From Gemmatimonadota bacterium (GTDB lineage: Bacteria > Gemmatimonadota > Gemmatimonadetes > Gemmatimonadales > GWC2-71-9): a stretch of 51,414 nt of DNA. The DNA is taken from the NCBI GenBank assembly GCA_003246755.1, contig QKDC01000057.1, positions 1 through 51,414 on the forward strand, read 5' to 3'. The position numbers were made by a program, and so were the translations under genes. Positions within the stretch are counted from its first letter, which is position 1; each line of letters begins with the position of its first letter. Shown piece by piece: positions 1-51,414 of the stretch. The notes beneath the pieces were generated by a model that had not been told where the DNA came from, did not search any database, and saw nothing but the letters and a program-made list of their open reading frames with translations.

Positions 1-233
1 TTGACCGACTCGATGACTATGTGGATCGGGAGCTGTCACCGGAAGAGATGGCCCAAGTCGAGGAGCATCTTTCCCAATGCGCCGACTGTGCGGAGCAGCA
101 TGAGTTCGAGGAGGGGGTGCTCCGCTGTCTCAGGGAGAAGCTCCAGCGTATTGCCATTCCGGACGATGTCGCCGCCCGCATTCTCGATGCCGTCTCGAGG
201 GGCGAGGCCCCCTCCTCACCACCTACTACCTGA
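1..233 (+). CDS. Zinc-finger (zf-HC2) anti-sigma factor, 3' part only
   Basis: The reading frame is open from base 3, so the gene starts upstream of the window; 76 complete codons and a stop are visible. The visible part begins DRLDDYVDRELSPEE and holds H-x3-C-x2-C (HLSQCADC), the core of the zf-HC2/ZAS zinc site of small anti-sigma factors; a further metal-binding residue would be expected in the missing N-terminus. Members of this family bind and hold an ECF sigma factor, and some release it when the zinc thiolates are oxidised. The C-terminus has a short helical stretch (IPDDVAARILDAV) and ends without a membrane segment, so it is probably a soluble anti-sigma factor. The partner sigma gene should lie just upstream. 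An internal GTG at 21 could be mistaken for the start, but the family-like residues before it argue that it is not. Confidence 0.75.
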   Translation, partial: DRLDDYVDRELSPEEMAQVEEHLSQCADCAEQHEFEEGVLRCLREKLQRIAIPDDVAARILDAVSRGEAPSSPPTT

Positions 234-238
234 TTCCT

Positions 239-243
239 GGAGG
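239..243 (+). promoter_or_regulatory. Ribosome binding site deciding a TTG start
   Basis: GGAGG lies 5 bases before the TTG at 249. The next ATG in frame (276) has no comparable site and would shorten the n-region of the signal peptide, so the TTG start is preferred. Confidence 0.6.
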
Positions 244-248
244 ATCGC

Positions 249-2726
249 TTGCTTGTCCATCGCTCTGGCATCACCATGGGGTTTGCACTCCTCCTGCTGG
301 CGGGTCCCACCCCCTCGGCTCAGGCGCAGGAAACCAAGGCCAGTTTTGCCGAACGCGTCGCCGGGATGGTGCGTCTGGATGGGTTCATTCCTGTCCTCTG
401 GGAAGAGTCGAGCGGAAAACTCTTTCTCGAAGTACCGACCGATGGCCGGGAGTTCATCTACGTCGTCAGTCTTCCTGCCGGCATCGGCTCGAACGACATC
501 GGGCTCGACCGCAGCCAGTTGGGCGGTGAGCGTGTGGTGCGGTTCGAGCGAGTTGGACCGAAGGTTTTCCTCGTCGAGCCCAATCAGCGGTATCGCGCCA
601 TCACGGATAATCTGGCGGAACGGCGTGCCGTCGAGGAGTCTTTCGCGACGTCGGTTCTCTGGGGGTTCAAGGTCGAGGCGGAGGAAGGCGACCGGGTCCT
701 GGTCGATGCCACGGCCTTTGTGCTGCGGGATGCGCATGGAGTGGCCAGCGGACTGCAACGCTCACGCCAAGGGACTTTCCGCGTGGACGAGAGCCGGAGT
801 GCCATCTATCGGCCGGGAACCAAGGCGTTTCCCAGAAACTCGGAGATCGAAGTTCGTCTGACCCTGGTGGGCGACAATCCTGGTGGATGGGTGCGTAGCG
901 TCGTTCCCACTCCCGAAGCCATCACGGTCCGCCAGCGCCACTCCTTCGTCGCTCTCCCGGAACCGGGATTCGTGGCAAGGGAACTCGACCCTCGCGGCGG
1001 CTTCTTTGGCATGACCTACGCTGACTATGCGACACCGATCGCTTCACCGCTCCAGAAGCGATTCATCGCGCGACATCGCCTGCAGAAGCGAAATCCGGCC
1101 GCTCCCTCCAGCGACCCGGTGGAACCCATTGTCTACTACGTCGACGCCGGTGCCCCAGAGCCGGTCCGGAGCGCACTCATCGACGGGGCACGGTGGTGGA
1201 ACCAGGCGTTCGAGGCGGCGGGCTACCGGAATGCCTTCCGAGTGGAAGTCCTTCCTGATGGGGCGGATCCGATGGATGTCCGCTACAACACCATTCAGTG
1301 GGTCCATCGCTCCACCAGGGGATGGAGTTATGGATCGACGGTGTCCGATCCGCGCACCGGTGAGATCATCAAGGGCCACGTGTCGCTGGGCTCCCTGCGT
1401 GTTCGGCAGGACTACCTGATTGCGGAAGGGCTGCTCTCACCCTATGCGGGTGACGAGGCGCGATCCCCGGAGGCGGAGGCCATGGCCCTGGCCAGGATCA
1501 GGCAGCTCTCCGCGCACGAGGTCGGTCATACTCTGGGGTTGCAGCACAATTACATCGCCAGCACACAGGGTCGCGCGTCGGTAATGGACTATCCCGCCCC
1601 GCTCGCCCGGCTGGGGACAAGTGGGAGTATCGATCTGTCGGATGCCTACGCGGTCGGAATCGGAGAGTGGGACAAGGTGGCCATCACGTGGGGTTACCAG
1701 GATTTTGCACCGGGAGTGAATCAGGCCGCAGCCCTGGAGGAGATTCTGGGTGCAGCGCGCGGACGCGGGATCGCTTTTCTGACCGACCAAGACGCCCGCC
1801 CGACGGGGAGCGCACATCCTCAGACCCATCTCTGGGACAACGGGGTGAATGCTGCCGATGAGTTGGATCGCGTCATGACGGTGCGGCGGGCAGCTCTCAT
1901 GCGTTTTGGAGAGCGCGCCATCCGGCAGGGAAGCCCGATGGCCACCCTCGAAGAGGCCTTCGTGCCGCTCTATCTCCATCACCGATACCAGGTTGAGGCT
2001 GCCGTCAAAGTGATTGGCGGTCAGTGGTATACCTATGCCATGCGGGGAGATGGTCAGGAACCGTTGCATGCGGTGTCGGCCGCCGATCAGAATCGCGCAC
2101 TGGACGCGGTCCTCGAGACGATCAGCCCACAGGCACTCGCGATTCCAAGGGCCATTCTCGCGGTGATCCCACCCCGGCCGAGCGGCTATCCGGAACACCA
2201 GGAACTACTGGATGGTGAGACTGGCCTGGTGTTTGACGCGATCACCCCGGGGACGGCGGTGGCGGATTTCGTCGTTGGCCTGCTCCTCGACCCGCAACGG
2301 GCAGCACGGATGGTCCAACAACACGCCCTCGACCCCGACTTGCCCGGTTTGGAGCATCTGCTGACCCGCGTCACCGGCGCTGCGTTCGGTCAGAGCCCCG
2401 CTGACGGGTACCACGCTGAATTGTCACGTGCGGTGCAGCGAGTCATTGCCGACCGGTTGATGACGTTGGCGATGAGTGCGGGCATGCCGCAGGTCCGTGC
2501 CCTTGCAGCCTATCAGTTGCAGACCATGAAGTCCCAGCTCGAGGAACAGAGGCCCGCACCAGTGGCAGAGCGGGCCCATCGCTTCATGCTGGCGTCCGAT
2601 ATCAGTCGATTCATGACTCGCGTCTTCAATGCGGCGGACACCCCACGCGCCAGTAACCCACCTGGCAGCCCGATTGGGGACATCGACCCCCCACCTCAAC
2701 CTGTCGTACCCCCGGAGGCCCCATGA
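249..2726 (+). CDS. Secreted zinc-dependent metalloprotease (DUF5117/DUF4953 type)
   Basis: An 825-aa exported protein. Residues 1-26 form a signal peptide with hydrophobic core GFALLLLAG and cleavage site after AQA. The zinc site HEVGHTLGLQH (His423, Glu424, His427, His433) matches the HExxHxxGxxH metzincin-like motif, followed by VMDYP around residue 446, reminiscent of a Met-turn. The N-terminal part (about 30-250) corresponds to the DUF5118/DUF5117 region and the middle and C-terminal part (270-760) to the protease domain (DUF4953) of a family common in Gemmatimonadota and Bacteroidota. Substrates are unknown; the protein presumably acts in the periplasm or outside the cell. The C-terminal 40 residues are proline-rich. 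It starts with TTG at 249, chosen for the GGAGG 5 bases upstream. Its stop overlaps the next start (ATGA at 2723), so the two are probably translated together. Confidence 0.88.
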   Translation: MLVHRSGITMGFALLLLAGPTPSAQAQETKASFAERVAGMVRLDGFIPVLWEESSGKLFLEVPTDGREFIYVVSLPAGIGSNDIGLDRSQLGGERVVRFERVGPKVFLVEPNQRYRAITDNLAERRAVEESFATSVLWGFKVEAEEGDRVLVDATAFVLRDAHGVASGLQRSRQGTFRVDESRSAIYRPGTKAFPRNSEIEVRLTLVGDNPGGWVRSVVPTPEAITVRQRHSFVALPEPGFVARELDPRGGFFGMTYADYATPIASPLQKRFIARHRLQKRNPAAPSSDPVEPIVYYVDAGAPEPVRSALIDGARWWNQAFEAAGYRNAFRVEVLPDGADPMDVRYNTIQWVHRSTRGWSYGSTVSDPRTGEIIKGHVSLGSLRVRQDYLIAEGLLSPYAGDEARSPEAEAMALARIRQLSAHEVGHTLGLQHNYIASTQGRASVMDYPAPLARLGTSGSIDLSDAYAVGIGEWDKVAITWGYQDFAPGVNQAAALEEILGAARGRGIAFLTDQDARPTGSAHPQTHLWDNGVNAADELDRVMTVRRAALMRFGERAIRQGSPMATLEEAFVPLYLHHRYQVEAAVKVIGGQWYTYAMRGDGQEPLHAVSAADQNRALDAVLETISPQALAIPRAILAVIPPRPSGYPEHQELLDGETGLVFDAITPGTAVADFVVGLLLDPQRAARMVQQHALDPDLPGLEHLLTRVTGAAFGQSPADGYHAELSRAVQRVIADRLMTLAMSAGMPQVRALAAYQLQTMKSQLEEQRPAPVAERAHRFMLASDISRFMTRVFNAADTPRASNPPGSPIGDIDPPPQPVVPPEAP

Positions 2727-3280
2727 GCAATGCAGCTCCACTCCACCGCCATCTCGTGACGGGCTCGCTCCTGTTCTTGGGCGCCACAGGGGTCGCCGCG
2801 CAGGGTCCTCCGATTCCCACGGCCAGCCCGGCGGATGTCGGATCCGTGAGTGCGATTCTCGAAGCCGTCTATGACGTGATCTCGGGTCCCGCCGGCGAGG
2901 CACGGGACTGGGATAGAATGCGCTCACTCTTCGTGCCCGGAGCACGACTCATTCCCACGGGTCGAACGCAGGCCGGCGACGCCCGCCACCGCGTCCTGAC
3001 TCTCGAGGAATACATCGAGTCGTCCGGGCCGTTCTTGGAGCGCAACGGTTTCTTCGAGCGTGAGATTGGCCGTGTCAGTGAACGCTATGGGAATATCGTG
3101 CACGCCTTCAGCGCGTACGACTCACGCCGGACCGCTGAAGACGCCGAACCCTTCGCCCGAGGGATCAACAGCTTTCAACTGTGGCACGATGGGAGCCGGT
3201 GGTGGGTCGTCTCCATTTTCTGGGAAGCGGAGACACCGGAGAATCCCATCCCGGAGAAGTACCTGAAGGGTATCAACTAG
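2723..3280 (+). CDS. Exported NTF2-like (SnoaL-type) protein
   Basis: 185 aa with an N-terminal signal sequence (LVTGSLLFLGATGVAAQ, likely cut after VAA near residue 26). The rest has the pattern of the NTF2-like cone fold: an early helix containing DWDRMRSLFVPGARLIP, a helix with LTLEEYIES, and late strands GINSFQLWHDGSRWWVVSIFW. This pattern is found in small exported proteins of unknown role in Gemmatimonadota and Bacteroidota. No catalytic residues can be assigned. It overlaps the protease gene by 4 bases and has GGAGG just upstream of its ATG, so it is in the same transcription unit and could serve the protease or be an independent small-molecule binder. Confidence 0.75.
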   Translation: MSNAAPLHRHLVTGSLLFLGATGVAAQGPPIPTASPADVGSVSAILEAVYDVISGPAGEARDWDRMRSLFVPGARLIPTGRTQAGDARHRVLTLEEYIESSGPFLERNGFFEREIGRVSERYGNIVHAFSAYDSRRTAEDAEPFARGINSFQLWHDGSRWWVVSIFWEAETPENPIPEKYLKGIN

Positions 3281-3301
3281 GGGCAGCCACCCAGTATTCC
3301 C

Positions 3302-4279
3302 GTGAATCCTCTCCAGCCCTTCCTCGATGAGCGCGGCTATGTGGTTCTCGATGGAGGGCTGGCGAGTGAGTTGGTGCGGAGAGGAGCCGACCTCAATCAC
3401 GACCTCTGGTCGGCCAGGTTGGTCGTCGAAGATCCGCAGGCCATCATCGAGGTCCACCGGGCGTATTTCGAGGCTGGGGCCGACGTTGCGATTTCGGCGA
3501 GCTATCAAGCATCCTTGGAAGGTTTCTTTGCCTGGGGTGCCAGTGCGGCGGAGGCCGAACGACTCCTCACGCGCTCGGTCGATCTGGCCCGAATCGCTCG
3601 CGATCAATTCTGGGCGGAGCATTCCACTTCCCGTCGGTTCCGTCCCCTGGTCGGTGCTTCCGTGGGCCCCTATGGCGCGGCCATTGGTGGTGGCGCGGAG
3701 TACCGGGGCCATTATGGGCTCGTCCAAGGGCAACTCCGCGACTGGCATCGATCGCGACTGGACAGTCTCATCGCCGGCGGGGCTGATTTGCTCGCGATTG
3801 AGACCTGCCCATCGGTGATCGAGGCTGAGGTGCTCACCGGACTCCTCGCTGAATACCCCAATGTCCGTGCGTGGATTTCCTTCGTCTGCAAGAACGGCGA
3901 AGAGACCTGCGAGGGCCAAGCGATCGAAGAGGCGGCTGTCGTTGCCGACGCCGCGGAATGTGTCGTCGCCGTCGGGATCAATTGTACAGCACCCGAACAC
4001 ATCGAGACGCTGCTTCAGCGAATGGCGAGCGTGACCGCGAAACCACTCGTCGCCTATCCCAACAGTGGTGAGGGTTGGGATGCCGAGCATCGGGTTTGGG
4101 TTGCCAGGGACGACCCTGCTGGCAAGAACGGCGGGTTGGGTGACGTATGGGGTGAACGCGTTACGGCGTGGTACCGAGCTGGGGCGAGGCTGGTCGGTGG
4201 CTGCTGTCGCACCACGCCCAGCGACATACAGGCCATTGCACGGAGCCTCGAAACTCTCACCGGCACGACCCCCCCATGA
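3302..4279 (+). CDS. Homocysteine S-methyltransferase family protein
   Basis: A 325-aa (beta/alpha)8-barrel methyltransferase of the Pfam S-methyl_trans family (MmuM/BHMT type). It begins FLDERGYVVLDGGLASELVRRG, matching the family's first strand. The three zinc-binding cysteines are present: Cys228 in GINCTAPEH and Cys301-Cys302 in VGGCCRTTP. Such enzymes transfer a methyl group from S-methylmethionine, betaine or a related donor to homocysteine. The start is GTG at 3302; no strong ribosome site precedes it, so the exact start is less sure than the family. Its stop overlaps the start of an FAD amine oxidase that acts on N-methylated amino acids in its characterised relatives, so a methyl-donor link between the two is possible but not shown. 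Confidence 0.87.
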   Translation: MNPLQPFLDERGYVVLDGGLASELVRRGADLNHDLWSARLVVEDPQAIIEVHRAYFEAGADVAISASYQASLEGFFAWGASAAEAERLLTRSVDLARIARDQFWAEHSTSRRFRPLVGASVGPYGAAIGGGAEYRGHYGLVQGQLRDWHRSRLDSLIAGGADLLAIETCPSVIEAEVLTGLLAEYPNVRAWISFVCKNGEETCEGQAIEEAAVVADAAECVVAVGINCTAPEHIETLLQRMASVTAKPLVAYPNSGEGWDAEHRVWVARDDPAGKNGGLGDVWGERVTAWYRAGARLVGGCCRTTPSDIQAIARSLETLTGTTPP

Positions 4280-5424
4280 GCTATGACGTCATTATCGCCG
4301 GGCTGGGTGCCATGGGCAGTTCCGCGGCCTGGCAACTCGCCCGACGTGGAGTCAACGTGCTGGGCTTCGACCGATTTCATCCCCCTCACACCATGGGGAG
4401 CTCCACCGGTCGAAGTCGGATCATTCGTGAGGCCTATTGGGAGAGCCCCTTTTACGTGCCATTGGTACGGAGGGCGTACGAGCTATGGGAGGATCTGGGA
4501 CGGGCTCGGGGCGGGTCGCTGCTTCGGCGGACCGGTGGCTTGATCATCGGATCGAAAGAAGGTGACTTGGTCTCAGGTGCGATTCGAAGCGCCGACGAGC
4601 ACGAGGTCCCCTATCAGGTTCTCGAGGCTCGGCAGGTCCGGGAGCGGTATCCCTTCAGGCCCGATGGGGCCCTGGTCGGTGTCCTGGAGCCACGAGCCGG
4701 AGTGCTCCAGCCGGAAGAGTGCGTCGCTGCGATGCTCGCCGAGGGAGCCGCACACGGTGCGGAGCTTCACTTCGACGAACCCCTCGAACGGTGGGAAGCA
4801 CTCGGCGGAGGGGACGGCGTTCGGGTGTTCACGGCCCGGGGGACGTTCGAGGCCCAGTACCTCATTCTGGCGGTAGGCGCGTGGATGAGTGGCAACCTCC
4901 CGGGGCTCCCGGCTCAGACACTTCCGCTCTCGGTAGCAAGGCAGACCATGTACTGGATCCGACCGCTTCCGGGGTCAGTGTGGGGAGCCGACTCATGCCC
5001 GGTCTGGCTCTGGGAGACTCCTCAGGGGCCGGTATACTACGGCTTTCCCGATCTCGGAGACGGCCCCAAGGTGGCACGTCATCATGGCGGAGAGGTCGTC
5101 AATCCCGACCAGGTGAATCGCCAGGTGGCCGAGGGGGAATCGAGCGAATTGAGACGATTCCTCGAGGAGGCGATTCCGTCGCTCTCCGGCACGGTCGAGG
5201 AGGCCCAGGTATGCCTCTATACGAACACTCCCGATGAGCACTTCATCCTCGACCGGCATCCGGAGCACTTCAACGTCCTCCTCGTGAGTCCATGCTCGGG
5301 GCACGGCTTCAAGTTCGCTCCCACCGTGGGGGAGATCCTTGCTGACGCTTGTCAGGGAGCCCCGCCGCGATATGACTTGGAGCACTTCCGGCTCGAACGG
5401 TTTCTTCCAGGAGATGTGCTATGA
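4276..5424 (+). CDS. FAD-dependent N-methyl amino acid oxidase (sarcosine / N-methyltryptophan oxidase family)
   Basis: 382 aa, the usual length for monomeric sarcosine oxidase and SolA. The dinucleotide motif GLGAMG (residues 9-14) binds FAD. Cys313 in VCLYTNTPDEHF aligns with the cysteine that carries the flavin covalently in monomeric sarcosine oxidase, and SPCSGHGFKFAP follows as in the family. The expected reaction is oxidative demethylation or deamination of a secondary or primary amino acid with O2, giving an imine or aldehyde, glycine or amino acid, and H2O2. The ATG at 4276 is chosen because it overlaps the upstream stop (ATGA) and begins exactly at the Rossmann fold; a longer frame back to 4168 lies inside the previous gene. 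A Rid-family protein two genes downstream could act on reactive products. Confidence 0.88.
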   Translation: MSYDVIIAGLGAMGSSAAWQLARRGVNVLGFDRFHPPHTMGSSTGRSRIIREAYWESPFYVPLVRRAYELWEDLGRARGGSLLRRTGGLIIGSKEGDLVSGAIRSADEHEVPYQVLEARQVRERYPFRPDGALVGVLEPRAGVLQPEECVAAMLAEGAAHGAELHFDEPLERWEALGGGDGVRVFTARGTFEAQYLILAVGAWMSGNLPGLPAQTLPLSVARQTMYWIRPLPGSVWGADSCPVWLWETPQGPVYYGFPDLGDGPKVARHHGGEVVNPDQVNRQVAEGESSELRRFLEEAIPSLSGTVEEAQVCLYTNTPDEHFILDRHPEHFNVLLVSPCSGHGFKFAPTVGEILADACQGAPPRYDLEHFRLERFLPGDVL

Positions 5425-6323
5425 CAACTGTCCGGAGCATGGTGTTGGCCCTGAGTTGTCTCTTCAGCACCGTCGGCGTGGGTCAGGAGCCGATCAAGGT
5501 GTTGATCGCGGTCGACATGGAGGGTGTGACCGGTGTCGTCACTGCTGAGCAGCTGGGACCCGCCGGGTTTGAGTATCAGCGGTTCCGTGAATTCATGACG
5601 GACGAGGCGCTCGCCGCGGTCGCCGGTGCACGTGAAGCCGGAGCCACGGAGATCCTCGTGGTTGATTCACACGGGAATGGTCAAAACCTGCTGATCGATC
5701 GGTTCCCACCCGAGGTAAGGATCATCCGGTCCTGGCCTCGTCCTCTGGGTATGGTCGCCGGGCTGGATTCCTCCTTCGCTGCCGTCGTGTTCATCGGGTA
5801 TCACAGCGGTACCACCAACCGACATGGGGTACGGGCGCACACGATGTCGAGCGCCAACATCACCAGTCTCAAGGTCAACGGTGAGGAGGTCTCCGAATCG
5901 GGGTGGGGGGCCATGATCGCCGGCACGTTCGGGGTTCCGGTCGTGGCCATCTCCGGCGATGAGGCCGCTGTTGGGGAGCTGCTCGTGCGGATCCCAGGTG
6001 CGGAAGGGGCCATCGTGAAACAGTCGATTTCTTTCCACAGCGCGAACACGATGACACCGGCGGCGGGACAGGCCCTCATCCGCGAGCGCGTGCGAGAGGG
6101 CGTCCGGAAGCGGGGGTCCATCTCGCCGGTCAGCCCTCCATCAACGGAACCGGTGACGGTCGACATTACCTTCAAGAACTATCGACCGGCGGAAGTATTG
6201 GCATACCTTCCCATGTTTGAACGTCCGACCTCCCACTCGATCCAGTTCACGGTGAAAGACATGCTCGCTGCTTCCCAGGTGTTCGAATTCGTGGGTGACT
6301 ACGAGATTGGGTTGAGCCCATGA
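5421..6323 (+). CDS. M55-family D-aminopeptidase (DppA-like), exported
   Basis: 300 aa. Residues 1-21 look like a signal peptide (MVLALSCLFSTVGVGQ), so the enzyme probably acts outside the cytoplasm, unlike Bacillus DppA. The M55 metal ligands are visible: VDMEG (Asp32, Glu34), VDSHG (His84), IGYHSG (His128), RAHTMS (His140) and VSESG (Glu159). Family members are zinc aminopeptidases that release N-terminal D-amino acids from short peptides and are thought to recycle peptidoglycan peptides. It overlaps the oxidase stop by 4 bases (ATGA) and the Rid gene start by 4 bases. The pairing of a D-peptidase with an amine oxidase suggests catabolism of unusual amino acids; that is inference. Confidence 0.85.
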   Translation: MTTVRSMVLALSCLFSTVGVGQEPIKVLIAVDMEGVTGVVTAEQLGPAGFEYQRFREFMTDEALAAVAGAREAGATEILVVDSHGNGQNLLIDRFPPEVRIIRSWPRPLGMVAGLDSSFAAVVFIGYHSGTTNRHGVRAHTMSSANITSLKVNGEEVSESGWGAMIAGTFGVPVVAISGDEAAVGELLVRIPGAEGAIVKQSISFHSANTMTPAAGQALIRERVREGVRKRGSISPVSPPSTEPVTVDITFKNYRPAEVLAYLPMFERPTSHSIQFTVKDMLAASQVFEFVGDYEIGLSP

Positions 6324-6742
6324 GAGATTCCCGCCCTGATTGGACGCGAACGCAGAAGGGCAGCGGCGCGCCCTGGGAACCGATCGCGGGGTACTCTCGC
6401 GTCGTTCGGGTCGGTCCCCACGTGTTGGTCGCCGGAACGACCGCCACGGATGCAGACGGTAACGTCGTGGGGGTCGGTGACCCATACGTGCAAACCAAAC
6501 AGACGATCCAAAACGTTGAAAAAGCTCTGGCCTCGGTTGGCGCCCGCCTCACCGACGTCGTTCGGACCCGGATGTATGTGGTGGATATCTTGCGCTGGGA
6601 GGCCGTCGCCCGGGCTCACGGCGAGGTTTTCGGGGAAATCCGCCCCGTGACGGCGATGGTTGAAGTCAGCCGGCTGATTGCTCCGGAAATGCTCGTGGAA
6701 ATCGAAGCGGACGCAATCCTCAGCGCGCAAACGGAGGAGTAA
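6320..6742 (+). CDS. Rid (YjgF/YER057c/UK114) family protein
   Basis: 140 aa, matching the family in length, with family segments GYSRVVRVGPHVLVAGTT, VVRTRMYVVDILRW and EMLVEIEADAIL. RidA proper hydrolyses reactive enamine/imine intermediates using an arginine in the (A)RS motif four residues before the EVxRL segment. Here that position appears to be Thr (RPVTAMVEVSRL), so this belongs to a Rid subfamily whose imine deaminase activity should not be assumed. The protein is a likely trimer, cytoplasmic. Placed after an FAD amine oxidase, it could handle an oxidation product. The start ATG overlaps the upstream stop (ATGA). Confidence 0.87.
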   Translation: MRDSRPDWTRTQKGSGAPWEPIAGYSRVVRVGPHVLVAGTTATDADGNVVGVGDPYVQTKQTIQNVEKALASVGARLTDVVRTRMYVVDILRWEAVARAHGEVFGEIRPVTAMVEVSRLIAPEMLVEIEADAILSAQTEE

Positions 6743-6746
6743 CACT

Positions 6747-7730
6747 ATGCCAGGAGGGCGTGGCCGCGTGGTGGCGGTCGTGGGAACCGGGACGATCGGC
6801 CGCTCGTGGATCCGCGTATTCACGAGAGGTGGCTACGAGACACGGGCTTGGGACCCCGATCCTGAGAAGCTTCAGGATGCGGCCACCTGGCTGAAAGCTG
6901 ATCTCAAGCTGGCACGCAAACGACAGGGTCTTCGCAAGGCCGTGGCAAAGAGCCAGCGCGAACTGCTCACCCTCTGTGACAGTCTCGAGGAAGTCGTCAG
7001 TGGTGTGTCCTACGTGCAGGAGTGCGGACCCGAAGATCAGGGTATCAAGCGTGAGATCTTCTCTGCTCTCGATACGATGGCAGGGGAGGGCACCATTCTC
7101 GCCAGCAGTGCTGCGACGATCGGTCTGGACGCTTTGACCGGCGGTCTGCGTTGCCGCCCGTACTGCATCATCGCACACCCACTCAATGCCCCGCACGTGG
7201 TCCCGGTCGTCGAGGTCTTCGCCGATTCGGAAACCGACAAGGCGGTCATTCGCCGGACGTTCCGGTTTCTCCGACGTGTTGGGTTGCTCCCGATCGCTGT
7301 ACGGCACTACCAGCCTGGGCTGATTGCCTCGCGGCTCGAAGCAGCACTCGTGCGCGAAGCCATCGATCTGGTCCGGACCGGAACCGCGGACTTGGCGGCG
7401 ATCGAAACCGTCATGGCGGACGGGCTTGGACTCTGTTGGGCTCTTCAAGGCCCCGTGGGGACGGTGAGCTTGAAGGCTGACGGAGGCGTTCGGGAGCATC
7501 TTGCGCGGTATGCGTCCACCTACGAGGGAATCTGGGACGACCTCAAGACCGATTTGCGCCTGACTCCGGAGTTGATCGATCAGGTTGCGCAGGCACTCGA
7601 TCCTCTCCCGACGGGAGTCACGCCGGAAGACCATCGCGCCTGGCGCGACGACCTCGTGGATCGCGTGCGACGGGCCAAAGCAGCGCACCCCCTGGAGGGA
7701 GACGGCTTCGAGGAGAATGAGGGCCAATGA
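6747..7730 (+). CDS. 3-hydroxyacyl-CoA dehydrogenase family NAD-dependent dehydrogenase
   Basis: 327 aa. The N-terminal Rossmann fold has GTGTIG at residues 13-18 and WDPDPEKL after strand 2, whose Asp selects NAD. HPLNAPH near residue 144 matches the catalytic-His segment HPxNPPH of the lambda-crystallin / L-gulonate 3-dehydrogenase / L-carnitine dehydrogenase branch rather than the fatty-acid beta-oxidation enzymes. The C-terminal helical domain (about 190-310) completes the fold. It oxidises a 3-hydroxy acid or its CoA ester; the substrate is unknown. A strong GGAGGAG at 6733-6739 precedes the ATG at 6747; a longer frame from 6678 lies inside the Rid gene and lacks this support. It overlaps the next gene by 4 bases. 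Confidence 0.85.
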   Translation: MPGGRGRVVAVVGTGTIGRSWIRVFTRGGYETRAWDPDPEKLQDAATWLKADLKLARKRQGLRKAVAKSQRELLTLCDSLEEVVSGVSYVQECGPEDQGIKREIFSALDTMAGEGTILASSAATIGLDALTGGLRCRPYCIIAHPLNAPHVVPVVEVFADSETDKAVIRRTFRFLRRVGLLPIAVRHYQPGLIASRLEAALVREAIDLVRTGTADLAAIETVMADGLGLCWALQGPVGTVSLKADGGVREHLARYASTYEGIWDDLKTDLRLTPELIDQVAQALDPLPTGVTPEDHRAWRDDLVDRVRRAKAAHPLEGDGFEENEGQ

Positions 7731-8608
7731 TCCGGCGTCTGAGCCTGCTGGAAGGGGCCATTGATTATGCCGGACTCTTCCCTCCAGCGAGCCTCTCCCT
7801 GGCTGAGGCATTGGCGAGCTACGGACGGTATCGTATGGAGGGCGATGCGTGGGCCCTCGGAGGGTTCGTCATCCCCGCGGGTCGGCTGCGTGAATTTCAG
7901 GAGAACGCCGACCGCAGCATGCTTCCCGAGACGCCATGGCCCCTCTCGATCATCCTCCCCGCCGATCATTCTGAAGGATTGGCCCAAGTCGAGGCCTTTC
8001 TCGCTGCCAACATGCCCAAGGTGGGTCGTGTTTCGGCCATCGAAGCGAAGATCCAGGAGCCTGGGATGGCGCGGGCACTGGCCGATGTGATTCCTGCAGG
8101 TATCGATCTCTTCTTCGAAATCGCGCTCACCGATGACACCGAGCGACTCGTCCAGGCAGTTGCCGCGACTGGAAGGTTCGTCAAGTACAGGACGGGCGGA
8201 GTCGTGGCGGACTCCATCCCCCAACCAGGCGAGTTACTCCGAGGACTGGAGGCCGTCGTTGCAGCACGAGTTCCATTCAAGTGCACCGCCGGTTTACATC
8301 ACCCGGTGCGGGGGTCCTATTCTTTGACCTATGAACCGGGGAGCGCGGTGGCCGTGATGCACGGGTACTTGAATGTTCTCCTGACCACCGGATTCCTGAT
8401 GGCAGGGTGGGGTCCAGACCGAGTCCTACCGGTGCTGCTCGACACCTCGGCCGAGTCATTCGAGGTTTCGGAGAGTGGCGTTGCCTGGAGAGGCGAGGTG
8501 CTTGCCGAGAGGGCCATCGAGCATCTGCGTAGTGGCGGATTCCGGAGCTTTGGCTCCTGCTCATTTCGGGAACCCATCGACGAACTTGCTCTCCTTCCGG
8601 TATCATGA
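7727..8608 (+). CDS. Conserved protein of unknown function, possible TIM barrel
   Basis: 293 aa that I cannot assign to a named family. The N-terminus contains DYAGLFPPASL (residues 13-23) and the centre FKCTAGLHHPVR (184-195). Several segments look like barrel strands ending in charged or polar residues: IEAKI (Glu106, Lys108), LFFEIAL (Glu131), FVKYRTGG (Lys153, Arg155), FKCTAGLHH (Lys185, His191, His192) and MHGYLN (His212, Asn216). That spacing suggests a (beta/alpha)8 barrel with an active site, but this is inference. There is no signal peptide or membrane segment. It is linked by 4-base overlaps to the dehydrogenase upstream and to fumarylacetoacetase downstream, which points to a cytoplasmic enzyme or accessory factor in the same catabolic route. 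Confidence 0.8.
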   Translation: MIRRLSLLEGAIDYAGLFPPASLSLAEALASYGRYRMEGDAWALGGFVIPAGRLREFQENADRSMLPETPWPLSIILPADHSEGLAQVEAFLAANMPKVGRVSAIEAKIQEPGMARALADVIPAGIDLFFEIALTDDTERLVQAVAATGRFVKYRTGGVVADSIPQPGELLRGLEAVVAARVPFKCTAGLHHPVRGSYSLTYEPGSAVAVMHGYLNVLLTTGFLMAGWGPDRVLPVLLDTSAESFEVSESGVAWRGEVLAERAIEHLRSGGFRSFGSCSFREPIDELALLPVS

Positions 8609-9918
8609 ATCACGACGATCCAACTCTCGACCCCTCCCGTCGATCATGGGTTCCCTCGGCCAACCAGGTTGGCGCGGACTTCCCCGTGCAGAACCTCCCC
8701 TATGGCGTGTTCCGCCGAGCCCCCACGGATACTCCATCACTGGGCGTGGCCATTGGCGACCGCATCCTCGACCTGCGGGTGGCCCTCGAGCACGTGGCGA
8801 TGACTCGGCTGCCCAGTGCGGTACGTGAAGCCTGTGGTTCGAGTACCCTCAACCCACTTTTGGCTTTGGGGGCTGACGCGTGGCACGCTGCGCGAGAGGC
8901 CGTGAGTACGATCCTGACGGAAGGGGTCGGGAGCGACCCTCCCCCAGAGGGATGGCTGCCTTCCCAGGCCGAGGTCACGTCACTCCTTCCGATGACCGTC
9001 GGAGACTATACCGACTTCTATGCCTCGATCCACCACGCAACCAACGTGGGGAGGATGTTCAGACCCGATAATCCGCTTCTTCCCAACTACAAGTACGTGC
9101 CGATCGGGTACCATGGGCGAGCTTCGTCCGTGGTCGTGAGTGGGACGCCGGTTGCTCGTCCTTCCGGTCAACGCAAAGGCGGAGCAGGTGGTGCCGGTGA
9201 AGAGACGCCCACGTTCGGTCCTTGCCAGCTCCTCGATTATGAATGTGAGGTCGGTCTGGTCATTGGTCCGGGCAATAACCTGGGTGAGACCATTCCCATC
9301 GGGAAGGCGGAGGAACAGATTTTTGGGTACTGCCTCCTCAACGACTGGTCTGCTCGAGACATTCAGGCGTGGGAGTATCAGCCGCTGGGCCCGTTCCTGT
9401 CCAAGAGTTTTGCGACGACACTCTCGCCGTGGGTCGTGACCTCTCATGCCCTGGCACCCTTTCGTGCTGCACTCCCAGCACGACCACCGGGTGACCCGGC
9501 CCCACTCCCCTACCTTGACGAGTCGGGATTGTCGGGAGGCATCAAGCTCGATCTGGAGGTGCATCTCCTGACGGCTGCCATGCGGCAATCGGGACTCTCG
9601 CCACACCGCCTGAGCCGGGCGAGCTTTCTCGAGATGTACTGGAGCCCCGGCCAGATGGTGACTCATCACGCGAGCAACGGCTGCAACTTGCGGCCAGGCG
9701 ACCTCCTGGGGAGCGGCACCGTATCGGGCACGACCGACGACGCTCGGGGCTGTCTCCTCGAGTTGACGTCGCGGGGACGTCATCCGATTACCCTGCCCAA
9801 CGCCGAAGTTCGGCGCTTCCTCGAGGATGGAGATGAAGTCATCCTCACCGGACACTGTCATAGGGACGGCTTCGCCTCCATCGGGTTTGGTGAATGCCGC
9901 GGGAGAATCAGCGGATGA
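8605..9918 (+). CDS. fahA: Fumarylacetoacetase
   Basis: 437 aa, close to the usual 420-430. It cleaves fumarylacetoacetate to fumarate and acetoacetate, the last step of tyrosine/homogentisate breakdown. The SH3-like N-terminal domain (about 1-120) includes GVFRR, and the catalytic domain holds DYTDFYASIHHATNVG (metal Asp and catalytic His), LDYECEVGLVIG (metal-binding glutamates), NDWSARDIQAWEYQPLGPF (third metal Asp) and a late GSGTVSG. All expected metal and catalytic residues are visible. It starts with ATG overlapping the unknown gene (4 bases) and overlaps pdxH at its end. Homogentisate dioxygenase, maleylacetoacetate isomerase and 4-hydroxyphenylpyruvate dioxygenase are not in the window. 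Confidence 0.95.
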   Translation: MNHDDPTLDPSRRSWVPSANQVGADFPVQNLPYGVFRRAPTDTPSLGVAIGDRILDLRVALEHVAMTRLPSAVREACGSSTLNPLLALGADAWHAAREAVSTILTEGVGSDPPPEGWLPSQAEVTSLLPMTVGDYTDFYASIHHATNVGRMFRPDNPLLPNYKYVPIGYHGRASSVVVSGTPVARPSGQRKGGAGGAGEETPTFGPCQLLDYECEVGLVIGPGNNLGETIPIGKAEEQIFGYCLLNDWSARDIQAWEYQPLGPFLSKSFATTLSPWVVTSHALAPFRAALPARPPGDPAPLPYLDESGLSGGIKLDLEVHLLTAAMRQSGLSPHRLSRASFLEMYWSPGQMVTHHASNGCNLRPGDLLGSGTVSGTTDDARGCLLELTSRGRHPITLPNAEVRRFLEDGDEVILTGHCHRDGFASIGFGECRGRISG

Positions 9919-10556
9919 GCATCCAGGATCTTCGTCGTGAGTACACCCAAGGAACGTTGGACGAGGCCTCCGTTGCTCCAGATCCGTTGGACCAGTTCGC
10001 GTCGTGGTACGCCCAAGCGGAGCAGGCCGAGATCGCAGACGCGAATGCGATGACCCTTGCCACCTCGAGTCTTTCCGGCCGACCGGCGGCGCGGATCGTA
10101 CTCCTCAAGTCGTATGGAGCGAACGGGTTCTCGTTTTTCGGAGACTTTCGAAGTGGGAAGGGGAAGGACCTCACCGCGAATCCTGTTGCAGCACTGCTGT
10201 TCTTCTGGAAGGAGCTGGAACGACAGGTCCGGATCGTCGGGTCGGTAACTCGTCTCCCGACGGATGCGGCTCGTGCCTATTTCGAAACCCGGCCGCGCGG
10301 GAGCCAGATTGGCGCTTGGGCGTCCCACCAGAGTGCCGAGCTCACGCAGGGTCGATCACAACTCGAATCGAGGGTTCGGGCCCTGGAGGAGGAGTACCGC
10401 TCCAGCCCGGTGCCCTTGCCCCCGCACTGGGGCGGGTTCCTCCTGTCGCCCGATTACTACGAGTTCTGGCAGGGCAGAGAAAGTCGGCTCCACGATCGGA
10501 TCTGTTACCAGCGGAACGCACCGGTCGGCTGGACGGTCAGCCGACTGAGCCCCTGA
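9915..10556 (+). CDS. pdxH: Pyridoxamine/pyridoxine 5'-phosphate oxidase
   Basis: 213 aa. It oxidises pyridoxine or pyridoxamine 5'-phosphate to pyridoxal 5'-phosphate with FMN and O2. Typical segments are present: the N-terminal LRREYTQGTLDE, FMN-binding PAARIVLLKSYGANGFSFF, RQVRIVGSVTRLP, RPRGSQIGAWASHQS, and the C-terminal WGGFLLSPDYYEFWQGRESRLHDR with the substrate-binding RLHDR. The ATG at 9915 overlaps the fahA stop (ATGA); this choice gives the standard N-terminus, whereas the frame's earlier ATG at 9894 lies inside fahA. PLP is needed by many amino-acid catabolic enzymes, and a PLP homeostasis gene (yggS) lies 6 kb downstream. Confidence 0.95.
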   Translation: MSIQDLRREYTQGTLDEASVAPDPLDQFASWYAQAEQAEIADANAMTLATSSLSGRPAARIVLLKSYGANGFSFFGDFRSGKGKDLTANPVAALLFFWKELERQVRIVGSVTRLPTDAARAYFETRPRGSQIGAWASHQSAELTQGRSQLESRVRALEEEYRSSPVPLPPHWGGFLLSPDYYEFWQGRESRLHDRICYQRNAPVGWTVSRLSP

Positions 10557-10574
10557 GGCGGGACGGTTACCGTT

Positions 10575-11924
10575 GTGACCACCGTGGGCGACGTGCTCGC
10601 GGCACGGCTGGTCGAGCGTCTGGCGTTCCTCGGTGTTCATTCCCAGGTTGCGCTGGTCGCGGTCTCGGGTGGGCCGGACTCCCTGAGCCTCCTCCATCTG
10701 TTGGCAGCGACGGTCGGTGAGCATCACCTCGAACTCGTGGTGGGTCACGTCGATCACGGAATTCATCCCGAGAGCGAATCGGTTGCTGCCGCTGTGGCCG
10801 ATGAGGCTGCCAGACTGGGCCTTCCCTTCGAAACTACACGTATCGCACTGGGACCTGATGCCGGGGAAACCGAGGCCCGGACTGCACGATATGACTGGCT
10901 TCACGAAACCCTCGCCCGTCTTACGGCTCGCACGAAGTCCACCGGAGTCATCGTGACAGCGCACCATCGGGACGACCAAGTAGAGACCATTCTCATGCGG
11001 GTCTTCAGAGGCTCGGGTCCGGCGGGACTGTCCGGGATTCCAGCAGTGCAGGGGTCGGTCGTTCGGCCGCTTCTCGATGTGTCGCGTGAGGATCTTTCGG
11101 CATTCCTGTCGGAGATTGGTGCTTCCTCATGGTCGGATCCGTCAAATCGCTCGGAGCGAAATACGCGCGGTTGGATTCGACAGAGGGTTCTTCCGGAGCT
11201 CAGAAGGAAACTCCCTGAGGTGGAATCCGCCCTGATCGCCCTTGGCGACCAGGCTCGAGCGGCGAGGGAAGCGTGGGATCGTGTTCTCAACGAGCTTCCA
11301 CTCGTCATCGAGCGTGAAGGTGCGGGGCTCGCTTTTGCTTCGGCTCCCCTTCGGACCTATGATAGAGGGCTCGCCGAGACCCTCTTCAGGGCCTTGGCGA
11401 GGCGCATCGGACTGACCGTCGGGCCCCGTCGCGGCGCTCGCGCTCTCGAGATCGTGCTCTGGGGCCGTAGTGGGGTCCGGGCCGATTTGGGTCAGGGCTG
11501 GTTCGCCGAAGTGCGGTTCGACCGGATCGCGTTGGTCCGCACCCCTGTCGCATTGGCAGAAGCCGACATGGGTGAACCTGCGGGTGAATGGCGCTCGGGT
11601 CGGTGGCGCTTTCGATGGCGAGGCGAGTCCCGTCCCGGACACATCACCAGGTCTGGTTGGACGACATGGCTTGTCCCCGGCCAGTATAGGGTTCGTGGAT
11701 GGCGTCCCGGGGACAGAATTCGGCCTTGGAAGGGCACAGGAAGCCGTCTCGTGGTCCGATGCATGCAGGAACAGGAAGTGGGTAGGAGTGAGCGGCCAGC
11801 TTGGCCGGTCGTCTGTGCGGGGGATGACATCGTCTGGGTTCCGGGGGTGTGCCGGTCGGCACTCGCCGTGCCGACGCAAACCGATCTTGGAGGGGTTCTG
11901 CGAGTTGACGTTGAGCGTGAATAG
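10575..11924 (+). CDS. tilS: tRNA(Ile)-lysidine synthetase
   Basis: 449 aa. TilS uses ATP to attach lysine to C34 of tRNA-Ile(CAU), changing its codon from AUG to AUA. The PP-loop ATP-pyrophosphatase motif SGGPDS is at residues 31-36, with VGHVDHGIH and VTAHHRDDQVETILMR further on, all typical of TilS. The C-terminal part (about 340-440) fits the TilS substrate-binding domain, with RVRGWRPGDRIRP. The start is GTG at 10575, 18 bases after pdxH. The tilS-hpt-ftsH order that follows is a widely conserved neighbourhood, which supports the call. Confidence 0.93.
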   Translation: MTTVGDVLAARLVERLAFLGVHSQVALVAVSGGPDSLSLLHLLAATVGEHHLELVVGHVDHGIHPESESVAAAVADEAARLGLPFETTRIALGPDAGETEARTARYDWLHETLARLTARTKSTGVIVTAHHRDDQVETILMRVFRGSGPAGLSGIPAVQGSVVRPLLDVSREDLSAFLSEIGASSWSDPSNRSERNTRGWIRQRVLPELRRKLPEVESALIALGDQARAAREAWDRVLNELPLVIEREGAGLAFASAPLRTYDRGLAETLFRALARRIGLTVGPRRGARALEIVLWGRSGVRADLGQGWFAEVRFDRIALVRTPVALAEADMGEPAGEWRSGRWRFRWRGESRPGHITRSGWTTWLVPGQYRVRGWRPGDRIRPWKGTGSRLVVRCMQEQEVGRSERPAWPVVCAGDDIVWVPGVCRSALAVPTQTDLGGVLRVDVERE

Positions 11925-11949
11925 CCCGGAGCTGCGGGCAGGTGGCCGA

Positions 11950-12462
11950 ATGCTGCAGAACGTCGTCTTCGATGCCGAGACGATCGCTCGGCGCGTTCGG
12001 GAACTCGGCAAAGAGATCACGGACGCCTACCCGGAGGGCGAACTCCTCGTGCTCGGGTTGCTCAAAGGCAGTTTTATTTTTCTGGGTGATCTGGTTCGTC
12101 AGATCGAGCGCCCTTTGCAGATCGATTTTCTGGTGGCTTCCTCCTACGGTACGGAGAAGATCTCCAGTGGGAACGTGCGGTTGCTCTACGACCCGGTGAC
12201 CCGCCTGGAGGGAAAGCATATTCTCATCGTCGAGGACATCATCGACACCGGGAAGACCCTCAGGGTACTACTGGATCTGCTTTCGGAGCGTGCGCCGAGT
12301 TCGATCGCGGTGTGTGCCCTCCTGGACAAGGAGTTGATGGCGGATCCACCCACGGAGATTCGATTTGTGGGGTTCAAGGCCCCGAAGGCGTTTCTTGTCG
12401 GGTACGGCCTCGATCATTCAGAGGAGTACAGGCATCTTCCTTATATCGTTGACCTGGACTAG
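11950..12462 (+). CDS. hpt: Hypoxanthine phosphoribosyltransferase
   Basis: 170 aa. It salvages hypoxanthine and guanine using PRPP. The PRPP-binding motif HILIVEDIIDTGKTL is present, preceded by LKGSFIFLGDLVRQI and SSYGTEKISSG (flexible loop Ser-Tyr), and followed by VGFKAPKAFLVGYGLD in the purine-binding region. I chose ATG 11950 because AGGTGG lies about 6 bases before it and the protein then starts as the family does. A GTG at 11917, overlapping the tilS stop, would add 11 residues and cannot be excluded. The gene sits between tilS and ftsH as in many bacteria. Confidence 0.93.
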   Translation: MLQNVVFDAETIARRVRELGKEITDAYPEGELLVLGLLKGSFIFLGDLVRQIERPLQIDFLVASSYGTEKISSGNVRLLYDPVTRLEGKHILIVEDIIDTGKTLRVLLDLLSERAPSSIAVCALLDKELMADPPTEIRFVGFKAPKAFLVGYGLDHSEEYRHLPYIVDLD

Positions 12463-12468
12463 GAACTG

Positions 12469-14454
12469 ATGGCGGATCGTCCAACACCCCGACCCCCGAC
12501 GAGCGGTTTCTCCGGCTGGAGCAAGAACCTGGCGCTTTGGGCCATGGTCGCCATTTTCGCTGCCTTCCTCTGGAAGCAGATGGGCACCCAGCGCACGGCC
12601 AGCCAGGAGATCACGTACTCCCAATTCAGCCAGCAGTTGGACGCCGGAAACATCGAATCGGTGGAGGTCTACGACGGGAGCACCGTCAAGGGGACCTTCA
12701 GGACTCCGGTGACCTTCAAGGAAACCGCGACACCGTCCTTTACCGTCCTGCTGACTGGAACGATGAGCGATGCGCTGCTCACCCGGCTGGAGGATGCGGG
12801 TGTCCAGATCAGTGCCAAGGAGCGCCGTGGTGGTCTGATGACCTTCTTCATCGCCGCGCTCCCCTGGATCGTGATCCTCGGGCTCTGGTTTTTCCTTCTG
12901 CGCCAGTTGCAATCGGGGGGCAATCGGGCTTTTGCCTTCGGCAAATCGAAGGCCAAACTCCTGGCGGGCGATACCCCCAAGGTCACCTTTGCGGATGTTG
13001 CTGGTGCCGATGAGGCGAAAGTCGAACTCGAGGAGATCATCGAATTCCTGAAGGATCCGCAACGGTTCACCAGGCTCGGTGGTCGACTTCCCAAGGGCGC
13101 CCTATTGGTCGGCCCTCCTGGTACTGGGAAAACCCTGCTCGCGAAGGCCGTTGCGGGCGAAGCGGCCCGACCCTTCTTCTCCATGTCGGGATCGGACTTC
13201 GTGGAGATGTTCGTCGGAGTTGGCGCGAGTCGAGTGCGTGACCTTTTCGAGCAAGGGAAGGCCCATGCACCGTGCATCATCTTCATCGATGAGATCGACG
13301 CAGTGGGTCGGCACCGAGGGGCAGGGCTCGGCGGTGGTCACGACGAACGTGAACAGACCCTGAATCAACTCCTTGTGGAGATGGACGGGTTCGAGAGCAA
13401 CGACGGCGTCATTCTCCTCGCGGCGACCAATAGGCCCGATGTGCTCGATCCCGCGCTGCTCCGGCCGGGGCGTTTCGACCGGCAGATCGTAGTCGACTCC
13501 CCGGATGTGAAGGGGCGCGAGGGTATTCTGCGCGTTCATACGCGGAAGATTCCCCTCGCACCCGACGTTCGTCTCGATACGCTGGCCAAGGGAACACCTG
13601 GGCTCGCCGGTGCCGATCTCGCCAACCTGGTGAACGAGGCGGCGCTCTTGGCGGCGCGGCGCAACAAAGTGCTCGTTGATGCCAGAGACTTTGAGGATGC
13701 CAAAGACAAGGTGATGCTGGGTGTCGAGCGACGGAGTCTTCAACTCACCGAGGATGAGCGACGGCTCACTGCGTATCACGAGGCCGGTCATGCCATCGTT
13801 TCCCTGAAGATCCCTGGAAGCGATCCACTCCATAAGATCACCATCATTCCGAGAGGTCGTGCGCTCGGGCTCACCACCTGGCTTCCTGAGGAAGACCGGC
13901 ACAACTACACCAAGATTTGGCTCGAGGGGCGACTTGCTGCGGCGTATGGCGGTCGGGTGGCTGAAGAGCTCGTGTTCGGTCCCGACAAGGTGACCACCGG
14001 CGCTACGAACGACATCGAACAGGCCACGTCCATTGCACGACGGATGGTGACGCAGTTTGGGATGAGCGAGAGAATCGGTGTGGTTGCCATCGGCGATCGG
14101 GAGCAGGAGATCTTCCTGGGCAGGGAACTCTCTCATCGCCGCGAGGTATCCGAGCGGATGTCCGACCTCGTCGACACCGAGGTGAAGCGCATTCTCGACG
14201 AGGCTTACCGGCTTGCCGAGGAGATCCTCCGCAGCGAACGCGATCTGCTCGATCGCCTGGCTGCGGCGCTCCTCGACAGGGAGACACTCGATCGGGATGA
14301 TCTCGACACCCTGGTCCGTGGGGAAGAACTCCCACCCGTGTTACCCACGCCGGAGCCCTCGGTCACCCCTGCTTCGGTCACGCGTCCGGAGCCATCGCCC
14401 CAGGCGGTGCCAGGCATTCTGGGCACGCCACCCGCGAACCCCGCAGGCGCCTAG
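12469..14454 (+). CDS. ftsH: ATP-dependent zinc metalloprotease FtsH
   Basis: 661 aa. A membrane-anchored AAA+ protease that degrades misfolded membrane proteins and short-lived regulators. The order is: first membrane segment about 20-36, periplasmic domain 40-122, second membrane segment about 123-145, AAA+ domain with Walker A GPPGTGKT (215-222) and Walker B IIFIDEID (270-277), arginine-finger region LRPGRFDR (331-338), and zinc site HEAGH (437-441) in the protease domain. The C-terminal 40 residues are proline-rich and variable. The gene begins 6 bases after hpt. Confidence 0.97.
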
Positions 14455-14472
14455 CCGGTTGTCAGGGCGTCG

Positions 14473-16836
14473 ATGACGTCCTCGGTAGTCGAACGTCCTC
14501 CATATCGGGTCGCGGCACTGGTTTTTGCCGCGATCCTGGCTGGGTATGTCTTCACACTTGCCCCGACGGTAACACTCTGGGATGCGGGCGAGTTGATCGC
14601 GGCGTCGAAAACTCTCGGCATCCCGCACCCTCCGGGGACACCCCTGTTCGTTCTCATGGCCCATGTGTGGGCTTCGTTGGTCCCCATCGGCGAGTTCGCC
14701 TGGCGGACGAATCTGCTTAGCGCGGGCTTCAGTGCGGCGGGGAGCGCGCTGTGGTTTCTCTCAGCCCACGTCATCCTGACGCGCGTCGATGGTGTGGCAG
14801 GCCCCAGGCCGGGATCGCGGAATCTCTTCACCCTGGCGGGGGCTGCCGGGGCCGCGTGCATTTCCGCATTCACGTATACCCAGTGGCAGAACTCCAATGA
14901 GACGGAGGTCTATGCGGTAGCCACCTTCACCATCGCGGCGGTCGTATGGCTGGCCTTGCGTTGGCGGGCGCAGCGAGGCACTCCCGCGGCCACCAAGTGC
15001 CTGCTCCTCGCGATTTACCTTGGTGGACTCTCGATCGGCAATCATCTCCTTGCCCTCCTCGTCGGGCCTGGGCTCGTGGCGTTCCTCGTGGCGGAACTGA
15101 TACGGCATCCAGCAGGCGAATCGTCCCAGCGTCGGGCCGAGTGGGGCCAGGCGGCGGTCGTGGCCGGGGTCTGGGCGCTGCTCATCGGCGTTGGGCTGGG
15201 CAGCACGGTCCTGGTCACCTTGGGTGCAACCGCCTTTGGTGCGGCACTCGTCGTGGCGCTGCGGCGGGGCGCAGGGGGCTTCGCGGGACTGACCCTGGTG
15301 TTGGCGGCGATTGGCGTCTCGACCTACCTGTTCATGTTCATCCGGGCGGGGCAGCATCCGATGATCAACGAGGCGGACCCGGCAACCTGGGATGCCTTGC
15401 TCGATGTGATTCGGCGGAGCCAATACCCACTGAGGACTCCGTTCGACAATCCCACTGAACTTCACGGACCAGAGAATTCGGGCCGGAATCTGACCCTCAT
15501 CGGACTCCAGTTGCTCAACTATGCACAGTACTTCGGATGGCAGTGGGTGAGAGGGATACCAGGTCAGGCGCCCCTCTCGGTTGGGGGTCTGCTGTCGATT
15601 CTCGCCTCACTGGCTGCGGTCTCACTGGGGATTCGCGGCATGGTGGTGCACCGTCGCGCCGACCGCTCTGGTTGGTGGCTCTTCCTCGGGGTGTTCCTGG
15701 TCACGGGGCTGGGGCTGGTGGCGTATATGAATTTCAAGCCGGGCTACAGTCTGGCCCACGATCTCTTTCCGGCGCGGACCGATCATGAGGTCCGCGAGCG
15801 AGACTATTTCTTCGTCGTGAGCTTCATCGTGTGGGCCATCTGGGTGGGGATTGGCCTCTTCACGGTGGCACGGCGCCTGGTGGAGAAGGGCCTGCACCGG
15901 GCCGTGGGAGTTGGAGTCCTGAGTCTCGCCGTGATCCCCTTCGCGCTGAACTTCAGGTCGGCCAGCCGGCGCCATGCTCCCGCTCCGCGTCTCGCGGCTG
16001 ACTTCGCCTACAACCTGCTCAACTCGGTCGGCCCTTACGGTGTGGTGTTCACCTACGGCGACAACGATACGTTCCCCCTGTGGTGGGCCCAGGAGGTCGA
16101 AGGGATCCGGCAGGACGTCACCGTAGTCTGTCTCGCCTTGGCGGAAACCCCCTGGTACATGCGCCAGTTGCGCGATAACCCGACGCGACTCTTCGACGAG
16201 GCCGCCGCCCCGGAAGTCTGGCAAGGGCTCGGCGTACCAAGGCCCGACTGGCCGCTCCACCAGATGACGGACCTCGAGATCGACGCTGCCGTTCCCCAGT
16301 ACCTTCAGGCCGAGGCGCGACTCAGGCTGGGTGGGCGTGAAGTCATCCTCCCCGCCAATACGCTCCTGATGGGGAAGGACTTCGTTTCGATTCGGCTGCT
16401 GCAACACAATCTGGGCCGGCGCCCCATCGCGTGGGCCCTCACTGCGGTGGGAACCTCGTACGGGCTCGACGATCTCTTGGTGCAGGAGGGACTCGTCCTT
16501 CGGGTCGCATCCGGTCCTGCCGACTCGACCGACATGCGCTACGATTTCGGGAACCTCATGGGGGCACCCATCGACATTCCCATGACCAGTCGCCTGCTTT
16601 TCGAGACCTACCGATTCGGCGAGCTTCTGGATGGTGGCGTGGAACGGTTGGAGCCCTTTGGCCAGAGTCTGGCGTCGACCCTGGGACTTCCCTTCGCCCA
16701 ACTCGGGTTCGCAGCGCAGTCTCGTGGCGATCTCCAGGAGGCTCTTCGATTGCTTGGTCTCGCCGCCCGCCTGTCCGTCAATCAGGCTGTTCGTGACGCC
16801 TTTCGCCAGGCCCAGGAACAACTCCCTACCAGGTAG
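14473..16836 (+). CDS. DUF2723 multi-pass membrane protein, probable glycosyltransferase
   Basis: 787 aa with many hydrophobic segments in the first 500 residues and a soluble C-terminal part. The N-terminus carries the DUF2723 signature: FTLAPTVTLWDAGELIAAS (acidic Asp37 and Glu40 in WDAGE) followed by LGIPHPPGTPLFVL. The family is distantly related to GT-C protein O-mannosyltransferases (the eukaryotic member is TMEM260), where the early acidic residues sit in the active site; the bacterial role is not established. The C-terminal region has VGPYGVVFTYGDNDTFPLWW, well conserved in family members as I recall them, and helical repeats at the end (SRGDLQEALRLLGLAAR). It probably transfers sugar from a lipid carrier to an exported acceptor. 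Confidence 0.82.
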   Translation: MTSSVVERPPYRVAALVFAAILAGYVFTLAPTVTLWDAGELIAASKTLGIPHPPGTPLFVLMAHVWASLVPIGEFAWRTNLLSAGFSAAGSALWFLSAHVILTRVDGVAGPRPGSRNLFTLAGAAGAACISAFTYTQWQNSNETEVYAVATFTIAAVVWLALRWRAQRGTPAATKCLLLAIYLGGLSIGNHLLALLVGPGLVAFLVAELIRHPAGESSQRRAEWGQAAVVAGVWALLIGVGLGSTVLVTLGATAFGAALVVALRRGAGGFAGLTLVLAAIGVSTYLFMFIRAGQHPMINEADPATWDALLDVIRRSQYPLRTPFDNPTELHGPENSGRNLTLIGLQLLNYAQYFGWQWVRGIPGQAPLSVGGLLSILASLAAVSLGIRGMVVHRRADRSGWWLFLGVFLVTGLGLVAYMNFKPGYSLAHDLFPARTDHEVRERDYFFVVSFIVWAIWVGIGLFTVARRLVEKGLHRAVGVGVLSLAVIPFALNFRSASRRHAPAPRLAADFAYNLLNSVGPYGVVFTYGDNDTFPLWWAQEVEGIRQDVTVVCLALAETPWYMRQLRDNPTRLFDEAAAPEVWQGLGVPRPDWPLHQMTDLEIDAAVPQYLQAEARLRLGGREVILPANTLLMGKDFVSIRLLQHNLGRRPIAWALTAVGTSYGLDDLLVQEGLVLRVASGPADSTDMRYDFGNLMGAPIDIPMTSRLLFETYRFGELLDGGVERLEPFGQSLASTLGLPFAQLGFAAQSRGDLQEALRLLGLAARLSVNQAVRDAFRQAQEQLPTR

Positions 16837-16864
16837 GGCGTAACCCAAAGTAGATTTAAAGGTT

Positions 16865-17551
16865 ATGGACTACTCGGCCCTCCCGGGGCGCCTCGCGCTT
16901 GTGCACGAGACGATCGAGTCACACCGGAAGATCGGGGGTTGGTCGCACCAGGTTCGTATCGTGGCGGTAACGAAGACCCACGGGCCGGAGGCGGTCCGGG
17001 CGGCCTTTGCGGCCGGGATTGACGCTGTCGGGGAGAATCGCGTCCAGGAGGCGTTGACCAAGCTGGAATCCCTGCGCGACCTGCCACTGGAATGGCACCT
17101 CATTGGCACGGTCCAGCGGAACAAGGTACGGCGTATCGTGGGACAATTCAGGTTGATTCACACGGTAGACCGGTTCGATTTGGTGAGCGAGTTCTCCCGG
17201 CGAATCCCTGAACATGCCCCGCAGGGTGTGTTGATCGAAGTGAACTGCAGTGGAGAATCTGCAAAGGCCGGAGTGGCGCCTGAGCGTCTCCCACATCTGA
17301 TCGATGAGGTTCTTGGTCACGAGAACCTGAAACTTGAAGGACTGATGACGATGGCGCCGTTCACCGATGACCGCGATCTCCAACGGCGAACGTTCAGGAT
17401 GCTGCGTGTTCTCCGGGACGAGGCGGCGGGGCGCGGGATCGATCTCCAGCATCTTTCGATGGGGATGTCCAACGACTTTGGGGTGGCCGTGGAGGAGGGG
17501 GCAACGATGGTTCGACTCGGCACCGTGCTCTTCGGGGAGAGACCAACATGA
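16865..17551 (+). CDS. yggS: YggS-family PLP homeostasis protein
   Basis: 228 aa. A PLP-binding single-domain barrel related to the alanine racemase N-terminal domain; it has no known catalytic activity and acts in PLP homeostasis. Lys37 in VAVTKTHG is the Schiff-base lysine, GENRVQEA follows, WHLIGTVQRNKVR is the family's WHFIGxLQ segment, and HLSMGMSNDF with MVRLGTVLFG closes the phosphate site. It starts with ATG at 16865 after a 28-base spacer, one of the larger gaps in this region. The stop overlaps the DivIVA gene (ATGA). The yggS-divIVA proximity is common in bacteria, often near division genes. Confidence 0.93.
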   Translation: MDYSALPGRLALVHETIESHRKIGGWSHQVRIVAVTKTHGPEAVRAAFAAGIDAVGENRVQEALTKLESLRDLPLEWHLIGTVQRNKVRRIVGQFRLIHTVDRFDLVSEFSRRIPEHAPQGVLIEVNCSGESAKAGVAPERLPHLIDEVLGHENLKLEGLMTMAPFTDDRDLQRRTFRMLRVLRDEAAGRGIDLQHLSMGMSNDFGVAVEEGATMVRLGTVLFGERPT

Positions 17552-18066
17552 CCGACGACACCTTTCATCTGACACCGCACGACGTACGGGCACAGGAGTT
17601 CCAGCGAACACTCCGTGGTGTCGATCCTGCCCAGGTCGAGAACTTCAAGGAACGTGTCGCGGAGGAACTCGACCGGGTTCTCAGGGATCGTGTGCGCCTT
17701 GAAGAGCGGATGAAAGGGCTGCACGAGCAACTCCGGGCTTACCGCGAGCGCGAGCGTGCGCTCAATGATGCCCTCGTCGCCGCCCAACAACTTCGAGCCG
17801 AGGTGCAAACCCAGGCGAACCGTGAGGCCGAGCTGATCGTGGCGGAAGCCAGGCAGGAAGGAGGGCGACTCGTTGCGGCGGCCGAGAAGGAAATGCGGTC
17901 TACTGAAGTGCGAACAGAGGCTGCCGCCCATTTGCTTCGGAGCTATATCAACACGTTCCGCCAGATTCTCGTGCGCCACCAAGCCGAACTCGACAGTATC
18001 GAGGCTTACCTCGAGCCCGAACGCGTGATCACCGAAACGGAATCCCACGAGGCCAGGACCTCCTGA
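17548..18066 (+). CDS. DivIVA-domain protein
   Basis: 172 aa. The N-terminal segment LTPHDVRAQEFQRTLRGVDPAQVENF (from residue 8) matches the DivIVA/GpsB membrane-curvature-sensing region (LTPxDIxxxEFxxxxRGYDxxEV). The rest, residues 35-150, is rich in Glu, Arg and Ala with heptad-like spacing and is predicted coiled coil. DivIVA proteins bind negatively curved membrane at poles and septa and recruit partners for division, growth or polarity. In this window it could link to the polarity-type GTPase cluster 5 kb downstream, though nothing in the sequence shows this. It overlaps yggS by 4 bases; ileS follows after 8 bases. Confidence 0.85.
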   Translation: MTDDTFHLTPHDVRAQEFQRTLRGVDPAQVENFKERVAEELDRVLRDRVRLEERMKGLHEQLRAYRERERALNDALVAAQQLRAEVQTQANREAELIVAEARQEGGRLVAAAEKEMRSTEVRTEAAAHLLRSYINTFRQILVRHQAELDSIEAYLEPERVITETESHEARTS

Positions 18067-18074
18067 TACCGACA

Positions 18075-21000
18075 GTGAGCCATTACGCACCGTGGCCCGC
18101 GGGGCCCCCGGACGCCTTTGAACGAGGACTCTTGGAGACCTGGAAATCTGAGGGTCTATTCGAGCTCTCGTTGGCGGAGCGTGCCCGGGGCCGAAGGTTC
18201 GTGTTTTTCGAGGGCCCACCTACCGCCAACGGCCGACCCGGGATTCACCACGTTTTTTCGCGCACGGTCAAAGATCTCGTGTGTCGCTTCCGGGCGATGC
18301 AGGGGCACGATGTCACCCGAATCGGCGGATGGGATACGCATGGGCTCCCGGTCGAAATTGAAGTCGAGAAGCGCCTCGAGCTGAACGGCAAGCGAGACAT
18401 CGAAGCCTTCGGTGTCGAGCAGTTCAATGCGCTCTGCCGCGAGAGTGTGTTCGCGTATCGTGATGACTGGGTGGCGCTTTCCAACCGGATTGGTTTCTGG
18501 CTCGACTATGATAACGCCTACATCACCTGCAGCAACGAATACATCGAATCGGTGTGGTCACTGCTCAAACGACTCCACCTCAAGGACCTGCTGTACCAGG
18601 GGCATCGTGTCTTGCCTTACTGTCCGCGCTGTGGGACGGTGCTCTCGAGTCACGAGTTGGCGCTCGGGTACGAGGAAGTCCTGGATCGATCGATCGACGT
18701 TGCCTGCCCGTTGGAGGATGGAAGCGGCCGTGAACTCGTCGTGTGGACCACGACACCGTGGACCCTGCCTAGCAACGTGGCGATCGCCGTACACCCCGAC
18801 TTGGAATACGGTACCTATCGCTTGGGGGATGGTCGCCGTCTCGTCGTCGCCACGGAAAGGGCAGCAATCCTCGAACCGCTGAGTGCGACACCCCTCGTAT
18901 GTGAGGAGACGTTCCGCGGGGAGCGACTGGTCGGCCTCAGTTATCGCCGGCCGCTCGATGTCGTCCCGCTTCCAGAGGAAGGGATCCACTCGATCGTGGT
19001 CCGAGGGGATTTCGTGACCGCCGAAGAGGGGTCCGGCTTGGTGCACATGGCCCCAGCGTTCGGCGCCGATGACTTCGCCGTTGGGCAGAGAGACGGATTG
19101 GCCTTTCTCCGTCCGGTGTCGCCGGAGGGCAGGTTCACGGGTACGACCTGGGACGCGCTCGAAGGCACCTTGGTCACCGCCGAAGAGACCAACCTGCTGA
19201 TCATCAGGCGATTGAAGGATGAGGGTCGGCATCTCCGCACCGACCAGCACTCCCATACCTACCCGCACTGCTGGCGCTGCCAGAGCAAGCTGATCTACTA
19301 CGCGCGTGAGTCCTGGTTCGTCCGGACCACGTCGGTCCGCGACCGGATGCTCGAGATCAACGCGCAAGTTGGGTGGCACCCGCCGGAAGTCGGTAGCGGC
19401 CGATTTGGGGAATGGCTCAGCAATAACGTGGACTGGGCCCTCTCACGTGATCGCTATTGGGGCACACCGCTCCCGGTGTGGGTTGCGGACGACGACCCGG
19501 AGTGCGTCGAAGTGATCGGGAGTTACGAGGAATTGGCCGAGCGGATCGGTCGGGCGTTGCCGGAAGGGTTCGACCCGCACAAGCCGTTCATCGACCAGTA
19601 CACCTGGCCTTCTCCGGGTGGCGGCACGATGCGCCGCGTTCCGGAGGTCATCGACACCTGGTTCGACTCGGGATCAATGCCGTATGCCCAATGGCACCAC
19701 CCTTTCGAGCACCAGGAAGAATTCAAGAAGAATTTTCCGGCAGACTTCATTTGTGAGGGGGTGGATCAAACACGGGGATGGTTCTATTCGCTCCTGGCGA
19801 TTGCCGTGACGGCGTTCGACGCCACACCGTACAGAAACGTGGTCGTCAACGAGATGATTCTCGATGCCGATGGGCAGAAGATGGCCAAGTCTCGTGGCAA
19901 TGCGGTGGACCCCGGCGAACTGATCTCAGCCTTCGGCGCTGACACGATTCGACTCTACCTCCTGGCCTCATCGGAGGTCTGGAAGCCGAAGCGCTTTGAC
20001 CGGCGAGTAATTCCCGAAGTTGCCGGAGGGTTCCTGAACACCCTGCGGAACGCCTACGCCTTCCTCTCCCTGTATGGGACGCCAGGCACCGTATCACATG
20101 GGACTTCCCCCGACCGCATAGATCGCTGGCTCCTCGCGTCGCTGCAGGAGACCGTCAATGAGGTCGTGGAGGCCTGGGAGCAATACCAGATCACCGCCGG
20201 GACCAAGGCCATCATGCGATTCGTGGTGGACGATCTCTCCAACTGGTACATCCGATTGTGCCGTGCCAGGTTCTGGGCCCCCGACCGCGAGGCCGATCCG
20301 GCAGCGGTCGAGACCCTTCACACCGCGCTCGAGGTCGTCAGCCGTCTCCTTGCCCCAGCGGCCCCCTTCGCCAGTGATCATATCCACAGAGCGCTGACGG
20401 GAACGAGTGTTCATCTGGCGGCGTTTCCTGAGCGGGGCGTGGTCGGTGAGGATGGTCTCCGCACCGGAATGCGCGCCGTGCGGACTCTCGCCTCGCTGGC
20501 CAGAGCGGCCCGTGAGCAGGTGGGGATCCGGGTGCGTCAGCCGCTGGAGACGCTGCGTGTCGCGGTACCGACGCGCGCGCGGGGGCTCGAATTCGATGCG
20601 CTGTTACCTTTGCTGGCCCAGGAAGTGAACGTCCGGACGGTGGAGCTCGTTGGTGCGGAGTCCGACCTTGTGACTCTCTCCGGGAAGGCAAACTTCCGTT
20701 CGCTGGGACAACGGTATGGCCGGGAAACCCCCGCCGCCGCCAAAGCGGTGTCGGAGTTGAGCCCGGATCAACTGCGCACGCTGGAGTCGGGTGATACCGT
20801 CGGTCTCGACCACCAGGGCATGCGGTGGGAGTACCGCCCGGAGGATGTCACGGTCGTCAGGAAAGTCGCGACGGATTGGGTGGTGGAAAGCGATGGCCCC
20901 TATGTGGTGGCGATCAACCCCACGATCACTCCGGCACTCCAGCGCGAAGGGCTGGCCAGAGAACTGGTCAACCGCGTACAGCGGCTGCGGAAGGATGCGG

Positions 21001-21230
21001 GATACGCGTATACCACTCGCATCACGTTGGCAGTGGACGGTTCGGAAGAGGTGCATTCGGCGGTGCGTGAGCACCGTGACCTGATTCAGGGAGAGACCCT
21101 CGCACGGCATCTGGAACTGGGTCCCCCTTCCGGCCCGACTGACCGGGTGGAGCAGGCGACGATCGATAATCACGCCGTGAGCATTGCCGTCGGCCAGGTG
21201 GCCGAGCAGGCGCCAGCGGCCAAACCCTGA
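18075..21230 (+). CDS. ileS: Isoleucyl-tRNA synthetase
   Basis: 1051 aa. It charges tRNA-Ile with isoleucine and edits valine. The class I signature appears as GPPTANGRPGIHHV (47-60), a HIGH variant, with KMAKS at 602-606. WDTHGLPVEIEVEKRLE and YWGTPLPVW are typical of IleRS; the editing domain lies between about 190 and 400, and TWFDSGSMPYAQWH with GVDQTRGWFYSL forms part of the catalytic domain. CPRCGTVLSSHE near residue 186 could bind metal with another CxxC-like site (HCWRCQSKL near 399). The sequence style and length suggest the eukaryote-like type 2 group, often insensitive to mupirocin, but I cannot confirm this without a tree. The start is GTG at 18075, 8 bases after the DivIVA gene. 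Confidence 0.95.
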   Translation: MSHYAPWPAGPPDAFERGLLETWKSEGLFELSLAERARGRRFVFFEGPPTANGRPGIHHVFSRTVKDLVCRFRAMQGHDVTRIGGWDTHGLPVEIEVEKRLELNGKRDIEAFGVEQFNALCRESVFAYRDDWVALSNRIGFWLDYDNAYITCSNEYIESVWSLLKRLHLKDLLYQGHRVLPYCPRCGTVLSSHELALGYEEVLDRSIDVACPLEDGSGRELVVWTTTPWTLPSNVAIAVHPDLEYGTYRLGDGRRLVVATERAAILEPLSATPLVCEETFRGERLVGLSYRRPLDVVPLPEEGIHSIVVRGDFVTAEEGSGLVHMAPAFGADDFAVGQRDGLAFLRPVSPEGRFTGTTWDALEGTLVTAEETNLLIIRRLKDEGRHLRTDQHSHTYPHCWRCQSKLIYYARESWFVRTTSVRDRMLEINAQVGWHPPEVGSGRFGEWLSNNVDWALSRDRYWGTPLPVWVADDDPECVEVIGSYEELAERIGRALPEGFDPHKPFIDQYTWPSPGGGTMRRVPEVIDTWFDSGSMPYAQWHHPFEHQEEFKKNFPADFICEGVDQTRGWFYSLLAIAVTAFDATPYRNVVVNEMILDADGQKMAKSRGNAVDPGELISAFGADTIRLYLLASSEVWKPKRFDRRVIPEVAGGFLNTLRNAYAFLSLYGTPGTVSHGTSPDRIDRWLLASLQETVNEVVEAWEQYQITAGTKAIMRFVVDDLSNWYIRLCRARFWAPDREADPAAVETLHTALEVVSRLLAPAAPFASDHIHRALTGTSVHLAAFPERGVVGEDGLRTGMRAVRTLASLARAAREQVGIRVRQPLETLRVAVPTRARGLEFDALLPLLAQEVNVRTVELVGAESDLVTLSGKANFRSLGQRYGRETPAAAKAVSELSPDQLRTLESGDTVGLDHQGMRWEYRPEDVTVVRKVATDWVVESDGPYVVAINPTITPALQREGLARELVNRVQRLRKDAGYAYTTRITLAVDGSEEVHSAVREHRDLIQGETLARHLELGPPSGPTDRVEQATIDNHAVSIAVGQVAEQAPAAKP

Positions 21231-21241
21231 AGGACGCGGAC

Positions 21242-21631
21242 ATGGGTCTAACGAAGAAACAACTCGAGCACCTCGGAACACGGCTGCAGGAGGAGCGTGC
21301 GCGCGTGATGAAGGAGCTCGGCTACTATGACGAATCCTTCAACACGACTCTCCAGGGCTCTGATGGCGATCTGTCCTCGTACTCGTTCCACATGGCAGAT
21401 CAGGGTACCGATACGATGGAACGTGAGAAGCAATTCCTCTTCGCATCTCAGGAAGGCCGCTACCTGTGGCACGTGAATCAGGCGCTGAGACGACTCTATA
21501 CCGACCCGAAAGAGTTCGGGAAATGTCATCAGTGCGGAACCGCCATCGGGTTTGAGCGCCTCGATGCATTGCCCCACGCCCGCCTCTGTATTTCCTGCAA
21601 GGAGAAGGAGGAAGATGCAAAGCGGCGGTAG
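21242..21631 (+). CDS. TraR/DksA family zinc-finger transcription factor
   Basis: 129 aa. The N-terminal half is a coiled coil (LGTRLQEERARVMKELG and onwards) and the C-terminal half holds the C4 zinc finger CHQC-x17-CISC (CHQCGTAIGFERLDALPHAR, then CISC). The middle reads GDLSSYSFHMADQGTDTMERE, the GDLSSY-x-H-x-AD-DT-x-ERE pattern of the DksA/YteA-like branch. DksA proteins insert the coiled coil into the RNA polymerase secondary channel; this branch is less studied and its effect on transcription is unknown. The gene sits between ileS and lspA, an arrangement also found in other phyla. Its end overlaps the lspA start by 17 bases. Confidence 0.88.
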   Translation: MGLTKKQLEHLGTRLQEERARVMKELGYYDESFNTTLQGSDGDLSSYSFHMADQGTDTMEREKQFLFASQEGRYLWHVNQALRRLYTDPKEFGKCHQCGTAIGFERLDALPHARLCISCKEKEEDAKRR

Positions 21632-22127
21632 TCCGAGGGTCTTGTTCGGCAGCACGGCGGGCATCGTCCTGGCCGTCGACCTCGTCACCAAGGCCCTGAT
21701 CGAGTCCAGCTTCTCACTGGGACAGGCCAGAGAGGTGATCGGAGAGTGGGTGCAGTTGCGCTTGGTCTACAACCCTGGCGCCGCCTTCGGGTTGAATCTC
21801 GGACCGTACTCGCGGTGGATCTTCCTCGGCATTGCCGTTCTCGCTCTCGGGGTGCTCTGGCGTGTGGCACGAAAGACCGATCCCGGCGATTGGTTCCGGA
21901 TGCTCGCGCTGGGTCTGGTGGCCGGGGGGGCAATGGGGAATCTGGTCGACCGCATTCGACACGCGCACGGTGTCGTGGATTTTCTCGACGTGGGGGTCGG
22001 GGCTATGCGGTGGCCGACCTTCAACGTGGCTGATATGGGGGTGACCATTGGGGCGATTGCTCTGGCAATTTCCTTGTGGATTGAAGACTCCCGACGGGGG
22101 CAAAAGCAGGCCTCCGCTACGGCCTGA
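21615..22127 (+). CDS. lspA: Lipoprotein signal peptidase (signal peptidase II)
   Basis: 170 aa. The aspartic protease cleaves signal peptides from diacylglyceryl-modified prolipoproteins. Four hydrophobic segments are visible. The catalytic pair is Asp112 in MGNLVDRI and Asp140 in FNVADMGVTIG, and YNPGAAFG (52-59) is the conserved NxGxAFG region. ATG 21615 is preceded by AAGGAGGAAG with good spacing and overlaps the zinc-finger gene by 17 bases, so translational coupling is likely. A longer frame from 21552 lies inside the upstream gene. Confidence 0.94.
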   Translation: MQSGGSPRVLFGSTAGIVLAVDLVTKALIESSFSLGQAREVIGEWVQLRLVYNPGAAFGLNLGPYSRWIFLGIAVLALGVLWRVARKTDPGDWFRMLALGLVAGGAMGNLVDRIRHAHGVVDFLDVGVGAMRWPTFNVADMGVTIGAIALAISLWIEDSRRGQKQASATA

Positions 22128-22131
22128 GGAG
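22126..22131 (+). promoter_or_regulatory. Possible ribosome binding site for the rluD-family gene
   Basis: GAGGAG overlaps the lspA stop. It lies 3 bases before an in-frame CTG (22135) and 21 bases before the first usual start downstream (GTG 22153). It therefore leaves open a CTG start, which would give the N-terminus LHLTLTV. Confidence 0.3.
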
Positions 22132-22152
22132 ACCCTGCACCTTACCCTCACG

Positions 22153-23139
22153 GTGCTGTCGGAGGCGACAGAGCGCCTCGACCGATTCCTCGCCGATCAA
22201 CTGGGATTGTCCAGGACCCAGGCGGCGCGCCTGGTCGGCCAGAAGCGCGTCCAGGTTGAGGGCGAGACCGCGAGGGCCTCGCGGTGCCTGGTGCGGGGAG
22301 AGGAAGTGGCGGTCGACCTTCCGGAGCAAGATCCGCCGCGTGCCATCACTCCGCATGACATCCCGCTCGACATTGTGTACGAGGACGAGTACCTCCTGGT
22401 CCTCGATAAACCAGCAGGGCTCGTCGTGCATCCGGCCCCCGGCCATTGGGATGACACAATCGTCAACGCCCTCGCCGCGCGCGGGACGTCCCTCGGTGGA
22501 GGCGTCGAGGGTCGTCCGGGAATTGTCCACCGACTCGACCGCGATACCTCGGGTTTACTGATCGTCGCCCGCACCGACACCGCCCACCGTCGTCTCTCGG
22601 CAGCCCTTGCCGCGAGGCGGGTCCGTCGACGATATGCTGCGCTCTCCTGGGGTCACTTCGATAGCCAGCGGGTCACCATCGAGGCCCCGGTTGGTCGGCA
22701 TCCCGTCGATCGAAAGCGGATGACCGTCCGCGCCGACGGGAGAACGGCACACACGACGGTGCAGGTGATTGCGCGATGGGAAGTTGCTGAACTCCTTCGC
22801 GTCGACCTCCGGACGGGTCGGACACACCAGATCCGGGTGCATCTGGCCCATGCGGGCCATCCCGTGGTCGGTGATCCCACCTACCATGGTGGGGGGAGCC
22901 GTCGGATCAGCGGTGCCGGGCGCCCGTTGGCCGACCAAATAGAACGGCTGACCCCCCGACAGGCGCTTCATGCGGCGGAGTTGGCATTCGTGCATCCCAT
23001 GACCAAGATCCCCCTCCGATTTCGGAGCGAGTGGCCGCCAGACCTTGGGCCAGCGCTCGAGACCTTGGCCACGTCGGATCGCGTTGCTGGGCAGGAAGCC
23101 CTGACCTATCTTGGATTTTTCGCCGACGACGATGGGTGA
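22153..23139 (+). CDS. rluD: RluD-family pseudouridine synthase
   Basis: About 328 aa from GTG 22153. The N-terminal S4 RNA-binding domain (RLDRFLADQLGLSRTQAARL) is followed by the catalytic RluA/RluD domain with GIVHRLDRDTSGLL, whose Asp in HRLDRDTSG is the nucleophile, RRYAALSWG, and LRTGRTHQIRVH. RluD itself modifies helix 69 of 23S rRNA; RluA/RluC-type enzymes have other targets, so the exact site is not certain. The start is unclear: ATG 22048 would overlap lspA by 80 bases, and CTG 22135 is the codon closest to GAGGAG and gives a family-like N-terminus. It is next to lspA as in many bacteria. Its end overlaps cheW (ATGGGTGA). Confidence 0.87.
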   Translation: MLSEATERLDRFLADQLGLSRTQAARLVGQKRVQVEGETARASRCLVRGEEVAVDLPEQDPPRAITPHDIPLDIVYEDEYLLVLDKPAGLVVHPAPGHWDDTIVNALAARGTSLGGGVEGRPGIVHRLDRDTSGLLIVARTDTAHRRLSAALAARRVRRRYAALSWGHFDSQRVTIEAPVGRHPVDRKRMTVRADGRTAHTTVQVIARWEVAELLRVDLRTGRTHQIRVHLAHAGHPVVGDPTYHGGGSRRISGAGRPLADQIERLTPRQALHAAELAFVHPMTKIPLRFRSEWPPDLGPALETLATSDRVAGQEALTYLGFFADDDG

Positions 23140-23497
23140 AGCCCCGACAGAGCGGATCTTGGTGTGGCGTGCCGGCGCACGCCGGTGTGCGTCCTCGATC
23201 GGGGGTCTGCGGGAGGTTGTGCCGATGCCGGAGGTCACCCCCATTCCGTCGGTGCCACTGCCGGTACGAGGGGTCGTGAATGTGCGCGGCACGGTCGTGA
23301 CGGTGGTGGATTGCCGCAGCCTCCTCGGGGAGGACGATCGGAAGGTGGGGCGCGAGCTGGTGTTGATAGACCTCGACCATCGTGTCCTCGGACTTGTGGT
23401 GGACGAGGTCGAAGATCTGTTGCCAGCGGGCGAGGTGATCGGCGAAGTCCAAACGCTCGACCTCGACGCGCTGTTACGGCCCGTCTTCGAGGACTAA
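23132..23497 (+). CDS. cheW: CheW-like chemosensory adaptor, short
   Basis: 121 aa, shorter than the usual 150-170. Segments ILVWRAGARRCASSIGGLREVV, VRGVVNVRGTVVTVVDCRSLLG and LVLIDLDHRVLGLVVDEVEDLL follow the CheW double beta-barrel. CheW couples receptors to the kinase CheA. The shortness comes from a tight N-terminus and an early C-terminus. ATG 23132 starts inside the last codons of the rluD-family gene. It opens the chemosensory cluster; cheY follows after 20 bases with its own strong ribosome site. Confidence 0.85.
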   Translation: MGEAPTERILVWRAGARRCASSIGGLREVVPMPEVTPIPSVPLPVRGVVNVRGTVVTVVDCRSLLGEDDRKVGRELVLIDLDHRVLGLVVDEVEDLLPAGEVIGEVQTLDLDALLRPVFED

Positions 23498-23517
23498 TTG
23501 TGGGTTAGGAGGATGCC

Positions 23518-23880
23518 ATGGGACAAACGGTGCTCGTGTGCGACGACGCGATCTTCATGCGGACGATGATCGCCGATATTCTCTCCCAGGCAGGCTACGA
23601 AGTCGTTGGGGAAGCCGAGACGGGTGTGCAGGCCGTGGAACAGTATCGGAAGCTCAAACCCGACCTGGTCACCATGGATATCGTCATGCCCGACATGAGC
23701 GGGATTGAAGCGGTCCGGGCGATCTGCTTGGAGGATCCTGATGCCCGGATTCTCATGTGCAGCGCCATGGGCCAGCAGGCACTCGTCGTCGAAGCTATTC
23801 AAGCCGGTGCCAAGGACTTCATCGTGAAACCCTTCCAACCCTCCCGTGTGCTCGAGGCCGTCCAACGACTGCTTGGCTGA
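23518..23880 (+). CDS. cheY: CheY-like response regulator (single receiver domain)
   Basis: 120 aa, one receiver domain. Acidic pocket Asp9-Asp10, phosphate acceptor Asp54 in VTMDIVMPDMSG, Ser82 in the Thr/Ser position (MCSAMGQQ) and Lys104 in IVKPF are all present, so it can be phosphorylated. MGQTVLVCDDAIFMRTMI resembles chemotaxis CheY of Bacillus and Thermotoga type. The expected donor is CheA directly downstream and the expected phosphatase is CheC two genes on. AGGAGG at 23507-23512 is a near-perfect ribosome site. What the phosphorylated form binds (flagellar switch, pilus motor or a cluster protein) is not shown. Confidence 0.93.
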   Translation: MGQTVLVCDDAIFMRTMIADILSQAGYEVVGEAETGVQAVEQYRKLKPDLVTMDIVMPDMSGIEAVRAICLEDPDARILMCSAMGQQALVVEAIQAGAKDFIVKPFQPSRVLEAVQRLLG

Positions 23881-23886
23881 TCGCTC

Positions 23887-25701
23887 GTGGATTCCGATAA
23901 ATACATTTCTCTCTTCGTCTCGGAATCCCGGGAGCACCTGCAACAGTGCACGGCCCAGGTGCTCGAGTGGGAACGTTCCCCGACCGCCGTTGAGCCCAGG
24001 GATGCCCTCTTTCGAGCGTTTCACACGGTCAAGGGGATGGCCGCCACCCTTGGCTTCGCCCGGCTCACTGAACTGCTGCACACTGCGGAACACTTGCTTG
24101 CCCGACTCCGAGATGAAGGGAGACCCCCCACCCCGGGAATCATCGACCTCTATTTTCGTGTGGTAGATGTCGCCGAACGGGGGGTCGTGTTGGCCGCATC
24201 GGGGGAAGACGAGCGACTCGATGCCATGGTTCTCTTGACGGAACTCGAGAGCGCGGCCGGCCCCCAACCCACCGAGTCGCCTCGCACTCGGAGTTCGGTG
24301 ACAACGCCACCGGAAGGGCGCCCGATCCGAGTGCAACTGCGTTCCGGTGTGGCCATGCCAGCGGCACGCGCAGCGATTGTGCTCCGTTGCGCCGAGTCGC
24401 TTGGCGAAGTGATGGCTGTCGATCCCCCGCCAGAGCAATGGCTCGCCGACGATTTCGATGGAGCGTTCAGCTTTCGTATCCGCACCGAGGCCTCCGGGGA
24501 TCATATTCGCCGTGTGATCATGACCGCAGGAGAGGTCACCGACGTGCGGGTTGGAGGCGAAGTGATCCCGCGGCCGAAGGTAAAGCGACAGGTCAAGGTC
24601 GACATGGATCGCCTCGATCGCCTCGTGCGGCTCACCGGCGAAATCGTGGTGGCCCGGGGGCGAGTGGCGGCTCTCATCGACGAGTTGAAGGACTCCCGCC
24701 TCGAGGACGCCGGGCACGAAATGTCCCGGCTCATTGCGGATCTTCAGGCGGCCGTCCTTTCAGCACGCATGGCCCCGGTTGGGGAAGTGTACCAGCGGTT
24801 CTCGCGGCCAGTGCGGGATTTGTCGCGTCAATTGGGGAAGTCCGTTCGGCTTGAACTCTCTGGCGGAGAAATAGAACTCGACCGGGTCATCCTCGATGAA
24901 CTTGGGGAGCCTCTGCTCCACTTGCTGCGCAACGCCATCGATCATGGGATCGAGGATCCCACGGATCGCGTGGCGGCGGGAAAGCTCGCGGAAGGGGTGA
25001 TCACCGTCTCCGCGCATCGGGAGCGCAATGCGGCGGTGATCACCGTGGGGGACGACGGTCGGGGGATCGATGAGGAGGCGGTCAAGGCACGGTCTGGTTG
25101 GTCGGCGTCGGGCGACGGATCTTCGGGGCTGCTCGAGGTGATCGCGCAACCCGGGTTTTCCACTGCCGAGGCAGTCACCAACGTCTCCGGCCGTGGGGTG
25201 GGAATCGACGCGGTGGTGCACTGGGCGAGAAGCCGGGGGGGTACCACGGAACTCGCAACCCAGCGAGGGGTTGGCACGACGGTCACTCTCCGGCTCCCCC
25301 TTTCCGTCGCCATTATTCCTGTGCTGCTCGTTGGCGTTACCGGCCAGCGATTTGCGGTGCCTCTTGGTTTCGTGTCAGAGACCGTCCGCCTCCCCACGGA
25401 GGAGCGCTTGAAAGAGATTGCATTTCGCGGGGAACGAGTACCGATCCTCGAGACGCTCACCCCCGGTCGAGGAAAGAACGGCGATCCCCGGCATTGGCGC
25501 CCTGGGGTGGTCATCAATGTCGGTGGCCACCGGGCAGCTCTTGCCGTGGATACATTGCTGGGTCAGGAAGACATCGTGGTTGGCCCAGTCGATGCACCGC
25601 GTGGTACCCCGGCCTGGATCAATGGCGCGACGATCCTCGCCGACGGCCGTCCCGTGCTGATTCTCGATCCAGCCGTTTTGATTCAGGGAGAGGCGCCATG
25701 A
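23887..25701 (+). CDS. cheA: Chemosensory histidine kinase CheA
   Basis: 604 aa. The order is: P1 Hpt domain with phospho-acceptor His46 in FHTVKG; a P2-like segment at about 147-225; dimerisation P3 from about 237 (MDRLDRLVRLTGEIVVARG); P4 kinase with N-box LLRNAIDHGIEDP (346-358), DDGRGID (389-395) and GRGVGIDAV (435-443); and P5 CheW-like regulatory domain from about 470 (LPLSVAIIPVLLVGVTGQRFAVPL). All catalytic motifs are visible. The insertion between the two glycine boxes contains the F-box-like GFSTAEAVTNVSG. It starts with GTG, 6 bases after cheY. The protein phosphorylates CheY and CheB on receptor signal; no receptor gene is in the window. Confidence 0.95.
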   Translation: MDSDKYISLFVSESREHLQQCTAQVLEWERSPTAVEPRDALFRAFHTVKGMAATLGFARLTELLHTAEHLLARLRDEGRPPTPGIIDLYFRVVDVAERGVVLAASGEDERLDAMVLLTELESAAGPQPTESPRTRSSVTTPPEGRPIRVQLRSGVAMPAARAAIVLRCAESLGEVMAVDPPPEQWLADDFDGAFSFRIRTEASGDHIRRVIMTAGEVTDVRVGGEVIPRPKVKRQVKVDMDRLDRLVRLTGEIVVARGRVAALIDELKDSRLEDAGHEMSRLIADLQAAVLSARMAPVGEVYQRFSRPVRDLSRQLGKSVRLELSGGEIELDRVILDELGEPLLHLLRNAIDHGIEDPTDRVAAGKLAEGVITVSAHRERNAAVITVGDDGRGIDEEAVKARSGWSASGDGSSGLLEVIAQPGFSTAEAVTNVSGRGVGIDAVVHWARSRGGTTELATQRGVGTTVTLRLPLSVAIIPVLLVGVTGQRFAVPLGFVSETVRLPTEERLKEIAFRGERVPILETLTPGRGKNGDPRHWRPGVVINVGGHRAALAVDTLLGQEDIVVGPVDAPRGTPAWINGATILADGRPVLILDPAVLIQGEAP

Positions 25702-26318
25702 GCCAGGTGCGGGAACTCAACGAGATCCAACGTGACGCCCTCCGAGAGGTCGCGAACATTGGAGCAGGCCACGCCGCCACCGCGCTTTCCCGGATGACCG
25801 ACCGGACCATCATGATCGAAGTCCCCGAGGTGAGCGATTGCCGGCTGGGGACTGTGGCGGAGGCCGTCGGGTCGATTGGGGCCAACGCGACTGCCGTTCT
25901 CATGAACATGATGGGTGATCTGACCGGACGGACGGCGGTCGTGCTCTCGCTCAACGATACTCGGAGTCTCTGCGACCTCCTGCTCCGACGCGAGGCGGGA
26001 ACGACCTCGAGTCTCGGGGAGATGGAGGAGTCGTCCATCCGGGAAACGGGGAACATCCTGACGTCGGCCTATCTCACGGCGCTCAGCGACTTCATGGGGT
26101 TGATGTTGATTCCCTCGGTGCCCACGCTCCTGTCGGGCCCACTGACGGAGGTGCTCGCCTCCGTTTCTTCGGAATTCGATGAGGAGCGCGACGTCGTGAT
26201 CTGCGTCGACACGGCGTTCCGGATCGAACGAGCCCCGGAAGTCCTGCGTGGGGCGTTCCTGCTGCTGCCGGACGCCGTTTCGGTGGAGGCTATTTTCGAC
26301 GCGATTCACCTGAGTTGA
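25698..26318 (+). CDS. cheC: CheC-family CheY-P phosphatase
   Basis: 206 aa. Two CheC/CheX/FliY active-site motifs are intact: Glu17-x2-Asn20 in REVANIGAGHAATAL and Glu116-x2-Asn119 in RETGNILTSAYL, related by the internal two-fold repeat. CheC removes phosphate from CheY-P and in Bacillus forms a complex with CheD, but no cheD is present here. There is no FliN-like domain, so it is CheC and not FliY. ATG 25698 overlaps the cheA stop (ATGA); a longer frame from 25098 lies inside cheA. Confidence 0.93.
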   Translation: MSQVRELNEIQRDALREVANIGAGHAATALSRMTDRTIMIEVPEVSDCRLGTVAEAVGSIGANATAVLMNMMGDLTGRTAVVLSLNDTRSLCDLLLRREAGTTSSLGEMEESSIRETGNILTSAYLTALSDFMGLMLIPSVPTLLSGPLTEVLASVSSEFDEERDVVICVDTAFRIERAPEVLRGAFLLLPDAVSVEAIFDAIHLS

Positions 26319-26322
26319 TCCG

Positions 26323-29007
26323 ATGGCCCCTGGCGTGACTCCCGAGCGGGATCAAGTGGCCCTGCGGTCGTTGGCGAGGCGAATCGATCCATCAGATCCG
26401 GGAGCCCACAACAATCTCGGTGTGCTCTACTATGAGCGAGGCCTCCTCCCCGAAGCGATTGCGGCGTTTTCCCACGCCTTGGAACTCGATCCTCGCATGG
26501 CCGTTGCCCGCCGTAACCTGGACCACGTTCAGCGGGAAACCGGTTACTACGATGGACACGTCGCCGGACTGCGTGAGCGGCTGAGTCAATCCCCGGGGCG
26601 GGTAGATCTACGGCTGGAACTCGGTCGCGCGTATGCGGTGCTGGGACAAGTCGAGGAGGCAGCGACACAGTTCGAGGCCGCCATGCGAGACAGCCCCAAC
26701 GATCCGGGGCCACTGATCCAACTCGGTCTACTCGAGACACAGCGGGGGAGGCAGGAAGAGGCCACGGGGTGTTTCGAGCGCGCATGTGCCCTGGATCCAC
26801 GCAGTGCAGTGAGTCACACGCATCTCGGTCACGCACTCTACAACCAAGGGCTGGTGGAACAGGCGCGAGATGTTCTCCGCCGGGCGCTCGAACTCAACCC
26901 AGCCAACGCCGACGCCAACTATCTCCTCGGTTTCGTCTACGGCGAACTCGGTCAGCATGAGGAGGCCCGAGCCGCTACCCGGAGTGCCATGGAACTCAAC
27001 CCGGCCTTGGGGGTGGCCCAGGCGAACCTGGAAATCGGTGCTCCGGCGGGTGCTCCGCGGGGGACAAGTGCGGTCACACCGTCCCCCGCCCCTGGAGAAG
27101 ATCAAAGTCGGGCACACCTCAACTTGGGGTTGGCGTTCCGCAAGCGCGGCTTCCTCAACGATGCCCTTCGAGAATACCGGCTCGCGCTCGAAGCTGGTGA
27201 GGATCGCGCGGAGGTGCTGCACGGTATGGCGGAGGTCCATCTGCTTCGCCGTGATCTCGCGGCCGCCATCGAACTCTACGACAAGCTGCTTGCCCGTCGA
27301 CCCGGGCACGCCGGGCTGTGGACCGATAAGGGGGTGTGTCTCCACCTGGCCGGCCGGAGAGAGGAAGCCCGAGAGGCATGGGGCCGAGCCGTTGAACTGG
27401 ATTCCTCTCATGCACTGGCGTGGAACAACCTTGGGGTTGCGCAGGCCAGAGACACCGATCCGGGGAAGGCTCTGAGTTCGTTCGAAACCGCGCTTCGCTG
27501 CAAGCCCGGACTCACTGCAGCACGCCTCAATCTCGCTTTGTTGCATGCCCACCAACGGCAGTATCGGGTCGCGCTGGACGCCTACCGAGCGGTACTCCGA
27601 AGCGAACCTGATAAGGCCGAGGCCTGGAATGGTATCGGTCAGGTCTTAATGGAACTCCAGCAGTTTGCCGACGCTCGCAACGCCTTCGCACGGGCGATTG
27701 ATGCAGATGCCGGGCTCGCCGTCGCGCATTACAATCTCGGCTTTTGCCTCAGTCACCTGGGACGATTCGATGAGGCACTGCAGGAAACCAAGCGGGCACT
27801 CGAGCTCGAGTCGTATTACGTCCCGCAACAATTCGCACTGACCGTCCAACTGCAGTTTGAGGAAACCACGATCCCGGTAGCGGTGTCGGTGCTGGAGGAC
27901 CACCGACACGATGCCCCTCCCGGCACCTTCGACTTCGAACCTGGTCTCCTCGATGACGTCTTCGCCGATCTCGCCCCGGACGAGGTGTCATCCGCCACCC
28001 ACACCCCTGAGGCGACCGATGAGTTCGCTCTCGCGCGGGACTACCTGGCCAAAGGGTTGTTGGACCTGGCGAGCGCCGAGGCCTCCCGGGCGATGCGCCG
28101 AGGGGCTCCCACCAGCGAGGCGGCCATCGTCGAAGGCGAGATCTTCATGCGCCGTGGGCTGTTTGGTGAGGCGCTGGAGCGATTTCAGTTGGCGCTCGAG
28201 CATGACCCCACGGGGCGAGCAGCACTCCGTGGGGCCACGGAGGCCCTGGTGGCGTTGGAGAGGGGAGCGGAGGCGGTCGTCGCTGGTGATCGCCTGGTGG
28301 ACGTGGCTCCGACGTGGGCCGATGCCTACGCGGCTCGCGCGCGAGCTAGGCGTCTCGTCGGTGTCCTCGACGGTGCTCGTCGCGATGCGGAAGAGGCCGC
28401 CCGGCACCGCCCCGGTGATCCCGACCTCCTGCTCCTCGAAGGATCCCTGGCACGCGCGCAGGGTGATCTTGCAGGAGCCTTCCGGATCTACTCCGCGGCA
28501 CTTCAGCTCGATGATGGCCTGGCACAAGCCTGGTACGAACTCGGTGTGCTCGAGGAACAGCGTGGTAACCGTCAGGAGGCGTGTGCGGCGCACTGGCACG
28601 CCGTCCGACTCCTCCCGACGCACCTCGGGTCGACATTGGCGCTGGCGTGGCTCCTGCGGCGTGACGGCGTGGTTCAGGAAGCCATTCGTCTCCTCGTGGA
28701 TTTTCTCCTGGCCGAGCCCATGGCGACCGACGTACTCACCTTGCTCGGGCAGTTGCTGCTGGATGATCATCGGCCCAATGAAGCGCAGCGAGTGTTCGAA
28801 CGGGCGCTGCGATATTCGCCCGACCATATCGGAGCACTCTTTCACCTCGGGGTCGCCCTTGCCAGACGTCGGGAGTACGGACGGGCGGTGGAAGCCTGGG
28901 AGCGAGTGGTGGACCTCTCTCCCACGGGGCCACTGGCCGCCGAAGCTCGACGCCATGCCCGTTCGGCTCAGGACTTGGCGGTGATTTTCCGCGATCGGGT
29001 GGCGTGA
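26323..29007 (+). CDS. Large tetratricopeptide-repeat protein
   Basis: 894 aa, almost wholly TPR repeats in two arrays, about residues 15-500 and 565-885, separated by a strand-rich and acidic linker with FDFEPGLLDDVFADLAPDE. Typical repeats read HNNLGVLYYERGLLPEAIAAF and HYNLGFCLSHLGRFDEAL. There is no signal peptide or membrane segment, so it is presumably a cytoplasmic scaffold. It starts 4 bases after cheC and its stop abuts the next GTG start directly, so it is in the same transcript. In Myxococcus and relatives, TPR proteins often organise motility complexes; a scaffold for the roadblock/GTPase proteins is a reasonable inference but no partner can be read from the sequence. Confidence 0.85.
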   Translation: MAPGVTPERDQVALRSLARRIDPSDPGAHNNLGVLYYERGLLPEAIAAFSHALELDPRMAVARRNLDHVQRETGYYDGHVAGLRERLSQSPGRVDLRLELGRAYAVLGQVEEAATQFEAAMRDSPNDPGPLIQLGLLETQRGRQEEATGCFERACALDPRSAVSHTHLGHALYNQGLVEQARDVLRRALELNPANADANYLLGFVYGELGQHEEARAATRSAMELNPALGVAQANLEIGAPAGAPRGTSAVTPSPAPGEDQSRAHLNLGLAFRKRGFLNDALREYRLALEAGEDRAEVLHGMAEVHLLRRDLAAAIELYDKLLARRPGHAGLWTDKGVCLHLAGRREEAREAWGRAVELDSSHALAWNNLGVAQARDTDPGKALSSFETALRCKPGLTAARLNLALLHAHQRQYRVALDAYRAVLRSEPDKAEAWNGIGQVLMELQQFADARNAFARAIDADAGLAVAHYNLGFCLSHLGRFDEALQETKRALELESYYVPQQFALTVQLQFEETTIPVAVSVLEDHRHDAPPGTFDFEPGLLDDVFADLAPDEVSSATHTPEATDEFALARDYLAKGLLDLASAEASRAMRRGAPTSEAAIVEGEIFMRRGLFGEALERFQLALEHDPTGRAALRGATEALVALERGAEAVVAGDRLVDVAPTWADAYAARARARRLVGVLDGARRDAEEAARHRPGDPDLLLLEGSLARAQGDLAGAFRIYSAALQLDDGLAQAWYELGVLEEQRGNRQEACAAHWHAVRLLPTHLGSTLALAWLLRRDGVVQEAIRLLVDFLLAEPMATDVLTLLGQLLLDDHRPNEAQRVFERALRYSPDHIGALFHLGVALARRREYGRAVEAWERVVDLSPTGPLAAEARRHARSAQDLAVIFRDRVA

Positions 29008-30156
29008 GTGTCCATCCAGGGACCACTCAAGGAGCTCGGGATCCATGACGTGTTCCAGTTGCTGGACCTCAGTCGGAAGACCGGGGTGCTCAAGGTCACC
29101 TCGGTACTTCGGCAGAACGAGGGCACCATTTGGTTCGAGAGCGGGTCCGTCGTCGCGGCACAGATTCGCAGCAATCCGCATCGCCTCGGCGAGCTATTGC
29201 TCCGGGCGGGGAGGATCGGTGAGGCCGACCTCGTGCGCGCAACGCGAATGCAGCGGGAGGGGGATACCAGGCGGCTCGGGGAGATCCTGGTCGACATTGG
29301 GGCCCTCAGTGCCAGACAACTCGAGCGTCTGGTACGAACTCAAGTGGAGGAGGTCGTGTTCTCCCTTTTGGGTTGGTCGGAAGGGTACTTCGTCTTTGAA
29401 GAGGGTTTGGGTGAGGCGCCGCGCGAGACCAATGTCAAGATTCGGACCGAGGCACTCCTCATGGAAGGAGCCCGACGGATCGACGAGTGGGAGCGCATCC
29501 GAGCGCGGATTCCGCATCTCGGCCTTGTCCCGTCGCTGGCGCCAGCACAAGGGCCTGAAGCGGGGAGCCTCACTCTGACACCATTCGAATGGCGAGTCTT
29601 GACTGCCTGTGATGGGGTCTTCGACGTGCGAGAAATGAGTCGCAGCCTCGCCGCCTCGGAATTCGACGTCGCCCGCACACTGTTCGGGCTGGCGGCCGCC
29701 GGTGTGATTCACCTTCGGGATCCGGCAACCCCACTGCAGAGTGAGAGTGGGTCGCCGCCCGACGTGCGGACTTTGGTCCATCAGGCCGAGGAACATCTTC
29801 GGCGGGGGGACACGCCCGCGGCTGAAACGCTTGCGGAAAGACTGATGGCGGCCTTTCCTGACGATCCCCGGGGTTCGCTTCTGCTCGCCGACTGTTGCTG
29901 GATTGAGCATCGGATTGGCGATGCGGAAAAGGCGCTCCGGGAGGTCATCCGAATTGACCCGGAGAATGCGCGAGGGCTTCGACTGCTCGGAGTGGCGCAT
30001 ATGGAGCAGGGGAGACTCGAGGAGGCCTTGCTGGCCTGGGAAAGGTGGCTGGGACTTCCTCAACGATCGTCGGAGGAGGACCGACATCTCGCGACGCTGA
30101 GTCGCACGGCCGAGGCGGTGCGCGTGGTCACCGAAGGGGTGAAGGCGTTGCGATGA
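29008..30156 (+). CDS. DUF4388 protein with MshEN-like repeats, winged-helix-like segment and TPR
   Basis: 382 aa. Residues 1-55 and 113-135 form a DUF4388 (PatA N-terminal-like) domain: GPLKELGIHDVFQLLDLSRK and LLGWSEGYFVFEEG. Inserted between them are two 24-residue repeats, 59-82 and 89-112, each with (R)LG near the start, G at position 10, L at 17 and Q at 24, with a 6-residue spacer; this resembles the MshEN c-di-GMP motif of pilus/secretion ATPases. Residues about 190-256 look like a small winged-helix segment (LTACDGVFDVREMSRSLAA). TPR repeats fill about 265-375. The start is GTG at 29008, immediately after the previous stop. DUF4388 proteins occur with gliding and pilus regulators. 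A paralogue lies at 34339. Confidence 0.83.
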   Translation: MSIQGPLKELGIHDVFQLLDLSRKTGVLKVTSVLRQNEGTIWFESGSVVAAQIRSNPHRLGELLLRAGRIGEADLVRATRMQREGDTRRLGEILVDIGALSARQLERLVRTQVEEVVFSLLGWSEGYFVFEEGLGEAPRETNVKIRTEALLMEGARRIDEWERIRARIPHLGLVPSLAPAQGPEAGSLTLTPFEWRVLTACDGVFDVREMSRSLAASEFDVARTLFGLAAAGVIHLRDPATPLQSESGSPPDVRTLVHQAEEHLRRGDTPAAETLAERLMAAFPDDPRGSLLLADCCWIEHRIGDAEKALREVIRIDPENARGLRLLGVAHMEQGRLEEALLAWERWLGLPQRSSEEDRHLATLSRTAEAVRVVTEGVKALR

Positions 30157-30926
30157 GCGACGACATCCAGCGCATGACCACCGAACTCGCGCGGAACCCC
30201 AGGAGTTTGATCTTCCTCACCCTGGGGGAGGTGCTCCGTCAACGAGGTCAACTGACCGCCGCCCTCGCCGTGGCAGAGGCCGGACTGCTGCGATACCCCT
30301 CCCTCCCCGATGCGCATGACCTGGTGGGGAGAGTCCGCAGCGACCGAGGTGAAGGCGATGAGGCGTTTGATGCCTGGACCGTGGCCCTTCGTCTCAATCC
30401 CGCGCATGCGGGCGCTCTGCGGGGACTCGCCTTCCTCGCGTTCCGGGAAGGGGATCTGGAGCGTGCCGAACGGCACCTCCGGGCCGCGTTGAGTGTGACA
30501 CCGGACGACCCCTCTCTCCGGAACGCGCTTCAAAAGGTGATCCAGCACGGCGGTCAGCGCACCCTCCCTGACCGGCCCAGTCCCTTACGCGATCGCGAGC
30601 AATCCCTGCTCGTCGATGGACGAGGCCGGCTGTTCGGTGGGCGACTCCGGGGGGTGGACGGAGGTGATGTGTCGGAGGTGGTGGCGGCGGAAATCGCCGG
30701 GGTGATGCGCGAGGCTGGGCGAGTCACGCGGATACTTGCGCTGGGTGCCTGGAGGGGGCTCTCGATGGAATGCGGAGGCAGCGGAGCTTTGGCGCATTTC
30801 GCACCCCCGACAGACTCCACCGTGCTCCTCGTGATGGGCGAACCCGGGACACCGGTCGGTCGACTGGCCCTCGAAGCAGAGGCCAGTGCCGCCTCGGCGC
30901 GTCGTTGGTTGGAGCGGTACCAGTGA
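30153..30926 (+). CDS. TPR-roadblock/LC7 fusion protein
   Basis: 257 aa. Residues about 15-125 are TPR repeats (LTLGEVLRQRGQLTAALAVAE, LRGLAFLAFREGDLERAERH). From about 150 the sequence fits a roadblock/LC7 domain: SLLVDGRGRLFGGRL, VVAAEIAGVMREAGRV, then strands STVLLVMGEPG. Roadblock proteins such as MglB bind Ras-like GTPases and act as activators or scaffolds. Here the domain is fused to a TPR module, which could tether the GTPase to the TPR proteins of the cluster. ATG 30153 overlaps the upstream stop and the end overlaps the next gene by 4 bases (GTGA). Confidence 0.78.
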   Translation: MSDDIQRMTTELARNPRSLIFLTLGEVLRQRGQLTAALAVAEAGLLRYPSLPDAHDLVGRVRSDRGEGDEAFDAWTVALRLNPAHAGALRGLAFLAFREGDLERAERHLRAALSVTPDDPSLRNALQKVIQHGGQRTLPDRPSPLRDREQSLLVDGRGRLFGGRLRGVDGGDVSEVVAAEIAGVMREAGRVTRILALGAWRGLSMECGGSGALAHFAPPTDSTVLLVMGEPGTPVGRLALEAEASAASARRWLERYQ

Positions 30927-31273
30927 GCAACCGCTACGACGCGGTGGTGGCTGCGATCACCAGAGTGGGTGGAGTGCGGTCGGCCTGTGTGGTGGATGCC
31001 ATTGACGGGATCGTCGTGGCGGAGTCCTCGATGGTGGGCACCGACCCGGCGCCCCTCGCGGCGCTCGCTGCCAGCCTCACGCGGAAGCTCGATGGCCTAC
31101 TGAGCGTGGCCGGTCACGGGCCACCGCGAGTGATCCACCTCGAGGCTGAACTCGGTCACCTGATGCTCAAGCCGGTGTCACCCGAGCTTCTCGTCGTCGC
31201 AGTCACCGACACCGAAACCAACCTTGGTCTCCTCCGGTTGGCGCTGACCGATGCCGCGGAGCGGCTCGAGTAA
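30923..31273 (+). CDS. Roadblock/LC7 protein (MglB-like)
   Basis: 116 aa, a single roadblock/LC7 domain. The pattern is helix YDAVVAAITRVGGV, strands ACVVDAIDGIVVAES, helix ALAASLTRKLDGLL, strands PRVIHLEAELGHLMLKPV and LLVVAVTDTETNLGLLR, then a C-terminal helix LALTDAAERL. This matches MglB, the homodimeric activator of the GTPase MglA. The mglA-like gene lies two genes downstream, close to the mglBA order of Myxococcus and Thermus. It starts with GTG at 30923 in a 4-base overlap, and its stop overlaps the next ATG (TAATG). Confidence 0.82.
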   Translation: MSNRYDAVVAAITRVGGVRSACVVDAIDGIVVAESSMVGTDPAPLAALAASLTRKLDGLLSVAGHGPPRVIHLEAELGHLMLKPVSPELLVVAVTDTETNLGLLRLALTDAAERLE

Positions 31274-31734
31274 TGCGAGCACTCGAACCATGGGTGGAAT
31301 CGCCACTCACCGAATTCCTGGCCGAGTCCTCCGCCCGCTTGGTCCTCCTCATGACCAGTTCGGGGCAGGTTATCGCTCAGCATGGGTTCACGCGATCCCT
31401 CGATGTCATGTCGGTCGCCGCCCTTGGTGCGGCGATCGTCGCCTCGACTGGTGAACTCGCGCGGGTCATGGACGCGGGATCGCTTGGGCATGTCGTGCAT
31501 CAAGGCAAGCACGGTGGTGTGCTTCTCGCGCCGTTTCCCTTGGGGGAGAAGATCTGGATTGGGCTCATCGTCTTCGGTCAGGACACGAGCCTCGGTCTGG
31601 TGCAGGTGTTCTTTCACACGATGGCAAAGCAGATTCGCGAGGCCGCCCCGGGGTCTCGAAGCGATGAACAGATCCTCGCCGAACAGTTTGAAAGTGAACT
31701 CGACCGCAGTCTTCGCAGGCTCTTCGGTCGCTGA
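31273..31734 (+). CDS. Second roadblock/LC7-like protein with C-terminal extension
   Basis: 153 aa. The core (about 15-120) resembles a roadblock fold: helix [10 protein letters not shown], strands [17 protein letters not shown], helix [21 protein letters not shown], strands [18 protein letters not shown] and IWIGLIVFG, and a helix [15 protein letters not shown]. The last 35 residues are a charged helix ([22 protein letters not shown]). It ends 2 bases before the mglA-like start, the position MglB occupies in mglBA operons. Either this protein or the preceding one could be the functional MglB; a heterodimer, as in Ragulator-type roadblock pairs, is also possible. Confidence 0.78.
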
Positions 31735-31736
31735 CC

Positions 31737-32342
31737 ATGCCACTCATCAACTTTTCCGGTCGAGAAATCATCTGCAAGCTCGTTTACTACGGGCCGGGAC
31801 GCTCCGGGAAGACCACCAATCTGCAGTACGTGCACGGCAGGGTCCCCGATCTGCGCCGGGGACAGATGGTGTCACTCGCCACCCACGGTGATCGTACCCT
31901 CTTCTTTGACTTCTTGCCGCTGGATCTTGGGGAAATATCAGGATTCACGACTCGGTTTCAGTTGTATACCGTTCCCGGACAAGTCTACTACGCTTCGACC
32001 CGACGCCTCGTCCTTCAGGGTGCGGATGGCGTTGTGTTCGTGGCAGATAGTCAGGCACGACGCCACGAAGAGAATATCGAAAGCCTCCAGGACCTGCATG
32101 ACAACCTCCTCGAGCAGGGGGTCGATATCCGGGAGTTTCCCATCGTGTTTCAGTACAACAAACAGGATCTGCCACGGGAACTCGTCCTCGCGCCGGAGGT
32201 GCTCGATGATGCCCTGAATTTCAGGGAGGCACCTAGTTTTGCCGCTGACGCGCTCCATGGTACCGGTGTCTTCGAGACCCTGAAAGCCGCTTCTGGGCTG
32301 GTCCTGAAGAGGCTGGCGCGAGGAAACGGAACCGCCGCATGA
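31737..32342 (+). CDS. mglA: MglA-like small Ras-family GTPase
   Basis: 201 aa. It is close to Myxococcus MglA along its length: [19 protein letters not shown]-loop GPGRSGKT (19-26), [23 protein letters not shown] and NKQD (141-144). Arg53 and Gln82, the residues MglA uses for GTP hydrolysis when bound by MglB, are present at the same numbers. MglA-GTP marks the leading cell pole and controls type IV pili and gliding in Myxococcus, and pili in Thermus. The gene follows three roadblock modules and overlaps the next gene (ATGA). It lacks a C-terminal lipidation motif, as usual for bacterial members. Confidence 0.93.
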
Positions 32343-34339
32343 GTCCTCCCCTGAATCCCGCGCTGGCATTCTCGACCTTCGTCGTTGGTGTGCCCAATCA
32401 ACTCGCCTTTTCGGCGGCCCGCGCTGCGGCTGACTCTCCAAGGCCCCCGTTCAACCCACTCTTTCTCGTGGGTGCGCAGGGGCAGGGGAAAACCCATCTC
32501 CTGCAAGCGACGGGCGCACAACGACTGCACGTGGATGCCACAGCCATTGTTGAGTATCTCACCTGGAGGGAGTTCCTCGCCAAACTCAAGCACCTTTCCA
32601 GGGAGCACGCCGTTGCTGAATTCAATCGAGTCGACCTCCTCCTGCTCGATGACCTGGAGCCGGTCGGGAATGCGGAGGTGGTCGAACACTCCCTCGTGGT
32701 CGCGGTGCTTGCGAGTCGATTCGATTCCGGGCTTCAAACGGTCTGTGCCGGGGAGATGCCTCCAGCAGACCTCTCGGGTGCCGGGGAGGCCGTCAGCCAG
32801 TTCCTGAGTGGTGGTCTGGTTGCCGAAATCGGGCCGCCCGATGATGCCCTTCGGGAGGAACTGGTCCGGCGGAGAGCATCAGCGGCAGGGGTTTCCTTCT
32901 CGTCGTCCGTGATCGACGCCGTCGCCGGCCTTCCGTGCGACTCGGTCCGGGAGTTACTGGGGGCGGTGAGCCGACTGATTGCCTTCCAGGAGGTCAGCCC
33001 CGTGCCGCTCGACCCGGCGCAGGCGCGGATTCTCGTAACCGGTGTGATGGAAAGTGATCCGATGACCCCCCCACCGCAGATGGTGGTGGCCGCGGGCGAT
33101 GCCGGCGCGCGCGCGCCACTGGCCACAGCGGACCCCAACGAGACAAACTCGGGAAACCAGGATGAGTTCGGGTCATTCCTCTCTGAAGTCGTTGCGGGAG
33201 TGAGCCAGCAGGTCGATCGATGGCGCTCGAGAGTCGCCGATGCGATCCTCGCCTGGGAAGCGGAAGGCATCCACACGGCGCGACTCCACGCCCTGCTCGA
33301 TCAGGAACTGCCAGCCCAACCGGAGGCCGTGCTCGAACGGTTCGAGGACGATGTGAATCGGCTGCGGGCCCTCGCCGCGGAGATAGTCTCTCTCGCTCCC
33401 GACCTCGCCGACCACGAGTCCTTGCGCGATCCCGATCAACTGGTCTTGGCTGAGCGACTGCTCGAAGAGGCGAGGACGCAGGGCCTCCGGGGATTCATTC
33501 CAAACGCGTCACTGCTCCTCACCGATTTGATCGAAGTGACGTCGAATCGGGCTGCCTTCACGGCGCTCCGCGAAGCATGGGATACCCGGGATGGTTCTGC
33601 CAACCCGATCATCCTGGTCGGTGACAGCGGGACGGGGAAGACACACCTCCTGCACGGAATGGCCAACCACATGTCCTCGGAACGAGGCGTCGTCTGTCTT
33701 TCGGCCGGGAGATTCTGCTCAGCCATTGCCGAAGCGGAACACGAGGGCCGCGTGGGTGAGTGGACGAGACGTTTTGAGTGGGCCGGCGGTCTCTGTCTGG
33801 ATGACCTGCATCTCATGGCCGACCACCCTGTGGCCCAGAGTGCGCTCGTCGACATCCTCGACCGCCTGGTGGAGGCCAAGGTACCGGTGGTTCTCACCTC
33901 TCTGGTTCCCCTCACGGCACTCGCCGAGTTTTCGCCGCAACTCCTCACGCGGATGGCTGGAGGGCTGGTTATCGATCTTCCACGACCCGACAGAGAGTTT
34001 CGATTGGCCTTGATACTCCGCCTGCTGGAAATGGCCGACACGACTGGCATGGTCGATCCGGGGCTCGCCGACTACCTGGCCGGCCGTGAAGCGTCGAGCA
34101 TCCGGGAAGTTCAGGGAGCCGTGAAGCGCGTCCTGCGAGCGTCGGGTCGACAGGGAACCGCACCCACGATCACCTTGGCAAAGCAGGTGCTCGAATCGGA
34201 ACACGGACCCGGTCCGCGTTCTTGGTCCGTGGCGCACGCCGGGGTGCTGGGGCCGACGGTTGGCGGAACCCGCCTTCGCGAGAAGATGATCGATGCTTGG
34301 CCCGACGTGCGCGACCTGCTCAATGAGACGCTCGACTGA
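32339..34339 (+). CDS. Tandem DnaA-like AAA+ ATPase without DNA-binding domain
   Basis: 666 aa with two DnaA-type AAA+ modules. Module 1 (about 9-235): [17 protein letters not shown] as in DnaA domain III, Walker A GAQGQGKT (45-52), Walker B LLLLDDLE (100-107), [16 protein letters not shown], sensor 2 [12 protein letters not shown] (Arg204); the DnaA arginine-finger position appears to be Phe155. Module 2 (about 388-620): Walker A GDSGTGKT (428-435), Walker B CLDDLHL (486-492), LLTRMAGGL with Arg538 at the finger position, sensor 2 [12 protein letters not shown]. The modules are joined by a helical linker (275-385). DnaA domain IV, the helix-turn-helix that binds DnaA boxes, is missing. Not the replication initiator; function unknown. 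It overlaps mglA by 4 bases and the next gene by one base. Confidence 0.87.
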
Positions 34340-35949
34340 TGGCGATTCGAGGTAGTCTCCAGGAGGCCGGTCTCCCCGACGTGATCCAGATGCTCCACCT
34401 TGGGAAGCGCTCGGGATGCCTGGCTCTGACCGATCGGGGACGGCACGCCAGCGTGTTCTTTTCCGATGGTTGGATCATCGATGCCCGGATCGTCAACCGA
34501 CCCGATCGAATCGGGGACCTGCTCGTCAAGGCAGGCCTGGTGACGGCTGACCAACTGGACCGGGCCATTCAACGCCAAACGAAGCACCCTGGTCAGCAGA
34601 TTGGCGAGATTCTGGTGGAGCAGGGCGCGCTCACCCCTCAAGCCTTGGCAGGGATGCTCCTTCGCCAGGTTGAGGAGGCGATCTATTCGTTGTTCGGCTG
34701 GCGTGGAGGGAGCTTCACCTTCGAGCCCGGCGTGGAGCCGGATGTGCCGGGCGAGTATGTCCGAATCTCTCCCGATCGACTCCTCCTCGAAGGAGCCCGT
34801 CGAGTCGACGAATGGGCCGTCATCGAGAAGAAGGTGCCTGAGTTCGATCTCATCTTCGCGGTCGACCCGGCACACCGCGAGGATGCGGGTCTCGGGTACA
34901 CCGAAGTCCAGCGTCGGCTCCACTCACTGCTGGATGGCAGGCGGGATGTGCGCGACCTGGTTGAGGAAAGCGGCCTCACCGACTTCGAAGTCTGTCAGGC
35001 CCTCTACGCACTCCTGTCGGCGGGTGTCATCCACCGAGTGGGTACTTCGACCCCCGGTCCGTCAGCACGGTCACGCGAAACCCAGATAGAAGAACACCGC
35101 AACCTCGGGGTGGCCTTCTACCGCACCGGCATGCTGGAAGAGGCAACCAGAGAGTTCAGGCGGGTGATGGAGTTGCGCCCGTCCGAGGCATCGGCCCCAT
35201 TCCATCTCGGTCTCATCGCGGCGCGCGAATCACGATGGGCCGACGCCGTCTACTTCTTCGAGGTCGCCACCGACCGGGGGGGACCACGCGCAGCGATCCT
35301 CCATAACCTGGGAGTAGCGCTCGCCAAGGTCGGAGAATGGGAACAGGCGGAGAAGATGCTCGGTGAGGCAGCCGGTCGTGCCTCGCACAATGCCCGGGCG
35401 CACCTCGCCTGGGGTCTGGTTGCACTCGACCGGGGGGAACCCGCCGTGGCCCTTGCCCGTCTGACCCGAGGAAAAGAGCTCGGTGGGGAGGAGCCCGGCG
35501 CGTGCTGGTCATGGGCCACGACGAGAGCCTACGCAAGCCAGGGCGATTTGGAGCGCGCCCTCGCGGTGTCCCAGGCTGCGGTGACACGCTATCCCGAGCA
35601 CCCGATTCTCCTCAACAATCACTGCGTGCTGCTCGAGGCGGCAGGTGACTTGGTCGAGGCGGAGACGGGACTCAATCGGGCGCTCGAATTGGAACCCGGT
35701 ATGGCACAGATCTCCAAGAATCTCGGCGATGTACTGTATCGCCTCGGACGGTTTGAAGAGGCGTGGACCTCCTACGCCAGAGCGGAGAGCCTCAACCCCG
35801 ACCTCGGTGAAGACCTCCACTTTCGCATGGGGAACCTGGCGCTGCGTCGCGGGGATACGGCAGGGGCTCGTGCCCACTGGGAACGGGCGCTGCAGTTGCA
35901 CCCCGGTCATCAATTGGCTCGAGCGAATCTCCAGGCGCTCGGATCGTGA
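34339..35949 (+). CDS. DUF4388 protein with MshEN-like repeats and long TPR array
   Basis: 536 aa, a paralogue of the protein at 29008. The DUF4388 parts are GSLQEAGLPDVIQMLHLGKRS (5-25) and LFGWRGGSFTFEPG (118-131). The two 24-residue repeats lie at 57-80 (RIGDLL..., L at 17, Q at 24) and 87-110 (QIGEIL..., L at 17 and Q at 24), again with a 6-residue spacer. The winged-helix-like segment (about 185-235, LLDGRRDVRDLVEESGLTDF) is clearer here. TPR repeats run from about 250 to 535. There is no export signal. ATG 34339 shares one base with the upstream stop (TGATG). It probably responds to a ligand or partner through the N-terminal part and offers a TPR scaffold; both are inference. Confidence 0.84.
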   Translation: MAIRGSLQEAGLPDVIQMLHLGKRSGCLALTDRGRHASVFFSDGWIIDARIVNRPDRIGDLLVKAGLVTADQLDRAIQRQTKHPGQQIGEILVEQGALTPQALAGMLLRQVEEAIYSLFGWRGGSFTFEPGVEPDVPGEYVRISPDRLLLEGARRVDEWAVIEKKVPEFDLIFAVDPAHREDAGLGYTEVQRRLHSLLDGRRDVRDLVEESGLTDFEVCQALYALLSAGVIHRVGTSTPGPSARSRETQIEEHRNLGVAFYRTGMLEEATREFRRVMELRPSEASAPFHLGLIAARESRWADAVYFFEVATDRGGPRAAILHNLGVALAKVGEWEQAEKMLGEAAGRASHNARAHLAWGLVALDRGEPAVALARLTRGKELGGEEPGACWSWATTRAYASQGDLERALAVSQAAVTRYPEHPILLNNHCVLLEAAGDLVEAETGLNRALELEPGMAQISKNLGDVLYRLGRFEEAWTSYARAESLNPDLGEDLHFRMGNLALRRGDTAGARAHWERALQLHPGHQLARANLQALGS

Positions 35950-36764
35950 ATCTCCCGTCCGGCGACGGATTGGACGCGTTGGTCCGGAGTCTGGAAGGCC
36001 GAGGCCTCCCTCCGCTTGACATGTACAAGACGCGATGCCTACGGCGACGGGTCTCCGTGCGCATGCGGGCCTGCGGTGTCGCCTCGCTGGATGAATACAT
36101 CCAGGTGGTCGAAGCAGACGTCGACGAAGCGGCCCGACTCCTGGAGACTCTCACGGTCAACGTCACAGGGTTTTTCAGGAACCCCAACACCTGGGCGCGT
36201 CTTCGGGCCCTTGCCGCGGATCTTCCGGGAATGCGCGAGGGGAGGGTGAAAGCCTGGAGCGCGGGGTGTGCTACGGGGGAGGAAGCATGGACAATGGCCA
36301 TGGTGCTCGCTTCATCGATCCAGCAAAGAGCGGCGATGGTTGACGGGTCATCGTTGTCGGTCGAGGCGACCGACGTCGACCAAGCATGCCTGCATCGGGC
36401 TGAGGTGGGGCGGTATCCGCTCGCTGATGTCGAGGCGGGATTGCCGGCTCTTCTGGGACGTTGGACCAGGGCCGAGGGAGCCGAGGTGGTCGTACGCGAG
36501 TCGCTTCGGGACTGTGTACGGTTTCACCTGCATGATCTGGGACGGGATCCCCCGCCCGGCGATCGATACGATCTCATCGTCTGCCGGAACGTGCTGATCT
36601 ACTTCTCACGGGAGATCCAGGCAAAGCTGCTCATGGCCTTTTCGGCGGTGATACGCACCGGAGGCATCTTGGTGCTCGGTAAGGTTGAGACGCTGCCCAT
36701 CGAGGTTCGATCGCGGTTCGAGGTCCTCGACGGGCGTGAACGGATCTTCAGGCGTCTCGTATGA
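35946..36764 (+). CDS. cheR: Chemoreceptor glutamate methyltransferase CheR
   Basis: 272 aa. CheR methylates glutamates in chemoreceptors using S-adenosylmethionine. The N-terminal helical domain has [16 protein letters not shown] (substrate-binding arginines) and [13 protein letters not shown]; the SAM-binding fold shows [30 protein letters not shown] and [13 protein letters not shown]. All family motifs are visible. The start is GTG at 35946 in a 4-base overlap, and cheB follows with another 4-base overlap. Its presence implies methylated receptors encoded elsewhere in the genome. Confidence 0.95.
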
Positions 36765-37885
36765 CGGGGGGGAGTTCGATCACGAATCTCAGCCGACGGG
36801 CAGCGTCGACGGATCGTCCATCCGTCCTCGTCGTGGACGATAGTGCGTTCTTTCGTCGACTGCTCTCCGATGCCTTGGAGGCCTCAGAGGAATTTCGCGT
36901 GGTGGCCACTGCCCGAAACGGAATGGACGCACTCCGCAAGCTGCACGCCTGTGAGCCAGACCTCGTCACGATGGACCTCGAGATGCCGGAACTCGATGGC
37001 CTGGGTGCGATTGGGTACATCATGTCCGAGAGTCCCCGGCCGATCATCGTGGTCAGCGCCTATGCCGGTGCAGGGAGCGCCCCTGCGATTCGGGCGCTCG
37101 AACTTGGCGCTGTCGAACTTGTCCCGAAAGAGGACGAGCGGAGTAAAGCCGTGCTCGACCGTCTTCGGGACCGTGTCATCACGGCTCTCCGTACCGCACG
37201 GGCCGCACACATCCGTCGCGTCCCGGTGTTGGCTCGACCTCACGTGCCACCGCGCAACCAGGGACCCACGTACGCCCTGCCTGGGCGGGCGCGACGATGT
37301 ATCGCGATTGCCTCGTCCACGGGGGGGCCACGCGCGTTGGCCGAGGTCATCCCGAGGATTCCAGCGGATCCACAGGTGGCTGTGGTAGTCGCCCAACACA
37401 TGCCGGCGGGATTCACCCGGAGTCTCGCCGAGCGACTTGCGGGACAGAGCGTGCTGCGGGTCGTGGAGGCGGAGGATAAGTCGCTGCTGCTCGGGGGTTG
37501 CGCCTATGTTGCCCCCGGCGATTGGCACATGAGTGTCGAAACGGACCCGGAGGGACCCCGGATTCGTCTCGATCGAGGTGCACCGGTTTGGGGCGTGCGT
37601 CCGGCCGCCGATCCGCTGTTCCACTCGGTGGCCGCTCTCTTTGGCTCGGAGGCCATCGGAGTTGTCCTCACCGGCCTGGGTCGCGATGGTGCCCGTGGCC
37701 TCCGCGCCATCCACGATGCAGGGGGGAGTGGGATCGCCCAGGACGAAGCCACGTCGGTCATCCACGGGATGCCCGCCGCGGCGATTGCCGCTGGGGGAGT
37801 GGATCAGGTGGTTTCGCTCGACGGGATACCACTGGCCCTCGAGCGCTGGTTGGAATTCTCACGCCAGGGGGTGGCTCGCCCATGA
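36761..37885 (+). CDS. cheB: Receptor methylesterase/glutamine deamidase CheB
   Basis: 374 aa. An N-terminal receiver domain (about 20-140) with Asp26-Asp27, phospho-acceptor Asp72 in [12 protein letters not shown], Ser99 and a Lys123 in VPKED is joined to a C-terminal methylesterase (about 180-365) with catalytic Ser186 in IASSTGGP, His213 in AQHMPAGFT and Asp309 in LTGLGRDGA. The usual KPF after the receiver lysine is replaced by KED, a mild deviation. It reverses CheR methylation after phosphorylation by CheA. ATG 36761 overlaps cheR (ATGA) and the end overlaps the TPR gene. Confidence 0.95.
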
Positions 37886-38724
37886 GCGACGGTATCGAGA
37901 CCCTACGGGCAGAGTTCGAGCGGATTGTTGCCACGACGGAGAGAGATTCCACGGACGCAAATCGGCACGCCATTCTTCGGGAACTCGTGGCCCTCTATCG
38001 CCGCGCCGAACAGTCCTCAGTGGTAATAGGGGTCCTCCAGGCGGAGGTCCGGGAATTCGGTACCAAGCTCCGGGCGGTTGATCGTGAACCAGCTGCCGCG
38101 AACCCCACGCGGGGGGATAGACTGGCGGCATCGACTCATGTGGAGAGGGGGTGGCACCTGATTTCCCTGGGGGATTATTCCGGTGCCGCCGCGGCCCTGG
38201 AGCGAGCCCTCGCCGTGGCTCCGGACGACAACGAAGCTGGGGCGCTCCTGGGATGGGCCCAGATGCTTGGCGGACAGCTCGATGAGGCCATGACCACCCT
38301 TCAGGGGGTCCTGGTGCGTGATGCCTCCAACGCGTTGGCCCGGGTGAATGTCGGATTCATCTGCCTCCGAAAACACATCTTTGGCGAGGCCATAGAGCAC
38401 CTGTCGCGCGTGATCCGTGAGAGCACCGATCGGCGAAGTATTCTCTACGCCCACTATTATCTGGGTATGGTGTACTTGGAGCGCGATATGTGCGATGATG
38501 CGATCCCCTTCCTCCGTACGGCACTCGACTTGGGGCCAAACCTGGTGGAAGCCCGATACGAGTTGGGGCGAGCTTACTGGCTCGCCGGGCGGCGGGACGA
38601 AGCCGTGACGGCCTGGCAGGTGGGGGCTGCCGGCGGCACCTACTCACCATGGGGGGCACGCTGCCGAGAGATGCTCACGCTCATCGAGGCCGGAGGGGAA
38701 GTCCCACGTCAATCTTCAGTCTGA
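37882..38724 (+). CDS. TPR protein at the end of the chemosensory cluster
   Basis: 280 aa. The first 90 residues are helical and charged ([34 protein letters not shown]) and could be a coiled coil; TPR repeats run from about 91 to 270 ([50 protein letters not shown]). No signal peptide. ATG 37882 overlaps the cheB stop (ATGA); a longer frame back to 37498 lies inside cheB. It is likely another cytoplasmic scaffold of the cluster. Partners are unknown. Confidence 0.83.
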
Positions 38725-39599
38725 TCTTTGCTTTCCAGGCCGTCTGGCAGGGGTACCAATCGTTCGATGTCGGAACCGTTACCCTGGTCGTCTCGACGTC
38801 GAGTCGCCGCATCGGATTTGCTCTCGCTGAGCAGGCTGCCGTGCCCATCGAGCTCCCTGGGATCGGTCGGTGGGAGCCGGATTCACTGCGACTCGTCGTC
38901 GTGGACGACGCCGAGGCTTTGGGCACCGTCTCGGGAGGGCGCGCCCCACCCTGGGGCGTCGGGTTTGCACTTCCCGCCACCCGGACGGTCATGATCCGGG
39001 CAGACGCCCTAGACCCCGCTGGCGCCTTGCGTCACGAACTCGCGCACCTGGGGTTGCATGCACGGATCGAGGGTCGGGTACCCCTCTGGTTCGATGAGGG
39101 TTATGCGGTCGTTGCCGCCAACGAGTTTGGTCGGATGCTGGCGCTACAACTCAATCTCGCGGTTGCCACGAAGGGCGTCGAAGGACTGAGAGAACTCGAT
39201 CGTGGACTCCGAGCCGGTCCCGGAGAGGCACAAACGGCGTACGCCCTGGCGGGATCGGCGGTGGCGCACGTCCTGTTCTTGCAGCCAACCGGGTCGCTGG
39301 ACAAGTTGATCGGCCGCTTGGAGGCGGGGGAAGGTTTTGGCGCCGCTCTCCTGGCGACGACCGGGTATGACCTCGATGCGTTCGAGAGGTCCTGGCGCCG
39401 GCAGGTGCGGCGGAGATACGGGCTATTCGTCTGGCTCATCGCGGGGGGATGGTGGGCTCTCGCCGGCTTCGGATTAGTCGGCTTCGCGGCGCTCAAACGT
39501 AAGCGGGACCGGCCGCGTCGGGCCGCCCTCGATGAGGGGTGGCCGCTTCCGGATCTCGAAGAAGTGGACATGCTTGATAGTGGTTCTCACACGCCTTAG
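38649..39599 (+). CDS. Peptidase MA-like (gluzincin-type) membrane-anchored protein
   Basis: Up to 316 aa. The zinc motif is in LRHELAHLGLHAR (HExxH), followed by PLWFDEGYAVVAANEFG, whose Glu in WFDEG is the expected third ligand, as in peptidase MA/gluzincin families. A C-terminal membrane segment (FVWLIAGGWWALAGFGLVGF) is followed by a basic cytoplasmic tail, so the catalytic domain probably faces the periplasm. The N-terminus has a hydrophobic stretch ([12 protein letters not shown]) like a signal sequence. The start is unsure: the only standard start codon is ATG 38649, which overlaps the TPR gene by 76 bases; GGAGGGG at 38692-38698 instead points to a start near 38706-38721, where only ACG, ATC and CTG occur in frame. 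Confidence 0.8.
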   Translation: MGGTLPRDAHAHRGRRGSPTSIFSLIFAFQAVWQGYQSFDVGTVTLVVSTSSRRIGFALAEQAAVPIELPGIGRWEPDSLRLVVVDDAEALGTVSGGRAPPWGVGFALPATRTVMIRADALDPAGALRHELAHLGLHARIEGRVPLWFDEGYAVVAANEFGRMLALQLNLAVATKGVEGLRELDRGLRAGPGEAQTAYALAGSAVAHVLFLQPTGSLDKLIGRLEAGEGFGAALLATTGYDLDAFERSWRRQVRRRYGLFVWLIAGGWWALAGFGLVGFAALKRKRDRPRRAALDEGWPLPDLEEVDMLDSGSHTP

Positions 39600-39610
39600 G
39601 TTGTAAGACT

Positions 39611-39802
39611 ATGTCACAAGCTGAGATCGGCAGGGCCGGTCGCCGTCGGGCCTTTGGTCGTCGAAACCTCATCGTGTTGACTGCAGCGGTCTTGGTCCTG
39701 ATACTGGGGTACGCTCTGCTGCAGGGCGGGAGCACCAGCCTTGCAGCGGGAATGCTCGTATTGGGGTATTGTGTGCTGTTCCCCCTGGCCATTGCCCTGT
39801 GA
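39611..39802 (+). CDS. Small membrane protein, 63 aa
   Basis: A 63-residue protein with a basic N-terminus (RAGRRRAFGRRN) and two hydrophobic segments, about 20-38 (LIVLTAAVLVLILGYALLQ) and 45-63 (AAGMLVLGYCVLFPLAIAL), joined by a short GGSTSL turn. The positive-inside pattern puts the N-terminus in the cytoplasm. I do not recognise a named family. It is supported by its clean hairpin topology, its position 11 bases after the metalloprotease gene, and the absence of any competing frame. A large hairpin and tRNA-Val follow. Confidence 0.65.
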   Translation: MSQAEIGRAGRRRAFGRRNLIVLTAAVLVLILGYALLQGGSTSLAAGMLVLGYCVLFPLAIAL

Positions 39803-39813
39803 GCACTCGGCTT

Positions 39814-39847
39814 GGCTCCGACGTCTCCCAAGTGTGGGAGCGGAGCC
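39814..39847 (+). other. Long hairpin upstream of tRNA-Val
   Basis: Outer arms GGCTCCG (39814-39820) and CGGAGCC (39841-39847) pair fully, a 4-base bulge ACGT lies on the 5' side, and inner arms CTCCCA (39825-39830) and TGGGAG (39835-39840) pair around loop AGTG. That makes 13 base pairs, mostly G-C. No T-run follows, so it is not a classical intrinsic terminator. It sits between the small membrane protein gene and tRNA-Val and could end or process the upstream transcript. Confidence 0.55.
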
Positions 39848-39855
39848 TGGATCTC

Positions 39856-39930
39856 GGGCGAATAGCTCAGCTGGTCCAGAGCGCCTGCCTTACACGCAGG
39901 AAGTCGGGGGTTCGAATCCCTCTTCGCCCA
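39856..39930 (+). tRNA. tRNA-Val(TAC)
   Basis: 75 nt. Acceptor stem GGGCGAA pairs with TTCGCCC; the D-arm is AGCTCAG-CTGGTCC-AGAGC-like; anticodon stem CCTGC/GCAGG encloses loop CTTACAC with anticodon TAC (39891-39893), reading GUA; the T-arm contains GGGGGTTCGAATCCC. The discriminator base is A (39930) and the 3' CCA is not encoded. Confidence 0.95.
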
Positions 39931-40004
39931 CTGACGGCTCGATGACAAGGATCGGAACCCTCTTCCCTGACAGGGGAGACCTGTCTACACGGAGGCCTCG
40001 AAGA

Positions 40005-41729
40005 ATGCGTTCGACTCGATTCCTGTTCTCCCTTCTTCTGTGTGCCCCGCTCGCGATCCCTGCGACCGGGAACGCTGCGCCTTCCCAACTTCGACAGAAC
40101 CGGCCCCCTCCACCAACGCGCAACGTCGATCGGATGCTGGTGGCGACTCCCTATCCCGGAAATTCGACCGACTCCGCCGCGGCGGTTCAGGTTGGTGACG
40201 GGCTGCGCCGGCGCCTCGACCGGGTTGCCGGCAAATGGTTCTCCGTCCTGACACGGGAAAAGATGAACGAGGCGTTACTGCAGTACGCCTACCCCGCCGA
40301 TGCCGTTCTCCAGCCCTCCGTGGCTCGCACCCTGGCCGCCTCGCTCCAGGCCAGGTTCTTGGTGAGTTCGACACTGACGCGGAACGAGTCGGGTCGGTAC
40401 GCCCTCCATGTTCGCGCGGTCGGTATGAATGACAAAGCGGGTTACTCGTTCACCCTGCAACAGGAGCCCAACCAGGACCTCGACGACTTTGGGAAAGTTG
40501 CCGCCGACCATATGGAATCGGCTTTCAAGGGACTCGCCGAGGCGAAGAAGTGCTGGGATCAGCAACTCACGAAGCCACGGGATGCGCAGGAGGCAGCCCA
40601 AAAGGCCTTGCGAGAACAACCCAATCACGGGCTGGCGGAGTTCTGCCTCGGTGAGATCGCGGTTGCGCAAAACGCCCCGAGAGACTCCATCATCGCCCAC
40701 TATCGCAATGCGACCCTCGGTGACCCGCAGAGCCTGGAGACCTGGGCAGCGCTGGCGGTGCAGTATGAGGCCATCGGTGACAGCACCAATACCGTGCAGG
40801 TCTACCAGAGGATGTTGAGTGTCGCGCCCACCAACCAGCCGCTCCGCGAGCAGGCGTTCCGTCTCTTCTTGAACTACGGAAAGCCCGATGCCGCCCGGGA
40901 GGTGGCCGAGGAGGGCCTAGAGATCGATCCGGGCAACGCCGAACTGTGGGACCTCAAGAGCAACGCGTGTCTCTTCCTGAGTGACTTCACATGCGCGGTC
41001 GACGCGCTGGAAATGGTGTTCGAGGTCGACTCTGCACGGGCCGACAGCCTCTTCTACAACAAGATCAGCGTCTCGGCCAGCCAACAGCCGGACACCGCGA
41101 GGTTGCTCAAGTGGGCGGAGCGTGGCGCGGCCAAGTACCCGACCAATCCGACCATGCTCGCGCACCTCGTGACGGCCTATTCCTATGCTGGCCCGATCGA
41201 GAGCGCCATTCAAGCCGTGCAGAGACTCATGGCAGTGGACTCCTCCGATCTGCGGCCGGTGCTGAAGATCATCCAGTCCCTGGCCGCCGAGAAGCGGTTG
41301 AATGAGGCCGACGTCATGGGGCAGTATATCGAACGGCTCGGGACACCCGACGACAAGCAGGCCTACGCCGGCATCCTCACCAATGGAGCCCTGGCAATGC
41401 TGCAGCAACGTGAGAACCAGGATCTGCCGGGGGCTGCCGCACTGGCACGAAAGGCGGTGCAGTTGAGTGTGCCGGGCGGGCAAGTGGCGGTCAATGCCAA
41501 CTACATCCTGGGCTTGGCAACGGTTCTGCAGCTTCCTGGGCGTGATCAGCCCATCATGGACAGCAAATCGTGCGAGCTTGCAGAGGAGTCACGTGCGATT
41601 CTCGAGGAAGCTTCGACGGCGCTCGAATTGGGGAAGTCAGCCTCTGAAGCGGTCGCACAGTACATCCAGATGGCGACCCAGTTCAGACCGAGGATCGAGT
41701 CGCAAGTCAAAGCGTTCTGCACGAAGTAG
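40005..41729 (+). CDS. Exported TPR protein with FlgO/CsgG-like N-terminal domain
   Basis: 574 aa from ATG 40005. A signal peptide (RFLFSLLLCAPLAIPATGNAA, cut near residue 25) is followed by a domain at about 35-165 (RMLVATPYPGNSTDSAAAVQVG, LASSLQ-like segment AASLQARFLVSSTL, SGRYALHVRAVG) resembling the FlgO/LpoB/CsgG-type alpha/beta fold in which a periplasmic protein binds cell-envelope partners; this match is by pattern only. TPR-like repeats fill 180-560 with few prolines. Start: GGAGG at 39991-39995 lies 9 bases upstream; the open frame extends back through tRNA-Val to 39741, which excludes those earlier starts. It stands alone between the two tRNA genes. Confidence 0.8.
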   Translation: MRSTRFLFSLLLCAPLAIPATGNAAPSQLRQNRPPPPTRNVDRMLVATPYPGNSTDSAAAVQVGDGLRRRLDRVAGKWFSVLTREKMNEALLQYAYPADAVLQPSVARTLAASLQARFLVSSTLTRNESGRYALHVRAVGMNDKAGYSFTLQQEPNQDLDDFGKVAADHMESAFKGLAEAKKCWDQQLTKPRDAQEAAQKALREQPNHGLAEFCLGEIAVAQNAPRDSIIAHYRNATLGDPQSLETWAALAVQYEAIGDSTNTVQVYQRMLSVAPTNQPLREQAFRLFLNYGKPDAAREVAEEGLEIDPGNAELWDLKSNACLFLSDFTCAVDALEMVFEVDSARADSLFYNKISVSASQQPDTARLLKWAERGAAKYPTNPTMLAHLVTAYSYAGPIESAIQAVQRLMAVDSSDLRPVLKIIQSLAAEKRLNEADVMGQYIERLGTPDDKQAYAGILTNGALAMLQQRENQDLPGAAALARKAVQLSVPGGQVAVNANYILGLATVLQLPGRDQPIMDSKSCELAEESRAILEEASTALELGKSASEAVAQYIQMATQFRPRIESQVKAFCTK

Positions 41730-41777
41730 GACTACCCCGGCCCTTGGGCGGTGGCTAAATTGTCTTGCTACGCATCG

Positions 41778-41852
41778 GGGGCTGTAGCTCAGCTTGGTTA
41801 GAGTGCCGCACTGTCACTGCGGAGGTCGCGGGTTCGAGCCCCGTCAGCCCCG
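41778..41852 (+). tRNA. tRNA-Asp(GTC)
   Basis: 75 nt. Acceptor GGGGCTG pairs with CAGCCCC; anticodon stem CCGCA/TGCGG encloses loop CTGTCAC with anticodon GTC (41813-41815), reading GAC/GAU; the T-arm is CGCGGGTTCGAGCCCCG-like. The discriminator is G (41852), as expected for Asp. CCA is not encoded. A strong hairpin terminator starts 6 bases downstream. Confidence 0.95.
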
Positions 41853-41857
41853 TTCTC

Positions 41858-41896
41858 CCACCCCGCCACGGTTTTCCGGGCGGGGTGGTGTGTTTT
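41858..41896 (+). terminator. Intrinsic terminator after tRNA-Asp
   Basis: Arms CCACCCCGCC (41858-41867) and GGCGGGGTGG (41879-41888) pair over 10 bp; the loop can add CGG/CCG around TTTT. TGTGTTTT follows. It ends the tRNA-Asp transcript one base before the rsmH start codon, so it may also attenuate transcription into the cell-wall cluster. Confidence 0.8.
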
Positions 41897-41897
41897 C

Positions 41898-42806
41898 ATG
41901 ACTGACACTCTCCACGATCCGGTTTTGCACGCCGAGGTACTACGTGCGGCGGTCGAGGCGGGAAGCCGCCGCGCGGTCGACGCCACGCTGGGAGATGGTG
42001 GACATGCGGCCGCGCTCGTCGGCGTCGGCATCGATGTGCTGGGTATCGATCGAGACCCCGAGGCGATCCGCAGGGCCACGGCGAGGTTGGGTGGCGGCGT
42101 CGAGGTGATCCACGGCCCATTCGACGATGATCAGGTCCTCCGCCGAGTTGAGGCGTTTCATCCGGATTTCGCTCTCTTCGACCTCGGCCTCTCCTCCCGG
42201 CAACTCGATGATCCCAGCCTGGGATTCAGCTTCCGGCCCGGCGTTCGCCTTGATATGCGGATGCATCCCACGGGACCCGATGCGGCCGATTATCTACGCA
42301 TGGCATCCGTGGAGGAACTGAGCGAAACATTCAGGTCCTTCGGTGATGAGCCACGTGCATACCGGCTCGCCAAGGAAATCCACCGGCGGCGGGAGACCGG
42401 GTCGATGAGCACCAGCGACGACCTGGTGAATGCAATCCGGGCCGTGCTCGGACCATCGAGCGGGCCCAGCGACTTCGCCCGCCTCTTTCAGGCTCTCCGG
42501 ATCAGAGTGAATGACGAACTCGGCAGGCTGACGCGGGCCCTCCCCGCCTATCGCGACCGACTCAGTCCTGGGGGTCTCCTCGCGGTGATCAGTTATCATT
42601 CGGGCGAGGATCGAATCGTGAAACATGCCTTTAGAGAATGGGCGCGTACCTGCGTCTGCCCCCCCGCATTCCCGATGTGTGTGTGTCGAGGGCAAGCCCT
42701 GGGGAAGGTCGTGACCCGAAAACCCATCGTTCCAGGTGACCGAGAACTTGCCTCCAATCCCAGAGCACGGAGTGCGCGGCTGCGCCTCTTCCGGATTGCA
42801 CCGTGA
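41898..42806 (+). CDS. rsmH: 16S rRNA (cytosine(1402)-N4)-methyltransferase
   Basis: 302 aa. RsmH (MraW) adds a methyl to N4 of C1402 of 16S rRNA in the decoding centre. The sequence shows DPVLHAEVL, the SAM motif VDATLGDGGHAA, GIDRDPEAI, FDLGLSSRQLDDPSLGFSF, RVNDELGRL and VISYHSGEDRIVK, all family signatures. A double-Cys segment CVCPPAFPMCVC near the C-terminus is also typical. It opens the division/cell-wall cluster. The usual mraZ regulator is absent; instead a terminator abuts the ATG. Overlaps ftsL by 4 bases. Confidence 0.95.
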   Translation: MTDTLHDPVLHAEVLRAAVEAGSRRAVDATLGDGGHAAALVGVGIDVLGIDRDPEAIRRATARLGGGVEVIHGPFDDDQVLRRVEAFHPDFALFDLGLSSRQLDDPSLGFSFRPGVRLDMRMHPTGPDAADYLRMASVEELSETFRSFGDEPRAYRLAKEIHRRRETGSMSTSDDLVNAIRAVLGPSSGPSDFARLFQALRIRVNDELGRLTRALPAYRDRLSPGGLLAVISYHSGEDRIVKHAFREWARTCVCPPAFPMCVCRGQALGKVVTRKPIVPGDRELASNPRARSARLRLFRIAP

Positions 42807-43099
42807 AGGTCCGAGGGCGGTTCTGGTTCGGGGTGTGGTTGGTCATCCTGCTCCTGGTCGCCGGAGCCGTGGTGGCACGACAACGCTCCGCGATCGGTGT
42901 GGCAGGTGAACTGAACCTTCTCCGAACCGAACGTCTCTCGCTGGAGGCGCAGTCCGCCGAGTTTGCCCGGAGGATCCGAGAGGGATCCAGCCGACCCGTG
43001 CTGGTCCCGAAAGTCGAGTCGCGTCTTGGTCTGCGACTTCCGCGCGATCAGGAGTTGGTGACCCTGCGTCTCAACACGCTTCCCGATTCGGGGTCTTGA
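42803..43099 (+). CDS. ftsL: FtsL-like division protein
   Basis: 98 aa. A short basic N-terminus, one membrane segment (FGVWLVILLLVAGAVVA, about 8-25) and a leucine-rich coiled coil (GELNLLRTERLSLEAQSAEFARRI) give the bitopic FtsL/FtsB topology, and VESRLGLRLPRDQELVTL resembles the C-terminal end of FtsL. Sequence identity in this family is low; the call rests on topology and on the position between rsmH and ftsI. FtsL with FtsB and FtsQ activates FtsWI at the septum. GTG start at 42803; the stop shares one base with ftsI (TGATG). Confidence 0.75.
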   Translation: MKVRGRFWFGVWLVILLLVAGAVVARQRSAIGVAGELNLLRTERLSLEAQSAEFARRIREGSSRPVLVPKVESRLGLRLPRDQELVTLRLNTLPDSGS

Positions 43100-45078
43100 T
43101 GGCCAATACATCCACACGAATTGGCGCCCTGCAGTTCATCCTGCTCGTCGGCCTCGTTCTCATCATCGGACGGGCGGCCCAGGTTCAGGTCATCCAGGGC
43201 CGCGAGTGGGCCACGGTGGCTGAGGCAACTCGAACCACGACTCGTGCACTTCCGGCCCGGCGCGGCGCGCTCTACGACCGACACGGACTCCCGCTCGCGG
43301 TCTCCCAGGAGTATTACCGGGTCGGCGTCACACCTCGCGAAGTGCGTGCGCGCGATGTCGATACCCTCACCCATCGTCTGGTCACGGATCTAGGGTTTTC
43401 ACCGAGTGAAGTCCGATCCGCGTTCGCTGCGGTCGAGCGCGACGGTCCGGCGGCGTACCTCTACCGTCACCGCCCGGCGAGTGCGAGTCAGGTCGAAGGG
43501 ATCCGGAGATTCCGGGGAGTGCACCTCCAGAGGGTCTTCCTCCGAAACCACCCCTCCGGTGGACTGGCCGGTGACCTGCTTGGAACTCTCGTGGCCGATT
43601 CGGGTCGTGGTCGATCGGGGCTTGAACTCTCCCTCGATTCCCTCCTCCAGGGGACGCCTGGAGAGGCCGGCTTCCTGCGCGCACCGAACGGTACGCTGTA
43701 TGAATCCCCTGACCGTCGAATTCGTGACCCGGTACCCGGGTATGACGTCTTCCTGACATTGGATGCGGAACTTCAAGGCATCGCCGAGGCGGCACTCGCG
43801 GAGACTCTGGTTCGGGAGGACGCGGATGCAGGCGATGTGGTTCTGCTCGAGCCCCTTTCGGGTGAAGTGCTCGCCATGGCGACGGTGGTGCGACGCGCAC
43901 AGGGTGCCCGACGCGCCGGTGGGTGGATTCCTGCCGAACCGGGGTCGACCATCAAGTTGCTCGCGGCGGGCGGACTCTTGCGGCTCGGCCGGGCCAACGC
44001 CACCGACTCCGTCCACGGGGAGAATGGCGAATGGGAACTGCGGCAACGTCGACGGCCCATCAGGGACATCCATCCAATCGACGGTTACATGACGTTGGCA
44101 CACGCCATCCAGGTCTCGAGCAACATCGGGGCGACGAAGTTCACCATGCGGATGACCCCGGAGGAGCACTTCGAGGTGTTGCGTGACTTTGGGCTGGGGA
44201 CGATGACCGGCGTCGAGATCCCATACGAGTCGGCCGGGCTTCTCAAGTTCCCGCATCGATGGAACCCCGACAACACGCAGCCGAGCATGGCACAGGGCTA
44301 CGAGTTGGAAGTGACGCCCCTCCAGTTGGCGGCTGCCTACGCCGCGATCGCCAATGATGGGTGGCTCCCCGCACTGACGCTGATCAAGGAAATCCGGGAT
44401 GCCGAAGGGAACACGCACTACCTCCACGAGCCCGAGGCGATACGTCGAGTCGTGAGCGCACGAGTCGCCAGCCAGCTCAAGTTCTTCCTGCGCGAAGCTG
44501 CCGCAGACTCTGGCACGGGCGGAGCCGCACAGTTGGATACGTATGGCGTCCTCGGCAAGACAGGTACCGCGCGAAATGTGGTCGATGGCGTGTACGCTCC
44601 GGGCAACTACACGGCCTCCTTTGCCGGGATCTTCCCAGCCGATGATCCGCAATTGGTTGTGGTGGTTCGGATCGTGAACCCGCAAGGGGGGGAGTACTAC
44701 GGTGGGTTGATTGCGGCACCGATGACCCGCCGGATGCTGCAGGACGCCTTGGCCACACGTCAGAGCACGCTTGATCGGTCACGACTCTCCTTCCGGACGG
44801 CCAAGGCACCTCCACCGGCATCGCTCGACCGAGCATCGGGGTCCCGCACCGTCATCGAACTTTCCGCCACACCGGAAGAGCCGGAGAGGTCGGAGGAGGT
44901 TGCGGTGCCGGACGTCATGGGTCTCAGCGTGCGTGAGGCGGCCTTCCGCCTCCATCAGAGTGGTCTCCGGGTGTCCGTTGCCGGCAACGGGTCGGTCGTG
45001 ACGGGCCTCACACCCGGGACGGGATCCATGGTGCGGTCAGGAACCCGTGTCTCCCTCAGCACCGGATCGGGGTCCTGA
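43099..45078 (+). CDS. ftsI: Division-specific peptidoglycan transpeptidase (PBP3) with PASTA domain
   Basis: 659 aa. Class B penicillin-binding protein with an N-terminal membrane segment (residues about 10-24), a pedestal domain (about 45-200) and a transpeptidase domain with Ser283 in PGSTIK, SSN at 340-342 and KTGT at 487-490. The C-terminal 55 residues form one PASTA domain (VPDVMGLSVREAAFRLHQSG). FtsI crosslinks septal peptidoglycan together with FtsW, encoded at the cluster end. A TTG at 43096 directly precedes the ATG; the ATG at 43099 is preferred because it overlaps the ftsL stop in the usual TGATG way. Confidence 0.95.
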   Translation: MANTSTRIGALQFILLVGLVLIIGRAAQVQVIQGREWATVAEATRTTTRALPARRGALYDRHGLPLAVSQEYYRVGVTPREVRARDVDTLTHRLVTDLGFSPSEVRSAFAAVERDGPAAYLYRHRPASASQVEGIRRFRGVHLQRVFLRNHPSGGLAGDLLGTLVADSGRGRSGLELSLDSLLQGTPGEAGFLRAPNGTLYESPDRRIRDPVPGYDVFLTLDAELQGIAEAALAETLVREDADAGDVVLLEPLSGEVLAMATVVRRAQGARRAGGWIPAEPGSTIKLLAAGGLLRLGRANATDSVHGENGEWELRQRRRPIRDIHPIDGYMTLAHAIQVSSNIGATKFTMRMTPEEHFEVLRDFGLGTMTGVEIPYESAGLLKFPHRWNPDNTQPSMAQGYELEVTPLQLAAAYAAIANDGWLPALTLIKEIRDAEGNTHYLHEPEAIRRVVSARVASQLKFFLREAAADSGTGGAAQLDTYGVLGKTGTARNVVDGVYAPGNYTASFAGIFPADDPQLVVVVRIVNPQGGEYYGGLIAAPMTRRMLQDALATRQSTLDRSRLSFRTAKAPPPASLDRASGSRTVIELSATPEEPERSEEVAVPDVMGLSVREAAFRLHQSGLRVSVAGNGSVVTGLTPGTGSMVRSGTRVSLSTGSGS

Positions 45079-45082
45079 GGCG

Positions 45083-46555
45083 ATGGTGGCCGACGCTGGT
45101 GCGGGCGGACGAGTAGAGCTCGTCATGACGGCCCTGACCCGAGCGGGACTTTTGGCAGGGCCGCCGCCTGACCTCTCCACCGTCACGGGTATCACCACCG
45201 ATAGTCGACAGGTCACCCCTGGAACTCTCTTCCTCGCGATGCCGGGGACCCAGACGGATGGGCACGAGTTCGTGGATGATGCCATCTCACGGGGGGCAGT
45301 CGCCGTCGTGGTGGGACGTTCCCTGACGGATCGGGTGCCACAGGTGTTGGTGCGCGATCCCCTTCTCGCGTGCCGTCACATCGCGAAGACCTGGTACGGA
45401 GATCCTGGATCCCGGTTGGAGATTGCCGCCGTCACGGGGACCAATGGCAAGACCACGACAACGGGAATTCTCAGGCACCTCTTCAACGCGCAGGGGCAGG
45501 CCGGGAGCATCGGAACCCTCGGTGCGGTTGACGGGAAGGGTCTACCGGTTCCTTCCACCGCAGGGTCACTGACCACCCCAGGACCCGTGGACCTCTACGC
45601 CACTCTGGCGGATCTCTCGGCCCGAGGCGTCCGTCATGTGGTCATGGAAGCTTCTTCACACAGTCTCCATCAGGGGCGACTGGATGGACTCGTCTTGTCG
45701 GGTGCCGTCTTTACGAACCTGACACGGGAGCACCTCGACTACCACGGAACGATGGCAGAGTACCTCGCGGCAAAACTGAGATTACGCGAATTGATGAGCC
45801 CCACGGGGGTCATCGCCGTGAACGCCGACGACCCCGCGTGGGAGGCGATCCCGCACGATCGTCACTGCGTGACCTATGGGCTGGCGGCCACGGCCGATGT
45901 GGGAGCGGCGGGTGTGGTCCTGGATGCCGACGGCTCTCGATTTCTGCTGAGTGGACGATTCGGCCGTCGTGAGGTCTCGCTTCCTCTCCCGGGCAGCTTC
46001 AACGTTTCCAATGCGTTGGCCGCCACCGCTTGCGCGCTGGGGTTGGGGATGGACCTCGATACCGTGGTCGAGCGACTCGGGGCGGTGCCCCAGGTTCCGG
46101 GGCGCATGGAACGGCTCGCCACCACGCCCTGTACCATCCTCCGGGACTACGCACATACCCCCGATGCGCTCGAGCGCGTGTTGCGCACGCTCCGACCTCT
46201 CACCCCAGGACGACTCGTCGTCCTCTTCGGATGCGGTGGGGCCAGAGACGGCGGGAAGCGACCCATCATGGGCGGGATCGCGGCCGACTTCGCGGATGTG
46301 GCGGTCCTCACCTCGGACAACCCACGCACCGAGGACCCGGAACGAATCCTGGATGATATCGCGTCGGGGTTTAACGGGAAGCACCACCTCCGGATCGTTG
46401 ATCGACATCAGGCCATTGAGAGCGCGCTGAAATTGGTCGGACGGGGTGACACCCTGCTCCTCGCCGGAAAGGGCCACGAGACTTACCAGATCATCGGAAC
46501 CACCAAACACCCATTCGACGAGCGCGCGATCGTCGCCGGCCTCACGGAGACGTGA
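45083..46555 (+). CDS. murE: UDP-MurNAc-Ala-Glu meso-diaminopimelate ligase
   Basis: 490 aa from ATG 45083. MurE adds the third amino acid to the peptidoglycan precursor. ATP site VTGTNGKTTTTGIL, MEASSHSL, FTNLTREHLDYHG, and the substrate motif DNPR in TSDNPRTEDP, which marks enzymes adding meso-diaminopimelate rather than lysine. The start is among several choices: 45083 lies 4 bases after ftsI; ATG 45125 would remove 14 residues of weakly conserved sequence; 45047 lies inside ftsI. The stop overlaps murF by 4 bases. Confidence 0.95.
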   Translation: MVADAGAGGRVELVMTALTRAGLLAGPPPDLSTVTGITTDSRQVTPGTLFLAMPGTQTDGHEFVDDAISRGAVAVVVGRSLTDRVPQVLVRDPLLACRHIAKTWYGDPGSRLEIAAVTGTNGKTTTTGILRHLFNAQGQAGSIGTLGAVDGKGLPVPSTAGSLTTPGPVDLYATLADLSARGVRHVVMEASSHSLHQGRLDGLVLSGAVFTNLTREHLDYHGTMAEYLAAKLRLRELMSPTGVIAVNADDPAWEAIPHDRHCVTYGLAATADVGAAGVVLDADGSRFLLSGRFGRREVSLPLPGSFNVSNALAATACALGLGMDLDTVVERLGAVPQVPGRMERLATTPCTILRDYAHTPDALERVLRTLRPLTPGRLVVLFGCGGARDGGKRPIMGGIAADFADVAVLTSDNPRTEDPERILDDIASGFNGKHHLRIVDRHQAIESALKLVGRGDTLLLAGKGHETYQIIGTTKHPFDERAIVAGLTET

Positions 46556-47910
46556 TCTACACGGGGACCTGGGTCATCGAGACCCTTGGCATCCAGGCTG
46601 AAACGGCGGGTCTCCGGTTTGACTCGATTGGTACCGATACCCGAACACTCCCCGATCGCTCACTCTTCGTCGCCCTTCCGGGTGAGCAATACGATGGACA
46701 TGCCTTCCTGGGAGCCGCGCGAGACGCCGGCGCGGTGGCGGCCGTGGTACGGCGAGGTACCCCTGCCGTCGATGGTCTTCCCTTCTTCGAGGTTGACGAT
46801 ACGCTGCGCGCTTATGCGTGGTTGGCGAGAGCCCGGCGCCGGATGATTCCTGGTCCCGTCGTGGGCCTGACCGGGACCAATGGCAAAACCGCAACGAAGG
46901 AACTCCTCGCAGCGGTGCTTACGACGGCGCACCGGACACATAAGACGCTGGCGAATGACAACAACCTCGTTGGCGTCCCCAAGACGATCCTCTCGGCGCC
47001 CGACGATACAGAGGCCCTGGTGGTGGAGGCCGGGGCGAACGCACTGGGAGAGATTGCCCGACACCGTGAGGTCATCGAGCCAGACATCGCGGTGGTCACG
47101 AACGTGTCGGCCGGACACCTGGAGGGGTTTGGTTCGACGGAGGCGGTTTTGGAGGAAAAGCTCGATCTCCTGGATGGGGTCGCGATGGTTGTCGCGGGCA
47201 CGGAACCCTCCGTGCTCGCCGAGCGTGCCCGCCTGCGCACGTCGGGCCGAGTGCTTTCGGCTGGTCCTGGCGCCACGGATGTTTCCCCCGATTCCGTTCG
47301 CCTGACGGACGCCGGCACCCCGATCGTGACACTGCGTGGGCATGAGGTCCGCCTTCCGCTCCTCGGACGTCACCAGGCAGCCAACGCCACCATCGCATGG
47401 GCGGTCGGAGAACTCCTCGGACTCGAACCGGCGGCCATGGTGGAGGCGATGGAGGGGGTGCGGATCCCGGGAGGAAGGGGCGAGGTCATGTCCGTGGGCG
47501 AATTGACCGTCCTCAATGACTGCTACAATGCCAACCCTGCTTCGTTCGAGGCTGTCATCGCACTCGCGAACGAGCTCCGTCGCGGGCGACGGCTGGTATT
47601 CGTTGCCGGGACCATGCGGGAGATGGGTGAGACGTCGGAGTACTGGCACCGAGCAGTGGCCGGCAGGTTGCTCGCGCTGGCGCCCGATCTGCTCGTCGCT
47701 GTCGGCGAGTTCGGGTGGGTGCTCGAGGACTCACGAGACCAGCTTGGGGACTCCCTGCTGGTTGCCCCCGACGCCGAAACGGCAGGGCGTCTGCTCGCCG
47801 AGCGTCTTCGCGGCGATGAACTCGTCGTGCTCAAAGCGTCCCGCGGAGTGGCCTTGGAGCGTATACTTCCTGCTCTCACTGATCGAGTGGCTCCCGCTTC
47901 CGAGGCCTGA
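46552..47910 (+). CDS. murF: UDP-MurNAc-tripeptide D-Ala-D-Ala ligase
   Basis: 452 aa. MurF adds D-Ala-D-Ala to complete the pentapeptide. The ATP-binding loop GLTGTNGKTATKELL, LANDNNLVGVPKTIL, VVTNVSAGHLEGFG, RGEVMSVGELTVLNDCYNANP and VFVAGTMREMGE are family motifs. It starts with GTG at 46552, overlapping murE by 4 bases. Its stop shares one base with the mraY ATG (TGATG). Confidence 0.95.
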   Translation: MIYTGTWVIETLGIQAETAGLRFDSIGTDTRTLPDRSLFVALPGEQYDGHAFLGAARDAGAVAAVVRRGTPAVDGLPFFEVDDTLRAYAWLARARRRMIPGPVVGLTGTNGKTATKELLAAVLTTAHRTHKTLANDNNLVGVPKTILSAPDDTEALVVEAGANALGEIARHREVIEPDIAVVTNVSAGHLEGFGSTEAVLEEKLDLLDGVAMVVAGTEPSVLAERARLRTSGRVLSAGPGATDVSPDSVRLTDAGTPIVTLRGHEVRLPLLGRHQAANATIAWAVGELLGLEPAAMVEAMEGVRIPGGRGEVMSVGELTVLNDCYNANPASFEAVIALANELRRGRRLVFVAGTMREMGETSEYWHRAVAGRLLALAPDLLVAVGEFGWVLEDSRDQLGDSLLVAPDAETAGRLLAERLRGDELVVLKASRGVALERILPALTDRVAPASEA

Positions 47911-49037
47911 TGCTCTACTCTCTGCTCTCCCCTCTGGCCAAGAGCCATATCTTCTTCAACCTCTTCACCTACATCAGTTTTCGTGCTGCCGGAGCCACGG
48001 TCACGGCGTTGCTCCTGGCGTTCCTTGTCGGGCCACTGATCGTTCGCCGCCTGACCCGACTCAAGGTGGGCCAGGTCGTTCGCGTCGATTTTCTGTCCAC
48101 CCATCAAGGGAAGCGTGGGACCCCCACCATGGGTGGGCTGATCATCCTCTTGAGTACCGTGATCCCAACCTTGCTCTGGGCCCCACTGACCAATCGGTTC
48201 GTGGTCGTAGCCCTCCTGGCGACCGTTTGGATGGGCCTGATCGGGTTCGTGGACGATTACTTGAAGGTGCTTCAGGGCCGTTCCCGAGGACTCGTGGCGA
48301 GCTGGAAACTCTCCGGGCAAGTGGTCTTTGGTGTGGCCTTGGGTCTCTATCTCTGGCTTCGACCCCTGGTCCCGATCGAAACCATCCCTGCGACGGCGAC
48401 GACGTTACCGTTTCTGAAGTTTGTGATCCTCAATTTTTCACCGGTGGCCTTCGTGGCGTTCGTGACCTTCATCGTCACCGGATCCAGCAACGCGGTCAAC
48501 CTGACCGACGGTCTTGATGGCTTGGCGACGGGTCTCGCAGCCATTTCCGCCGCTGCCTTCGCGCTGTTCGCCTACATCTTCGGTCGGGTCGATGCGACCG
48601 GCTACCTCAACCTCTACTATCTCCCTGGTGCCGGGGAGCTCGCGGTCTTCGGTGGATCCCTCATGGGGGCTTGTCTCGGATTCCTCTGGTTCAATGCGCA
48701 CCCGGCGAAGGTCTTCATGGGGGACACGGGGAGCCTCGCGATCGGTGGTGGGCTCGGCACGGTTGCCATTCTGCTCAAAGCCGAGTTCCTCCTGGCAATC
48801 ATTGGGGGCGTCTTCGTGGCCGAGGCGCTGTCCGTGCTGATCCAGACGGGGGTGTTCAAGTGGTACCGGCGAACGCGCGGGAGGGAATTCGCGGAGGCAA
48901 ACCGCGTCTTCAGGATGGCACCCCTCCATCATCATTTCGAAAAGCTTGGATGGGCAGAGAGTCTGGTGGTCACCCGCTTCTACATCCTCGGGATTCTCTG
49001 CGCGCTCCTGGCACTCACCACCCTCAAGGTGCGGTGA
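47910..49037 (+). CDS. mraY: Phospho-N-acetylmuramoyl-pentapeptide transferase
   Basis: 375 aa with about ten hydrophobic segments. MraY moves phospho-MurNAc-pentapeptide to undecaprenyl phosphate, giving lipid I. Signatures are KRGTPTMGGLIIL, the catalytic DDYLK in GFVDDYLKVL, NLTDGLDGLATG, NAHPAKVFMGDTGSLA and the late HHHFEKLGWAES. All known active-site acidic residues are in these motifs. The gene overlaps murD by 4 bases (GTGA). Confidence 0.96.
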   Translation: MLYSLLSPLAKSHIFFNLFTYISFRAAGATVTALLLAFLVGPLIVRRLTRLKVGQVVRVDFLSTHQGKRGTPTMGGLIILLSTVIPTLLWAPLTNRFVVVALLATVWMGLIGFVDDYLKVLQGRSRGLVASWKLSGQVVFGVALGLYLWLRPLVPIETIPATATTLPFLKFVILNFSPVAFVAFVTFIVTGSSNAVNLTDGLDGLATGLAAISAAAFALFAYIFGRVDATGYLNLYYLPGAGELAVFGGSLMGACLGFLWFNAHPAKVFMGDTGSLAIGGGLGTVAILLKAEFLLAIIGGVFVAEALSVLIQTGVFKWYRRTRGREFAEANRVFRMAPLHHHFEKLGWAESLVVTRFYILGILCALLALTTLKVR

Positions 49038-50392
49038 CACTTTCCGATTGGGCCACCACGGGCCTTGAGGTTGCGGTGCTGGGTCTCGGTCGGAGCGGGT
49101 TGGCGGCCACCCGGCTGCTACGCGCTCGCGGAGTCGATGTCTATGTGTCGGATGCGGCCGTCAGTGCCTCGATGGAGGCGCGGGCGGCCGAAGCCAAACT
49201 CGTCGGCGCACAGGTGGAGTTGGGTCACCACGATTTACAGCGAATCGCCAGAGCACAAGCCTTGATCCTCTCACCTGGGATTCCGCCCGACGTAGCGCCG
49301 ATCATCGCCGCACGTACCGCGGGCGTCCCGGTACGCGCGGAAATAGACCTCGGCCTGGAGGCTCTCGAGGGGGTACCCTACGTCGGGGTCACAGGCACCA
49401 ACGGCAAGTCCACAACGACCGCCCTGGTCGCCCACCTGCTCTCCGCCGGTGGTGCGCGGTCGGTTGCCGCGGGGAACATCGGAACTCCGCTTTCGGAGGT
49501 GGCCCTCTGGGCTCAGGCGCCCGAGTGGCTTGCCATCGAATTCTCATCCTTTCAATTGCATGACACCGAACGAGTGGCACCCCGTGTGGGAATTCTGACA
49601 AACTTGTCACCCGACCACCTCGATCGGTACGAGGACGTCACCAGCTACTATGACGACAAGGGACTGTTCTTTCGCAATGCGACGCCCGAGTCCGCGTGGG
49701 TGATCAACGCCGATGACGAGCTGTCGAGCACCATTACAGGAGGGGTCGCTGGGGACCGAGTCCACTTCTCGGTCCGGAGACGGGCGGACGGGTGGTGGGA
49801 CAGGGACGCAGATCTCCTGATGCTCGACGACACCGAACTTCTCCCGCGGAGCGAGTTCCCGCTGCTCGGAGATCATAATGTGGCCAACGCATTGGCTGCG
49901 GTGCTGGCCGTTCGGCGGGCGGTGGGAGCGGCTGCTGTTCCTCTCGCCGACGCTCTGCGGTCGTTTCGGGGGCTGTCCCATCGTCTCGAAACAGTCGCGG
50001 AGATCGCCGGAGTCCATTGGATCAATGATTCCAAAGCCACCAACCTGGCCTCGACGGAAGTGGCGGTGGCCGCTCTGGAGGGACGGTTCATTCTGCTTTT
50101 GGGAGGGCGTCACAAAGGAGAGTCGTACAGGAGACTCCTGCCTTTTCTCGGATCTCGGTGTGTCGCTGTCGTGGCGTATGGAGAAGCTGGGGCCAAGATT
50201 GTGAACGACTTGAGCGACGAGGTCCGAGTAGAGCACGTGACTGGCGGGTTTGACGAGGTGGTTTCGTGCGCCGCCGCCATTGCCGTGGCGGGCGATAGTG
50301 TCCTGCTCTCTCCCGCGTGTTCGAGCTACGACATGTTCGTCAACTTCGAGCAGCGCGGCGAACGCTTCCGGGAGTTGGTAGAGGCACTGTGA
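49034..50392 (+). CDS. murD: UDP-MurNAc-L-alanine D-glutamate ligase
   Basis: 452 aa from GTG 49034. MurD adds D-glutamate to UDP-MurNAc-Ala. The N-terminal domain reads VAVLGLGRSGLAATRLL, followed by ILSPGIPPD, the ATP loop GVTGTNGKSTTTAL, ILTNLSPDHLDRY, GLSHRLETVAEIAGVHWINDSKATN, LLLGGRHKG and LLSPACSSYDMF. A longer frame from 48671 overlaps mraY and lacks a MurD-like N-terminus. The end overlaps ftsW by 4 bases (GTGA). Confidence 0.95.
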   Translation: MTLSDWATTGLEVAVLGLGRSGLAATRLLRARGVDVYVSDAAVSASMEARAAEAKLVGAQVELGHHDLQRIARAQALILSPGIPPDVAPIIAARTAGVPVRAEIDLGLEALEGVPYVGVTGTNGKSTTTALVAHLLSAGGARSVAAGNIGTPLSEVALWAQAPEWLAIEFSSFQLHDTERVAPRVGILTNLSPDHLDRYEDVTSYYDDKGLFFRNATPESAWVINADDELSSTITGGVAGDRVHFSVRRRADGWWDRDADLLMLDDTELLPRSEFPLLGDHNVANALAAVLAVRRAVGAAAVPLADALRSFRGLSHRLETVAEIAGVHWINDSKATNLASTEVAVAALEGRFILLLGGRHKGESYRRLLPFLGSRCVAVVAYGEAGAKIVNDLSDEVRVEHVTGGFDEVVSCAAAIAVAGDSVLLSPACSSYDMFVNFEQRGERFRELVEAL

Positions 50393-51414
50393 GAGGCCCG
50401 ACCGTCCGCCATCCGGGTGAGTTTCGCTGGGAAGTCCGACTGTTGGTGGCCATTGCGGTGGTCCTCACGGTCTTCGGCATCATCAGTCTCTACGATGCGA
50501 CCAGCATCCGGGAGCGGGGTTTCTTGGTGGCCGTGAAACAACTCGCGATCGGGTTGGTGGGTGGGATCATCATGGTCACCTTGTCGCGTGTGGACTACCG
50601 CCGGCTGCGTTCCCTCGCGTGGCCGGTCCTTGGTGTCACACTCGTGCTTCTCCTCATCACCGTCCTGCCTCTCAGCCTGACCGGTGCGATCGCGGGGTCT
50701 CGGAATGGGGCCAGGAGGTGGATCGATATCGGAGCGTTCACCATCCAGCCCGGAGAGGTCGCCAAGTTCGCCATTGTGCTCTGGTGTGCCGCCCTTGCTG
50801 CGAAGAAGGGAGTGTTGGTACGGGGGTTCAAGAAAGGTGTCCTCCCGTTCCTCGTGGTGATTGGCACGGTTTGCCTCCTGATCGTGCGACAACCGAATCT
50901 CTCCATGGCGGTCATTGTCGCGCTCCTCGGCGCGACGGTCCTGTTCACCGCAGGCGCAAAGATCGGTCATTTCATCCTTTTGGGGCTCGCGACGGGGCTC
51001 GTCGCCCTGCAGCTGATTCTTCTGTCGGGTTATCGGCGTGCCCGGCTGGACACCTTCATTGGCGGTGGGACAGAGGACGGTGCCCGCCAAATCAACGAGT
51101 CTCTCATCGCGATTGGTTCGGGTGGACTCTTTGGCGCGGGTCTTGGTGAAGGGAAGGCCAAGTTGGCGCATGTGCCGTACGCCGCCTCGGATTTTCTCTT
51201 CAGTTCGATCGGTGAAGAATGGGGATTCATTGGGGTCCTCGCCGTGGTATTCCTGTTCGGCACCTTCGGGTGGATCGGTTACCGGATTGCCAAGACCGCG
51301 CCCGACCCCTTCGGACGATTCCTCGCCGCGGGACTCACGCCCGCCGTGATGCTCACCGCCGTGCTGCACATGGCCGTGGCGCTCAAACTCATGCCGACCA
51401 CAGGTCTCACCTTG
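50389..51414 (+). CDS. ftsW: Septal peptidoglycan glycosyltransferase FtsW, 5' part
   Basis: 342 codons are visible without a stop; the 3' end lies beyond the window. SEDS-family polymerase that extends septal glycan strands with FtsI. At least eight hydrophobic segments are seen. Family segments are FGIISLYDATS, GSRNGARRWIDIGAFTIQPGEVAKFA, RQPNLSMAVIV, YRRARLDTF, QINESLIAIGSGGLFGAGLGEG and HVPYAASDFLFSSIGEEWGFIG, including the Asp in SDFLFS at the position of the essential periplasmic aspartate of SEDS proteins. It starts with GTG at 50389 in a 4-base overlap with murD. The order murD-ftsW fits the standard cluster. Confidence 0.95.
   Translation, partial: MRGPTVRHPGEFRWEVRLLVAIAVVLTVFGIISLYDATSIRERGFLVAVKQLAIGLVGGIIMVTLSRVDYRRLRSLAWPVLGVTLVLLLITVLPLSLTGAIAGSRNGARRWIDIGAFTIQPGEVAKFAIVLWCAALAAKKGVLVRGFKKGVLPFLVVIGTVCLLIVRQPNLSMAVIVALLGATVLFTAGAKIGHFILLGLATGLVALQLILLSGYRRARLDTFIGGGTEDGARQINESLIAIGSGGLFGAGLGEGKAKLAHVPYAASDFLFSSIGEEWGFIGVLAVVFLFGTFGWIGYRIAKTAPDPFGRFLAAGLTPAVMLTAVLHMAVALKLMPTTGLTL

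Follow-up and report, generated by a model that had tools for sequence, protein, structure and literature searches.

MshEN N-subdomains nested in two PATAN (DUF4388) proteins as candidate c-di-GMP inputs to a conserved Che-MglA-type gene cluster of Gemmatimonadota

Introduction

Among the closest described systems is the MshEN N-subdomain of the Vibrio cholerae ATPase MshE (PDB 5htl; NCBIfam NF053729), in which two RLG...G...L...Q motifs form a four-helix bundle with a Gly/Gln/Leu/Arg pattern of contacts. According to the MshE and PilF papers, motif positions 1, 2, 3, 17, 21 and 24 of both units contact the ligand. The N-subdomain on its own can bind c-di-GMP (PMC5013675), so the adjoining C-subdomain is dispensable for this function. 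Two further ATPase regulatory domains of this kind, GSPII-B and GSPII-C of Thermus thermophilus PilF (8pdk, 6f8l), tolerate variant first residues and a longer spacer between motifs; in GSPII-C, position 1 of motif II is a Pro, yet the domain binds at about 0.5 µM (PMC11731258). Rescue constructs of PilF-A indicate that Ile in place of Leu at position 17/21 costs ~2.4-fold and that G3, Q24 and the Arg matter (PMC12002112). In XpsE, which does not bind, an Arg at position 21 is one of eight changes (PMC5013675).

DUF4388, or PATAN, is a widespread domain of unknown function that was present in 133 of the 200 Gemmatimonadota genomes sampled. Makarova et al. (2006) reportedly described the PATAN domain as carrying an alpha-helical insertion, called the alpha-clip and predicted to be a four-helix bundle. 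MglA genes have been reported near PATAN genes (PMC4316618), and in Synechocystis PATAN regulators bind PilB1/PilC (PMC12288463).

The window analyzed here is a 51,414-nucleotide stretch from a soil bacterium of the Gemmatimonadota (positions 1–51,414 of contig QKDC01000057.1, forward strand, assembly GCA_003246755.1). The original prediction, made from its sequence alone, was that one of its DUF4388 proteins contains two tandem units resembling the c-di-GMP-binding motif of MshEN, which would give the surrounding cluster a second-messenger input.

Results

Two PATAN proteins in a conserved cluster

The features of the window are collected in Table 1. Two DUF4388/PATAN proteins, designated P1 and P2, lie in a gene run with the shared order CheA, CheC, TPR, P1, TPR, small protein, LC7, MglA-like GTPase, double DnaA-type AAA+ protein, P2, CheR and CheB, and each of these genes is present in 24–30 of the 30 Gemmatimonadota loci with full flanks. 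No relatives were found among phages and viruses. Both proteins exceed the cut-off of 25 bits for the PATAN/DUF4388 profile PF14332, with 118.8 bits for P1 and 126.7 bits for P2. Pfam matches place the PATAN domain of P1 at residues 4–162 and its TPR repeats at residues ~254–350.

Translation of P1 confirmed the prediction that residues 59–82 and 89–112 form two 24-residue units with a six-residue spacer (REGDTR, residues 83–88) between them; in each unit, RLG occupies positions 1–3, followed by G at position 10, L at position 17 and Q at position 24. The DNA span originally given (29181–29343) ends correctly and starts one base early and out of frame, the in-frame start being 29182. The departures from the motif noted at positions 11 and 21 of unit I are R69 and T79, and unit II likewise deviates at both positions (A99 and V109). 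P2 has the same arrangement, with motifs at residues 57–80 and 87–110 and again six residues between them. The six-residue spacer of P1 is no objection to an MshEN assignment because two bona fide Gemmatimonadota PilB MshEN domains also have six residues between their motifs.

Table 1. Coordinates of the cluster genes and of the motif-bearing inserts in the window
Feature	Position	Strand	Evidence
CheA-like kinase (Hpt, P2, dimerisation, HATPase and CheW domains)	23887..25701	+	domain matches
CheC-like phosphatase	25698..26318	+	NF041093 E 8e-41, PF04509
894-aa TPR protein, conserved neighbour	26323..29007	+	Pfam, synteny
DUF4388/PATAN protein 1 (P1), 382 aa, GTG start	29008..30156	+	PF14332 E 1.8e-34, TPR matches
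P1 MshEN N-subdomain-like insert, residues 59-112	29182..29343	+	NF053729 E 2.4e-9, phmmer to 5htl, AF2 model, Foldseek/VIA
P1 motif unit I, residues 59-82, RLGELLLRAGRIGEADLVRATRMQ	29182..29253	+	direct translation, conservation
P1 motif unit II, residues 89-112, RLGEILVDIGALSARQLERLVRTQ	29272..29343	+	direct translation, conservation
TPR protein	30156..30926	+	Pfam, synteny
Small protein	30923..31273	+	conserved in 24/30 loci
Roadblock/LC7, MglB-like small protein	31273..31734	+	PF03259; NF052242 below cut-off, E 3.4e-8
Small GTPase, MglA-like	31737..32342	+	weak sub-cut-off Arf and small_GTP matches; MglA assignment from sequence and context
666-aa protein with two DnaA/Hda-type AAA+ domains	32339..34339	+	PF00308 (2 stretches); TIGR00362 and TIGR03420 below cut-off
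DUF4388/PATAN protein 2 (P2), 536 aa, PATAN and TPR repeats	34339..35949	+	PF14332 E 6.5e-37
P2 MshEN N-subdomain-like insert, residues 57-110	34507..34668	+	NF053729, AF2, 5htl rmsd 1.1 Å over 55
CheR and CheB	35946..37885	+	PF01739, PF01339; NF001965 above cut-off

Homology of the inserts to the MshEN N-subdomain

The likeness of the P1 units to MshEN proved to be true homology by sequence, profile-profile comparison and predicted fold, and for the inserts of both proteins we regard this homology as secure. When residues 1–162 of P1 were searched with phmmer against all PDB sequences, the seven matches at E≤10 were all to MshE, PilB or PilF, the best being V. cholerae MshE (5htl, E 9e-5), to which the two units align in register. 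A profile of the P1 insert built from its relatives matched PilF at 3e-16 and MshE at 4.4e-8, the next PDB matches being two designed TIM barrels (3e-5) without a significant stretch, and the corresponding P2 profile matched PilF at 1.5e-21 and MshE at 4e-13. Among solved structures, the insert profiles thus match only MshEN-domain ATPases at convincing scores, the best matches being GSPII-B and GSPII-C of PilF. In the reverse direction, an HMM trained on the MshEN N-subdomains of 26 Gemmatimonadota PilB proteins detected only the two DUF4388 reading frames in the six-frame translated window (5.9e-13 and 6.3e-6; next 0.33). Across the organism's whole genome, the P2-insert profile found P2, P1 and the N-subdomain of PilB, with the next match at E 0.86. 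Alignment to the PilB MshEN N-subdomain with hhalign gave probabilities of 97.9% for P1 and 98.9% for P2; column-shuffled controls did not exceed 4.3%, and the PATAN core reached 0.1%.

The comparison with MshEN family profiles that had been proposed as a check gave a result that depended on the model. NF053729 (c-di-GMP_motif, MshE-related; 53 positions, curated cut-off 38 bits) matches P2 above its cut-off (54.1 bits, and 59.6 bits in the genome search), whereas P1 straddles it, with 36.9 bits at full length, 39.6 as an isolated domain and 41.7 in the genome search. All 74 P1/P2 domains are matched at E≤0.001, and in this genome the model matches only PilB, P2 and P1. By contrast, Pfam PF05157, the family that bears the name MshEN, gives no match to P1 or P2 at E≤1. 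This family is the wrong test for the insert because it models the C-subdomain that follows the motif: on the PilB of this genome, it spans residues 63–149, starting right after the 53-residue c-di-GMP motif. For the same reason, Pfam annotation omits the nucleotide-binding half of PilB. The genome encodes three PF05157 ATPases, and only one of them (PilB) has the tandem motif. Pfam scans of the isolated P1 and P2 inserts returned DUF4388, the model of which absorbs part of the insert, along with low-scoring noise such as FumaraseC_C; no TPR family was found in these scans.

A four-helix module within the PATAN domain

AlphaFold2 (AF2) models of the PATAN domains are confident, with pLDDT values of 89 for P1 and 86 for P2. 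In P1, the insert is predicted to form four helices (residues 60–66, 72–83, 90–96 and 102–121), the last of which continues into the PATAN core; four insert helices are likewise predicted in P2. The P1 model superposes on c-di-GMP-bound MshE, which was its best Foldseek match in the PDB (rmsd 1.0 Å over 56 positions), and MshE with c-di-GMP (5htl) was also the best match of the P2 model (1.1 Å over 55), the E-values being weak in both cases (1e-2), the models being ligand-free and AF2 possibly having learnt MshEN from the PDB. The VIA-align Z-scores were 6.5 for P1 and 7.1 for P2. For P1, the c-di-GMP-bound MshE and PilF-B crystal forms scored 5.9–6.5, compared with 4.2 for XpsE and 2.1 for PilF-A, both of which are c-di-GMP non-binders (PMC5013675, PMC12002112). 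The PATAN core had no clear match in the PDB with Foldseek or VIA, which is not evidence for a new fold.

The insert is absent as a block of ~53 residues (P1 ~57–109) from 12 of 90 aligned related DUF4388 domains, and because these 12 retain the flanks, the insert can be considered a module. P1 59–112 and P2 57–110 are MshEN N-subdomains, each consisting of two 24-residue helix-hairpin motifs that make up one four-helix bundle nested in PATAN. The insertion point lies after the last PATAN strand preceding the insert and before the long helix, on which the final Gln of motif II is located. Unlike MshE, the P1 and P2 modules are without the MshEN C-subdomain and do not sit on an ATPase; their spacer has six residues rather than five, and one stacking Leu has been lost in P1. 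They also differ from GSPII-B and GSPII-C of PilF in being PATAN inserts rather than regulatory domains of an ATPase. In several genomes, an insert-less PATAN copy is found ~3 kb from the insert-bearing P1.

Conservation of the predicted contact residues

Conservation was analyzed among Gemmatimonadota relatives, using 37 non-redundant sequences for P1 and 30 sequences for P2. In P1 orthologues, G3 is invariant in both units, and Q24 is found in 100% (unit I) and 97% (unit II) of the sequences. Unit II is intact, and the losses of contacts are confined to unit I at position 1 (Pro in 49%, Arg in 32%) and position 21 (Arg in 62%, with few hydrophobics). Because this half-site is altered across the orthologues, binding by P1 is doubtful. 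In P2 orthologues, both G3 and both Q24 residues are invariant, position 1 is Arg in all sequences in unit I and Arg or Lys in 96% in unit II, and positions 17 and 21 are hydrophobic. In both proteins, conservation was higher at the contact positions than at the remaining non-core positions of the insert (permutation p 0.0008 for P1 and <0.0001 for P2, values made optimistic by kinship).

In the genome studied here, P1 has the Arg, Gly and Gln contacts of each unit and is without only the hydrophobe at position 21 of unit I, where T79 occupies the position of a base-stacking Leu. P2 has Gln87 at position 1 of unit II, where its orthologues mostly have Arg or Lys. When similar residues are allowed (R/K/L/Q at position 1), the contact score is 12/12 for P2 and 11/12 for P1 (T79), and all 12 contacts are acceptable in 23 of the 29 insert-bearing P2-like domains. 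Judged by sequence, P2 has the better-conserved site and is the stronger c-di-GMP candidate. The module that had been singled out in P1 is real, but the stronger of the two copies, P2, had gone unflagged. Outside these groups, degenerate inserts with contact scores of 6–8 of 12 occur in four deeper DUF4388 relatives, indicating that the fold can occur in the absence of the motif. A Thermomicrobium roseum DUF4388 protein, the sole plasmid match, carries an insert that is about as long but lacks the RLG motifs.

Signaling repertoire of the genome

Eight GGDEF domains were found in the genome, at least six of them with an intact GGDEF/GGEEF motif, together with five HD_5 (HD-GYP-type) domains. 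No PilZ or EAL domain was detected in the assembly, which is 95.8% complete.

Discussion

Taken together, the sequence comparisons and structural models make it likely that the P1 and P2 inserts serve as a c-di-GMP input to the conserved Che-MglA-PATAN cluster, with P2 probably binding the nucleotide and P1 possibly doing so weakly. P2, and possibly P1 at lower affinity, would bind one c-di-GMP, with the two RLG turns holding the guanines via backbone NH groups, Leu/Ile clusters stacking against the bases and both Gln residues holding the phosphate-ribose ring. Binding would lock one hairpin against the other and displace the long helix that runs from the insert into the PATAN core (residues 102–121 in P1), and this movement could alter the contacts of the PATAN and TPR regions with partners, probably the polarity GTPase pair, the pilus machinery or both. 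The c-di-GMP level may thereby tune the chemosensory/MglA-type output. We infer ligand binding, helix coupling and output from homology, predicted fold, conservation, modular insertion and synteny.

The main rival to this interpretation, and one that we consider unlikely, is that the insert is an MshEN-derived four-helix module that no longer binds nucleotide and acts only in protein-protein contacts or as an internal spacer of PATAN. The degenerate inserts of the deeper relatives and of Thermomicrobium, the contacts lost in motif I of P1 and the PATAN copies that do without the insert would all be compatible with such a role, as would the binding of PATAN proteins to PilB1/PilC in Synechocystis. 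Furthermore, even full restoration of the motif did not make PilF GSPII-A bind when both of its subdomains were present (PMC12002112), so a PATAN core could likewise block the pocket. A purely structural role nevertheless leaves unaccounted for why the Gly and Gln contacts of both motifs show virtually no variation in Gemmatimonadota P1 and P2 where surface positions vary, and why most insert-bearing P2-like domains keep all 12 contacts acceptable. A narrower form of the receptor interpretation, to which we give somewhat less than an even chance, is a division of labor in which P2 is the receptor and P1, with only a half-site, is a constitutive or partner-dependent paralogue. The difference in NF053729 scores (54–60 bits for P2 vs 37–42 bits for P1) and the restriction of the P1 losses to positions 1 and 21 of motif I, with motif II intact, are in line with this possibility. 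Against it, the P1 of this genome retains 11 of the 12 contacts, including both Arg, Gly and Gln residues, PilF GSPII-C tolerates a Pro at position 1, and the insert of P1 persists even where an insert-less PATAN copy is located nearby.

That the preferred ligand is another cyclic dinucleotide, such as 3',3'-cGAMP, is quite improbable. MshEN does bind cGAMP, more weakly than c-di-GMP (PMC5013675), and the altered half-site of P1 could conceivably favor one non-guanine base, but the guanine-selecting backbone contacts of G3 are conserved in both halves and the six GGDEF/GGEEF motifs fit c-di-GMP synthesis. The remainder of the protein is TPR-rich, and chance or convergent likeness of TPR-like helical hairpins was also considered as an origin for the motifs. 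It is refuted for practical purposes by the hhalign values of 98–99% for MshEN against 4% or less after column shuffling, by the scans of the isolated inserts and by the genome searches, in which only PilB was matched besides P1 and P2.

The module itself is known, and NCBIfam already flags P2. What appears new, as far as the literature searched goes, is that it is nested in PATAN and that the helical insertion of this domain corresponds to MshEN, although prior notice is possible: the papers found, including those that mention both PATAN and MshEN, did not tie PATAN to MshEN or c-di-GMP, and the fusion may stand in the supplement of an MshEN paper. We take the alpha-helical insertion of Makarova et al. 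to be, very probably, the block seen in P1 and P2. Extending this, we tentatively raise the idea, toward which we remain more skeptical than convinced, that the PATAN helical insertion is an MshEN N-subdomain in origin and that the PATAN gliding, polarity and pilus regulators of several phyla constitute c-di-GMP receptors not yet recognized as a class, many of which have degenerated secondarily.

In the case of P1 and P2, the preferred reading as c-di-GMP inputs offers a testable ligand for DUF4388 and suggests how a second messenger might feed into MglA/PATAN motility modules. In a genome with GGDEF domains and without detected PilZ or EAL domains, P1, P2 and PilB are the sole matches to the c-di-GMP motif family, making the identity of the c-di-GMP reader directly answerable there. 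The cluster resembles the M. xanthus MglA/MglB/SgmX system and the MglA-PATAN neighborhoods described previously (PMC4316618, PMC11580455) in bringing together an MglA-like GTPase, LC7, TPR and PATAN proteins. In contrast to those systems, they are joined here with CheA, CheC, CheR and CheB and with a double DnaA-type AAA+ protein. The gene for the latter follows that for the MglA-like GTPase, precedes that for P2 and is conserved in 27 of the 30 loci.
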